A DNA stretch of 47,090 nt, taken from assembly GCA_029263125.1 (NCBI GenBank), contig JAJCYD010000025.1, forward strand, positions 1 to 47,090. The letters are read 5' to 3'. Made by a program: the position numbers and the translations under genes. Below, one piece after another: positions 1-47,090 of the stretch. Positions within the stretch are counted from its first letter, which is position 1; each line of letters opens with the position of its first letter. A model generated the notes under the pieces. It saw only the letters and a list, made by a program, of their open reading frames with translations, had not been told where the DNA came from and did not search any database. This DNA is from Solirubrobacteraceae bacterium (GTDB taxonomy: Bacteria > Actinomycetota > Thermoleophilia > Solirubrobacterales > Solirubrobacteraceae).

Positions 1-44
1 CAGGCTGGCCGGACCCCGGCGTGATCCAACCCGCGATCGTCAGG

Positions 45-614
45 TCAGCGGCGCGGCGGCAGCAGCTCGGCGACCGCGACTGCCAGCGGTAGCTGGGCGG
101 CGCTGACGCTGTCGGCCTCGGTCAGAGCGGCGATCGTCTCGTAGCGGTCTGCTGCGGGGTCGCGGTGGACGACGAGGCGGCGGCCGTCGAGATCAAGGAC
201 CCAGTATTCGGGGATGGCAGCGGCGGCGTAGATCGCTGCTTTGCGTCCGAGGTCGACGGCGCGGGAGGTCAGGCTGACTTCGATGACGAGCTGCGCCTGC
301 GCGGGGTAGGCATCCGAGCTGCCGGCTGTTGCCACGGCGAGATCGGGCTCGGGTTGGCTGATCGAGCTGACGACGTTCAGGGGGCATTGCGGGCTGACGA
401 CGAGTCCCTTCGCCGCCGCGATCGGCGCGAGGAGCATGTTCAGTTGACCGACTGCTGCAGCATGCGCCGGACTTTGCGGGCTCATCTCGACGAGCACCCC
501 GTCGAGCAGCTCGACGCGGTCGTCCTCGTCGAGGATGCCGGCGTCGACCATCGCCGCGAGGTCGTCGACGGTGAGCGGATGCAACGGGAGCGCGGCGTCG
601 ACGTGCACGGCCAT
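45..614 (-). CDS. Uma2-family (DUF820) putative PD-(D/E)XK endonuclease
   Basis: The 189-residue product has the Uma2 layout: an N-terminal helical part with DRVELLDGVLVEMSP, then the restriction-like core with PEPDLAV, VIEVS and YWVLDLDGRRLVV. These fit the acidic, E-x-K-like nuclease positions of the family. Uma2 proteins are abundant in cyanobacteria and actinobacteria; most have no known biological role, and some accompany mobile DNA. The frame is open 57 nt further upstream, but the ATG at 614 is preferred because a TACGAT box lies 7 nt before it and the Uma2 homology begins directly after it. It lies downstream of a decayed transposase and PIN fragment on the same strand, so it may be cargo of an old accessory insertion. 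A second Uma2 gene sits at the right edge of the window. Nuclease activity is inferred from the fold only. Confidence 0.85.
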   Translation of the reverse strand: MAVHVDAALPLHPLTVDDLAAMVDAGILDEDDRVELLDGVLVEMSPQSPAHAAAVGQLNMLLAPIAAAKGLVVSPQCPLNVVSSISQPEPDLAVATAGSSDAYPAQAQLVIEVSLTSRAVDLGRKAAIYAAAAIPEYWVLDLDGRRLVVHRDPAADRYETIAALTEADSVSAAQLPLAVAVAELLPPRR

Positions 615-621
615 GGGGCCA

Positions 622-627
622 ATCGTA
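622..627 (-). promoter_or_regulatory. -10 box (TACGAT) of the Uma2 gene
   Basis: TACGAT read on the minus strand, 7 nt before the ATG at 614. The identical hexamer at the identical distance precedes the second Uma2 gene at 46596. Confidence 0.5.
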
Positions 628-639
628 CTGCCGGCCGAT

Positions 640-765
640 GCGTCCGACCAGCGCGTGGCGCGCCCACTCACCCGCCTGCGCCGGGCGCACGTCGAACGCC
701 ACGAAGGCGACGGCCGATCCCCCGCCGATCCGCCGCGCGGCGGCGATGTGCAGCGTCTCGAGCAC
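640..765 (-). pseudogene. C-terminal fragment of a PIN-domain (VapC-like) protein
   Basis: The translated segment includes LETLHIAAARRIGGG and FVAFDVRPAQA. This resembles the end of VapC-type PIN nucleases, which typically read LDALHLAtA followed by FVTfDrRla. It is in frame with the preceding transposase relic but unlike the expected transposase C-terminus, so the two look fused by a deletion. There is no N-terminal PIN half and no antitoxin. The usual Asp of the first motif is Glu here. The identification rests on about 35 residues and is tentative. Confidence 0.4.
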
Positions 766-1509
766 CTGGATGTCGGGGTCGGTCTGCTCGGTCAGCACCG
801 CTTGGAAGCGGTGGCCGTCATGGTCGGTGAAGGACAGTTGTGGCGCTCCTCCGGGATGCGCGCGCTCGCGGCGGATGATCACCCGAGAGCCCGCCGGCCA
901 AGCCGTGAGGTCCAGGGCCGTGGTGATCTCGGCGATCTGCCCGTTCTCACGCGGGGTGCCGTCCGTTGCGAGCGCTGCGATCCATGTGTCCTCAGGGATC
1001 TTGAGAGTCGCTTCTCGAACCGGGTCAGTCAGCTCGTAGCCGACCGTGTAGCCCAGCCGGCGTCTTGGATGACCTCGACGCGACCCGCCGCGGTGTTCGA
1101 GCCGGCGTTGCCGGGCCGCAAGATCGCGGCGAGCTTCGCCGGTCTCATCGCAGTGGACCATCAGCGGATGAAAGCCGTAGCCGCCCTTGTAGTTGCCGGC
1201 CGCACCCTGCCGGCCGCACCCTCTTTCTCAGAATGACGGCCCACAAGGGTCGCGTCGACCTCGATCGTTACGCGCTCGGGCGCCCCAGTCTGCGTCCAGA
1301 CATGCGCGCGCACGAGCATGCGCATCAGCGACCGCATCAAGCAGACCGGGCGTGCAGGCGATCTTGTCGATGACCCGAAACGCCGTCGAGTCCGACGCGA
1401 CCGCCCCGAACAACGCGTCGTGCTCACGCACCGCTCCCAGATCGCTGAGGCAGTCGCCGCCATCGGCGAGCATCACCGCCAAGTCGCGCATCACACGCCC
1501 CGAGTCATG
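766..1509 (-). pseudogene. Decayed IS1380-family transposase
   Basis: Pieces of an IS1380-type DDE transposase occur in order but in shifting frames. HDSGRVMRDLAVMLADGGD lies near 1509. APERVTIEVDATL with HSEKEGAAG lies near 1283-1208, where VDATL carries the first catalytic Asp. NYKGGYGFHPL and MVHCDETGEA lie near 1205-1134. LAAILRPGNAGSNTAA follows in another frame near 1130-1085. YTVGYELTDPVREA to FTDHDGHRFQ lies near 1050-800. At least three frameshifts are needed. The stretch normally carrying the second Asp between the PGNAGSNTAA block and YTVGYE is deleted, and the C-terminal part is lost at the junction near 765. One frameshift comes from a 14-bp tandem duplication. No terminal inverted repeats or target duplication could be recognised. 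It cannot encode an active transposase. Confidence 0.8.
1194..1221. repeat. 14-bp perfect tandem duplication inside the transposase relic
   Basis: The unit TGCCGGCCGCACCC occurs twice head to tail (1194-1207 and 1208-1221). Removing one copy joins HSEKEGAAG to NYKGGYGFHPL in one frame, so the duplication is itself a frameshifting lesion. Confidence 0.9.
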
Positions 1510-1840
1510 GCCAGATCGACGCGTCTTAGATCCTCCAAGCGCACCGACAACGCTCGGGTGAGACCGCTCCGCGAGGGTGCCTGCGCAATTCGTAGTGCGA
1601 CCGAAACAAGGCTTCAAGATCTTCGCTGTCGGGGTTGGCACAGACCCTGAAGAGGCGCTGCTGCTCGGTGATCACCCCGAGGCCGACCGTCCGCACGAGC
1701 GACATCGAAGCGGGCACTGCACGACCCTATTGCGGGCACCGGCAGGCTGCGGCGGGCGAGATGCGTCCATCGGGCGGGACAACCTGGCGCGCAATCGCCC
1801 TCGTGCCCATCCCGACCTCGCTGGTAGGATTACCGGCCGC
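1510..1840. other. Gap between transposase relic and Rrf2 gene, no gene recognised
   Basis: The minus strand has a short open frame (about 1526-1717) whose peptide contains GVITEQQRLFRV and DLEALFRSHYELR. It reads like a helical protein fragment but was not recognised. The right end holds the promoter and operator-like dyad of the Rrf2 gene. Nothing else was seen. Confidence 0.4.
1821..1836. promoter_or_regulatory. Extended -10 and operator-like dyad of the suf operon
   Basis: The dyad GGTA-GGAT-TACC (1823-1834) covers the -10 hexamer TAGGAT (1825-1830), which is preceded by TGG as an extended -10 and ends 10 nt before the ATG at 1841. A dyad centred on the -10 of a gene encoding an Fe-S type Rrf2 repressor is a natural candidate for autoregulation. 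The regulatory role is inferred. Confidence 0.45.
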
Positions 1841-2320
1841 ATGTTCTTCACGACGAAAGCCGAGTACGGCGTCCGCCTGCTCATCGAGCTCGGTCGCCAG
1901 CCCGGCAACCAGCCCGTCTCGCTGAAGGCCATCGCCGACGCCGAGAACCTCCCGCTCGCCTACCTGGAGCGCATCGTCGCGCTGCTGCGCAAGGCCGATC
2001 TCGTGCAGAGCACGCGCGGCGCGCACGGCGGCTATCAGCTGGCGCGTCCCGCCCACGACATCGCGATGAACGAGGTCGTGCTCGCGCTGGAGGGCTCGCT
2101 CGCGCCGATGGAGTGCTTCGTCGAGGAGGACTCCGACGGCCGCGTCCTGTGCTCACACCACGACGACTCCGGCCGCGGCTGCGCCACCAAGCTGCTCTGG
2201 ACGCGCGTGCAGGCCAACGTCCTCAAGACGCTCGCCGACACGACGCTCGCAGAGCTCGTCGAGTTTCAGACCCGCCAGCCCGTCGCGCCCGTGCGCGAGC
2301 CGGCGCCGACCACCGTCTAA
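1841..2320 (+). CDS. Rrf2-family transcriptional regulator (IscR/SufR-like)
   Basis: A 159-residue protein with the Rrf2 winged helix-turn-helix: MFFTTKAEYGVRLLIEL at the start, then LAYLERIVALLRKADLV and RGAHGGYQLARP (residues 40-70). Three cysteines follow at 92, 104 and 114 (MECF, VLCSH, GRGCA), the region where IscR and relatives bind a [2Fe-2S] cluster. It probably senses Fe-S status and controls the downstream sufC-sufS-sufU genes, which begin 14 nt after its stop. The frame runs further upstream, but the ATG at 1841 gives the canonical N-terminus and sits 10 nt after TAGGAT. Family assignment is firm. Cluster ligation and the suf target are inferred from the cysteines and position. Confidence 0.9.
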   Translation: MFFTTKAEYGVRLLIELGRQPGNQPVSLKAIADAENLPLAYLERIVALLRKADLVQSTRGAHGGYQLARPAHDIAMNEVVLALEGSLAPMECFVEEDSDGRVLCSHHDDSGRGCATKLLWTRVQANVLKTLADTTLAELVEFQTRQPVAPVREPAPTTV

Positions 2321-2334
2321 GCCCGAAGGAGACC

Positions 2335-3099
2335 ATGCCCGAGCTCGAGATCCGCAACCTCCATGTCCAAGCCGAGGACAAGCAGATCCTCAAGGGCGTC
2401 GACCTGACCGTCGCTCCCGGCGAGATCCACGCGCTGATGGGGCCAAACGGCTCCGGGAAGTCCACGCTCGCCAACGCGATCATGGGCCATCCGAACCTCA
2501 CGGTGACCGACGGGCAGATCCTGTTCGGCGGCGAGGACATCACCGAGGCCGACACCGACGAGCGCGCCCGGATGGGCCTCTTCATGGCCTTCCAGTACCC
2601 CGTCGCGATCCCCGGCGTCACCGTCACGAAGTACCTGCGGATGGTCATGAACGCCCACCGCGAGGCGCGCGGCGAGGACGCCATCTCGCTGAAGGAGTTC
2701 CGCAAGACCGTCGAGGCCGCGATGGAGCTCGTCAGCGTGCCGCGCGAGTTCAGCTCGCGCTACCTCAACGAGGGCTTCTCCGGCGGCGAGAAGAAGCGCA
2801 TGGAGATCCTCCAACTCGCGCTACAGAAGCCGGGCTTGGCGATCCTCGATGAGACCGACTCGGGCCTGGACATCGACGCGCTGAACGTCGTCGCGCACGG
2901 TGTCAACCATGTCGCCGACGGGACGATGGGCGTGCTGATCATCACGCACTACCAGCGCATCCTGCACATCGTCACGCCGACGCGCGTGTCGATCATGTTC
3001 GACGGGCGGATCGCGATGGAGGGCGGGCCTGAGCTCGTCACACGCCTGGAGTCAGAGGGCTACGCGCAGATCCGCGAAGAGGTGGCCGCGTCAGCGTGA
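2335..3099 (+). CDS. sufC: SufC, Fe-S cluster assembly ATPase
   Basis: A 254-residue ABC-type ATPase of the SUF system, which drives Fe-S cluster assembly on the SufBCD scaffold. Visible motifs are Walker A GPNGSGKST (near residue 38), the Q-loop in FMAFQYPVAIPGV, the signature FSGGEKKRMEILQ and Walker B LAILDETDSGLDIDAL. The ETDSGLD form and the YPVAIPGV segment are typical of SufC. The start is supported by AAGGAG just upstream; the frame is open further 5' without homology. It follows the Rrf2 gene and overlaps sufS by 4 nt. The SufB and SufD partners are not encoded in this window, which is unusual because actinobacterial suf operons normally carry sufB-sufD-sufC-sufS-sufU together. Confidence 0.97.
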   Translation: MPELEIRNLHVQAEDKQILKGVDLTVAPGEIHALMGPNGSGKSTLANAIMGHPNLTVTDGQILFGGEDITEADTDERARMGLFMAFQYPVAIPGVTVTKYLRMVMNAHREARGEDAISLKEFRKTVEAAMELVSVPREFSSRYLNEGFSGGEKKRMEILQLALQKPGLAILDETDSGLDIDALNVVAHGVNHVADGTMGVLIITHYQRILHIVTPTRVSIMFDGRIAMEGGPELVTRLESEGYAQIREEVAASA

Positions 3100-4313
3100 G
3101 CACGATCGCCGACACGCCGCTTGCCACGGGCTTTCCCTCGCTTGCGCGTGAGGGCGTCGTCTATCTCGACTCGGCGGCGACGTCGCAGACCCACCAGCGC
3201 TCGCTGGATGCGATGTCCGACTACTACGAGCACCACCGCGGCACCGTGCACCGCAGCGTCTACCCGCTGGCGGCCGAGGCGACCGAGCTCTTCGAGGGCG
3301 CCCGCGATCGGATCGCGGAGTGGCTGAACTGGCCCGCCCGCGCGACGATCTTCACGAAGAACGCGACCGAGGCGATCAACCTCGTCGCCTACGCGTGGGG
3401 GCGTGCGAACGTCGGGCCGGGCGACACGATCGTCGTCAGCGAGATGGAGCATCACTCGAACTTCGTGCCCTGGCACCTGCTGTGTGCCGAGGCCGGCGCG
3501 ACGTTCACCTGCATCCCCGTCGATGACGAGTGCATGCTCGATCTCGACGCGCTGGACGCGGCGCTTGCGACCGGCACGGTGAAGATGGTCGCCGTCGGCC
3601 ACGTGTCAAACGCGGCCGGCACGATCAACCCGGTCGCCGACATCGTCGCTCGCGCGCACGCCGCCGGCGCGCTGGCGTGCATCGACGGCACGCAGGCGGT
3701 GCCGCAGATGCCCGTCGACCTGCAGGAGATCGACGCGGACTTCTACATCTGGACCGGCCACAAGGCCTACGGCCCGACCGGTGTCGGCATCCTGCACGGG
3801 CGCCCCGAGGTGCTGGAGGCGATGCCGCCGTTTCTCGGCGGCGGGCACATGATCGCCTCGGTCAGCGTCGAGGAGATCCGCTTCGGCACGCTGCCCGCGA
3901 AGTTCGAGGCCGGGACGCTGCAGGTCGCCGAGGGCATCGGGCTCGGCGCGGCGGTCGACTTCCTGGCAGAGCTGGGCATGGAGAACGTGCGCGCGCACGA
4001 GCAGGAGATGTGCGCGTACGCGCTGGAGCGCCTGCAGGAGATCCCGGGCATTGAGATCATGGGTCCGAAAGACGCAGGGCGCCGCGGCGCGCTCGTGGCG
4101 TTCACGCTCGACGGCATCCACCCGCACGACGTCGCCGAGATCCTCGGCAGCCGCGGGGTCTGCGTGCGCGCCGGCCATCACTGCGCGCAGCCGTTGATGA
4201 AGCGCTTTGCCGTCGCCGCGACAACGCGTGCGTCGTTTGCCGTCCACAGCACCCGCGCCGACGTCGACGCTCTCGTCGATGCCATCCACGAAGTTCGGAG
4301 GATCTTCGAATGA
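3096..4313 (+). CDS. sufS: SufS, cysteine desulfurase
   Basis: A 405-residue class V, PLP-dependent cysteine desulfurase that releases sulfur from cysteine as an enzyme persulfide for Fe-S assembly. The N-terminus reads [12 protein letters not shown], the PLP lysine is K223 in [10 protein letters not shown], and the persulfide cysteine is C363 in [11 protein letters not shown]. Length and the short loop around C363 fit the SufS group that works with SufU. The GTG start overlaps the sufC stop by 4 nt (GTGA), and the stop overlaps the sufU start (ATGA), so translation is probably coupled. Confidence 0.97.
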
Positions 4314-4738
4314 GCAGCATGGAGAGCATCTACCGCGAGGAGATCCTCGAGCACTACAAGCGCCCCCACAACTGGGGCCACCTGGACCCGCACGACATGT
4401 CCTTCGAGGACACCAACCCGCTGTGTGGCGACGAGCTGAAGGTCGAGATCAAGGTCGACGCCGACAACAAGATCGAGGACCTGCGCTTCTCCGGCCACGG
4501 CTGCGCGATCTCGCAGGCCTCCGCGTCGATGACCTCCGACGAGATCAAGGGCATGTCGATCGACGAGCTGCTCAAGCTCGATCGCCAGTACGTCCTGGAT
4601 CTGCTGGGCATCACGATCTCGGCGACGCGGATGAAGTGCGCGCTGCTGACGCTGAAGGTGCTCAAGGGCGCGGCGCTGGGCCAGGCCGTGGACTGGGAGC
4701 CGGCGACGCCGAAGAGCGAGGCCGAAGCGGGTCGCTGA
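4310..4738 (+). CDS. sufU: SufU, zinc-dependent sulfurtransferase
   Basis: A 142-residue IscU-like protein with three conserved cysteines: C39 in NPLCGDEL, C65 in [10 protein letters not shown] and C110 in RMKCALLTL. Asp41 (CGD) is the fourth zinc ligand in SufU proteins. The extra segment between C65 and C110 ([10 protein letters not shown] to YVLDLLGI) is longer than in IscU and marks the SufU type. In Bacillus subtilis SufU accepts persulfide sulfur from SufS, which fits the overlapping sufS-sufU arrangement. It is the last gene of the suf unit; a hairpin follows 19 nt after its stop. Confidence 0.95.
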
Positions 4739-4757
4739 GTCCGGTCATGGCGTGTTG

Positions 4758-4774
4758 ACCCCGGATGCCGGGGT
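4758..4774 (+). terminator. Hairpin after sufU
   Basis: A perfect 7-bp stem, ACCCCGG / CCGGGGT, with a 3-nt loop begins 19 nt downstream of the sufU stop. No T-run follows, so it may be a pause or RNA-end structure rather than a classical intrinsic terminator. Confidence 0.45.
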
Positions 4775-4804
4775 GAAGGTGCCACATGCTTCGACGAGAT
4801 CCTG

Positions 4805-5041
4805 TTGGAGATGCGCCGCGAGCACGACGAGGCGATGTCGGAGATGCGCAAGCGCAGCGATCAGACGGATGAGCTCATGTGCTGGCTCGGGGAGCTGAAC
4901 CGCCGCGGCGAGATCGCGCTTCAGGATCTGCTGACCGACATGACCGACGTGCGGCGCCGTCCGGAGATCCCCAACTCCCCCGCGCCGGGCAAACGGCGAC
5001 GACGGCGCGACGGTCGGCCACCACGTTCGGGCGCACGCTGA
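4805..5041 (+). CDS. Small hypothetical protein or gene remnant, charged helical
   Basis: The frame continues from the sufU frame without a stop and contains LLEMRREHDEAMSEMRKRS, then CWLGELNRRGEIALQDLL and a very basic tail (GKRRRRRD). The N-terminal part looks like a charged amphipathic or coiled-coil helix. There is no ATG or GTG upstream in frame; the possible starts are TTG 4805 and ATG 4811, with no good ribosome site or -10 box. The segment FDEIL just before the start would fit the same helix, so the true N-terminus may be lost and this may be a 5'-truncated remnant. No function is assigned. Confidence 0.35.
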   Translation: MEMRREHDEAMSEMRKRSDQTDELMCWLGELNRRGEIALQDLLTDMTDVRRRPEIPNSPAPGKRRRRRDGRPPRSGAR

Positions 5042-5053
5042 GGTGACCGCCCG

Positions 5054-7210
<2,157 letters not shown>

Positions 7211-7216
7211 CCGACG

Positions 7217-7222
7217 AGTGTG
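7217..7222 (-). promoter_or_regulatory. -10 box (CACACT) of recD2
   Basis: TGC-CACACT on the minus strand, an extended -10 form, 6 nt before the GTG at 7210. The first base departs from the usual T. Confidence 0.4.
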
Positions 7223-7298
7223 GCAGGGGCTCGGGACGCGACTGGGTGTAAGCATCATGTCGCGCAGCCGGCGCTCCCGAGCCGACCACCGTGGCTGC

Positions 7299-7304
7299 GA
7301 TACT
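7299..7304 (+). promoter_or_regulatory. -10 box (GATACT) of dapA
   Basis: TGC-GATACT, an extended -10 form, 8 nt before the GTG at 7313. It forms a divergent promoter pair with recD2, the two -10 boxes being 76 nt apart. Confidence 0.45.
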
Positions 7305-7312
7305 GGCCGGGC

Positions 7313-8173
7313 GTGCCGAGCCTCGGAGCAATCCTGACCGCCATCGTCACCCCGTTCACCGATGACGGGTCGGTCGACGATTCGGCGTTCGTGAGCCTGA
7401 TGGCCCATCTGCACGCCAACGGCTCGGACGGCTTCGTCGTCTGCGGCACGACCGGCGAATCATCGACGTTGACCGACGAGGAGCACCTCGATCTGGTCGC
7501 TCTCGCGGTGGCCGAGCGCCCCGACGGCGCGACGATCGTCGCAGGCGTCGGATCCAACGACACGCGCCACGCCGTCCACCTGACAGAGCGTGCGTGTGAG
7601 ATCGGCGTCGACGCGCTGCTGTCGGTCAACCCCTATTACAACCGGCCCAACCGCCGCGGCATCCTCGCGCACTACCGCGAGGTCTCACGCGCCGCCGATC
7701 GGCCGGTCATCCTCTACAACATTCCTCAGAGAACAGGCTCAGACATGCCAAACGACCTGCTGGCGCAACTCGCCCAGCTGGAGCACATCGAGGCCGTCAA
7801 ACAGGCCAACAACGACAACCTCGCGCCGGTCGACGGCCTCGCGATCTACGCGGGCAACGACGAGATCCTCGCGTCCGTGCTCGACATGGGCGAGGCCGGC
7901 GGCATCCTCACCGCCAGCCACATCGTCGGGCCGCAGATGCGGCGGATGGTCGACGAGCCCGGCGAGCGGGCGGCGATCAACGAGAGCCTTCAGGACGTCT
8001 TCGCGGCGCTGAGCGTCGCGCCGGCGGCGGTCTCCAACAAGGCCGCCCTGAACCTCCTCGGCCATCGCGTCGGCCGTCCGCGGCTGCCCTACGTCGAGGC
8101 CGACGAGCACGAGACCGCCACGATCCGCGCCATGCTGCAGGACCGGGGCCTGCTCGTGGGAGCGACCGCTTGA
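7313..8173 (+). CDS. dapA: 4-hydroxy-tetrahydrodipicolinate synthase
   Basis: A 286-residue DHDPS/NAL-family TIM-barrel enzyme that condenses pyruvate with aspartate semialdehyde, the first committed step to diaminopimelate and lysine. Schiff-base lysine K163 lies in IEAVKQAN. The catalytic Thr-Tyr-Tyr set is present: T46/T47 in CGTTGES, Y109 in NPYYNRP and Y135 in LYNIPQRTG. R140 matches the carboxylate-binding arginine. The GTG at 7313 gives the usual start (AILTAIVTPF) and follows an extended -10 box. Its stop overlaps the RNase J start by 4 nt (TTGA); the dapA-rnj pair is a common actinobacterial arrangement. DapF- and DapL-like genes lie about 17 kb downstream. Confidence 0.95.
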   Translation: MPSLGAILTAIVTPFTDDGSVDDSAFVSLMAHLHANGSDGFVVCGTTGESSTLTDEEHLDLVALAVAERPDGATIVAGVGSNDTRHAVHLTERACEIGVDALLSVNPYYNRPNRRGILAHYREVSRAADRPVILYNIPQRTGSDMPNDLLAQLAQLEHIEAVKQANNDNLAPVDGLAIYAGNDEILASVLDMGEAGGILTASHIVGPQMRRMVDEPGERAAINESLQDVFAALSVAPAAVSNKAALNLLGHRVGRPRLPYVEADEHETATIRAMLQDRGLLVGATA

Positions 8174-9840
8174 CCTCCGCGCTGCGGGTCCTGCCGCTCG
8201 GCGGGCTGGGGGAGATCGGCAAGAACATGACGGTCCTGGAGTACGAGGATCGGATCGTCCTCGTCGACGCCGGCCTGCGCTTCCCGACGCCCGAGATGAT
8301 GGGCATCGACCTCGTCCTGCCGGACTTCGCCTACCTGCGAGGTCGCGTCTCGGACATCGAGGCGATCGTCATCACGCACGGCCACGAGGACCATCTCGGC
8401 TGCCTGCCGTTCCTGCTGCGCGAGCTCGGCGTCCACGACGCCCCGCCCGTCTATGGCGGCGCGCTGACGATGGCCATGGCGCGCTCCAAGCTCGACGAGC
8501 ACAAGCTCTCCAAGGACGTCGAGGTCATCGACGTCAAGGACGGGGAGATGATCGAGGCCGGCCCGTTTGACGTCGAGCTGATCCACATGACCCACTCGAT
8601 CCCCGACGCCAGCGCCGTCGCGCTGACCACGGACCTCGGGACCGTGCTCGTCACCGGCGACTACAAGTTCGACCAGACACCGGTCGACGGCCGCCCGGCC
8701 GACGTCACGCGCCTGGCCGAGCTCGGTCGCGAGGGGCTGCTGCTGCTGTGTGGCGACTCGACGAACGCCGACCGTCCGGGCATGGCGCCCAGCGAAACGA
8801 TCGCCGGGCCCAACCTGCTCGACGTCTTCAGCCGCTGCAAGGGCCGCATCGTCGTGACGTCGTTCGCGTCGAACATCCACCGCGTGCAGCAGGTCGTCGA
8901 CGCCGCCGCGGCGCTGGATCGCAAGGTCTGCCTCGTCGGGCGCTCGATGAAGAAGAACACGAACATCGGCCGCTCGCTGGGCCACATCAAGGTACCCGAG
9001 GGCATGCTCATCGGCCCGCGCGATGTGGCGAAGTTCCCCGACGAGAAGGTCGTCGTCATCTCGACGGGCTCCCAGGGCGAGCCGCTCAGTGCGCTGCGGC
9101 GGATGGCCTACAAGGACCATCCGCAGGTGGAGCTTCACGCCGGTGACACGGTCGTCTTCAGCGCGACGCCGATCCCGGGCAACGAGCGCGCGGTCAACGA
9201 GACGATCGACCGCCTCTACCACATCGGATGCGACGTCATCACGACGAAGGACGCGCCGATCCACGCCTCCGGCCACGGCTACCGGGAGGAGATCAAGCTC
9301 ATGCTGAACCTCACCAAGCCGCGCTACGTGATGCCGTTTCATGGCGACTTCAAGCGCATCCACCTGCACGGCAAGCTCGCCGAGTCCGTGGGGGTGGCGC
9401 CCGAGAACATCTTCAAGGGTGAGAACGGCCTGCCGCTCCAGATCGACGCGAAGGGCGCTCGCTTTGCCAAGAAGGAGCAGTCGGGGATGATCTTCGTCGA
9501 CGGCGTGGACATCGGCGACGTCACCGATGTCGCGCTGCGCGACCGGCGGATGCTGTCGGCCGACGGCATCTTCGTCGTCGTCGCGACGATCTCCGAGAAC
9601 GACGGCTCGTCGGTCGGCGAGCCCGAGGTCATGTTCCGCGGCGTCCCGTTCGTCGACGAGGCCGACAAGGTCCGCGACCAGCTGCGCGCATCGGTCGAAC
9701 GCACGCTGGACCGCGCGGCCAAGGACGAGATTCGCGAGATCGACCTGCTGCAGCAGATGCTGCACGACGACCTCGCCGCGTTCGTCTACGACAAGCTCAA
9801 GCGCCGGCCGATGGTGCTGCCGGTGGTGGTGGAGGTCTGA
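8170..9840 (+). CDS. rnj: Ribonuclease J
   Basis: A 556-residue metallo-beta-lactamase/beta-CASP ribonuclease with endonuclease and 5'-3' exonuclease activity in characterised relatives. The metal-binding motif HGHEDH is at residues 70-75; further ligands lie in MTHSIPDA and TGDYKFD. The beta-CASP region includes VTSFASNIHRVQQ, STGSQGEP and HASGHGYREE, and MPFHGDFKR completes the core. A C-terminal domain follows, as in RNase J1/J2. The start is an unusual TTG that overlaps the dapA stop (TTGA), so translation is probably coupled to dapA; no better start exists between dapA and the first conserved residues. Confidence 0.95.
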   Translation: MTSALRVLPLGGLGEIGKNMTVLEYEDRIVLVDAGLRFPTPEMMGIDLVLPDFAYLRGRVSDIEAIVITHGHEDHLGCLPFLLRELGVHDAPPVYGGALTMAMARSKLDEHKLSKDVEVIDVKDGEMIEAGPFDVELIHMTHSIPDASAVALTTDLGTVLVTGDYKFDQTPVDGRPADVTRLAELGREGLLLLCGDSTNADRPGMAPSETIAGPNLLDVFSRCKGRIVVTSFASNIHRVQQVVDAAAALDRKVCLVGRSMKKNTNIGRSLGHIKVPEGMLIGPRDVAKFPDEKVVVISTGSQGEPLSALRRMAYKDHPQVELHAGDTVVFSATPIPGNERAVNETIDRLYHIGCDVITTKDAPIHASGHGYREEIKLMLNLTKPRYVMPFHGDFKRIHLHGKLAESVGVAPENIFKGENGLPLQIDAKGARFAKKEQSGMIFVDGVDIGDVTDVALRDRRMLSADGIFVVVATISENDGSSVGEPEVMFRGVPFVDEADKVRDQLRASVERTLDRAAKDEIREIDLLQQMLHDDLAAFVYDKLKRRPMVLPVVVEV

Positions 9841-9847
9841 GCCGCGG

Positions 9848-11296
9848 TCAACCGCGCTGCGCCGCCGGAGACCGTTGCGACGGGGCCTGAGCTACTCGCG
9901 CGGCGCTGGTCGATAGCGGCAGGCTCACCTCGAAGCGTGTGCCGCGGGCTCGTCCGTTGCCGTTGGACGTGGGCGACTGCACCGTGACGGTGCCGCCGTG
10001 GGACACGGTCACCGCGTGCACGATCGACAGTCCGAGGCCCGAGGATCCGCCACGATCGCCGACGCCGCGCACGAAGCGCTCGAAGACACGGTCGCGCAGG
10101 TCCTTTGGGATCCCGGGGCCGTTGTCCTCGACGATCAGACGCACGTAGCCGTCGACGCGCTCGACCGCCGCGAGCACGCGCGTGCCGCGCGGCGTGTGGC
10201 GGATCGCGTTCTCCATGAGGTTCAGCGTCATGCGGTGCAGTTCGTCGCGCGCGCCGTCGACGACCGCGCGGTTGGCCTGGATCGAGAGCTCGTGGCCGTC
10301 GGCGATCACGCCGAGCTCGGCAGCGGCCTCGATGAGCACCTGGCCGACGTCGGTCGCCGTGTGGGGCGCCTTGCGCGCGGCATCGTGACGCGCGAGCAGC
10401 AGCAGGTCCGCGACCAGGCGGCGCATGCGCCGAGATGAGCGCAGCGCCGACTGCGCCGCGTCCTCCTGATCGCCGTCGAGGCTGTCGGCGAGCAACTCGA
10501 GGTTCGCGAGCACGCTCGTCAGCGGGGTGCGCAGCTCGTGCGAGGCGTCGGCGACGAACTCGCGCTGGCGCGCCAGGGCGCCCTCGGTCTCCGCGCGCGA
10601 GGCATCCAGCGCGTGGAGCATGTCGTCCAGCGTCCGCGCCAGCTCGGCGACCTCGTCGTCGGCCTCGATGTCCGGCAGCCGCTGACCGGGGTCGCGCGTG
10701 CGCTCGATCTTGCGCGCCGTCGCGGTCAGCGCCGCGATCGGCGCCATCGCTCGCCGCGCCACCATCAGGCCGGCGAGCAGCGCGAGCCCGGCGCCGCTCA
10801 ACACGCCGATCACGAGGAACAGCTTGAGGCCGTCGATCGTGTCCTTGACGGGGGCCAGCGGTCGCGCGTACTGCACGTATAGGCGGTTCTCCGGCAGGTC
10901 GATCTCGCCCACGCGCAGCGGGAGCTGGCGCGTCTCGACGCGGTAGCCGTCGACCTCCATCGATCGCGTCCCGGGTGCGCCGAAGTTCTTGCTGCGGCGG
11001 GTGGTGTTCAGCTGCTGACCCTGGGGTGTGACCACCCGGATGATCGCCCCCGTGCCGGGAGTGAAGTTGTCGAGCACGGGGGTCAGCTCGGTGAGGAACG
11101 TGTGGCCACGGGCGTCGCGCTGCGTGCCGGTGTAGGTGACGCTCTCTGCCAGCGTGCCGGCCGCGCGATCGACCTCGGCATCGAAATCGCGATGCAGGCG
11201 CAGCGACGTCAGGCCTCCGACCGCGCCCGCGAAGCCGCAGAGGATCACCAGCGTCAGGAGGGCGGAGCCGCCGGCGAGCCGCCAGCGGATCGGCAC
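9848..11296 (-). CDS. Sensor histidine kinase (HAMP, HisKA, HATPase)
   Basis: A 482-residue membrane sensor kinase. TM1 is at about residues 8-29 and an extracytoplasmic sensor region covers 30-155 with no recognised domain. TM2 at about 157-180 leads into a HAMP linker (RRAMAPIAALTATARKIE). The HisKA box holds phospho-acceptor H253 in DASHELRTPLTSV. HATPase motifs follow: N box NLMENAIRHTP, G1 VEDNGPGIP and G2 GGSSGLGLSIV. The frame is open further upstream inside the regulator gene. GTG 11296, four nt after the regulator stop, places TM1 directly at the N-terminus as is typical of this family. Its partner is the regulator encoded just before it; the signal is unknown. Confidence 0.92.
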   Translation of the reverse strand: MPIRWRLAGGSALLTLVILCGFAGAVGGLTSLRLHRDFDAEVDRAAGTLAESVTYTGTQRDARGHTFLTELTPVLDNFTPGTGAIIRVVTPQGQQLNTTRRSKNFGAPGTRSMEVDGYRVETRQLPLRVGEIDLPENRLYVQYARPLAPVKDTIDGLKLFLVIGVLSGAGLALLAGLMVARRAMAPIAALTATARKIERTRDPGQRLPDIEADDEVAELARTLDDMLHALDASRAETEGALARQREFVADASHELRTPLTSVLANLELLADSLDGDQEDAAQSALRSSRRMRRLVADLLLLARHDAARKAPHTATDVGQVLIEAAAELGVIADGHELSIQANRAVVDGARDELHRMTLNLMENAIRHTPRGTRVLAAVERVDGYVRLIVEDNGPGIPKDLRDRVFERFVRGVGDRGGSSGLGLSIVHAVTVSHGGTVTVQSPTSNGNGRARGTRFEVSLPLSTSAARVAQAPSQRSPAAQRG

Positions 11297-11300
11297 CTGC

Positions 11301-11981
11301 CTAGGCGCGGAGAACGTAGCCTGCGCCGCGGATCGTATGGAGGAGGCGGGGCTCATCGCCTGCTTCCAGCTTTCGCCTGAGGTTGGATACGAAGACTTCG
11401 ATGGTGTTGGTGGTGGCGAACGGGTCATACCCCCACACCTCCTCCAGCAGGCGCTGGCGAGGCACGACGATGCGCTCGTTTCGCATCAGGTATTCCAGCA
11501 GCTCGAACTCGCGCTGGGTGAGGTCGATCGTGCGCTCCTCGCGGCGCACCTCGTGCGTGTCGGGGTTCAGCTGCAGGTCGCCGACGACGAGCGACGCGCT
11601 GCCACGCGGCGGCCGGCGGCGCAGCAGCGCGCGCAGGCGCGCCAGCAGCTCCTGGCGCTCGAACGGCTTGACGAGGTAATCGTCGGCGCCGGCATCCAGG
11701 CCCTCGACGCGCGAGTCGACGGCGTCGCGCGCGGTGAGCATGAGGATCGGCACGTCGCCGTCCTTGCGCAGCAGGCGGGCGACCTCGATGCCGTCCATCT
11801 TCGGCAGGCCGAGATCGAGGATCACGAGGTCGGGCGTGAACTCGTGCGCGTCGCCGATGGCCGACTCGCCGTCATAGCTGGCGCGCGCCTCGTAGCCCTC
11901 CATCCGCAGCGACCGCAGCAGGACCTGGGCGATCTCCTGATCGTCCTCGACGACCAAGACGCGTGCGGGGCGGTCCAGCAT
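11301..11981 (-). CDS. OmpR/PhoB-family response regulator
   Basis: A 226-residue two-domain regulator. The receiver domain has acidic residues D13/D14 (VEDDQ), phospho-acceptor D56 (VILDLGLPK), T83 and K105 (VKPFE). The C-terminal winged helix contains IDLTQREFELLEYLMRN and NTIEVFVSNLRRKL. It forms a two-component system with the kinase that follows 4 nt later. The -10 box TAATCT lies 9 nt before its ATG and begins with the TAA stop of the upstream HTTM gene. The regulated genes are unknown. Confidence 0.95.
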   Translation of the reverse strand: MLDRPARVLVVEDDQEIAQVLLRSLRMEGYEARASYDGESAIGDAHEFTPDLVILDLGLPKMDGIEVARLLRKDGDVPILMLTARDAVDSRVEGLDAGADDYLVKPFERQELLARLRALLRRRPPRGSASLVVGDLQLNPDTHEVRREERTIDLTQREFELLEYLMRNERIVVPRQRLLEEVWGYDPFATTNTIEVFVSNLRRKLEAGDEPRLLHTIRGAGYVLRA

Positions 11982-11990
11982 GGCCTGAGG

Positions 11991-11996
11991 AGATTA
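11991..11996 (-). promoter_or_regulatory. -10 box (TAATCT) of the two-component operon
   Basis: Minus-strand TAATCT, 9 nt before the regulator ATG at 11981. Its first three bases are the stop codon of the HTTM gene. Confidence 0.45.
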
Positions 11997-12929
11997 CGGC
12001 TGTTGCGCAAGAACGCGTAATCGCCGCGGCAGGCGCGGTGCGATCCATGCGACGACCGCCGGCCAGGTCACGAAGACGACCACCACGGTCAGCAGCTGGG
12101 CGCTGTAGTCCAGGCGCAGGGTCACCCAGGTGCCGGCGTGCAGCGCGATTGCGGCCGGGACGAAGATCCAGCGCAGCCTGGGGGCGAAGAGCACGAGGGG
12201 AAGCAGCAGCTCGGTTGCAAGCAGGCCGTACGCCGAGACATGAGCGACGAACGCGTGATCGGCGATCCACAGCGCCGCGGCGTTGCCGCCCTGGGCGTCG
12301 GAGGACAGGTACAGCAGCCAGCGCATGTTGTCGCTGGACGCCCAGCCCAGCCCGCCGGACTCCACGACCTTGTGCAGGCCCGCGATGAGGTATGCGAGCG
12401 CGACGATCAGCATCGCCGCGCGCACCGGCCACCCGTACGCGGGACCCGAGGCGGGCGGGGCCGGCCGGCCGCGGCGGCGAGCGCGCCACGCGTCCAGCGA
12501 CCACGCGTCGCCATGGCGCGCGAAGACGATCGCGATCAGGCACAGCGTCAGCAGGACGTCGTTGTGATTGACCTTGCCCTGCGACGTGAACATCCCGTTG
12601 AGCAGCAGCGAGGCCGGCAACGCGATCGCGAGCATCGTTCGCGCGAACAGCCCGACGATCGCCAGCGCCGCCGCGACGATGCCGATCGCCAGGCACGCGA
12701 GGACGACCCCGCGCGAGGGCATCTCGTGCAACAACTGCATGTAGGACAGCGGCCGGTACAGCGCCCGCGGCTGTTGGGCAAGGTCGAGGTAGACGCCGGT
12801 GCGGGTGGCCAGGCGCAGCAGCAGGACCGCGCACAACCCGATCCGCAGCGCGGCGAGCTGGCGCCGATCGCCGGGGCCGAACGCCCAGTAGCGCAGGCGG
12901 GCGACGGGTGCCGCGGCAACCGTGCTCAT
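11994..12929 (-). CDS. HTTM-domain integral membrane protein
   Basis: A 311-residue multi-pass membrane protein of the HTTM type (horizontally transferred transmembrane domain, related to vitamin K-dependent gamma-carboxylase). It has the typical opening AALRIGLCAVLLLRL and repeated hydrophobic spans. The conserved loops FTSQGKVNHNDVLL and AYLIAGLHKVVESG are seen, as is the later segment ELLLPLVLF. Bacterial HTTM proteins have no settled function. The start at 12929 overlaps the stop of the small upstream gene (ATGA), so the two are coupled. The frame stays open 5' of this ATG only as antisense of unrelated sequence. Confidence 0.85.
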   Translation of the reverse strand: MSTVAAAPVARLRYWAFGPGDRRQLAALRIGLCAVLLLRLATRTGVYLDLAQQPRALYRPLSYMQLLHEMPSRGVVLACLAIGIVAAALAIVGLFARTMLAIALPASLLLNGMFTSQGKVNHNDVLLTLCLIAIVFARHGDAWSLDAWRARRRGRPAPPASGPAYGWPVRAAMLIVALAYLIAGLHKVVESGGLGWASSDNMRWLLYLSSDAQGGNAAALWIADHAFVAHVSAYGLLATELLLPLVLFAPRLRWIFVPAAIALHAGTWVTLRLDYSAQLLTVVVVFVTWPAVVAWIAPRLPRRLRVLAQQP

Positions 12930-13384
12930 GGCCGGGCGGCTTGCGCGCCGCGGCCGTCGGCGCAGGTCCAGCGCAGCGTCCTCACCGGTTCGACGGGCTC
13001 CGAGCGACCGATGTGCTCGCCGAGGTCGCGGATCGTCGAGTACAGGCGCAGCCCGCCGCTCGTGTCCCCGCCGCGCTCGCGCACGAGGCGTGCCCATGTC
13101 TGGCAGGTCGCCTCGCGCTCGGCGGGCGACAGCCGCCGGAAGCCGCTCATGACGTTGACGAAGCGGCTGCTGGAGGCGGGGAAGCTGTCAAACGCGACCG
13201 GCGTCTGTACGCCACGGGCATCGACGCTCGTGGCCGCCCAGCCGCTGGCGATCTGGTGGCGTTCGCGCGAGAAGAGCCGCCAGCCCGTGAGCGGCCACGC
13301 CTCGATGCTCAGCGCCCCGCAGGCGGCGACCGCGCCGACGAGAGCGATGACGAACCACCGCGCGGGCCGGGGTGCCAGCGACAT
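12926..13384 (-). CDS. Small membrane-anchored protein coupled to HTTM gene
   Basis: A 152-residue protein with one N-terminal transmembrane segment (about residues 8-27, FVIALVGAVAACGAL). A presumably extracytoplasmic part follows, opening with EAWPLTGWRLFS and ending with two well-spaced cysteines (TCQTW and WTCADG). No catalytic motif is recognised. Similar WPLTGW-containing small proteins are, to my recollection, found next to HTTM genes in actinobacteria; this was not checked. The ATG at 13384 is preferred over an upstream ATG at 13426 because TACAGT lies 8 nt before it and the segment before 13384 has no hydrophobic or conserved character. Confidence 0.7.
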   Translation of the reverse strand: MSLAPRPARWFVIALVGAVAACGALSIEAWPLTGWRLFSRERHQIASGWAATSVDARGVQTPVAFDSFPASSSRFVNVMSGFRRLSPAEREATCQTWARLVRERGGDTSGGLRLYSTIRDLGEHIGRSEPVEPVRTLRWTCADGRGAQAARP

Positions 13385-13392
13385 GCGGCCCG

Positions 13393-13398
13393 ACTGTA
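13393..13398 (-). promoter_or_regulatory. -10 box (TACAGT) of the HTTM pair
   Basis: Minus-strand TACAGT, 8 nt before the ATG at 13384. It diverges from ftsK, whose own start at 13480 shows no such box. Confidence 0.45.
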
Positions 13399-13479
13399 GA
13401 GCGGGGGACCGACTCGCGTCGAGCATCCGGCAGGCAGGAGCGCGCCTGGGTCCCGTCGAAAGCAGACCGTGGCATCACC

Positions 13480-16056
13480 ATGGCCGCTGCCCGCAAGCCC
13501 GCATCCACACGCTCCAAGCCGACGTCCAAGGCGAAGCCGCGCGCCCGCGCGCGGCGTTCGACGATCGACGTCCTGCACGTCCCGCTGCTGTCCCAGCGCC
13601 ACCTGGACCTCATCGGCCTCGGCCTCGTCGCGATCGGCATCTTCCTCGCCTTCCCGGTCTACCTCGGCTGGGACGGTGGCTTCGTCGGGCGCGCCGCGAC
13701 CGACGGCCTGGCCTACGCCATCGGCGAGGTGGCGCTCGCCGCGCCGGTGGCGATCGTCCTGGCGGGCGCGCTCTTCGTCCTGCGACCCGTCCTGCCGGCG
13801 GTGCGGCCGTTTCGCTCCGGGGCGCTGTGCCTGTTCATGGCGCTGACGCTCGCGCTCGCGGCGGGGACTTTCGGGCTCGGCCCGCCGGGCACGCGCTCGG
13901 AGTACTTCGACGCGTCGTTCTTTCAGCCGCGCGGCGGGATCGTCGGCGACGCGCTGCTGTACGCGACCGCGACCGCGCTGTCGACGATCGGCTCGCACAT
14001 CCTCGCGGTCTTCCTGGCCGTCGCGGGGATCCTGCTGGTGACCGGCGCGTCGGTCGCCGGCGTGCTGCGCGCGACCGGCTCGGGCCTGGCGGACACGACG
14101 CGCGCGCTCGGCCGCGCGGTGCCGGCTCGCCGTCCGCGCGCGCCGCGTGTGGAGAAGGTGCAGGCCGACGCGCCGATCGACGAGGAGGAGGCCGGGCTTC
14201 CGCCGGAGCTGCAGCCGCCCGAGCCCGCCGAGGGCGAGGTGGTCATCACGGCGACGCACGTCGAGGCGCCGTCGCTGGACGGCGCGACCCGCTACCCGGA
14301 CTTCTACGGCGAGCAGCCGCCGGAGGTCGACGACGAGGACGACTGGGACGCGCCCGCGGACGCGCCCCCGTCCGCGCTGGTCACCGAGGACGGAAATGAC
14401 AACGGCGACAAGCCCGCGCACGAGGACGAGGAGGTCGTCACGCGCGTGCAGCCGGCGCGCAAGCCGACCGCCGAGGACCTGACGCCGCAGGGCCGCCTGC
14501 GCGGTTCGATCACCGACGACCCGGGGTTTCACTGGCAGCTTCCGAGTGTCGCCCTGCTGAGGCGCTCGACCGCCGAGCAGACGCGCCCCGACACCGCCGG
14601 CCAGGAGAAGACCGCGATCCGGCTCGTCGAGGCGCTCGGGCACTTCGGCGTCGAGGCGAAGGTCGTCAACACGATCGCCGGCCCGCACATCACCCGCTTC
14701 GAGCTGCGCCTGGCGCCGGGCATCAAGATGAGCAAGGTCGCCCAGCTCAAGGACGACCTCGCCTACGCGCTGGCCGCGACCGACATCCGCATCCTCGCGC
14801 CCGTTCCCGGCAAGACGGCCGTCGGCGTCGAGGTTCCCAACACGCTGCGGCGTATCGTGCAGCTCGGCGACGTCTTCCAGAACGCGCCCGCCGGCTGGTC
14901 GCCGCTGACGATCTGGCTGGGCAAGGACGTCGCCGGCAAGGCGATCGGCGCCGATCTCGCGAAGATGCCCCACCTGCTCGTCGCCGGCACCACCGGCGCC
15001 GGCAAGTCGGCGTGCGTCAACGCGATGCTGTCATCGCTGCTGCTGCGCGCGACGCCGCACGAGCTGCGTCTCGTGCTGATCGACCCCAAGCAGGTCGAGC
15101 TCAACCACTACGAGTCGATTCCACACCTGCTGACGCCGGTCATCACGAGCCCGCGGATGGCCGCCAACGCGCTGCAGAACCTCGTGCGCGAGATGGAGCA
15201 GCGCTACTCGATCATGTCGCTGGCCAAGACGCGCTCGCTGGTCGAGCTCAACCGCTCCCGTGAGAAGCGCGGCGAGACCGCGCTGCCCTACGTCCTGTGC
15301 GTCATCGACGAGCTCGCCGACCTCATGATGGTGGCGCCCGCCGACGTCGAGGACTCGATCATCCGCCTCGCGCAGAAGGCGCGCGCCGTCGGCATCCATC
15401 TCGTGCTCGCCACCCAGTCCCCGCGCGTGGACGTCATCACCGGCATGATCAAGGCCAACGTCCCGTCGCGGATCGCCTTCAGCGTCTCCTCGCAGACCGA
15501 CTCGCGCGTGATCCTCGACTCAAACGGCGCCGAGTCGCTGCTCGGCCAGGGCGACATGCTCTTCTCGCCGGTCGGCTCGTCGCGCCTACAGCGCATCCAG
15601 GGCGCCTACATCGACGAGCCGCAGATCGAGGCGCTGACGACATTCTGGCGCCGCCAGGGCGAGCCCGAGCTGCGTGAGGATCTGCTCGAGGAGGTGGAGG
15701 ACGACGCCGCGGCGGAGGGGGCGGCATCGGCGGACGAGGGCTTCAGCCCCGACGAGGACCCGCTGCTGGAGGACGCGATCCGCCTCGTCGTGGAGATGGG
15801 CACCGCCTCGACGTCGATGCTCCAGCGGCGGCTGCGGCTGGGATACACGCGCGCCGGGCGGCTGATCGACATGCTCGAGCGCCGCAATGTCATCTCCGGC
15901 TACGAGGGATCAAAGCCCCGGCAGGTGATCGTCGGCGCCGGCGACGTCGAGCGCTTCATCGTCAACCTGCGCGAGCGCGGCGGGGGAACGACGGAGGCGG
16001 TCCCGGACGAGGTGCTCGATGCCGAGCCAGCCGAGCCCGCCCCCGTCCACGAGTAG
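13480..16056 (+). CDS. ftsK: FtsK/SpoIIIE-family DNA translocase
   Basis: An 858-residue DNA translocase for chromosome segregation at the septum. The N-terminus is very basic, followed by about four transmembrane segments (roughly residues 42-62, 78-101, 113-132 and 165-190) and an acidic low-complexity linker (about 215-345). The motor has Walker A GTTGAGKS (503-510) and Walker B VLCVIDELADLMM. The C-terminal winged-helix gamma domain binds KOPS-type DNA motifs in relatives (MLQRRLRLGYTRAGRLIDML). The start at 13480 (MAAARKPAS) is chosen over the longer frame because the preceding 36 codons lack character. The RodZ-like gene follows 20 nt after the stop. Confidence 0.95.
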   Translation: MAAARKPASTRSKPTSKAKPRARARRSTIDVLHVPLLSQRHLDLIGLGLVAIGIFLAFPVYLGWDGGFVGRAATDGLAYAIGEVALAAPVAIVLAGALFVLRPVLPAVRPFRSGALCLFMALTLALAAGTFGLGPPGTRSEYFDASFFQPRGGIVGDALLYATATALSTIGSHILAVFLAVAGILLVTGASVAGVLRATGSGLADTTRALGRAVPARRPRAPRVEKVQADAPIDEEEAGLPPELQPPEPAEGEVVITATHVEAPSLDGATRYPDFYGEQPPEVDDEDDWDAPADAPPSALVTEDGNDNGDKPAHEDEEVVTRVQPARKPTAEDLTPQGRLRGSITDDPGFHWQLPSVALLRRSTAEQTRPDTAGQEKTAIRLVEALGHFGVEAKVVNTIAGPHITRFELRLAPGIKMSKVAQLKDDLAYALAATDIRILAPVPGKTAVGVEVPNTLRRIVQLGDVFQNAPAGWSPLTIWLGKDVAGKAIGADLAKMPHLLVAGTTGAGKSACVNAMLSSLLLRATPHELRLVLIDPKQVELNHYESIPHLLTPVITSPRMAANALQNLVREMEQRYSIMSLAKTRSLVELNRSREKRGETALPYVLCVIDELADLMMVAPADVEDSIIRLAQKARAVGIHLVLATQSPRVDVITGMIKANVPSRIAFSVSSQTDSRVILDSNGAESLLGQGDMLFSPVGSSRLQRIQGAYIDEPQIEALTTFWRRQGEPELREDLLEEVEDDAAAEGAASADEGFSPDEDPLLEDAIRLVVEMGTASTSMLQRRLRLGYTRAGRLIDMLERRNVISGYEGSKPRQVIVGAGDVERFIVNLRERGGGTTEAVPDEVLDAEPAEPAPVHE

Positions 16057-16076
16057 CCTCTGGCGCGTGACCACTG

Positions 16077-16835
16077 ATGCCTGACATTGGGGCCACGCTG
16101 CGCGAGGCGCGCATGCGCGCGAAGGTCGACATCTCCGAGCTGGAGGCGGAGACGAAGATTCGCGCGAAGTACCTGCGCGCGCTGGAGAACGAGGAGTGGG
16201 ACCTGCTGCCCGGCGCCACGTACGTCAAGAGCTTCCTGCGCACCTACGCCCAGGCGCTGGACCTCGACGCCAAGCTGCTCGTCGACGAGTACAAGCTGCG
16301 CCACGAGAACCTCTCCGACGTCGAGCTGCAGCCGATCAATGCTGCCGCGCCGGGTCGAGAGCGCCGCCGCCGCCAGGGACCGATCGTCCCGCGCTGGGTC
16401 GTGCTCGTGCTGATCTTCGTCGCGCTGCTCGTCACGCTCGGCCTGCTCAACCAGGAGGATTCGGGGACGCCTGTCGCGGGCGGCGAAACCCAGACGCAGA
16501 CCCAGGCTCCACCGCCTCCGCCACCGCCGCCACCACCGCCGGCCGCGCCAACGCTCGTGCGCCTGCAGATCGTGGCCACGGGCGACGTCAACGTCTGCCT
16601 GAAGGCCGGGGATCGCACGCTCGTCAACGGTGAGACGCTGCAGGCCGGCGACAAGACGAAGACGTTTCGCTCGCGGCGCTTTCGCCTGACGCTCGGCAAC
16701 AACAACGTGCGACTGGTCGTCAACGGCCGCTCGAGCGGGGTGCCGGCCGCGGCGAACGGGATCGGTCGGGAGATCACGCCCGATCGCGGCAAGCAGCCGC
16801 TGTCGGCGGACAAGCGCCCCGTCTGCCGTCCGTGA
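16077..16835 (+). CDS. RodZ-like protein, HTH plus DUF4115
   Basis: A 252-residue protein with an N-terminal Xre-type helix-turn-helix of the RodZ class ([44 protein letters not shown]). One transmembrane segment follows (about 107-123, [17 protein letters not shown]), then a linker with about eleven prolines in a row (near residues 144-154). The extracytoplasmic beta domain contains [17 protein letters not shown] and [16 protein letters not shown], as in DUF4115. RodZ links MreB filaments to the wall machinery in rods; no mreB is visible here, so a role in cell shape is inferred. It lies between ftsK and cinA as in many actinobacteria. The stop overlaps the cinA GTG (GTGA). Confidence 0.85.
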
Positions 16836-18121
16836 GCGTCCGCGCGGGGATCGTCGTCACCGGCACCGAGGTGCTGACGGGCCGCGTCTTCGATCGCAAC
16901 GGCCCGTGGCTGTCGGATCGCCTGCTGGAGCTGGGGGTCGACACCGCGGCGATCGTCGTCGTCGGCGACCGGCCGGAGGAGATCCTGCGCGCGCTGCGCT
17001 TCCTGGCCGGCGAGGACTGCGCGCTGATCGTGACGAGCGGGGGTCTCGGGCCGACTGCCGACGACCTGACCGCCGAGGTCGTGGGGCGCTTCCAGGATCG
17101 TCCGATGGTCCTGGATACGGCGCTTGAAGGGCGGATCGGGGAGATCCTGCGGCCGCTGATGGCGCGCTGGCCGGATCTCGACCAGGAGGCGCTGCTCGCC
17201 TCCAACCGCAAGCAGGCGGTGATTCCGCAGGGCGCGTTTGTGCTGGAGCCGGTGGGGACGGCGCCGGGGCTGGTCGTGGCTCCGGCTGCGGACGGCCGTC
17301 GCGGTCCGGTCGTCGTGGTGCTGCCGGGGCCGCCGCGCGAGCTGCAGCCGATGTGGTCGGTCGCCGTGTCGTCGCCGCTCGTGCGTGGCGCGCTGGCGGG
17401 TGCGGTCGACTACCGGCGCTCGATGCTGCGGCTGTTCGGGATGCCCGAGTCGGCGATCGCGGCGACGCTGCGGGCCGCCGTCGATGCCGGCATCGAGCTG
17501 GAGCGCCTGGAGGTCACGACGTGCCTGCGCCGCGGCGAGGTCGAGGTCGTGACGCGCTATGAGCCCGCGGACGCTTCGGTGTATGAGGAGCTTGCGGCGC
17601 TCGTGCGCTCGCGGCATGCCGACACGCTGTTCTCCGACGACGGGACGACGGTTGACGAGCAGGTGCTGGCGGGGTTGGTTTCGGCGGGAGCGACGATCGC
17701 GGTGGCGGAGTCGTGCACCGGCGGGCTGCTGAGCGCGCGGCTGACGGAGCTGCCGGGCTCCTCGGAGGTCATGCGCGGGGGGCTGGTCGTGTACTCCGAC
17801 GAGGCGAAGGTGGCCCTGGCCGGGGTTGGCGCGGAGGTGATCGCCGCGTGCGGCGCCGTGTCCTCTGAGGTTGCCATCGCGCTTGCGGACGGTGCTCGTG
17901 GGGCGCTGGGCGCGGACGTGGGTGTTGGCGTGACGGGCGTGGCCGGCCCCGGCGGTGGCAGCGCAGCCAAGCCGGTCGGGCTGGTGTGGCTGTCGGTGTC
18001 GTGTGGCGACGGGCGGCGGCTGACGCGGTCGGTCACGCTGCCCGGCGGGCGCTCGGACGTGCGTGACCGCTCGACGACGGTGGCGCTGCATCTCGTGCGA
18101 AGGTTGCTGGCGGGGGAGTGA
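16832..18121 (+). CDS. cinA: CinA-family protein (MoaB-like domain plus NMN deamidase domain)
   Basis: A 429-residue two-domain protein. The N-terminal half has the molybdopterin-binding-like fold with [31 protein letters not shown] and [13 protein letters not shown]. The C-terminal half has [32 protein letters not shown] and [11 protein letters not shown], matching the PncC-type nicotinamide-nucleotide amidase. In characterised proteins this combination acts on ADP-ribose or NMN in pyridine-nucleotide recycling. The GTG start overlaps the previous stop. The cinA-recA order is widely conserved, but here 351 nt with two repeats separate them, so recA has its own promoter. Confidence 0.93.
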
Positions 18122-18163
18122 CGGTGCGGCCCGCTGGGCGCTCGGCCCTGGCCTGGGCGCGGT

Positions 18164-18204
18164 GTGGGCGGCTTTTGCATGCCGGTAGTGAAAAACCCGC
18201 CCAG
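18164..18204. repeat. 41-nt intergenic repeat, copy 1
   Basis: Opens with GTGGGCGGCTTTTGCATGCC and ends AACCCGCCCAG. It differs from copy 2 at only 3 of 41 positions. The ends can pair (TGGGCGG with CCGCCCA), giving a hairpin with a loop of about 25 nt that contains the palindrome GCATGC. The surrounding sequence is not similar between copies, so the unit itself is conserved. Confidence 0.85.
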
Positions 18205-18217
18205 CCTTGTGGGCGGG
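18191..18217 (-). terminator. Intrinsic terminator on the minus strand, cinA-recA gap
   Basis: Read on the minus strand: CCCGCCCA, loop CAAGGC, TGGGCGGG, then TTTTTC. This is a perfect 8-bp GC stem with a T5 tract. No minus-strand gene precedes it, so it would stop antisense transcription from the recA side. Its arm also pairs with the start of repeat copy 1, so two hairpins are mutually exclusive. Confidence 0.5.
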
Positions 18218-18265
18218 GTGGTGACGGCGCTCGCTGTGGTGCGCTGGGCTGGCCGTGGGTGTGGG

Positions 18266-18306
18266 GTGGGCGGCTTTTGCATGCCGGTCGTGCAGAACCC
18301 GCCCAG
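18266..18306. repeat. 41-nt intergenic repeat, copy 2
   Basis: Same unit as 18164-18204, offset by 102 nt in direct orientation, with the differences A/C, A/C and A/G in the second half. The terminal TGGGCGG / CCGCCCA pairing is preserved. Confidence 0.85.
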
Positions 18307-18375
18307 GCCCGTAGTGCGGCTCGCTCTCCGCGCAGAGGTTGCGCGATCGTTGCGCAGTCTCGTGACGAAGCGGTG

Positions 18376-18405
18376 TTGTCCCGGAACACCTGTTCGCTTT
18401 AGGCT
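18376..18405 (+). promoter_or_regulatory. recA promoter
   Basis: -35 TTGTCC (18376-18381), 18-bp spacer and -10 TAGGCT (18400-18405). The -10 lies 67 nt before the ATG, so this is one of the few leadered genes here. AGAAAGG (18454-18460) is a plausible ribosome site. Confidence 0.6.
18384..18395 (+). promoter_or_regulatory. LexA (SOS) box in the recA promoter
   Basis: GAAC-ACCT-GTTC matches the Gram-positive/actinobacterial LexA consensus GAACNNNNGTTC exactly and sits inside the -35/-10 spacer, an ideal place for repression. Confidence 0.8.
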
Positions 18406-18472
18406 CTGCTTTCCGTCCGACCCGACTGCCACAGTTTCGGGTCTTCCGAGCGCAGAAAGGCTGTTTGTTCAC

Positions 18473-19573
18473 ATGGCTCTCACCGATACCGAGAAGGCCG
18501 CCGACAAGGCCGCCAAGGCCCGTAACGAAGCCCTCAAGGGTGCGCTGACGCAGATCGAGCGCGAGTTCGGCAAGGGCACCGTGATGCGCATGGGCGACCC
18601 CGGTGCTCAGGTCAAGGTCAACGCGATCCCTACCGGGGCGCTGTCGCTGGATCTCGCGCTCGGGATCGGCGGCATGCCGCGCGGGCGGATCGTCGAGGTC
18701 TTCGGCCCGGAGTCCTCGGGCAAGACCACGCTCGTCTACCACGTCCTGGCCGAGGCCCAGCGGCTCGGCGGCGTCTGCGCCTTCATCGACGCCGAGCACG
18801 CGATGGACCCGCTCTACGCACAGAAGATCGGTCTCGACATCGACGAGCTGCTGGTCTCCCAGCCCGACTACGGCGAGCAGGCGCTGGAGGTCTGCGACAT
18901 GCTCGTGCGCTCGGGCGCCGTCGACGTCGTCGCGCTGGACTCCGTCGCCGCGCTGACGCCGCGCGCTGAGCTCGAGGGCCAGATGGGCGATCAGACCGTC
19001 GGCCTGCAGGCGCGGATGATGAGCCAGGCGATGCGCAAGCTCGCCGGCAACCTCAACCGCACGCAGACGCTGTGCCTGTTCACCAACCAGATCCGCGAGA
19101 AGATCGGCGTCATGTTCGGCTCGCCGGAGACGCAGCCAGGCGGGCGCGCGCTGAAGTTCTACTCCTCCCAGCGCCTGGACATCCGCCGCATCGAGACGCT
19201 CAAGGACGGCACCGAGGCGGTCGGCAACCGCGTACGCGTCAAGGTCGTCAAGAACAAGGTCGCGGCGCCGTTTCGCCAGGCCGAGTTCGACATCGAGTTC
19301 GGCAAGGGCATCTCGACGTCGGGCTGCCTGATCGATCTCGGCATCGAGCACAACATCGTCACGAAGTCCGGCTCGTTCTTCTCCTACGGCGAGGACCGTC
19401 TCGGCCAGGGCCGTGCGAACGCCAAGGGCTATCTCGACGAGCATCCCGAGATCGCTCGCGAGATCGAGTCCAAGGTCTACGCCGCGCTCGGCATCGGGCA
19501 GGACCTCGTGACGCCGATCGACCATGGCGAGTCGGCGCCGGTGCCCGAGGTGGCCGGCATCGCGGCGGCGTAG
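18473..19573 (+). CDS. recA: RecA recombinase
   Basis: A 366-residue RecA, the strand-exchange ATPase that also triggers LexA self-cleavage. Walker A GPESSGKT is at 78-85. Also seen are EHAMDPLYA, Walker [12 protein letters not shown], loop L2 [16 protein letters not shown] and the MAW-like [14 protein letters not shown] region. The C-terminal acidic domain is short. No intein or insertion is present. The ATG at 18473 is the first start that gives the family N-terminus; the frame is open further upstream only through the repeat region. An SOS box lies in the promoter. recX follows 12 nt after the stop. Confidence 0.98.
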
Positions 19574-19585
19574 CTCAGCGGTCTC

Positions 19586-20095
19586 GTGACCGTGCGCGAG
19601 ACGGGGGCCGTCGATGCGGACGGCGGCGTCCTGGGGGAGGAGGTCCGCCGCCAGCGCGCGCTGGACCTCGGCTACCGCTACCTCGGCAAGCGCGACCGCA
19701 CGCAGGCCGAGGTACGTCGCCACTTGGAGGCCAGGGAACTCGACAAGGCGTCGATCGACGACGCGATCGAGGCGCTCGTGCGGCAGGGGTACCTCGACGA
19801 CGCGCGCTACGCCTGCATGTTCGCCGAGGACCGCCGCAGGCTCGACGACTGGGGGCCCGAGCGCATCGAGCGCAGGCTGCTGGCGCTCGGCGTCGACGGC
19901 GAGCACGTGTCCGCGGCGCTGGCGGACCGCGACGGTGCGGGCGATCTGGACGCCGCGGTGGCGTTGCTGCGCCGCCGCCTCGGCGACGCGACCCCGGAGA
20001 ACGAGCGCGAGCGCGAGCGGGCGCTGCGGATGCTCGTGCGCAAGGGCTATGACCTGGAGCTCGCTTACGACGCGGTACGGGCACTGGCGCGCTGA
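19586..20095 (+). CDS. recX: RecX, regulator of RecA
   Basis: A 169-residue all-helical protein with the three-helix RecX repeats: RALDLGYRYLGKRDRTQAEV, IDDAIEALVRQGYLDDARYA and DLELAYDAVRAL at the end. The YLDDARYA motif is characteristic. RecX binds RecA filaments and limits their activity. The GTG start lies 12 nt after the recA stop, so the pair is probably co-transcribed and SOS-induced. Confidence 0.92.
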   Translation: MTVRETGAVDADGGVLGEEVRRQRALDLGYRYLGKRDRTQAEVRRHLEARELDKASIDDAIEALVRQGYLDDARYACMFAEDRRRLDDWGPERIERRLLALGVDGEHVSAALADRDGAGDLDAAVALLRRRLGDATPENERERERALRMLVRKGYDLELAYDAVRALAR

Positions 20096-20132
20096 CGCCC
20101 GCGGACGTCGGCGGCGATCGGCGGGGGCGGGC

Positions 20133-20138
20133 TACCCT
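20133..20138 (+). promoter_or_regulatory. -10 box (TACCCT) of miaB
   Basis: TACCCT, 10 nt before the ATG at 20149, in the 53-nt gap after recX. Confidence 0.45.
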
Positions 20139-20148
20139 TCCCCGACGC

Positions 20149-21471
20149 ATGAAGCGCTATCACGTCACGACGTTCGGCTGCCAGATGAACGAGCACGACT
20201 CCGAGCGCATGAAGGGCATGCTGGAGGCGCTCGGGTACGGCGAGGCGCCCGCGCCCGAAGAGGCCGACCTCATCCTCTTCAACACCTGCTCGATCCGCGA
20301 GAAGGCCGATAGTCGCTTCCTCGCGCACCTCGGGCACGCCAAGCGGTTGAAGCTCGAAGATCCCGAGCGGATCGTCGGCGTCGGCGGCTGCTGGGCGCAG
20401 TCGGTCAAGGACGAGGTCTTCGAGCGCTTCCCGTTCGTCGACGTCGCGTTCGGACCGGGCCAGGTCAACAAGCTCGCGGAGTTCCTGACCTCCGATTCGA
20501 TCAGCGCGCAGGGCTTCTTCGAGTTCGAGGGCTTCACGGGCCACCTCCCCGACAAGCGCGCGCGCGAGTTCCAGGCCTGGGTGCAGATCTCCGTCGGCTG
20601 CAACTGCAACTGCTCGTACTGCATCGTCCCCTCGACGCGCGGCCGGGAGGTGTCACGGCCGCACGGCGAGCTCGTCGAGGAGGTGCGCCGGCTCGCCGCC
20701 GACGGCGTGCGCGAGGTGACGCTGCTGGGCCAGAACGTCAACTCCTACGGACGCGATCTGCGCCCGCGGGCGACGTTCGCCGGGCTGCTGCGCGATCTCG
20801 ACACCATCGACGGCATCGACCGCATCCGCTACACGAGCCCGCATCCCAAGGACATGCGCGAGGACGTCATCCTCGCTCACGCCGAGCTGGCCGCGGTCTG
20901 CGAGCACATCCACCTGCCGCTGCAGGCGGGATCCTCGCGAATCCTCAAGGCGATGCGCCGTACCTACACGCGCGAGCGCTACCTCGAGCGTGTCGCGCTG
21001 ATCCGCGAGCACGTCCCGGACGTCGCGCTGACGACCGACATCATCGTCGGCTTCCCCGGCGAGACCGAAGCGGACTTCGCCCAGACGCTCGAGGTGTGCG
21101 AGGAGGTCGGCTACGACGGCGCGTTCACGTTCGTCTTCTCGCCGCGCCGCGGCACGCTCGCGGGCGAGATCACCGAGGGGCTTGTGGAGCACGAGGTGAA
21201 GGTGGCGCGGATGCAGCAGCTCGTCGAGGTCGTCCAGCGGCGCGCCGCCGAGGGCGCGCAGCGCTTCGTCGACCGTGAGCTCGACGTGCTCGTCGAGGGC
21301 ACGTCGCGCACCGACCCGTCGCGCCTGCGCGGGCGCTCGCGCCACAACAAGGCCGTGAACTTCTCCGGCCTGGCGTCGCCCGGCGAGATCGTTTCGGTGC
21401 ACATCACCGGCGCATCCAGCCAGACGCTGACCGGCGAGCTGTCGCTGCTCGCCGGCGTGTCGCCGCGCTGA
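20149..21471 (+). CDS. miaB: MiaB, tRNA-2-methylthio-N6-dimethylallyladenosine synthase
   Basis: A 440-residue methylthiotransferase that adds the 2-methylthio group to i6A37 of tRNA. The N-terminal UPF0004 domain has the cluster cysteines C11 (FGCQMNEHDS), C47 (NTCSIRE) and C81 (GGCWAQ). The radical-SAM motif is C151-x3-C155-x2-C158 in VGCNCNCSYCIVP, with an extra C153 inside it. TLLGQNVNSYG and the C-terminal TRAM domain (LDVLVEGTSR to VSVHITGAS) complete the family. Its partner MiaA is encoded about 3 kb downstream, separated by accessory DNA. Confidence 0.96.
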   Translation: MKRYHVTTFGCQMNEHDSERMKGMLEALGYGEAPAPEEADLILFNTCSIREKADSRFLAHLGHAKRLKLEDPERIVGVGGCWAQSVKDEVFERFPFVDVAFGPGQVNKLAEFLTSDSISAQGFFEFEGFTGHLPDKRAREFQAWVQISVGCNCNCSYCIVPSTRGREVSRPHGELVEEVRRLAADGVREVTLLGQNVNSYGRDLRPRATFAGLLRDLDTIDGIDRIRYTSPHPKDMREDVILAHAELAAVCEHIHLPLQAGSSRILKAMRRTYTRERYLERVALIREHVPDVALTTDIIVGFPGETEADFAQTLEVCEEVGYDGAFTFVFSPRRGTLAGEITEGLVEHEVKVARMQQLVEVVQRRAAEGAQRFVDRELDVLVEGTSRTDPSRLRGRSRHNKAVNFSGLASPGEIVSVHITGASSQTLTGELSLLAGVSPR

Positions 21472-22023
21472 GCACGGGCTCGCGCGCGGCCCGGCGTGAC
21501 GCGGCGGGCGTGCGATTGACGTTGTGAACGTCAGCCAGCGTGAAGCGCTGGGCGGCCATCTGCTCGCAAAGCGGGCCGGCTCGCGGCGCGCTACGGCGGC
21601 GGTGCTCCCAGGTCCGATACGGGGGGACTTCATCGCCAACGGGGTTAGTGCTCGGACAGGCCGTAAGCGAACACCCGCTCGCCGGCGACTGGCCGAGCTC
21701 ATTCGCCGCGAGACCCCATCTCCTGGCCGAGCCGCTTCGGCGACCGTGGTCCGCCCGCCGAGCGCGGGCCCGCGGCGGACACTAGGAGCAGACGCCGCTG
21801 TTCTGAGCGGTCGCCCGTGGCGCCTCGCGACAGGGCCGGCCATCAGGCGCCGCGGTCGCGGCCGCTGGGACGTCGGCGCCGGGGTCGCGCGCGACTCGAT
21901 CGCGCTGCAACTGGGAACCCTCCGAGGGTGGGCGCCCATTCCACGTCGCGACACGTCATGGTCTCGTTGCTCGCCAGCGACGTGGCACGGATCCTCCGCC
22001 GACCGCTGCGCGAACGCCTCGCG
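21472..22023. other. Region without recognisable gene after miaB
   Basis: About 550 nt. Open frames exist on both strands because of the high GC content, but none shows a recognisable domain, a -10 box near its start or a conserved motif. Together with the monooxygenase relic that follows, it looks like eroded accessory DNA. Confidence 0.5.
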
Positions 22024-22412
22024 ATGCACGGGCTCGAGCAGCACGAGGGAACCTCGATCCTCCGCGTTCCCGCGTCGTCGGCGCGCGGACGCTCGAGCTG
22101 CTGCGCGGCGTCGGCATCGCCGACGAGGTCGTGGCAGCCGGCCAGCCGGGGCCGATCGGCTTCCAAATCGTGCAGACGCTGTCCGACGACGCGTACGCGC
22201 CGGTCGGCGTCCAGCACAACCAGACGCTCGAGTTCAGCCCGACCGGCATGTGCCTGTGCGATCAGCAGCGGCTCGGGACGTTCGCCGAGCGCTACCGCCT
22301 GGCGCCGTCCGGCGCCTGCCTCGTGCGTCCCGACGGCCACGTCGCATGGCACGTAGCCGCCGTCGCCGCGGGCGACGTCGAGCGCGCGCCGTCGTCGATC
22401 CTCGGAGACTGA
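22024..22412 (+). pseudogene. Relic of an FAD-dependent aromatic monooxygenase
   Basis: A piece in one frame (GLEQHEGTSI, 22030-22059) resembles the end of the FAD Rossmann strand (VVEqheGtS). A frameshift then leads into RSRVVGARTLELLRGVGIAD, FSPTGMCLCDQQRL and finally YRLAPSGACLVRPDGHVAW before a stop at 22410. These are the N-terminal and extreme C-terminal signatures of FAD_binding_3 hydroxylases (the TfdB/PheA type). The roughly 300 residues normally between QQRL and the C-terminus are missing. So it has a frameshift and a large internal deletion; no activity is possible. Confidence 0.75.
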
Positions 22413-22480
22413 GACCAGTCGCGACGTCTCATGGTGCTTGCGTCAGGTGTGCCTCACGGCACCCGACGACGACGGGCTCG

Positions 22481-23272
22481 TCAGCGCTTGTCGAGCTGGC
22501 CGGCCTCGAACTTCGCGGCGATCTCCGCGCCGCCGGCCTTGCGCGTGACCGTCGCCGACAGCTCGGGCGCGAAGCCGCTGATCGTGGCGCCGAGCTTCAG
22601 CGTCATCGGGGCGACGTCGATCTCGCCCTTGTTGCGCTCGATCGCGCGCAGCGTCGCCTTGGCGACGTGCTCGGGCGACTTCGTGCCGGTGCCCTTCGGC
22701 AGGGTCACGCCGGCGTCCTCGAACATGCCGGCGTCGCGGATGAAGCCGGGGAAGATCGCCGAGACGCCGACGCCCGAGTCGTGCAGATCGGCGCGCAGCG
22801 CACCGGCGAACCCGCGAAGGCCGAACTTCGTCGCGCTGTAGATCGCCGTCCCGCCCGCAGGCGCTTTGCCCGACAGCGACGACATGAAGACGATGTGGCC
22901 CGACCCACGGGCGACCATCGCCGGCACAAGCGCGTGGGCGAGCATGATCGGCGCGCGCAGGTTGACGAGCAGCGCGCGGTCGATCTGCTCCTCGGTGAAG
23001 GACTCTAGGCGGCCCGACGCCGGCAGGCCGGCGTTCGCGACGAGGATGTCGACGTCGGCGTGCGCCGCGGCGAGCGCGCGCACCGAATCGGCGTCTGACA
23101 GGTCGGCCGCGGCGATCGTCGCGCCGAGCTCCGCCGCGAGCGACGCGAGCACGTCGGCGCGGCGTCCAGACAGCACGACGTTCGCGCCCGCGGCCCGCAG
23201 CGCGCGGGCGATCGCATGGCCGAGGCCGCCGGTGGCGCCGGTGACAAGCGCGGTCTTCCCCGAGACGTTCAC
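22481..23272 (-). CDS. Short-chain dehydrogenase/reductase
   Basis: A 263-residue classical SDR. Cofactor loop TGATGGLG (11-18), R37/R38 after the second strand (suggesting NADP preference), NAG at 80-82, and the catalytic Ser at 131-132 with Y145 and K149 (YSATK). The substrate is unknown; the closest look is to the broad DltE/FabG-like oxidoreductases. The ATG overlaps the stop of the FIST gene (ATGA), so the two form an operon, though no functional link between them is known to me. Confidence 0.9.
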   Translation of the reverse strand: MNVSGKTALVTGATGGLGHAIARALRAAGANVVLSGRRADVLASLAAELGATIAAADLSDADSVRALAAAHADVDILVANAGLPASGRLESFTEEQIDRALLVNLRAPIMLAHALVPAMVARGSGHIVFMSSLSGKAPAGGTAIYSATKFGLRGFAGALRADLHDSGVGVSAIFPGFIRDAGMFEDAGVTLPKGTGTKSPEHVAKATLRAIERNKGEIDVAPMTLKLGATISGFAPELSATVTRKAGGAEIAAKFEAGQLDKR

Positions 23273-24432
23273 GGGGCGAAGATTGCCACGGTTGCGGTGA
23301 AGCCGTGCATGAAGTTCTGACCGCCGACAGGGCCGATCTCGCCGGCGGCAAAGAATCCGGCGGTCGGGATCGCGCCGAGCTCGGCTTGCAGCGCCGCCGC
23401 ATCATGGTTCGCCACGTCGAACATCCCTCGCCCGCGGCCGTTGCAGGTGAACATCAGCGCGCCCGCAGGGGCGTCGGTGCCAAGCGCCTCACGGCGCAGC
23501 CCGAGGGCGTCGTGCAGATCGCGGTCGGCGGAGGCGGCGTCGCGGGCATGTACGCGCACGACCTGGCCCGCCTCGATCGGCGCGCCGACGGAGATCGTGC
23601 CCGACTCGGGGTCGCCGCCGAGCACCGTGCGCACGAGGAAGTCGCCGTGCAGATAGTCCGGTCGCCCGCGCTCGACGACGATCCCCAGCAGCATCCCCTC
23701 GGCGAGGATCTGGCGCTCCTGCTCGTCGAGCTCCTCGATCACCGTCCGCAGCGCGGCCAGCGCGGGACGCCCCGCGAGCTCTTGGATGACGTGACCTTCG
23801 CCTGCGGTGATCGTCAGCTCGGGGCCGATCGGCGTGGCGCCCTGCGACACGCACGGCAGCAACTCGACGTCGTCGAAGCGCACCCCGACGGCACCGCCTG
23901 AGACGACCTCGTCGCCGAAGAACAGCGCCGCCTGTCCGCGCAGCGTCCGAGCGCTGGACACGCCTCCGAGGATCGGCACGCCGGGACAGGCCCCGTGCAG
24001 ATTGGCGAGCACCGCGTCGGTGGGAAAGGAGTAGGGGTCGGGCAGCAGGATCGCGCCGCCGGCGCCGCTGAGATCGGGTAGGCCGTGGATGGCGACCTCG
24101 TCCTGCACCTGCTGCACCTCGGCGTGGAAGGCCGTCGCCACGCCGCCGTCGAAGGACGCGGCCCACACCGCGACGGCGGTCGAGCCCTCGATCTCCCGCC
24201 CGTCGCCGACGATGCCCGACGCGCCGCAGCCGATCAGGACCTCGGGAGCGAGTACTGAGTGAATCGCCGCGAGCGTCGTCTCGGGTGCGGCGAGGTGCGT
24301 TCCCGACGCGAACACCACGGCCAGGTCGACGTCGCCCCCGTTCAGTGCGGCGGCGGCATCGACAGCGGCCTCCAGCGCTGCCGCCGGAGGATCGGAGGCG
24401 GTCGAGAACCCGCACGCGATGCGCACCGTCAT
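23269..24432 (-). CDS. FIST domain protein (FIST N and C)
   Basis: A 387-residue protein with the FIST sensory fold. The N-terminal half contains DLAVVFASGTHL and LIGCGASGIVGDGREIEG, then GVPILGGVSSART. The C-terminal half ends with MFTCNGRGRGMF, FFAAGEIGPVGG and NFMHGFTATVAIF. FIST domains are proposed to bind small ligands such as amino acids and are often linked to signal transduction; this one has no attached output domain. Start choice: ATG 24432 with TATGGT 10 nt before it; ATG 24447 (MVKRYMTV) is the alternative. Confidence 0.88.
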   Translation of the reverse strand: MTVRIACGFSTASDPPAAALEAAVDAAAALNGGDVDLAVVFASGTHLAAPETTLAAIHSVLAPEVLIGCGASGIVGDGREIEGSTAVAVWAASFDGGVATAFHAEVQQVQDEVAIHGLPDLSGAGGAILLPDPYSFPTDAVLANLHGACPGVPILGGVSSARTLRGQAALFFGDEVVSGGAVGVRFDDVELLPCVSQGATPIGPELTITAGEGHVIQELAGRPALAALRTVIEELDEQERQILAEGMLLGIVVERGRPDYLHGDFLVRTVLGGDPESGTISVGAPIEAGQVVRVHARDAASADRDLHDALGLRREALGTDAPAGALMFTCNGRGRGMFDVANHDAAALQAELGAIPTAGFFAAGEIGPVGGQNFMHGFTATVAIFAP

Positions 24433-24442
24433 GTACCGCTTG

Positions 24443-24448
24443 ACCATA
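24443..24448 (-). promoter_or_regulatory. -10 box (TATGGT) of the FIST-SDR operon
   Basis: Minus-strand TATGGT, 10 nt before the ATG at 24432. It overlaps the alternative ATG at 24447, which would be lost from the transcript if this is the real -10. Confidence 0.35.
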
Positions 24449-24478
24449 GCGGCCGACACGTCTCCGGCTTGCGCTGCG

Positions 24479-24529
24479 GGGGGTGTGCTGTTCTGTGAAC
24501 GCATAGGTGTCTCAGGACGGCACACCCCC
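24479..24529. repeat. 10-bp inverted repeat between FIST gene and miaA
   Basis: GGGGGTGTGC (24479-24488) and GCACACCCCC (24520-24529) are perfect inverted copies with a 31-nt spacer. The spacer holds a smaller dyad, GTTC-TGT-GAAC (24490-24500). It lies in the divergent promoter region and ends 15 nt before the miaA -10 box, so it may be an operator or an RNA hairpin. Confidence 0.6.
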
Positions 24530-24544
24530 GACGGCCGGTCGCCC

Positions 24545-24550
24545 CATACT
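24545..24550 (+). promoter_or_regulatory. -10 box (CATACT) of miaA
   Basis: CATACT, 7 nt before the GTG at 24558; it supports that start over the longer open frame from 24507. Confidence 0.4.
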
Positions 24551-24557
24551 TGGCTCC

Positions 24558-25463
24558 GTGCCCGCCGCCGGAGTGCTAGCGCTGTTCGGCCCGACCGCCG
24601 TCGGCAAGACCGACGTGGCGATCACGCTCGCCGAGCGCATGCGCGCGCGCGGCGAGCGGCCGGTCGCCGTGTCCGCCGACGCGCTACAGGTCTACGTCGG
24701 GATGGAGACGCTCACCGGTACACCCGGCGCGGAGCAGCGAGCGCGGCTGGAGCACCGGCTGATCGGCATTCGCCCGCTGGACGCGCGTTTCAGCGTCGCC
24801 GAGTACGCCGACCTGGCTCACGGCGAGATCGACGGGCTGCTCGCCGCGGGCGCCGCGCCGATCGTCGTCGGGGGCACGGGCTTGTACCTGCGCGCCGCGC
24901 TCGCCGAGCTGGCCCTGCGCCCGCCGCCCCGGCCGGGGGTGCGCGAGCGCTGGGAGGCGGAGCTGCTCGCGCGCGGGCCCGAGGCGCTGCACGAACAGCT
25001 CGCGCGTGACGCACCGTGGGCCGCCCGGACGATCGACCCGCACGACCGCCACCGCATCGTGCGCTCGCTGGAGCTGCTCGAACAGGGTGCGCTGATTCCG
25101 CCGCCCGGCCCCAACCGGCTGTGGACGACCGACACCCGCCATCCCACGCGCCTGGTCGGGCTGATCCGAGGCCGTGACGAGCTCTACGCGCGCATCGACG
25201 CGCGCGTGGATGCGATGGTCGCTGCGGGCGCGATCGACGAGGTTCGGCGCGCGGACGCGTCCGGCGCGTCGCCTACCGCACGCGTCGCGCTGGGCTTCGA
25301 GGAGTTGCTGCGCGGGGACATCGAGGCAATGAAGCAGCGCACCCGCCGCTACGCGCGCCGCCAGCTCACGTGGATGCGCAAGCTGCCGGATGTCGAGCTG
25401 GTCGACATCGCCGGGCGCGAGCCGGAGGAGATCGCGGCCGACATAGACTCGCCTCCGGCATGA
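24558..25463 (+). CDS. miaA: MiaA, tRNA dimethylallyltransferase
   Basis: A 301-residue enzyme that prenylates A37 of tRNAs, giving the substrate of MiaB. P-loop GPTAVGKT (11-18), the SADALQVYVGMETLTGTP segment, the GGTGLYLRA motif and the C-terminal RRYARRQLTWMRKL are all typical. The GTG at 24558 gives the canonical start (VLALFGPTAVGKT). Its stop overlaps the dapF start (ATGA). Together with dapF and dapL it forms a tightly coupled three-gene unit. Confidence 0.95.
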   Translation: MPAAGVLALFGPTAVGKTDVAITLAERMRARGERPVAVSADALQVYVGMETLTGTPGAEQRARLEHRLIGIRPLDARFSVAEYADLAHGEIDGLLAAGAAPIVVGGTGLYLRAALAELALRPPPRPGVRERWEAELLARGPEALHEQLARDAPWAARTIDPHDRHRIVRSLELLEQGALIPPPGPNRLWTTDTRHPTRLVGLIRGRDELYARIDARVDAMVAAGAIDEVRRADASGASPTARVALGFEELLRGDIEAMKQRTRRYARRQLTWMRKLPDVELVDIAGREPEEIAADIDSPPA

Positions 25464-26317
25464 CCGCCATCGCATTCGAGAAGTGGCAGGCGCTCGGCAA
25501 CGACTACCTCATCGTCGAGGAGCGCGTCCTGCCGTTCGCGCTCACCCCGGCGCGCATCGCGCGCGTCTGCGACCCGCATCTGGGGATCGGCTCGGACGGG
25601 ATCCTGCTGCTCTGCGAGCCCACCGCAGAGGGGTTCGTCGCGCGGCTGCGGATCTTCAATCCCGACGGCTCGGAGGCCGAGCTGTCGGGCAACGGCGCCC
25701 GCGAGGCGGTCATGTACCTGCGTGCAAGCGGCTGGACGGACGCCGAGCGCTTCTCGATTCAGACCGTCGCCGGGGAGATCCGCCCGCACATCACCGGGCC
25801 CGAGACCTGCACGCTGGACATGGGCCGCGCGCGCATCGCGTCGGCGGACTTCCCATCGGGCGGCGACGACGGCGCCGGCGTCCTGGAGGCGGGCGGGCGC
25901 ACGTGGCGCTTTCAGCACGTCCAGGTCGGCAATCCGCAATGCGCGATCCACGCGCCCGGTGTCGACGAGCTCGACGCCCTGGACCTGCCCGAGATCGGCG
26001 GCGCGATCGAGCATCACGAGCTGTTTCCCAACCGCACGAACGTGTCGTGGTTCGGCGAGCTCTCGCCGGGCGTCATCCGCGCGCGCATCTTCGAGCGAGG
26101 TGTCGGCGAGACGATGTCCTCGGGGACCGGCGCCAGTGGCGCGGCGATCGCCTACGTGCTGGGCGGCGGCGACTCGCCCGTCACCGTACGCCTGGACGGC
26201 GGCGAGCTCGTCATCGACGTGCAGGAGGATCTGCACTACACCCTCAGCGGCTGGGCGGTCCCCGTGTACCGGGGCGAGCTCGCCGAGCACTTTCGCAACG
26301 AACTGGAGAGCCTGTGA
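25460..26317 (+). CDS. dapF: DapF-family protein lacking both catalytic cysteines
   Basis: A 285-residue member of the diaminopimelate epimerase fold. Substrate-binding features remain: LGNDYLIVE, GIGSDGIL, FNPDGSEAELSGNG, VGNPQ and FERGVGET. Canonical DapF inverts LL-DAP to meso-DAP with two cysteines, one in GNGxRC and one in ETxxCGTGA. Here these positions are Glu82 (GNGAREAV) and Ser221 (ETMSSGTGA), read directly from codons GAG and TCG. The usual GNPH is GNPQ. The frame is intact with normal codon use, so this is not a pseudogene. Either a Glu/Ser pair does the chemistry (the related PhzF uses a Glu), or the protein has another role, or the cell keeps LL-DAP. It is coupled to miaA and dapL by 4-nt overlaps. 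Confidence 0.85.
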   Translation: MTAIAFEKWQALGNDYLIVEERVLPFALTPARIARVCDPHLGIGSDGILLLCEPTAEGFVARLRIFNPDGSEAELSGNGAREAVMYLRASGWTDAERFSIQTVAGEIRPHITGPETCTLDMGRARIASADFPSGGDDGAGVLEAGGRTWRFQHVQVGNPQCAIHAPGVDELDALDLPEIGGAIEHHELFPNRTNVSWFGELSPGVIRARIFERGVGETMSSGTGASGAAIAYVLGGGDSPVTVRLDGGELVIDVQEDLHYTLSGWAVPVYRGELAEHFRNELESL

Positions 26318-27480
26318 AGCCGAGCCGCCGCCTGGACCGCATCCCGCCGTACCTCTTCGCCGAGCTCGAGCGCAAGATCACCGCCAAGAAGGCGCAGGGC
26401 ATCGACGTCATCTCACTGGGGATCGGCGACCCCGACCGCCCGACCCCCGCGCTCGTCGTCGAGGCGATGCAGGAGGCGGTCACCGAGCCCGAGACCCACC
26501 GCTATCCCTCAAACCGCGGCCGCAAGGACTTCCGTGAGGCGGTGTCGGACTTCTACATGCGCCGCTTCGACGTCGAGCTCGATCCCGAGACGGAGATCAT
26601 GCCGGCGATCGGCGCGAAGGAGTGCATCTTCAACCTCAGCCTCGCGTTCCTGGATCCAGGCGACGCGGCGCTGTCTGCCGATCCGGGCTACCCGGTGTAC
26701 ACGAGCGGACCGATCATCGCGGGCGCCGATCCAGTGCTTATGGCGCTGCGCGCCGAGCACGGCTTCACACCCGATCTCGGCGCGATCTCCGATGCCGACC
26801 GGGCGCGCGCGAAGCTCATGTTCTTCAACTATCCGAACAACCCGACGGGCGCGGTCGTGCGTCCCGGGTTCTTCGAGCAGGCCGTCAACTACTGCGCCGG
26901 CACCGACATCCTCGCCGTGTCCGACAACGCCTACTCCGAGACGACCTACGACGGATATCGCGCGCCGTCGTTCCTCGCGACGCCCGGCGCCAAGGACGTC
27001 GGCGTCGAGGTCTTCTCATGGTCCAAGGGCTACAACATGACCGGCTGGCGCTGCGCGGCGATCGTCGGCAACGCCGAGGCGATCGAGCACTACTGGCGGC
27101 TGAAGACGAACATCGACTCCGGCCTCTTCGAGGCTGTACAACTCGCGGGGATCGCGGCGCTCAGCCCGGACGCCGACGGCGACAAGCTGGAGATGAACGC
27201 GCTCTACACCCGCCGGCGCGACCTCGTCGTCGACGCGCTGCGCGAGATCGGGGTCGACGTGACGCCGCCGAAGGCCACGATCTACGTGTGGGCGCCGATC
27301 CCGGCGAGCTTTGACAGCTCCGCCGCCTACTGCGAGCACGTGCTCGAGGAGGCCGGCGTCGTGATCTCCCCCGGCGGGGCGTACGGACCCAACGGCGAGG
27401 GCTTCTTCCGCATCTCGCTGACCACGCCCGACGACCGCCTGCTGGAAGCCGTCAAGCGCCTGGGCGCGCTCGCCGGCTGA
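26314..27480 (+). CDS. dapL: LL-diaminopimelate aminotransferase (DapL-like)
   Basis: A 388-residue fold-type I PLP aminotransferase. N-terminal RIPPYLFAELERKI and VISLGIGDPDRPTP, then FFNYPNNPTGAVV, SDNAYSETTYDG and the PLP lysine K238 in SWSKGYNMTGWR. These features match DapL enzymes, which convert tetrahydrodipicolinate to LL-DAP in one step and bypass succinylation. Position directly after dapF (GTGA overlap) supports that role. Other class I aminotransferases share these motifs, so substrate specificity is inferred. No acyl-pathway genes (dapD, dapE) are seen in the window. Confidence 0.85.
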   Translation: MKPSRRLDRIPPYLFAELERKITAKKAQGIDVISLGIGDPDRPTPALVVEAMQEAVTEPETHRYPSNRGRKDFREAVSDFYMRRFDVELDPETEIMPAIGAKECIFNLSLAFLDPGDAALSADPGYPVYTSGPIIAGADPVLMALRAEHGFTPDLGAISDADRARAKLMFFNYPNNPTGAVVRPGFFEQAVNYCAGTDILAVSDNAYSETTYDGYRAPSFLATPGAKDVGVEVFSWSKGYNMTGWRCAAIVGNAEAIEHYWRLKTNIDSGLFEAVQLAGIAALSPDADGDKLEMNALYTRRRDLVVDALREIGVDVTPPKATIYVWAPIPASFDSSAAYCEHVLEEAGVVISPGGAYGPNGEGFFRISLTTPDDRLLEAVKRLGALAG

Positions 27481-27534
27481 AACGCCCGCCGCCGGGCCGC
27501 GGACGGATCTCACACAGGCGCGCTGTGGTGCGGC

Positions 27535-27540
27535 TACGCT
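27535..27540 (+). promoter_or_regulatory. -10 box (TACGCT) of the 27551 gene
   Basis: TACGCT, 10 nt before the GTG at 27551. Confidence 0.4.
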
Positions 27541-27550
27541 CGCCTTCACC

Positions 27551-28636
27551 GTGTCCAAGCACAAGCAGAAGGCCGACAGGACAGCGCCGCAGGAACCAAA
27601 GCCAGGACTGTTCGCCTCGCTGGGCAACGGGGCCAAGTGGCTGGGCGGCATCGTCGTCGTGGCACTCGTTGGCGCGCTCGTGCCGTTGGTCGTCGGCCGG
27701 CTGTCCGGGCCCGAGGAGCTCGGCGCCAAGCTCGACAAGGTGGGAGTCCGCGTGCCTGTCACGCTGGCGCAGTTCAAGGCCAGCCGGGTCGACCGGCCCG
27801 CATCCTTTGAGGGCGAGCGCCGGACGTTGCGCCTCGTCGCGGCCGTCGCCCTCGAGACAGCTGACGACGACTCCACCGCGCAGTCCAGCGATCGTCGAGC
27901 GGTCGAAGAGCCGGTGACCCCGGTAGAGCCTCCTCCTCCTCCGACGACGGGCACCACCGTCCCGCCGACCCCGTCGACCGTCCCTGACACCGCAACGACG
28001 CCCGAGCGCGACAGCGAGGACGCGATCCCGAACACGGCCACGACCTCGGACGGCACGGGCGACCCGGTCGTCACTCCGCGACTGCGCCCCGGCGCGGTCG
28101 CGAGCCTGAGCGCGGGCATCACCCAGGCGGTTCAGGCCGCGCCGTCTCCGATCACCCTGCCGGGACCCTGCCTCGAGAACCCGCTTGACGAGGAGTGCGG
28201 GCTCAACACGCTGCAGATTCAGATGGGCGTGGTCAACGCCGACGGCGTCGCCACATCTGTGTCTCCCGCGAAGGCCGAGCGCCGGCTGACAGCGATCTTC
28301 GCTGCCACGCGCACGCGCCCCGCGCGATCGGATCCGTCAAAGCGGGAGCTGATCGGCATCACCGTCGACTTCAACGTCCAGCTGACGGGCTTTCGCGGAC
28401 AGACCGTCGACATTCGCTGGGAGCTGCTGACCAACGGCGGCGACGCGGAGGTTCCGCGCGCGCTGTCGGGCCGCGAGCGCGTCCTGCTGCTCAAGGGCCA
28501 GGCAGACAAGGACACCGCGGGCGACGAGTTCTGGGTGCCGATGCCCAAGGCCAAGGGGCCGTACATCATCCGCGTCGGCGTCTACAACCAGGACAACACG
28601 CGCCTGGACTTCGCCGTGACCGAGCCGTTCACCTGA
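27551..28636 (+). CDS. Membrane-anchored protein of unknown function
   Basis: A 361-residue protein, not recognised. A basic N-terminus is followed by one transmembrane segment (about 31-49, WLGGIVVVALVGALVPLVV). A short ordered part follows, then a Pro/Thr-rich linker (about 120-170, with TPVEPPPPPTTGTT). The C-terminal part (about 200-361) alternates beta-like segments, e.g. LIGITVDFNVQLTGFRG, DIRWELLTNGG and YIIRVGVYNQDNTRL. The end resembles beta-sandwich domains used for binding at the cell surface, but that is only an impression. A disulfide is possible between the two cysteines in PGPCLENPLDEECG. It stands alone between dapL and a convergent membrane gene. Confidence 0.7.
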   Translation: MSKHKQKADRTAPQEPKPGLFASLGNGAKWLGGIVVVALVGALVPLVVGRLSGPEELGAKLDKVGVRVPVTLAQFKASRVDRPASFEGERRTLRLVAAVALETADDDSTAQSSDRRAVEEPVTPVEPPPPPTTGTTVPPTPSTVPDTATTPERDSEDAIPNTATTSDGTGDPVVTPRLRPGAVASLSAGITQAVQAAPSPITLPGPCLENPLDEECGLNTLQIQMGVVNADGVATSVSPAKAERRLTAIFAATRTRPARSDPSKRELIGITVDFNVQLTGFRGQTVDIRWELLTNGGDAEVPRALSGRERVLLLKGQADKDTAGDEFWVPMPKAKGPYIIRVGVYNQDNTRLDFAVTEPFT

Positions 28637-28644
28637 TCCGGGCG

Positions 28645-29181
28645 TCAGCCCGCGCGTGCGGCGGCCCCGTCGCTTCCTGCTCGCAGCCCGGCGACGATGC
28701 TCCACAGTCCGACCAGCGCGATCAACGCCGCGTACGTGTCCGCGCGGCCGAGCACCTCAACCCAGTAGCGGTCGAGGGTATAGAAGAGCCCGAGCAGGAG
28801 GATCGCCCCGCCCACGCCGAAGAGGTCGACGAGGAAGCCGCGGCGCTGAAGCAGCGCGCCCAGCAGCGCGCACAGGCCGAGCGCGGCGATGTAGGCAGCC
28901 TGCGCGCGCACGTTGAGGTCGCGGTTCTCGGCGAGGAACGCGACGACCGCGCCGAAGGGGACGAAGACGACGGCGGTAGCCCAATAGCCCCCGAGGCGGC
29001 CACCCACGAGCGCCGCCGCAAGGTAGGCGAGGCCGGCGAACAGCGGCGTATAGAAGAAGCCCAGCGGACCGGAGCCGACAGCCAGCTGCAGGACGAGCGC
29101 GCCGGCCAGTAGCGCGCCGCCCTGGCGCAGACGCACGGCGCGTGGCTGGACGCGGGCCGCGGTTGTCGATGGCGCTGCCAC
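28645..29181 (-). CDS. Small multi-pass membrane protein, unknown function
   Basis: A 178-residue, strongly hydrophobic protein with about five to six predicted membrane spans, e.g. GGALLAGALVLQLAVG, GLAYLAAALVGG, TAVVFVPFGAVVAFL and GVGGAILLLGLFYTL. The middle has a polar NRDLNVRAQ loop. The build resembles small bacterial membrane proteins of unknown role; no motif is recognised. The GTG at 29181 lies 9 nt after a TAGGCT box. It converges with the 27551 gene and diverges from the DM13 genes. Confidence 0.75.
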   Translation of the reverse strand: MAAPSTTAARVQPRAVRLRQGGALLAGALVLQLAVGSGPLGFFYTPLFAGLAYLAAALVGGRLGGYWATAVVFVPFGAVVAFLAENRDLNVRAQAAYIAALGLCALLGALLQRRGFLVDLFGVGGAILLLGLFYTLDRYWVEVLGRADTYAALIALVGLWSIVAGLRAGSDGAAARAG

Positions 29182-29190
29182 AGCGGCCGA

Positions 29191-29196
29191 AGCCTA
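29191..29196 (-). promoter_or_regulatory. -10 box (TAGGCT) of the 29181 gene
   Basis: Minus-strand TAGGCT, 9 nt before the GTG at 29181. Confidence 0.45.
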
Positions 29197-29271
29197 GGGC
29201 CCCGCGGTGACGAAAGGATGAACCGCCCCGCTGTTCGCGCCATGTAATGGGTGCCTGCGAGCCTGGCGCCC

Positions 29272-29715
29272 ATGCTCCTGATTCGCAGCATCGCCATCGC
29301 GCTCTCGCTTGCCGTGGCGATGGTCGCCTTCGGCCCCGCAGCTCAGGGCACCGCGAAGAAGCGTGCGGCCAAGAACGTCGAGCTGCTCAAGGGCTCGGTG
29401 CGAAACGGCGACTCGCGCCACCCCGCCAGCGGCCGCGCCGCCGTCATCAAGACCACGAAGGGCAGGCGCCTGCTGACGGTCCGCAACCTCAAGCTCCGGC
29501 CCGCGGGCGCGGTGCGGGTGTACCTCGTCCCGCGCAAGGTGCGTGGCAGCAGGATCGGCAAGGACTTCAAGAACCTCGGCAAGCTCAAGGGCAACCGCGG
29601 CAATCAGAAGTACACGATCCCCCGCAGCGTCGACCTGCGCAAGTACAACACCGTGATCTTCTGGTGCGTGCCATTCACCCAGACGCTCGGGCGAGTCAAC
29701 CTCAGACGCTCGTGA
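29272..29715 (+). CDS. Secreted DM13-domain protein
   Basis: A 147-residue protein with a signal peptide (MLLIRSIAIALSLAVAMVAF, then AAQGTA) and a DM13 domain: GSVRNGDSRHPASGRAAVIK, VRVYLVP, LGKLKGNRGNQKYTIP and NTVIFWCVPF with C132. DM13 domains are proposed to take part in electron transfer through this conserved cysteine; the evidence is bioinformatic. A GTG at 29251 would add seven residues; ATG 29272 gives a cleaner signal peptide. No clear -10 box was found at the usual distance. The stop overlaps the start of a second DM13 gene. Confidence 0.8.
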   Translation: MLLIRSIAIALSLAVAMVAFGPAAQGTAKKRAAKNVELLKGSVRNGDSRHPASGRAAVIKTTKGRRLLTVRNLKLRPAGAVRVYLVPRKVRGSRIGKDFKNLGKLKGNRGNQKYTIPRSVDLRKYNTVIFWCVPFTQTLGRVNLRRS

Positions 29716-30572
29716 CCCTGCTGTCGAAACTGCTCGCGCCCCTGGCCGTCATCGCGACGCTCGCGGCGGGCACGTGGTTCTGGGGCGGCGTGGTGGCGCC
29801 CGGATACACGAGCGCGGTCGTCCTCGTCGCGGCGTGGTTCGTGCTGTGCAGCGTGCTGTTCGGGCGCGCCGGCAAGGCCCGGCCCGAGCTTCGCTGGTGG
29901 CTGCGCGGCACGTTCCTCGCCTGCTCTGCGGTCTCGCTGGTCGCGTTCTACATGACGTCGCTGCGCGACACGGTCGTCAACGAGACGCTGCCTGACGCAG
30001 TGCCAGCCAGCCAGCTCGCCTCAGAGCCAGGCGACCTCGACCCCCTCGCTCCGCAGCCCGAGCCAGGCGACGAGGAGGACCGGGACGCATCCGAGCCGGC
30101 CGAGGAGCCCACGAAGGCCGCGAAGTCGAGCCGGACCGAAGCTTCGACGGCCGCGAAGCCCAAGCCATCGGCGACGACCACGTCGCCTGCCGCCAAGCCC
30201 AAGCCCGCGGCAAGTCCTCCGCCCCCGCCACCGCCCGCGCCCGCGGCGAACGTCGTCGAGCGCATCGGCGCGGTCCAGCCGACGTCGCACAGCGCCAAGG
30301 GCACCGCGCGCGTCGTGAAGCTCGCCTCCGGCGGGCGCACGCTGACGCTCAGCGACGGCTTCGAGGTCGATCCCGGCCCGGAGATTCGCGTCTACCTGGC
30401 GACGGACGCGAGCGCTCAGACCTTCAAGGATCTCGGCAAGCTCAAGGGCTCAAAGGGCGACCAGCGCTATGACATCCCGGACGGCCTGGATCTCGACGCC
30501 TACGACACGGTCGTCCTCTACTGCCTGCCGTTCACCGTGTCGGTGGCCAAGGCCGATCTGCGGCGCGCCTGA
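29712..30572 (+). CDS. Membrane protein with C-terminal DM13 domain
   Basis: A 286-residue protein with about three transmembrane segments near the N-terminus (10-30, 33-52 and 66-83). A long disordered Pro/Ala/Lys linker follows (about 100-178, with a poly-Pro run), then a DM13 domain (about 180-286). The domain contains SHSAKGTARVVKL, IRVYLAT, LGKLKGSKGDQRYDIP and DTVVLYCLPF with C271. It is a paralogue of the upstream protein: LGKLKG and the Y-x-IP and C-x-PF elements match. The GTG start overlaps the preceding stop (GTGA), so the two are made together: one free in the exterior, one tethered to the membrane. Confidence 0.82.
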   Translation: MTLLSKLLAPLAVIATLAAGTWFWGGVVAPGYTSAVVLVAAWFVLCSVLFGRAGKARPELRWWLRGTFLACSAVSLVAFYMTSLRDTVVNETLPDAVPASQLASEPGDLDPLAPQPEPGDEEDRDASEPAEEPTKAAKSSRTEASTAAKPKPSATTTSPAAKPKPAASPPPPPPPAPAANVVERIGAVQPTSHSAKGTARVVKLASGGRTLTLSDGFEVDPGPEIRVYLATDASAQTFKDLGKLKGSKGDQRYDIPDGLDLDAYDTVVLYCLPFTVSVAKADLRRA

Positions 30573-30580
30573 CCGGCGAT

Positions 30581-30605
30581 CGGGGTTTGAATCCCCGGCC
30601 CCTCC
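30581..30605 (+). other. tRNA 3'-end-like hairpin (T-arm plus acceptor-like tail)
   Basis: CGGGG-TTTGAAT-CCCCG forms a perfect 5-bp stem with a 7-nt loop like a T-arm (G57, A58 and T60 positions fit; C56 is T). The tail GCCCCTC-C has the length of an acceptor 3' strand. No D-arm, anticodon arm or matching 5' acceptor strand (GAGGGGC) lies in the 80 nt upstream, so it is not a tRNA gene. It may be a tRNA-end remnant or simply a hairpin after the DM13 operon. Confidence 0.35.
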
Positions 30606-30620
30606 GGACCGCCGCGGGGC

Positions 30621-30626
30621 TAGACT
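30621..30626 (+). promoter_or_regulatory. -10 box (TAGACT) of hflX
   Basis: TAGACT, 7 nt before the ATG at 30634; it supports this start over the longer open frame. Confidence 0.5.
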
Positions 30627-30633
30627 CGAACGC

Positions 30634-31974
30634 ATGCAACGAAGCCGAAACGGCCGCATCGGCGAAGCCAGGTCAGGTAACGAGATCGACGCCGGACGCC
30701 CCAAGCAGCGGGCGTTCTGCATCGCCGCGCTGGAGGCGGGCGACGATCTCTCCGAGCTGCACGAGCTGCTGCGCACGGCGGGCGTCGCGGTTGTCGGGCA
30801 GATCGTCCAGCATCTCGACCAGCCGCATCCGAACACCTACATCGGGCCGGGCAAGCTCGCCGAGGTCAAGGAAGCCGCCAAGGCCGCGGACGCCAACGTC
30901 GTCGTCTGCGACGACGAGCTCAGCCCGCGCCAGGAGCGAAACCTCGAGGAGGGCCTGGGCATGCCGGTCGTCGACCGCACGTCGGTGATCCTCGACATCT
31001 TCGCCGGCCACGCCCACTCAGCCGAGGGCAAGCTGCAGGTCGAGCTCGCGCAGCTGGAGTACAACATGGCTCGCATGCGCGGGCTGTGGACGCACCTCGA
31101 GCGCCTCGGTGCGAGCGCGGCGGCCCCCGGCATCGGCGCGCGCGGACCGGGCGAGTCGCAGATCGAGACCGACCGCCGGCTGGCACGCAATCGCATCACC
31201 GCGCTGCGCCGCCGCCTGAAGGGCGTCAGCGCGTCGCGCGCGACGATGCGCGCCGAGCGAGAGCGCGCGCACCTGCCGCAGATCGCGCTCGCCGGCTACA
31301 CCAACGCCGGCAAGTCGACGCTGCTCAACCGCCTGACGGGCGCCGAGGTCGGCGTCCGCGACCGCCTCTTCCATACGCTGGACCCCACGACGCGCGAGCT
31401 GCGCATCCACGGCCGTCCCTACCTGCTGACCGACACCGTCGGCTTCATCCGCAAGCTGCCCCACCAGGTCGTCGACGCGTTCGCCGCAACGCTGCACGAG
31501 ACGCGCGAGGCGGACCTGATCCTGCACGTCATCGACGCTTCGGCGCCCGAGGCCGAGACGGCCGAGATGCTGCGCGCAGTCGACGAGGTGCTCGAATCCG
31601 TCGGCGCCGGCGACCAGCCGCGTCTGCTGGTGCTCAACAAGGCCGATGCGCTGGACGAGGAGCGCCGCGCGGAGCTCGGCTTCGCGCATCCCGACGGCGT
31701 CCTGATCTCGGCCGAGACGGGGGAGGGCATCGACGCGCTGGGCGACCGCATCGAGGAGGAGTTTCGCCGCACGCTGCGCTCGGTCGACCTGCTGCTGCCC
31801 TACGCCGACGGCGCCGCGCTGGCCGAGCTGCACGACGCGGCCGGCGACCTGCAGCGCGACGACACCGCCGACGGCGTGCGCATCCACGCCCGCCTGCCAG
31901 CCACGCTGGCCGAGCGCTACGCGCGCTACGCCGTCGATGCGGCCGGCGTGGGCGTCAACGGCGACGGCGGCTAG
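30634..31974 (+). CDS. hflX: HflX, ribosome-associated GTPase
   Basis: A 446-residue GTPase that splits or rescues stalled ribosomes in characterised bacteria. The N-terminal HflX domain has GQIVQHLDQPHPNTYIGPGK, VVCDDELSPRQERNLE and VVDRTSVILDIFA. The middle helix segment has ARGPGESQIETDRR. The G domain has G1 GYTNAGKSTL, the switch I threonine region LDPTTRE, G3 DTVGF and G4 LNKAD. A short C-terminal domain follows. dut starts directly after the stop codon. miaA-hflX adjacency is common in bacteria; here dapF, dapL and envelope genes lie between. Confidence 0.95.
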   Translation: MQRSRNGRIGEARSGNEIDAGRPKQRAFCIAALEAGDDLSELHELLRTAGVAVVGQIVQHLDQPHPNTYIGPGKLAEVKEAAKAADANVVVCDDELSPRQERNLEEGLGMPVVDRTSVILDIFAGHAHSAEGKLQVELAQLEYNMARMRGLWTHLERLGASAAAPGIGARGPGESQIETDRRLARNRITALRRRLKGVSASRATMRAERERAHLPQIALAGYTNAGKSTLLNRLTGAEVGVRDRLFHTLDPTTRELRIHGRPYLLTDTVGFIRKLPHQVVDAFAATLHETREADLILHVIDASAPEAETAEMLRAVDEVLESVGAGDQPRLLVLNKADALDEERRAELGFAHPDGVLISAETGEGIDALGDRIEEEFRRTLRSVDLLLPYADGAALAELHDAAGDLQRDDTADGVRIHARLPATLAERYARYAVDAAGVGVNGDGG

Positions 31975-32409
31975 GTGCGGCTCGCCGTCGCGCTGCTGGA
32001 TCCGGCGGCGAGACTGCCGCTGCGCGCCCACGACGGCGACGCCGGCTATGACCTCTACGCGCTGCATGGCGCGACACTCGCACCGGGGATGCGAGCCAGG
32101 CTGCGCACCGGCATCGCGATCGCGTTGCCGCCCGGCCACGCCGGCCTCGTGCTGCCCCGGTCGGGTCTCGCCGCGCGCCACGGCATCGCGCTCGTCAACG
32201 CGCCGGGGCTGATCGACGCCGGTTACCGGGGTGAGATCGGAGTCCTGCTGCTGAACACCGACCGCGACAGCGCGTTCGAGGTCGCGGCGGGCGACCGGAT
32301 CGCCCAGCTCGTCGTCATCGCGGTCTGCGCCCTGGAGGTCATCGAGGTCCAGCAGCATGCCCCGACGCAGCGGGGCAGCGGCGGATTCGGATCAAGCGGC
32401 ACCTTGTGA
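31975..32409 (+). CDS. dut: dUTP diphosphatase
   Basis: A 144-residue trimeric-type dUTPase that hydrolyses dUTP to dUMP and keeps uracil out of DNA. All five motifs are visible in order: I AGYDLYA, II PRSGLA, III GLIDAGYRGEIGV, IV DRIAQLVV and V RGSGGFGSSG at the C-terminus, which closes over the active site. The GTG start lies directly after the hflX stop, so the two share a transcript. Confidence 0.95.
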   Translation: MRLAVALLDPAARLPLRAHDGDAGYDLYALHGATLAPGMRARLRTGIAIALPPGHAGLVLPRSGLAARHGIALVNAPGLIDAGYRGEIGVLLLNTDRDSAFEVAAGDRIAQLVVIAVCALEVIEVQQHAPTQRGSGGFGSSGTL

Positions 32410-32423
32410 GGCGCCCCAGCGCC

Positions 32424-32451
32424 GCCCGCCGCCGCGCTGGCGGCGGCGGGC
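32424..32451. terminator. 12-bp hairpin between convergent dut and osmoprotectant operon
   Basis: GCCCGCCGCCGC, loop GCTG, then GCGGCGGCGGGC: a perfect 12-bp stem with a 4-nt loop, 14 nt after dut and 15 nt after the convergent ABC operon. It can act in both directions. No T-run follows on either strand. Confidence 0.65.
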
Positions 32452-32466
32452 ACGCGCCTTCGGGGA

Positions 32467-33495
32467 CTACGTCGCGCCGGTGAAGCCGAAGTTCTTCAGG
32501 TAGTCGGCCGCCACCGCCTTGGGCTCCTCCTTGTCGAGGGCGACGCGGGCGTTGAGCTCCTGGAGGATGTCGTTGGTCATGTACTTCTGCACGTCGGTGA
32601 TGACCTTCTCGCCGTCGGGACCGAGCTTCTTGGCCGCCGAATCACGCACGGTGAAGCTGATGTTGTAGGGCGGGAACACGCCCTTGTCGTCGTCGAGGAC
32701 GACGAGGTCACCCTTCGCCAGGTCCCCGTCGGTCGTGAAGACGAACGCGACGTCGGCATCCCCATTGCGGAGGATCTGGTACGTGTTCTGGCCGGGCAGG
32801 AACTTCTTGAACTTGACGCCGTACGCCTTCTGGACGCCGAGCAGGCAGTCGGTGCGCTGACCGCACTCGGGGTAGCCGGTGATCGTGAGGTTCTTGGCCT
32901 CGTCGGCGAGGTCGGAGATCTTCGTCGGGTTGCCGAGCTTCTCGGCCGTCTTCTTCGTGACGGCGAGGCGGTAGGTGTTCTCAAACGGGGTCGGCGCCAG
33001 CGCCGTGATGTTGGCCTTCGCGTAGGCCGCCTTGGCATCCGCATAGGCCTGCTGCGGATCGCGTGGCACATCGGCGATCTTCACCTTGAAGAAGGATGTC
33101 AGCGAAGTGCCGGTGTACTCGGGGTAGGCGTCGATGTCGCCCTGCTTCAGCGATTTGTACGCCACGAGCTCAGAACCGAGGTTGAGGTCGGTCTTGACGG
33201 TGAAGCCCGCGGCCTGCAGCGCCTGCGCGTAGACCTCGCCGAGAATGAACTGCTCGGGGAAGTTCTTCGAACCGACCGTCAGCTTGGAGCCCGACGCTCC
33301 GTCCACCGGCTGGATCTTGTTGGCGGCCTTCTCGTCGTCGGAGAGCTCGCCGGGCTTGGCGGCTTCCGTCGACGTCGCGCCGCTCGCACTTGACGAGGAG
33401 GAGGAATCGTCGTCGTCGCCACAGGCGGAGACGGAGACGGAGAGGGCGAGCACGGCCAGCAGGCCGAGCAGGATGCGGTTGCTGAGGCGGATCAC
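32467..33495 (-). CDS. Osmoprotectant ABC transporter substrate-binding lipoprotein (OpuC type)
   Basis: A 342-residue lipoprotein with a signal peptide and lipobox ending at C25 (SVSAC). An acidic/serine-rich spacer and the OpuAC fold follow: LTVGSKNFPEQFILGEVYAQ, GDIDAYPEYTGTSL, YPECGQRTDCLLGV and GDADVAFVFTTDG. The SKNFTEQ-like and YTGT motifs are typical of binders of glycine betaine, choline or carnitine in OpuC/ProX-type systems; the exact ligand cannot be told. The GTG start overlaps the stop of the preceding permease gene (GTGA). It is the last gene of the four-gene operon. Confidence 0.92.
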   Translation of the reverse strand: MIRLSNRILLGLLAVLALSVSVSACGDDDDSSSSSSASGATSTEAAKPGELSDDEKAANKIQPVDGASGSKLTVGSKNFPEQFILGEVYAQALQAAGFTVKTDLNLGSELVAYKSLKQGDIDAYPEYTGTSLTSFFKVKIADVPRDPQQAYADAKAAYAKANITALAPTPFENTYRLAVTKKTAEKLGNPTKISDLADEAKNLTITGYPECGQRTDCLLGVQKAYGVKFKKFLPGQNTYQILRNGDADVAFVFTTDGDLAKGDLVVLDDDKGVFPPYNISFTVRDSAAKKLGPDGEKVITDVQKYMTNDILQELNARVALDKEEPKAVAADYLKNFGFTGAT

Positions 33496-34253
33496 GGGGA
33501 CTGAGCACTCCTTTGGGACGGGGGCCGAAAGCGCATCCTTCGGCGGTCGCCTTTGACGACCTTCAGGCCCTTTGGTGTGGAAAGTCGTTGTACACCGGCG
33601 AAGCCGGCGTCAGCTACCAGGGTCATGAGGGCGACGACGATCGCCGCCCCGATCGCACCGGTGAATCCGTAGACGTTGAGTGAGAGGATCGGGGTGCCGA
33701 GCGTCTCATAGCCGGCGAGCGGACCGATGATCGCGGTCGCCAGCACGTTGACCGACGACAGGCGGATGCCGCCGAAGATCGTCGGCAGCGCCAGTGGCAG
33801 CTCGATGGTGCGGATGATCTGGCCCTCGCTGAGCCCCTGGCCGCGCGCCGCATCGACGAGATCGCGATCGACCTGTCGCACGGCGACATACGTGTTCGTG
33901 AGAATCGGTGGGACCGCCAGCAGGATCAGCGCGAAGCAGAGGTTCGTGAAGCCGGTGCCGAGGAACGCGACGAAGAACGCGATGATCGCCAGCGACGGCA
34001 CGGCACGACCGATGTTCGACGTGCTCACCGCGATGAACTCGCCGCGGCCCTTGTGGCCCAGCACGAGGGCGATCGGCAGCGCGACCGCGATCGCGATCGC
34101 GACGGCGAGGCTGGATACGAGCAGGTGGTTGCCCGCCATGTGGCCGACCTCGTTGAGGCCGCCGACCTGGACGGTGCCGGCGCTGGATTCGCGGGCTTGG
34201 AAGATGAAGCGCACGCCATCGGTGAAGTCCGTGAGCGCCGACGCGAGGATCAC
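33492..34253 (-). CDS. Osmoprotectant ABC transporter permease 2
   Basis: A 253-residue BPD-type permease with about five to six membrane spans. The coupling loop has the EAA-like sequence VDAARGQGLSEGQIIRTIEL. Conserved segments include GRAVPSLAIIAFF, LAVPPILTNTYVAVRQVD and SSVNVLATAIIGPLAG, which match the OpuCB/OpuCD group. The GTG at 34253 overlaps the stop of permease 1; the frame stays open far upstream but only antisense to, or overlapping, permease 1. The C-terminus ends in a basic tail. Confidence 0.9.
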   Translation of the reverse strand: MILASALTDFTDGVRFIFQARESSAGTVQVGGLNEVGHMAGNHLLVSSLAVAIAIAVALPIALVLGHKGRGEFIAVSTSNIGRAVPSLAIIAFFVAFLGTGFTNLCFALILLAVPPILTNTYVAVRQVDRDLVDAARGQGLSEGQIIRTIELPLALPTIFGGIRLSSVNVLATAIIGPLAGYETLGTPILSLNVYGFTGAIGAAIVVALMTLVADAGFAGVQRLSTPKGLKVVKGDRRRMRFRPPSQRSAQSP

Positions 34254-34972
34254 GCCGCCACCGCCCTGCGCCACGGCGTCAACAGGCGCTGGAAGCCGAG
34301 CACCGCGAGGTCCAGCGCCGCCGCCAGCAGCGTGACCATGCCCCCGGCGACGACGACGTTGGACTTGAACGTGATGAGGCTCGCAACGATGAGCTTCTGC
34401 CCGAGGCCGCCGGCGCCCGCGAAAGCGGCGAACGCCGCGAGGCCGACCGTCGTCGCGACGGCGATCCGCAGGCCGGCGAGGATCTCGGGGACGGCGAGCG
34501 GCACCTCGACGCGAAACAGGCGCTGGTTCTTGGTCATGCCCATCCCCGAGGCCGCGTCGACCATCTCGCCGGGCACGTTGGCCAAGCCGGTGATGACGTT
34601 GCGAAAGATGATGACCTGCGTGTAGATCGCCAGGCCGACGATCGCGGGCGCGTTGCCGCGCCCGAGCAGCGGTTGCAGCAGGAAGAACATCGCGATGCTC
34701 GGGATCGTGTACAGCGCGCTGGTGACACCCGTCAGCGGGGCGATCAGCCAGCGCTGGCGATGGGCGAGCAGCCCGAGCGAGAAGGCGATCGCGAAGCCGA
34801 TGCCGACCGACACGACGACGAGATAGAGGTGCTCCAGCAGCGGGGTCCAGTAGCGGTCGAGATTGTCGGCGATCCAGGTCGGGCAGAAGCCGTCGTTGGC
34901 GACGCAGCTCGCATCGCCCCCACGTTCGCGCACGAAGCCGCCGCTCTGGGCGATGACGAGCGCGGCGCTCAT
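34250..34972 (-). CDS. Osmoprotectant ABC transporter permease 1
   Basis: A 240-residue permease of the same family as its neighbour. It has an N-terminal extracytoplasmic segment (CVANDGFCPTWIADNLDRY), membrane spans, and SALYTIPSIAMFFLLQPLLG. The EAA-like loop is MVDAASGMGMTKNQRLFRVE, followed by GLAAFAAFAGAGGLGQ. The two permeases presumably form a heterodimer. The ATG overlaps the ATPase stop (ATGA). Confidence 0.9.
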   Translation of the reverse strand: MSAALVIAQSGGFVRERGGDASCVANDGFCPTWIADNLDRYWTPLLEHLYLVVVSVGIGFAIAFSLGLLAHRQRWLIAPLTGVTSALYTIPSIAMFFLLQPLLGRGNAPAIVGLAIYTQVIIFRNVITGLANVPGEMVDAASGMGMTKNQRLFRVEVPLAVPEILAGLRIAVATTVGLAAFAAFAGAGGLGQKLIVASLITFKSNVVVAGGMVTLLAAALDLAVLGFQRLLTPWRRAVAA

Positions 34973-36183
34973 TCCTCGTCGGGCCCGGTGGCGTCCCCTG
35001 CCCCGTTGACGTGCTCGCTCGCGGCCAGCTCGGTCGCGCCGGGCACCTCGGAGGGCGCACTGCCGACGGCTTGCGAGATGACCTGCATCGAGAGCACGCC
35101 GACGACCTCGCCCTGTGCGCCGACCACGGGCCCATACATCGACTCGCTCGCGAGCAGGTCTGACAACGCGTCGCGCAGGATGTCGTCGAGGTCGACGACC
35201 GGATCTGCCGGCGAGCGCAGCTCCGAACGGATGCGCTCGCCCGTCAGCCCGCGCTCGGAAAGCCAGCCGACCGGACGCTGATGCTCGTCGACGAGCAGCG
35301 CGATGTCGAGGTCGGCCTCAGCGGTGCGCTCGCGCACCCCGGCCGTCGGCTCGCCGGTGCGGCAGGTCGCGACCGTCCACAGGTCGATGTCGCGCACCCG
35401 CTGCAGCGCGAGGCGCTTCAGCGCGCGGTCGGCGCCGACGAAGTCCTCGACGAAGGGGCTGGCCGGAGCCATCAGCAGCTCGGCCGGGGGCGCGAACTGG
35501 GCGAGCTTGCCGCCGACCTGCATGACGGCGATGCGATCGCCCATCTTGATCGCCTCGTCGATGTCGTGGGTGACGAAGACGATCGTCTTGCGCAGCTCGG
35601 CCTGCAGGCGCAGGAACTCGTTCTGCAGGCGTTCGCGGTTGATCGGATCGATTGCGCCGAACGGCTCGTCCATCAGCATGACCGGTGGGTCGACGGCGAG
35701 CGCGCGAGCCACGCCGACGCGCTGGCGCTGGCCGCCGGAGAGCTGGGACGGGTAGCGGTCGCGCATCTCGCGCGGCAGGCCTACGAGCTCGAGCAGCTCG
35801 TCGGCGCGCTCGCTCATGCGCGCCTTGCTCCAGCCCAGCAGGGACGGGACGGTCGAGATGTTGTCGGCGATCGTGCGGTGCGGGAAGAGGCCGATCTGCT
35901 GGATGACGTAGCCGATCTCGCGGCGCAGCTCCTCGGGTTTGCGGTCACGGACGCTGCGCCCGCCCAGCAGGATGTCGCCGGACGTCATGTCGATCATGCG
36001 GTTGACCATCCGCATGGCCGTCGTCTTGCCGCAGCCCGACGGCCCGACGAGCACGCAGATCTCACCCGCGGGCACCTCCAGCGACAGGCCGTCGACGGCG
36101 GGCTCAGAGCCTCCGGGGTACTGCTTGGTGACGTCGCGGAACTCGATTGTCTCCGCCGACGAGCGTCCAGAGGACTCTCCCAT
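34969..36183 (-). CDS. Osmoprotectant ABC transporter ATPase with CBS domains
   Basis: A 404-residue ATPase of the ProV/OpuCA type. Walker A GPSGCGKTT (48-56), Q-loop YVIQQIGLFPH, signature LSGGQRQRVGVARA (148-161) and Walker B VMLMDEPFGAIDP. The C-terminal part (about 275-385) carries two CBS-like repeats (DIALLVDEHQRPVGWLSE and MYGPVVGAQGEVVGVLS), which sense ionic strength or cyclic di-AMP in OpuA and OpuC proteins. It heads an operon of four genes each overlapping the next by 4 nt. No clear -10 box was found close to the start, so the transcript may have a leader in the 36184-36300 gap. Confidence 0.94.
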   Translation of the reverse strand: MGESSGRSSAETIEFRDVTKQYPGGSEPAVDGLSLEVPAGEICVLVGPSGCGKTTAMRMVNRMIDMTSGDILLGGRSVRDRKPEELRREIGYVIQQIGLFPHRTIADNISTVPSLLGWSKARMSERADELLELVGLPREMRDRYPSQLSGGQRQRVGVARALAVDPPVMLMDEPFGAIDPINRERLQNEFLRLQAELRKTIVFVTHDIDEAIKMGDRIAVMQVGGKLAQFAPPAELLMAPASPFVEDFVGADRALKRLALQRVRDIDLWTVATCRTGEPTAGVRERTAEADLDIALLVDEHQRPVGWLSERGLTGERIRSELRSPADPVVDLDDILRDALSDLLASESMYGPVVGAQGEVVGVLSMQVISQAVGSAPSEVPGATELAASEHVNGAGDATGPDEE

Positions 36184-36303
36184 CTGCGCGATCCTCTCAG
36201 ACTCGGCACGTTCACACCAGGAGAATGCAAGTGTGCTGTGCAGTGATCGCCCTGTTGTACAAGTGTGGGGGTGCGATTGCCTGGTGTGCGTGCCCGACGT
36301 GCG
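36184..36303. other. Intergenic gap upstream of the osmoprotectant operon
   Basis: 120 nt, less GC-rich than its surroundings. On the minus strand it contains CTTGTACAAC and TTGCATTCTCC, which might supply -35-like TTG elements, but no convincing full promoter could be fixed. Confidence 0.3.
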
Positions 36304-36426
36304 TCACCCAGACGTAAGGAGGCGCATGCGCGCCGCGAGTCTCCAGCCGCCGACGCGTAGCCCGCTTGAGGTAGCGGTGTCGATGAGCTCCTCGATCACC
36401 GCCAGGTCGGGTGCTCCGGAGGGCAT
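36304..36426 (-). CDS. Possible 40-residue protein downstream of the MazF-like gene
   Basis: A short frame starting 2 nt after the toxin stop. It encodes 40 residues, including DLAVIEELIDTATSSGLRVG and ending RLLTSG. The first part could form an amphipathic helix. The tight spacing to the toxin gene is the main argument; there is no recognised family. It could be chance. Confidence 0.25.
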   Translation of the reverse strand: MPSGAPDLAVIEELIDTATSSGLRVGGWRLAARMRLLTSG

Positions 36427-36428
36427 GC

Positions 36429-36779
36429 TCAGCGTTCCGCCGGCGACCGATCGCAGGCGACGGCGATCGCGAGCGCCTGGCAGAGCTCGGTCATGCGCTC
36501 GGCACTCAGAACGCCCATGCGGCGGACCAATCTGCTCTTGCGCAGCAGCGTCAGCGCGTCGAGCACGGCAAAGCATTCGCGGTCGATGCCATCGGCTGGA
36601 CCGAGGGGGACCGCGGTCGGGATGTCGCGAACGGTGGTGGTGAGCGGCGCCACGAGAAGGTCGCGCAGCGAGCGCCCCGCGAAGTCGCGATGCATGACGA
36701 CCGCAGGACGCAGCTTGTCCATCTCCGCCAGCCAGATCTCGCCGCGCTGCGGCCAATCACTACCACTCAAGGTCGGCAT
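36429..36779 (-). CDS. MazF/PemK-family mRNA interferase toxin
   Basis: A 116-residue protein with the MazF fold signature: RGEIWLAEMDKLRPAVVMHRD near the N-terminus, LLVAPLTTTVRDIPTAVPL in the middle and ECFAVLDALTLLRKSRL after it. MazF toxins cleave mRNA at short motifs. The ATG at 36779 overlaps the antitoxin gene by 20 nt, a normal toxin-antitoxin coupling. Length fits the family. Activity and cut site are unknown. Confidence 0.85.
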   Translation of the reverse strand: MPTLSGSDWPQRGEIWLAEMDKLRPAVVMHRDFAGRSLRDLLVAPLTTTVRDIPTAVPLGPADGIDRECFAVLDALTLLRKSRLVRRMGVLSAERMTELCQALAIAVACDRSPAER

Positions 36780-37017
36780 CTCGCAGACCCTCGATGCTCA
36801 ACTCAGCCCACGCGTCGAACTCCGGCTCGGGCGGCTGAGCACCGTAGCCGGCGGCGAGTTGTGCGTCGATCGCCGCCTCGCGTCGCCCCCGGAGCAGTTC
36901 GTGGATCGCAGTGCGAAGCACCGCCGCGCGCGAGCTCGACGCGGCTGCGGCTACGGCGTCGACCTCCCGCAGGCTCTCGTTGTCGAGCTGAAAGGCAATC
37001 TGCGTGACGTCGGCCAT
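36760..37017 (-). CDS. Antitoxin of the MazF-like system (ribbon-helix-helix type)
   Basis: An 85-residue protein. The N-terminal half (TQIAFQLDNESLREVDAVAA, then SSRAAVLRTAIHELL) fits a ribbon-helix-helix DNA-binding domain. The acidic C-terminal tail (EPEFDAWAELSIEGLRDADL) is of the kind that wraps the toxin. The ATG at 37017 lies 6 nt after TATTGT. The 35 nt between it and gatD are clearly richer in A and T than the rest of the window, consistent with acquisition. Confidence 0.75.
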   Translation of the reverse strand: MADVTQIAFQLDNESLREVDAVAAAASSSRAAVLRTAIHELLRGRREAAIDAQLAAGYGAQPPEPEFDAWAELSIEGLRDADLEW

Positions 37018-37023
37018 AGATTC

Positions 37024-37029
37024 ACAATA
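37024..37029 (-). promoter_or_regulatory. -10 box (TATTGT) of the toxin-antitoxin pair
   Basis: Minus-strand TATTGT, 6 nt before the ATG at 37017, within an AT-rich gap of 35 nt after gatD. Confidence 0.45.
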
Positions 37030-37052
37030 CATATTCTCATCCACATTTTGGA

Positions 37053-37793
37053 TCATCGACAGCCCGCAGCGCGCAGCGCCTCGGCGTGCGCGGCGGCCTC
37101 GAGCGCATCGTCCAACGGCGCCAGTTCTGTGAGCCCGCACGCCTCGCGGATGAGCCAGTCGGCGAACCAGGCGTTCTTGGGCAGCAGCGGACCGTGCAGG
37201 TAGGTGCCGATGACGCTGCCGCGGCGCACGCCCTCTGTTCCCGACGAACCGCTGTTGCCGTGACCCTTGAGCACACGGCCCAGCGGCTGCTCGCCGGCGC
37301 CGAGGTGCGTTCGGCCGCCGTGGTTCTCAAAGCCCGCCAGCACCCGCGGTGGTCCGGTGGCGCCCGAATCCAGGCGCACCTCGATCGCGACGTTGCCGAT
37401 CAGGCGCGAGCCGTCGGCGGAGCGGACCGTGTGCAGGTCGACGAGGCCGAGACCTGGGATCTCGTCGTCGCCGAGCTCGTAGCGGTGGCCGAGCAGCTGG
37501 TAGCCGCCGCAGACGCCGAGCACGATCGCTCCGCGGTCGGCGGCGGCGTGCAGCGCATCGCGCTTGGTCTGCACGAGGTCAAGCGCGCACAGGCGCTGGT
37601 CGCGGTCCTGCCCACCGCCGAGGTAGAAGAGGTCATGCGCGTCGGGGTCGATCGCCTCCCCAAGCCCCGCGGCGGTGACGGCGAAGTCGATTCCCCGCCA
37701 CTCGCAGCGACGCTGAAGCATCAACAGGTTGCCGCGATCGGCGTAGATGTTCATGAGGTCCGGATACAGCGCGCAGACGCGCAGCTCAGCCAC
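37053..37793 (-). CDS. gatD: GatD, glutamine amidotransferase of lipid II amidation
   Basis: A 246-residue class I, CobB/CobQ-like glutaminase. Catalytic C95 in LGVCGGYQLLG and H200 in TYLHGPLLP match the Cys and His of Staphylococcus GatD. YADRGNLLMLQRR and FYLGGGQDRDQ are also typical. GatD supplies ammonia to MurT, which amidates the D-Glu of lipid II to isoglutamine. The GTG start overlaps the upstream methyltransferase by 8 nt. In most genomes gatD follows murT directly; here a methyltransferase gene lies between. Confidence 0.93.
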   Translation of the reverse strand: MAELRVCALYPDLMNIYADRGNLLMLQRRCEWRGIDFAVTAAGLGEAIDPDAHDLFYLGGGQDRDQRLCALDLVQTKRDALHAAADRGAIVLGVCGGYQLLGHRYELGDDEIPGLGLVDLHTVRSADGSRLIGNVAIEVRLDSGATGPPRVLAGFENHGGRTHLGAGEQPLGRVLKGHGNSGSSGTEGVRRGSVIGTYLHGPLLPKNAWFADWLIREACGLTELAPLDDALEAAAHAEALRAAGCR

Positions 37794-38499
37794 GGAACAT
37801 CACCACGATCGTGCCGACGTGCACGTCGGTCGGCGCGATCACGCGCAGCGGGATCGGCCGCATGCCGGCGGCTCGGGCCTCGGTCTCGACCTCGACGGGC
37901 GTCACCTTGTCGAGATGGATGACGTTCTCGCTGGTGCTGCGCGCCCCGCCGGGCGAAACGACGGTGCGGATCCGCTCGATCGCCATCCGGTCGCCCGTGT
38001 CGCGCAGCGCGACCGGCTGGCTGAAGTAGCTCACCCCGTCGACGTGCCCGACGTCGGGCAGCGGCAGCAGCACGTGCTCGGCGTCGAAGGCATCCATGGC
38101 ATCGGCCAGCGCGCACGCGGCGAGGCCGCCGGGCGCGAGATGCTCGGCGACCGATCGCAGGAACCCCGTGCGGCCGGCGCTGCCGAGCAGCTGGATCGTC
38201 TGCATCGGCGCGAGGATCAGGCCGAAGCGGCGGCCGCCCAGATCGAAGCTGCCCGCGTCGCCGACGACGGTCTCCACGGCGAGCGTCCCGGCGCGCGCGC
38301 GCAGCGCGTCGAGAAACGCGGGCTCGCGGTCCAGCGCGACGACCTCGTGCCCGTGGCGCGCGAGGTCAAGCGCCACGCGGCCGGTGCCGGCGCCGATGTC
38401 GAGGATCGGCCCCGCCTCCCGTGAGGCCAGCTCGCGCCAGACCGGCAGGTCGGCCGCATAGCGCGCGCACTCCACGTCGTGCCAGACGACCGTGCTCAC
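37786..38499 (-). CDS. Class I SAM-dependent methyltransferase
   Basis: A 237-residue methyltransferase with motif I ILDIGAGTGRVALDLA, the acidic end of strand 2 (VVALDRE), motif II-like VVGDAGSFDL and post-motif segments (FLRSVAEHLAPGGLAAC). The C-terminal half contains a beta-rich part (ENVIHLDKVTPVEVETEA). The substrate is not evident. It is coupled at both ends: GTGA overlap with murT and 8-nt overlap with gatD. That placement makes a role with peptidoglycan precursors worth considering, but nothing in the sequence proves it. Confidence 0.85.
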   Translation of the reverse strand: MSTVVWHDVECARYAADLPVWRELASREAGPILDIGAGTGRVALDLARHGHEVVALDREPAFLDALRARAGTLAVETVVGDAGSFDLGGRRFGLILAPMQTIQLLGSAGRTGFLRSVAEHLAPGGLAACALADAMDAFDAEHVLLPLPDVGHVDGVSYFSQPVALRDTGDRMAIERIRTVVSPGGARSTSENVIHLDKVTPVEVETEARAAGMRPIPLRVIAPTDVHVGTIVVMFRG

Positions 38500-39857
38500 C
38501 GAAAGGACCCCGCCGCCGTGCCTCGCGCGACGAGCAGGGCGCGCAGGTCAAGCATGGCGGTGTAGGTCGGCATCGCCACGAGGCGGCCCGCGCCGTCGGC
38601 CAGCGCCGCATCCAGGCCGGCCTCCAACGCCGGGACGACGTACAGGCGCTCGGGCGGGACGCCCGCGTACTTCAGCCGCACCGCGAGCTCGGCGGCCCGC
38701 GCGCCGCTGCACGTCACGCGGCGCACGCGGTCTGCGAGCAGCTCGAAGTCCGCATCCCAGATCCACGAGACGTCATGGCCGTCGGCGGTGCGGTCGTTGA
38801 GGACCGCGAGCACGTCGAGCTCCCCGGGATCCAGCGCGAGCGTGCGCAGCACCTCGTTGGCTCCGGCGGGGTTCTTGACGAGCAGGATCGCGAGCTCGCG
38901 GTCGCCGACGAGCACCGTCTCGGCGCGGCCGAAGGCTGCCTGGGTGGCGGCCAGCCCGCTGACGATCGATGTCAGGTCGGCGCCGAGCGCGCGCGCCAGC
39001 GCAGCCGCGCCGACCGCGTTGTAGACGTTGTAGAGCCCGGGCAGCGGCAGTGCGACCCGCCGGTGGTCGGCGCCGAGGTGCAGATCGAACGCGGCGCCGC
39101 GCGTGCCGTCCAGCGTGATCGCGCTCGCCCAGACGTCCGGCTCGGGCCGCGGACCGTCGCCGTTGGGGCAGTGGTAGCGACCCAGGTGGCCCATGTAGAC
39201 GGCGTCGTAGACGTAGGGCGCGCCGCAGCGCCGGCAGTGCTTGGAGTCCGACGCGTGCGACATGCCGCTCAGCGCGACGCCGTCGTCCTGCACGCCGAAG
39301 TACGTGACGTTCGCGCGGTCGCGGCCAAGGTCGGCGACAAGGGGATCGTCGGCGTTGAGCACGAGCTGGGTGCCCGGGGCCGCCGCGACGGCGGCGGCCC
39401 AGCGGTCGGCGATCGTCTCGAGCTCGCCGTAGCGGTCGAGCTGGTCACGAAAGAGGTTGCTCAGCAGCAGCGCGCGCGGGGCGAGCTCGGGGACCACCCG
39501 GTCCAGCCAGAACTCGTCGACTTCGAACAGCCCGGCGCTGCCGTCGATCCCCGAGCCGCGCGCCGCGTCCAGCAGCGCGGTCGTCACGCCGCCGGCCATG
39601 TTCGCTCCCGCGCGGTTGTGCACGAGGCGCGCGCCGCCTCCCTCGAGGATGGCGGCGACCATCGCCGCGGTCGTCGTCTTGCCGTTGGTGGCCGAGATCA
39701 CGGCGCTGCCGTCGCGCAGCCGGGCGGACAGGCGCGCGATCGCCCGCGGCTCGATGCGGATCAGCAGCTTGCCGGGCAGGCTCGTGCCGCCACGTCCCGC
39801 GCGCCGCGAGAGCGTTCCGGCGGCGCGGGCCAGCGCGATCTTCCCGGCGAGCATCAT
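38496..39857 (-). CDS. murT: MurT, Mur ligase-like subunit of lipid II isoglutaminyl synthase
   Basis: A 453-residue protein with the Mur ligase ATP site SATNGKTTT (55-63), FEVDEFWLDRV, NLFRDQLDRYGE, LNADDPLV and the C-terminal MurT domain (LVKNPAGANEVLR, VLNDRTADGHDVSWIWD). A zinc-ribbon insert is visible: C208-x2-C211 (HCRRCGAP) and C230 (YHCPNG). In other MurT proteins the ribbon has four cysteines, ending CPxC; here the fourth position is Gly233. MurT activates the D-Glu carboxylate of lipid II for amidation with GatD. The ATG overlaps the stop of the HAD gene. Confidence 0.93.
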   Translation of the reverse strand: MMLAGKIALARAAGTLSRRAGRGGTSLPGKLLIRIEPRAIARLSARLRDGSAVISATNGKTTTAAMVAAILEGGGARLVHNRAGANMAGGVTTALLDAARGSGIDGSAGLFEVDEFWLDRVVPELAPRALLLSNLFRDQLDRYGELETIADRWAAAVAAAPGTQLVLNADDPLVADLGRDRANVTYFGVQDDGVALSGMSHASDSKHCRRCGAPYVYDAVYMGHLGRYHCPNGDGPRPEPDVWASAITLDGTRGAAFDLHLGADHRRVALPLPGLYNVYNAVGAAALARALGADLTSIVSGLAATQAAFGRAETVLVGDRELAILLVKNPAGANEVLRTLALDPGELDVLAVLNDRTADGHDVSWIWDADFELLADRVRRVTCSGARAAELAVRLKYAGVPPERLYVVPALEAGLDAALADGAGRLVAMPTYTAMLDLRALLVARGTAAGSFR

Positions 39858-40666
39858 GCGTCGCGCAGCACCAGCGTCGCGATGCGCTCGGCGATCGCCA
39901 CTGGCCGCGGGTCCAGCGCTGCCTCCACCTGTGCGCGATCGGATGCCCCCGTCAGCACGATCGCGCCATCGATCCCAGCGGCGTGCGCCGCGGCGAGATC
40001 GGCGTCAACGCGGTCGCCGACCATCAGCGCCCGACCCGGTCCGAGGCGATCCAGCGCGGTGCGCACGAGCACCGGCTCGGGCTTGCCGACGATCACCGCG
40101 GCGACTCCCGACGCCGTCTCGACGGCGGCAAGGATCGAGCCCGACCCGGGCCACAGGCCGTCGGGCATCGGGAACGTCGCGTCGCGATTGGAACCGATCA
40201 GGAACGCGCCGCGGAGCACCGCCTGGGTCGCCTCACGCAGCTCCGCGTAGTCAAAGCGGGGGTGAAACGCGACGACGACGACGTCCGCGCGGCTGGCGAA
40301 CGCCGTCTGGTTGACGATCCGCAGGCCGGCCGCCTCGACGTGCCCGTGGACGGCATCAGAGCCGATGACGACCGCCGAGCCGCCGCCGAAGCGCTCGGCC
40401 AGGACGTACTGCAGCGCTCCGCCGACGGTGACGACCTCTTCGAGCGACGCCTGGAAGCCCAGACGCCACAGCTTCTGGACGTACTCCTCGATCGTCAGCT
40501 GGGTGTCGTTGGTGACGAACGCGATGCCCTTCCCGGCCATGCGCAGGGCGGAGATGGCTTGCACCGCCCCGTCGGTGGGCTCGTCGCCGACCCACACGCA
40601 GCCGTCGAGGTCGAAGAGGATGTGGTCGTAACGGGCGGCAAGCGACGTGATCGGCACGCCGCGCAT
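39854..40666 (-). CDS. HAD-superfamily phosphatase (NagD-like, class IIA)
   Basis: A 270-residue HAD hydrolase. Motif I FDLDGCVWVGDEP (D19, D21), motif II VTNDTQLT, motif III lysine in VGKPEPVLV, motif IV MVGDRVDADLAAA; the cap sits between motifs II and III as in NagD/PGP enzymes. Substrates of this class are small phosphates; which one is unknown. It is the first gene of the operon with murT. The start is ambiguous: ATG 40666, or GTG 40657 with CAAAAT 7 nt before it. The 5' ends of this gene and of the cyclophilin gene are only 20 nt apart. Confidence 0.88.
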   Translation of the reverse strand: MRGVPITSLAARYDHILFDLDGCVWVGDEPTDGAVQAISALRMAGKGIAFVTNDTQLTIEEYVQKLWRLGFQASLEEVVTVGGALQYVLAERFGGGSAVVIGSDAVHGHVEAAGLRIVNQTAFASRADVVVVAFHPRFDYAELREATQAVLRGAFLIGSNRDATFPMPDGLWPGSGSILAAVETASGVAAVIVGKPEPVLVRTALDRLGPGRALMVGDRVDADLAAAHAAGIDGAIVLTGASDRAQVEAALDPRPVAIAERIATLVLRDA

Positions 40667-40678
40667 TTTGACTACCCT
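40665..40678. promoter_or_regulatory. Overlapping divergent promoter region of HAD-murT operon and cyclophilin gene
   Basis: Plus strand: TACCCT (40673-40678), 8 nt before GTG 40687. Minus strand: TAGTCA (40674-40669) or CAAAAT (40670-40665) are the only -10 candidates for the HAD gene. The boxes touch or overlap, so the two transcripts may exclude each other. Confidence 0.45.
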
Positions 40679-40686
40679 TCGGCGGC

Positions 40687-41421
40687 GTGCGACGCGAGAA
40701 CGCCTCGATGGTCCTGCTGCTCGTCGTGATCGCGCTCGCCGGGTGCGGCAAGGACGACTCACCGCTGGCCGATTCCCCGACCGCGCCCGCCACCGCGCAG
40801 ACGGCCACGACCGAGGTCCCCGCCGTCGCCCCGCGCTCGGCCAAGGACGGCTGCAAGGCGGTCCCGCCGCCCGTCCCGAAGGACGATCCCGACGCCACGC
40901 GCTCGCAGCGCAAGCTCAACCCCAAGCGCCGCAACATCGCGACCGTCAAGACCAACTGCGGCAGCTTCCGGATCCTGCTGGATGCCAGGCGCGCGCCGAA
41001 GACGACGGCGTCGTTCGCGGGCCTGGTGCGCAAGCGCTACTTCGACGGGCTGACGTTCCATCGCATCGCCAAGCCGGGCGGCAACGACTTCGTCATCCAG
41101 GGCGGCGATCCGTTGGGAGACGGCAACGGCGGGCCCGGCTACAGCGTCGTCGAGGCGCCGCCGAAGTCCACGTCGTATGACCGCGGCGTCGTCGCGATGG
41201 CCAAGGCCTCCGACGAGAAGCCCGGCACGTCGGGCAGCCAGTTCTTCATCGTCACGGCCGACGAGACGCCGCTTCCACCCGAGTATGCGCTGCTCGGCCG
41301 CGTGTTCGGCGATCAGACGGCCGTTCGCAGGATCGCCGCTGTCCCCGCGGACCCGGTGACGGACATGCCGGTCGACCCCGTCGTGATCCAGAGCATCCGG
41401 CTCACGAGCCAGAAGCCCTAG
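40687..41421 (+). CDS. Lipoprotein cyclophilin-type peptidyl-prolyl isomerase
   Basis: A 244-residue protein with a lipoprotein signal (lipobox ending LAGC, C20), a disordered Thr/Ala/Pro stretch and a cyclophilin domain (about 82-244). The domain includes TVKTNCGSFRILLDA, FDGLTFHRI, FVIQGGDPLGDGNGGPGY, MAKASDEKPGTSGSQFFI and LGRVFGD. The FHRI, QGGD and SGSQFFI elements carry the active-site residues. It probably helps proline isomerisation of proteins outside the membrane. The stop overlaps that of the convergent SRAP gene in a shared CTAG. Confidence 0.92.
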   Translation: MRRENASMVLLLVVIALAGCGKDDSPLADSPTAPATAQTATTEVPAVAPRSAKDGCKAVPPPVPKDDPDATRSQRKLNPKRRNIATVKTNCGSFRILLDARRAPKTTASFAGLVRKRYFDGLTFHRIAKPGGNDFVIQGGDPLGDGNGGPGYSVVEAPPKSTSYDRGVVAMAKASDEKPGTSGSQFFIVTADETPLPPEYALLGRVFGDQTAVRRIAAVPADPVTDMPVDPVVIQSIRLTSQKP

Positions 41422-42104
41422 AACAGCGAGGTCTGCTCGGGCTCTGAGAGGCAGTCCGGCGCGTCGTGGCGCGCGTCGTTCACGGCCCGGCTGACGGGCC
41501 GGATGTCGAGCCGGTCGACGCCCGCGGCAAGCAGCGCGTGCAGGTCGCCGGCCGGCGTCGCCGGGTCGATCCAGGTCGCCTCGTCGCGCTCGTCGAGGAT
41601 CAGCGGCATGCGGTCGTGCAGGTCGCGCACGGCGCCGGTCGCGGCGGTCGTGACGATCGCGCAGCTGCGAAGCGGCTCGACGGCGGCGTCGGCGGCCGGA
41701 CGCCACGAAGCCCGTAGGCCGGCGAACGCGAACGGCTTGGCGTCTGGGCGCGAGATCCAGTGCGGCGTGCCGGCCGACCACTCATAGAACCCGTCGGCGA
41801 CGATCAGGCAGCGGCGCCTGGCAAACGCGTCGCGGTAGGCGGGCTTCTCGGAGACCGTCTCGGCGCGGGCGTTGATCGTCTTGGCGGCCATCTCGCGCGG
41901 GTCGCCGGCCCAATGGGGCACGAGGCCCCAGCGCAGCAGCTCGGCGCGGGGCGCGCCATCGCGGTCCTGCACGACGGCGAGCACGTCGTCGCCGGGCGCG
42001 ACGTTGAAGCGCCGGCGTACCTCCAGGCGCTCGTCGATCGCGAAGCGCGCGCGGATCTGGGCGGGGTCAGAGCCCGCGAAGGCGAGCGTGAAGCGCCCAC
42101 ACAT
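41418..42104 (-). CDS. SRAP-family protein (HMCES/YedK-like abasic-site DNA crosslinker)
   Basis: A 228-residue SOS-response-associated peptidase family protein. Catalytic C2 after the initiator Met (MCGRFTL), N34 (FNVAPGDD), E109 (DGFYEWS) and H164 (LHDRMPLIL) are all present. YedK/HMCES form a thiazolidine link with abasic sites in single-stranded DNA through Cys2. No SOS box was seen upstream. The start lies 15 nt after the stop of the next gene, whose TAG begins a TAGCCG sequence that is only a weak -10 match. Confidence 0.93.
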   Translation of the reverse strand: MCGRFTLAFAGSDPAQIRARFAIDERLEVRRRFNVAPGDDVLAVVQDRDGAPRAELLRWGLVPHWAGDPREMAAKTINARAETVSEKPAYRDAFARRRCLIVADGFYEWSAGTPHWISRPDAKPFAFAGLRASWRPAADAAVEPLRSCAIVTTAATGAVRDLHDRMPLILDERDEATWIDPATPAGDLHALLAAGVDRLDIRPVSRAVNDARHDAPDCLSEPEQTSLF

Positions 42105-42119
42105 CAGCCGGACGACCGG

Positions 42120-42734
42120 CTAGGGGCCGGCCCGGGCCGCTCGCGCCTTGGTCTTCGCGGCCTTCTGCTTGCGCCTGCCCACGAGGCTGAGGATCGCCAG
42201 CGAGACGATCACGACGATCACGCCGAGTGCGACCGATCCAAGCGTCGATCCGCCGCCGAAGGGCAGCAGCAGCAGGGTGGCGATGCCGAAGCCGATGATC
42301 AGCAGCGCCGCCACGATCGCCAGCAGGATCGCGCCGCCGCGCGCCTTGACGAACAGGCTCGCGCCGGGCGCCGGCGAGATCAGGCCCATCAGTCGCAGGA
42401 TGAACAGCTGACGGCTGGAGGGGGCCTGCTGGCCGAGCTTCTCGACCGCGGCCTTCAGGTCGTCCGGGCGCCGCTCGGCGAGGGCGAGCGATGCCTCGGC
42501 CATGCGGCGAAGCTGCATACGCTCCTGCGGGCGGGCGGCGGCGATCGCCTTGCGGAAGTGCTCGCGGGCGGTTGGGCCGTCGTAGCGCTCGGCGGCGCGC
42601 GCGCCGAGGATCGCCTGCGCCGCCGCTCGGTGGCGGGTCTCGGTCAGCAACTCGTCGTCGGAGCGCTGCTCGAGCTGCGACATCGCTGCCATCGCGCTCT
42701 TCTGCTCGACTCGGACCTGTCGCTGCTTCGCCAT
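42120..42734 (-). CDS. Helical protein with two C-terminal membrane spans, unknown function
   Basis: A 204-residue protein. The N-terminal 110 residues are helical with TPR-like spacing (AAAQAILGARAAERYDGPTA, REHFRKAIAAARPQERMQL, LALAERRPDDLKAAVEKLG). Two transmembrane segments follow (about 130-150 and 160-182), then a very basic tail (RRKQKAAKTKARAAR). No known family is recognised. The ATG at 42734 lies 10 nt after TACACT. Confidence 0.75.
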   Translation of the reverse strand: MAKQRQVRVEQKSAMAAMSQLEQRSDDELLTETRHRAAAQAILGARAAERYDGPTAREHFRKAIAAARPQERMQLRRMAEASLALAERRPDDLKAAVEKLGQQAPSSRQLFILRLMGLISPAPGASLFVKARGGAILLAIVAALLIIGFGIATLLLLPFGGGSTLGSVALGVIVVIVSLAILSLVGRRKQKAAKTKARAARAGP

Positions 42735-42744
42735 GGCGCGGACA

Positions 42745-42750
42745 AGTGTA
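42745..42750 (-). promoter_or_regulatory. -10 box (TACACT) of the 42734 gene
   Basis: Minus-strand TACACT, 10 nt before the ATG at 42734. Confidence 0.45.
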
Positions 42751-42836
42751 GACCTGGGGTGCTCGGAGGTCGTGTCGTCTGCGACATGACGCGTGCGAGT
42801 GCCGGGTCGACGTCGACATCGACGCGCCCGGCGGCG

Positions 42837-42842
42837 TAACCT
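42837..42842 (+). promoter_or_regulatory. -10 box (TAACCT) of the 42850 gene
   Basis: TAACCT, 7 nt before the ATG at 42850. Confidence 0.5.
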
Positions 42843-42849
42843 CGCGCCG

Positions 42850-43272
42850 ATGCAACGTGTCGTCGCGGTCATCGTCGCCCTGCTGCTGTGCCTCGGCGCG
42901 CCCGCCGTGGCGACGGCGCAGTTCGGCCCCAACGCTCCCGCGCCGCTGCTGCAGGAGGACCCGAAGGGACGGACGTTCGAGGAGGATCGCGGCCTGAGCA
43001 CCATGCAGCTCGTGCTGATCTTCGGCGGTGCGGCGGCCGTCGTCGCGCTGATCGCGGGGGTGATCGTGCGCGACGCCCGCGGCAAGGCGCCGGCGCAGCG
43101 ACCACGCGCGAGATCCAAGGGCGGAGCAGGGCCCGGCTCCACCGCGCCGGGCGAGGCGCCGTCGAAGTCCAGCGCCGCGAAGGCCGCCCGCGAGCGCGAG
43201 CGCCAGAAGGCCCGCAAGCGCAACAAGGCCAAGGCGGCGCGCAACCAGCGCAAGCACAACCGCCCGCGCTGA
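42850..43272 (+). CDS. Small exported membrane protein with basic tail, unknown function
   Basis: A 140-residue protein: signal peptide (VVAVIVALLLCLGAPAVATA), a short exterior segment (FGPNAPAPLLQEDPKGR), one membrane span (about 52-73, STMQLVLIFGGAAAVVALIAG) and a cytoplasmic tail very rich in Lys, Arg and Ala (AARERERQKARKRNKAKAAR). Such tails often bind nucleic acid or ribosomes, but no family is recognised. It lies 36 nt before cmk. Confidence 0.75.
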   Translation: MQRVVAVIVALLLCLGAPAVATAQFGPNAPAPLLQEDPKGRTFEEDRGLSTMQLVLIFGGAAAVVALIAGVIVRDARGKAPAQRPRARSKGGAGPGSTAPGEAPSKSSAAKAARERERQKARKRNKAKAARNQRKHNRPR

Positions 43273-43295
43273 GCGTCGCGGCCGGCGGCCCCGCC

Positions 43296-43301
43296 TATCC
43301 T
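43296..43301 (+). promoter_or_regulatory. -10 box (TATCCT) of cmk
   Basis: TATCCT, 7 nt before the ATG at 43309. Confidence 0.5.
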
Positions 43302-43308
43302 GCTGGCG

Positions 43309-43920
43309 ATGCTGATCGCCATCGACGGGCCGGCGGGCGCCGGGAAGTCCACGGTCGCACGCGCGGTCGCCGGCGCGCTGGGCTTCACGTACCTCGACAC
43401 GGGTGCGATGTATCGCTGCATCGCCCTGGCCCAGCTACGCGGCGCCGGCGATCCACTTGCGTCGCGCATCGAGCTCGGTCCGCCGGTGCTGCTCGACGGC
43501 GATGACGTCAGCGCCGAGATCCGCACCCCGGAGGTGACCGCGCGCGCGTCGGAGGTGGCGGCGCGGCCGGAGGTTCGCGCGGCGCTCGTCACGCTGCAGC
43601 GCGAGCTGATCGCCGCGGGCGACTACGTCGCCGAAGGCCGTGACATCGGCACCGTCGTCGCTCCCGACGCGGAGTTGAAGGTCTTCCTGACGGCGTCCGC
43701 GCAGGAGCGCGCTCGGCGCCGAGCCGCTGAGACCGGCGCCGACGTGGCGCAGGTGCTGGCCGAGCAGATCCAGCGCGACGAGCGCGACACGACGCGCGAG
43801 CACTCGCCGTTGCAGGCCGCCGGCGACGCGGTGCAGGTCGACACGACGGGCCTACAGATCGACGCCGTCGTGGCGCGGATCGTGGACCTGGCGCGTGCCG
43901 ACCTAGACTCCAGGGTGTGA
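43309..43920 (+). CDS. cmk: Cytidylate kinase
   Basis: A 203-residue (d)CMP kinase. P-loop [10 protein letters not shown] (5-14), [21 protein letters not shown] and the LID region [10 protein letters not shown] to [13 protein letters not shown] are diagnostic. It is some 20 residues shorter than E. coli Cmk, mostly in the NMP-binding insert. der follows after 10 nt; cmk-der is a standard actinobacterial pair. Confidence 0.95.
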
Positions 43921-43930
43921 AGGTCACCCG

Positions 43931-45247
43931 ATGAAGGTCGCGGTCGTCGGGTATCCGAACGTCGGCAAGTCCTCCCTGGTCAACCGCCTCACCGGCACGC
44001 GCGAGGCCGTCGTGCACGAGCGCCCCGGGATCACGCGCGATCGCAAGGAGATCGCAACCGAGTGGAACGGCCGGCGCTTCACGCTGATCGACACCGGCGG
44101 CATGGACGCCGAGGACCCCGATCCCGTGTCCGGCTCGATCCGCGACCAGGCCCGTGCCGCGCTGGCCGACGCCCAGGTCGCGCTGTTCGTCTTCGACGCG
44201 AAGGCGGGCGTGCGTCCCGGCGACGAGGAGCTCGCCGACCTGCTGCGCCGCTCGAAGATGCCGGTCGTCGTCGCGGCGAACAAGATCGACGCGGCCGTCG
44301 ACATCCCGCTGGCGGTCGACGCGCACCGCCTCGGCTTCGGCGAGCCGGTGGCCGTCTCGGCGTCCCAGGGCCTGGGAACCGGCGACCTGCTCGACCGCCT
44401 CGTCGAGCTGCTGCCCGAGGACGACGACGCCGAGGAGGAGGGCATCATCCGCCTGGCGGTGATCGGACGGCCGAACGTCGGCAAGTCCTCGCTGGTCAAC
44501 CGCTTCGCCGGCGCCGACCGCGTCATCGTCTCCGACGTCGCGGGCACGACGCGCGACGCGATCGACCTGCCGCTGGAGGTCGAGGGGCGCAAGCTGATCG
44601 TCGTCGACACCGCGGGGATGCGCCGCCAGTCCAAGGTGTCGGAGTCTGTGGAGTACTACACGGTGCTGCGCTCCCAGCGGGCGGCCGAGCGCGCGGACGT
44701 CGCGCTCGTCGTCTGCGACGCCAACGACGGCGTGACCGCGCAGGACATGCGCGTCGCCGAGCTGGCGATGCAGTCGGGCTGCGCGACCGCGCTCGTGCTC
44801 AACAAGTGGGACACCGCCGAGATGGTCGAGTCCGACCTCGACCACGAGCGTGCGAAGGTCGCGCGCAAGCTGCGTCTGCGCCCGCGCGTGCTGACCGCCA
44901 GTGCGCTGACCGGCCGCAACGTGCAGCGCCTGCTCACCGAGGTGCTCGCGCTCGGCGACCGCATGCAGGGCCGGATCCCGACGCCCGAGCTCAACCGCTT
45001 CGTCGGCGAGGTCGTGCAGGCTCGCCAGCCACCCGCCAAGCAGGGCCATCGCCTCAAGCTCCTGTACGCCGCGCAGATCGGCGAGCGCCCGCCCCGCTTC
45101 GCGATCCAGGTCAACTCGCGCCAGCGCGTGACGCGCGACTACGCCTACTTCGTCGAGAACCGCCTGCGCGCGCGATTCGCCATGGACGGCGTGCCGCTGA
45201 TCATCGATTTCGTCGAGCGCAAGTCCAGGCGCAGCGAGGGCCGATAG
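43931..45247 (+). CDS. der: Der (EngA), ribosome-assembly GTPase with two G domains
   Basis: A 438-residue double GTPase needed for 50S subunit maturation. First G domain: [16 protein letters not shown] and ANKID. Second: [18 protein letters not shown] and LNKWD. The C-terminal KH-like domain has [15 protein letters not shown] and [18 protein letters not shown]. It sits 10 nt after cmk. A TAGACT inside the end of cmk lies 21 nt before its ATG, farther than in leaderless genes here, so a short leader or read-through from cmk is likely. Confidence 0.97.
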
Positions 45248-45250
45248 CCT
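45245..45250 (+). promoter_or_regulatory. -10 box (TAGCCT) of metK, overlapping the der stop
   Basis: TAGCCT, 7 nt before the ATG at 45258; its TAG is the stop codon of der. Confidence 0.5.
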
Positions 45251-45257
45251 CCGGTCC

Positions 45258-46466
45258 ATGAAATCCACTGAAGACGATGAGTATCTGTTTACGTCGGAGT
45301 CGGTGACCGAGGGTCATCCCGACAAGATGTCCGACCAGATTTCCGATGCGGTGCTGGATGCGTGTCTGACTGGCGATCCGGGCTCACGCGTGGCGTGCGA
45401 GACGCTGTGCAACACGGGTCTGGTGGTGGTCTCGGGCGAGATCACGACCGAGACGATCTTCGACGTGCAGGAGGTCGTGCGCGACACCGTGCGCTCGATC
45501 GGCTACACCGATGCGAACCTCGGGTTCAGCGCGGATTCGTGTGCCGTCCTCAACGCGCTCGACAAGCAGTCGGCCGACATCAAGCAGGGCGTCGACGAGT
45601 CCCACGAGACCCGGTCGGGTTCATCGGAGGCCGACGAGGCCGCCCTCGCGGGCGCCGGCGACCAGGGGATGATGTTCGGCTACGCCTCCGACGAGACGCC
45701 CGAGCTGATGCCGCTGCCGATCGCGCTGGCGCACAAGCTCGCCAGGCGCCTGACGGACGTGCGCAAGTCCGGCGACCTGGACTACCTGCGTCCCGACGGC
45801 AAGACGCAGGTGTCGGTGCGTTACAAGGGCGGACGGCCCGTCGCGATCGAGAAGCTGCTGATCTCCACCCAGCACGCCGAGGGTTGTGAGTCGCACATCG
45901 CCGACGATCTGTGGGAGAACGTCGTCCTGCCGATCCTGCCCGAGGATCTGTACGACGCCGCAGAGCTTCGCCGCGAGTTCCTCGTCAACCCGACGGGCCG
46001 CTTCGTGATCGGCGGACCGGTCGGCGACTGCGGCCTGACCGGACGCAAGATCATCGTCGACACCTACGGCGGCATGGCTCGCCATGGCGGCGGGGCGTTC
46101 TCCGGCAAGGACCCGTCGAAGGTCGACCGGTCGGCTGCCTACGCGACCCGCTGGGTCGCGAAGAACCTCGTGGCGGCGGGGCTCGCCCAGCGCTGTGAGG
46201 TGCAGGTCGCCTACGCGATCGGCGTGTCGCATCCCGTCAGCGTGATGGTCGAGGACTTCGGCACCGGCACGGTGAGCCGCTCCAAGCTTGAGGAGCTCGT
46301 GTCCGAGCACTTCGACCTGCGTCCCGGCGCGTTTCGCCGCGAGCTGGATCTGCACCGGCCGATCTACCAGCCCACCGCCGCCTACGGGCACTTCGGCCGC
46401 GAGGACGAAGGCTTCACGTGGGAGCAGACGACGAAGGCCGACGCACTCCGGGCCGCAGTCGCCTAA
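45258..46466 (+). CDS. metK: S-adenosylmethionine synthase
   Basis: A 402-residue SAM synthetase, making SAM from methionine and ATP. Motifs: [20 protein letters not shown] at the start, [12 protein letters not shown] (the conserved hexapeptide region), [20 protein letters not shown] with the phosphate loop, and AYGHFGR near the C-terminus. SAM made here feeds MiaB and the methyltransferase of this window among others. Only 10 nt separate it from der, leaving no room for a SAM riboswitch. Confidence 0.97.
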
Positions 46467-46582
46467 GTCGCTGAGCAGGACCCGGCGTGTCGCTCTCGGG
46501 TGGCGTGCCGGTCAGCAGGTGGGGGCGAACAACGGTTGCTCGCGGCCTATGAGCAGCAATGGCCCCCGCAGATGGAGACGCG
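46467..46582. other. Gap after metK
   Basis: 116 nt; no terminator hairpin with T-run and no gene recognised. Confidence 0.3.
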
Positions 46583-46588
46583 TACGAT
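46583..46588 (+). promoter_or_regulatory. -10 box (TACGAT) of the right-edge Uma2 gene
   Basis: TACGAT, 7 nt before ATG 46596. It covers the alternative ATG at 46587, arguing for 46596 as the start. Confidence 0.45.
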
Positions 46589-46595
46589 GTCCAGC

Positions 46596-47090
46596 ATGGT
46601 CACGGTCCAGCGCATGACCGCGCAGGAGTACCTCGCGACGCCCGACGAGACGGTTCATTCCGAGCTCGTCGAGGGTGAGGTCGTCGTGCAGGAGCCGAAT
46701 GCGACCCACCAGCTCGTGCTGCGCGACCTGTACAACGCGTTGCACGCGTGGGCGCAGTCCGCTCCGGGCCGCGGCGAGTTCTGGTGGCCCCTCGACGTGC
46801 TGATCGACGAGCACAACGTGTTCGCCCCCGACCTGCTCTGGTACAGCGAGGGCCGCTCGCCGCTGCGAGGCGACGAGCGGCCGTATCCGATCCCCGCGCT
46901 GGCGGTCGAGGTGCGCTCGGCGTCGACGTGGCGCTATGACATCGGCGCCAAGAAGGCCGCCTACGAGCGCAACGGGCTGGCGGAGCTGTGGCTCGTCGAC
47001 ACGAGTGCCAGCGAGCTGTTCGTCTTCCGCCGGTCTGCGCCGAAGCACCCGGCGTTCGATGTCGCGCTGGAGCTCGGCGCAGACGAGCGG
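46596..47090 (+). CDS. Uma2-family (DUF820) putative endonuclease, truncated by window end
   Basis: 165 residues are present and the frame is open at the window edge. Features: MTAQEYLATPDETVHSELVE, APDLLWY, LAVEVRSASTWRYDIGAKK and YERNGLAELWLVDT. The PDL, EV and K-containing elements match the Uma2 nuclease core. It is clearly different in sequence from the Uma2 protein at the left edge, so the two are not recent duplicates. ATG 46587 would add three residues. The C-terminal end lies outside the window. Confidence 0.85.
   Translation, partial: MVTVQRMTAQEYLATPDETVHSELVEGEVVVQEPNATHQLVLRDLYNALHAWAQSAPGRGEFWWPLDVLIDEHNVFAPDLLWYSEGRSPLRGDERPYPIPALAVEVRSASTWRYDIGAKKAAYERNGLAELWLVDTSASELFVFRRSAPKHPAFDVALELGADER

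What the first reader, a model, noticed from the sequence alone, without database searches (positions are those of the whole stretch)
25460..26317. DapF homologue without both catalytic cysteines, intact and in a dap operon
The two-base mechanism of DapF needs a thiol on each side of the substrate. Here the positions are Glu82 (GNGARE) and Ser221 (ETMSSGTGA), and GNPH has become GNPQ, while substrate-binding segments are kept. The gene is translationally coupled to miaA and to a DapL-like aminotransferase and shows no decay. Possibilities: a Glu/Ser-based epimerase or isomerase, a binding or regulatory protein, a different substrate, or peptidoglycan that retains LL-DAP.
Basis: partly seen in the sequence, partly recalled or inferred. 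Interest (0 to 1): 0.75.

Follow-up and report, generated by a model that had tools for sequence, protein, structure and literature searches.

The report
DAP epimerase with two catalytic serines
A soil bacterium's only enzyme for making the cell-wall amino acid meso-diaminopimelate has both of its textbook catalytic cysteines replaced by serines, the swap is fixed throughout its order and recurs in other Actinomycetota, and a cultured relative with the same swap still has meso-diaminopimelate in its wall, which suggests that a chemistry thought to need thiols can run on serines.

Summary
The core observation is right: this intact, sole DapF homologue lacks both catalytic cysteines. One position is misassigned. 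H. influenzae Cys73 is the residue before GNG, so the window has Ser76, not Glu82; Cys217 aligns with Ser221 and His159 with Gln160. The protein is Ser/Ser. The Glu82 column is E or Q in the order and M, V, C or I elsewhere. Ser76, Ser221 and Gln160 are invariant in 88 distinct order sequences, while 13 of the 15 serine columns vary; all distal DAP-binding residues are kept. Ser/Ser, Ser/Cys and Cys/Ser versions recur across Actinomycetota: parsimony needs 13 changes at site 1 and 9 at site 2. The slot miaA-dapF-dapL holds a Cys/Cys DapF in another family of the class, so these are orthologues. The Conexibacter woesei type strain (matched by exact genome length) has only a Ser/Ser DapF, no DAP dehydrogenase, has LysA, and a published meso-DAP wall. 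A retained LL-DAP wall and decay are therefore unlikely. Most likely this is a working DAP epimerase using a serine pair, although laboratory Cys-to-Ser mutants of relatives keep almost no activity. Activity is inferred, not shown.

The parts
25460..26317 (+). dapF, Ser/Ser variant, 285 aa, ATG start, TGA stop
   Evidence: TIGR00652 185.7 bits against a cut-off of 114.65; PF01678 136 bits; AlphaFold2 mean pLDDT 91.6
25685..25687 (+). codon TCG of Ser76 = H. influenzae DapF catalytic Cys73 position
   Evidence: phmmer alignment to solved DapFs; MAFFT with H. influenzae DapF; sequence
   Evidence: E 71 / Q 17 in the order; M, V, C, I elsewhere
25937..25939 (+). codon of Gln160 (GNPQ) = His159 position; Gln in all 88 order sequences, His in the sampled DapFs outside the order
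26120..26122 (+). codon TCG of Ser221 = catalytic Cys217 position
24507..25463 (+). miaA, overlapping dapF by ATGA
   Evidence: TIGR00174 155.7 bits, cut-off 148.65; IPPT PF01715; synteny
26314..27480 (+). dapL-like LL-diaminopimelate aminotransferase, GTG start overlapping the dapF stop (GTGA)
   Evidence: NF006756 LL-diaminopimelate aminotransferase 523.1 bits, over its cut-off of 507; below the TIGR03540 equivalog cut-off (494.3 against 593.25); start codon

Best explanation
The gene is the orthologue of dapF and makes this organism's active DAP epimerase, which interconverts LL- and meso-DAP for MurE and LysA, with a Ser76/Ser221 pair in place of the thiol/thiolate pair. Shown: orthology, fold, positions of the two serines, invariance, kept substrate-binding residues, sole copy, no known alternative route in nearly all relatives, and a published meso-DAP wall in C. 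woesei, which carries the same variant. Inferred: that the enzyme epimerises DAP, and that one serine takes the alpha-proton as an alkoxide while the other donates one from the opposite face, with helix N-terminal dipoles and desolvation in the closed site tuning them. Change of the His159 site to Gln and of the conserved Glu next to Asn190 to Ser196 in the order may be part of the re-tuning (speculative).
For: Sole PF01678 gene in the window's genome and in C. woesei even at E<=10. No DAP dehydrogenase over cut-off in 128 of 131 order genomes, C. woesei included, nor in 64 other genomes from Ser-variant DapF groups. LysA in 94 of 101 order genomes, own genome included. Ser76, Gln160, Ser221, N14, N67, N158, N194, E212, R213 invariant in 88 sequences. 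Purifying selection. Same slot miaA-dapF-dapL in Ser/Ser and Cys/Cys lineages. Repeated changes at both sites: 13 and 9 on the tree. Fold matches DapFs at Z 30-35. Natural precedent in the wider superfamily: Ser93/Cys236 4-hydroxyproline epimerase (PMC4113996).
Against: Single Cys-to-Ser mutants of PddB keep less than 0.1% activity, and the same is reported there for M. tuberculosis DapF (PMC8225329); HisR C67S and C209S are greatly reduced. No activity has been measured for any Ser/Ser member. No new conserved general base distinguishes Ser/Ser from Cys/Cys sequences, so how serine becomes basic enough is unexplained. Ser/Ser paralogues beside a Cys/Cys or other DapF exist in families f26 and f40, so Ser/Ser alone does not prove DAP epimerase function.
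Confidence: 0.72

Rival explanations
1. The protein epimerises DAP, but not by a serine two-base mechanism: an ordered water, Glu212 or the substrate's own amine does the proton transfer, and the serines only position ligands or hold the helix ends.
For: Glu212 (H. influenzae Glu208) is invariant and lies near the alpha-amine in solved DapF (PMC12039745). Serine is intrinsically a poor base and Cys-to-Ser mutants of relatives are almost dead.
Against: Glu208 is just as conserved in Cys/Cys enzymes and did not rescue their mutants. Both sites stay strictly Ser, by both TCN and AGY codons at site 2. In the related 4-hydroxyproline epimerase the Ser is assigned as catalytic.
Confidence: 0.14
2. 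The Ser/Ser protein has lost DAP epimerase activity, or changed substrate or become a binding protein, and an unrelated, unrecognised enzyme makes meso-DAP.
For: Cys-to-Ser mutants of relatives are almost inactive. DapF-fold proteins with other substrates exist (histidine, O-ureidoserine, 2,4-diaminobutyrate).
Against: It would need the same replacement in several lineages while the gene stays in its dap slot under purifying selection with all distal DAP ligands intact. No DAP dehydrogenase in C. woesei.
Confidence: 0.11
3. These organisms keep LL-DAP in the wall and do not need an epimerase.
For: DapL makes LL-DAP directly; some Actinomycetota have LL-DAP walls (general knowledge).
Against: Published meso-DAP walls for C. 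woesei, for the order, and for Solirubrobacter. LysA, which needs meso-DAP, is present.
Confidence: 0.02
4. First reader's Glu82/Ser221 acid-base pair.
For: Glu82 is present in the window.
Against: It is not at the catalytic position and is Gln in 17 of 88 order sequences.
Confidence: 0.01

Closest known systems
Diaminopimelate epimerase DapF (TIGR00652, PF01678; H. influenzae 1gqz, Anabaena 9mro, C. glutamicum 5m47)
   Same: Fold (Z 30-35, 29-36% identity), operon partner dapL, all distal substrate ligands, Glu208/Arg209 pair, helix N-terminal placement of both catalytic positions
   Different: Ser/Ser instead of Cys/Cys, Gln instead of His159, Ser196 instead of the usual Glu two residues after Asn190
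H. influenzae DapF C73S and C217S laboratory mutants (PDB 2q9h, 2q9j)
   Same: One Ser at the same position in each
   Different: Made single mutants; here both are Ser naturally and fixed across an order
4-hydroxyproline 2-epimerase B9JQV3 (Ser93/Cys236) and t3HypD B9K4G4 (Ser90/Thr256), proline racemase superfamily (PMC4113996)
   Same: Natural catalytic Ser at the first position of a racemase of the same fold
   Different: Another family and substrate; the only two-base epimerase precedent found keeps one Cys
Ser/Cys DapFs of Acidimicrobium ferrooxidans (G470, genome length match) and related families
   Same: Homologous DapF gene, Ser at site 1, GNPH kept
   Different: Second Cys kept

Membership tests
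DapF, canonical diaminopimelate epimerase | Score over curated TIGR00652 equivalog and PF01678 cut-offs | tested here: met
   185.7 bits against 114.65; 136 bits against 34.7
DapF, canonical diaminopimelate epimerase | DapF fold of two pseudo-symmetric domains | tested here: met
   AlphaFold2 pLDDT 91.6; best PDB matches are DapFs and O-ureidoserine racemase, Z 30-35
DapF, canonical diaminopimelate epimerase | Catalytic Cys73/Cys217 thiol pair | tested here: not met
   Ser76/Ser221; no other Cys takes their place: Cys37, Cys117 and Cys161 are not at the catalytic positions, and 117 and 161 vary in the order
DapF, canonical diaminopimelate epimerase | Distal DAP-binding residues Asn64, Asn157, Asn190, Arg209, plus Asn11 and Glu208 | tested here: met
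   N67, N158, N194, R213, N14, E212 invariant in 88 order sequences
DapF, canonical diaminopimelate epimerase | LL-DAP/meso-DAP epimerase activity | not testable with these tools
   inferred from the meso-DAP wall and gene content of C. woesei
Proline racemase superfamily (PF05544) | Pfam match | tested here: not met
   only PF01678 found at E<=0.001; fold similarity is lower, Z about 24-26
PhzF (PF02567) | Pfam match | tested here: not met
   only PF01678 found; PhzF chains at Z about 25-26, 20% identity
DAP dehydrogenase (Ddh) as alternative meso-DAP route | TIGR01921 match over cut-off in the genome | tested here: not met
   none in own genome or C. woesei; 3 of 131 order genomes

The most novel reading that the evidence does not exclude
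A cofactor-independent amino-acid epimerase that abstracts and returns an unactivated alpha-proton with two serines and no thiol at all, evolved several times in Actinomycetota by replacing the cysteines of DapF one after the other.
Probability: 0.55. Interest if true: 0.85.

Novelty: new variant of a known kind. Interest (0 to 1): 0.7.

Why it matters
DapF is a textbook case of how a weak thiolate base removes a proton of pKa about 29, and an antibacterial target whose aziridino-DAP inhibitors alkylate the cysteines (PMC12039745). If natural Ser/Ser enzymes work, the thiol is not essential. A ready series of homologues (Cys/Cys, Ser/Cys, Cys/Ser, Ser/Ser+His, Ser/Ser+Gln) then makes the question of how proteins tune these bases directly testable, and such bacteria should resist cysteine-directed DapF inhibitors. 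They would also lack the disulfide redox switch reported for C. glutamicum DapF (PMC5296763). Annotation pipelines call these proteins plain DapF, so the swap goes unseen.

Tried and rejected
Literature searches for C73S/C217S with DapF, for cysteine-to-serine or 'replaced by serine' with DapF and for DapF with Thermoleophilia/Solirubrobacterales listed no report of natural Ser DapFs; only open-licence PMC is held, and one search listed 12 of 126 papers. The idea that a catalytic Cys moved elsewhere was rejected: Cys37 and Cys161 are at non-catalytic columns, and Cys161 is A, V, L or T in some order members. Search for a compensating residue shared by all Ser/Ser sequences and absent from Cys/Cys ones found only the two serines. 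First dN/dS values included read-through upstream of the start codon and were replaced by trimmed ones. One search prints window residues 73 too high for the same reason. Phyla other than Actinomycetota were not surveyed (no handles). No promoter or terminator pattern in the operon.

Full report
Observation. The ORF 25460-26317 (+) is intact, 285 codons, ATG start, and the only PF01678 gene in the genome (53 contigs, 95.3% complete); a second search at E<=10 found nothing else credible. It starts inside the miaA stop codon (ATGA) and ends in the GTGA that starts a DapL-like aminotransferase gene. Family models: DapF TIGR00652 185.7 bits (cut-off 114.65), PRK09276 LL-DAP aminotransferase 523 bits, MiaA TIGR00174.

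Which residues are catalytic. The Anabaena structure paper names Cys75 and Cys224 as catalytic and puts them at the N-termini of helices 2 and 4, with Cys75 bonding to the backbone of Gly76. The model of the window protein (11-row alignment, mean pLDDT 91.6, pTM 0.87) has helices at 77-89 and 222-234, so Ser76 and Ser221 cap exactly these helices. Fold comparison: DapF chains and O-ureidoserine racemase at Z 30-35, including the H. influenzae C73S and C217S mutants; PhzF and hydroxyproline epimerases lower, about 23-26. The pair is therefore Ser/Ser. Glu82's column is E 71 / Q 17 in the order and mostly M, V, C, I elsewhere.

How far it extends. A DapF-like gene is found in 192 of 201 genomes of the order, 111 of 112 good ones. 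All 88 distinct full-length sequences read from the order have Ser, Gln, Ser at the three positions. Two families of the same class (f7, f11) have Ser/Ser with the usual His; genus g51 of family f9 has Ser/Cys; families f5, f6, f8, f10, f12 and the rest of f9 have Cys/Cys. Across 396 genomes of the phylum, two DNA patterns for Ser before GNG hit 34 (TCN) and 32 (AGY) genomes, with 1 hit for the reversed control pattern of the first. All 60 of these that were fetched as loci were DapF: 23 Ser/Ser and 37 Ser/Cys. These counts are lower bounds, since the patterns require flanking residues. Cys/Ser occurs in three families. On a tree with these columns removed, parsimony needs 13 changes at site 1 and 9 at site 2; the order's Ser/Gln/Ser set is one clade, and Ser/Ser+His needs at least 4 changes even on well-supported branches only (quick tree, some long branches; direction not inferred).

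Selection. In the 88 order sequences (mean pairwise identity 59%, lowest 43%) only 43 columns are invariant. Ser76 and Ser221 are the only invariant ones among the 15 serines of the window protein; N14, N67, N158, N194, E212, R213 and Q160 are also invariant. Ser221 is written with TCN and AGY codons, so selection acts on the residue. dN/dS of pairs is 0.07-0.38. This is not a decaying gene.

Orthology. miaA, dapF and dapL are neighbours in 10 named Solirubrobacterales MAG loci and in C. woesei, though a gap separates miaA from dapF in five of the MAG loci, and in Ser/Ser lineages f11, f46 and f49, and in a Cys/Cys genome of family f9. In f7 and in one order genome (L275) miaA-dapF stay together without dapL directly next to them. 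The same gene, in the same slot, has changed its catalytic residues.

Is meso-DAP made? Genome G198 is a single contig of 6,359,369 bp, the published length of the Conexibacter woesei type strain. Its only DapF is Ser/Ser (L061), it has LysA and no DAP dehydrogenase over cut-off. Its peptidoglycan is A1gamma with meso-DAP, and the same paper states this for the whole order (PMC3035278); Solirubrobacter also has meso-DAP. DAP dehydrogenase occurs in 3 of 131 order genomes, all of one genus, and in none of 64 other genomes from Ser-variant DapF groups. The known routes to meso-DAP are DapF and Ddh (general knowledge), so the Ser/Ser DapF is the natural candidate. An unknown third route cannot be excluded.

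Mechanism. Shown: position, invariance, substrate ligands, gene content. Inferred: Ser76 and Ser221 act as general base and acid on opposite faces of the alpha-carbon. Against it stands the near-inactivity of engineered Cys-to-Ser single mutants (PddB and M. tuberculosis DapF under 0.1%; [quoted passage not shown] For it stands a natural Ser93/Cys236 4-hydroxyproline epimerase with the same fold (PMC4113996) and Ser as one base in PLP serine racemase. Re-tuning candidates in the order: Gln at the His159 site, Ser196 where Cys/Cys enzymes have Glu in 98%, Gly227 for Ala. No single residue apart from the two serines marks all Ser/Ser sequences. I recall that UniProt marks sites 159 and 208 as possible pKa modulators of the cysteines; this was not checked here.

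Verdict. The finding is real and broader than stated, with one residue misassigned. Filed as a Ser/Ser variant of DapF, an orthologue that very likely works as DAP epimerase, but which fails the catalytic-Cys criterion of the canonical family. The enzymology is untested.

Noticed in passing
L265, L266, L267 (genomes G410, G538, G459): Second DapF-like genes with Ser/Ser and an altered second motif (ASAAGA, SSAAGA, SSATGA) beside another DapF in the same genome; substrate unknown.
   Followed up: partly
L239, L244, L257 (families f23, f44, f50): Cys/Ser DapFs: first Cys kept, second replaced by Ser.
   Followed up: no
G254, G325, G329 (genus g23 of the order): These three genomes carry a clear DAP dehydrogenase besides their DapF; probably a later gain.
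   Followed up: no
window 23269-24435 (-): FIST N + FIST C domain protein divergent from miaA; the neighbourhood is kept in several Solirubrobacterales including C. woesei.
   Followed up: partly
window 27551-28636 (+): 361-aa ORF downstream of dapL with no Pfam match; not seen near dapL in the relatives compared.
   Followed up: no
window 29251-29715 and 29247-30572 (+): DM13-domain protein (PF10517) at 29251-29712; an overlapping ORF in another frame ends in a similar stretch, so two DM13-like genes may lie in tandem.
   Followed up: no
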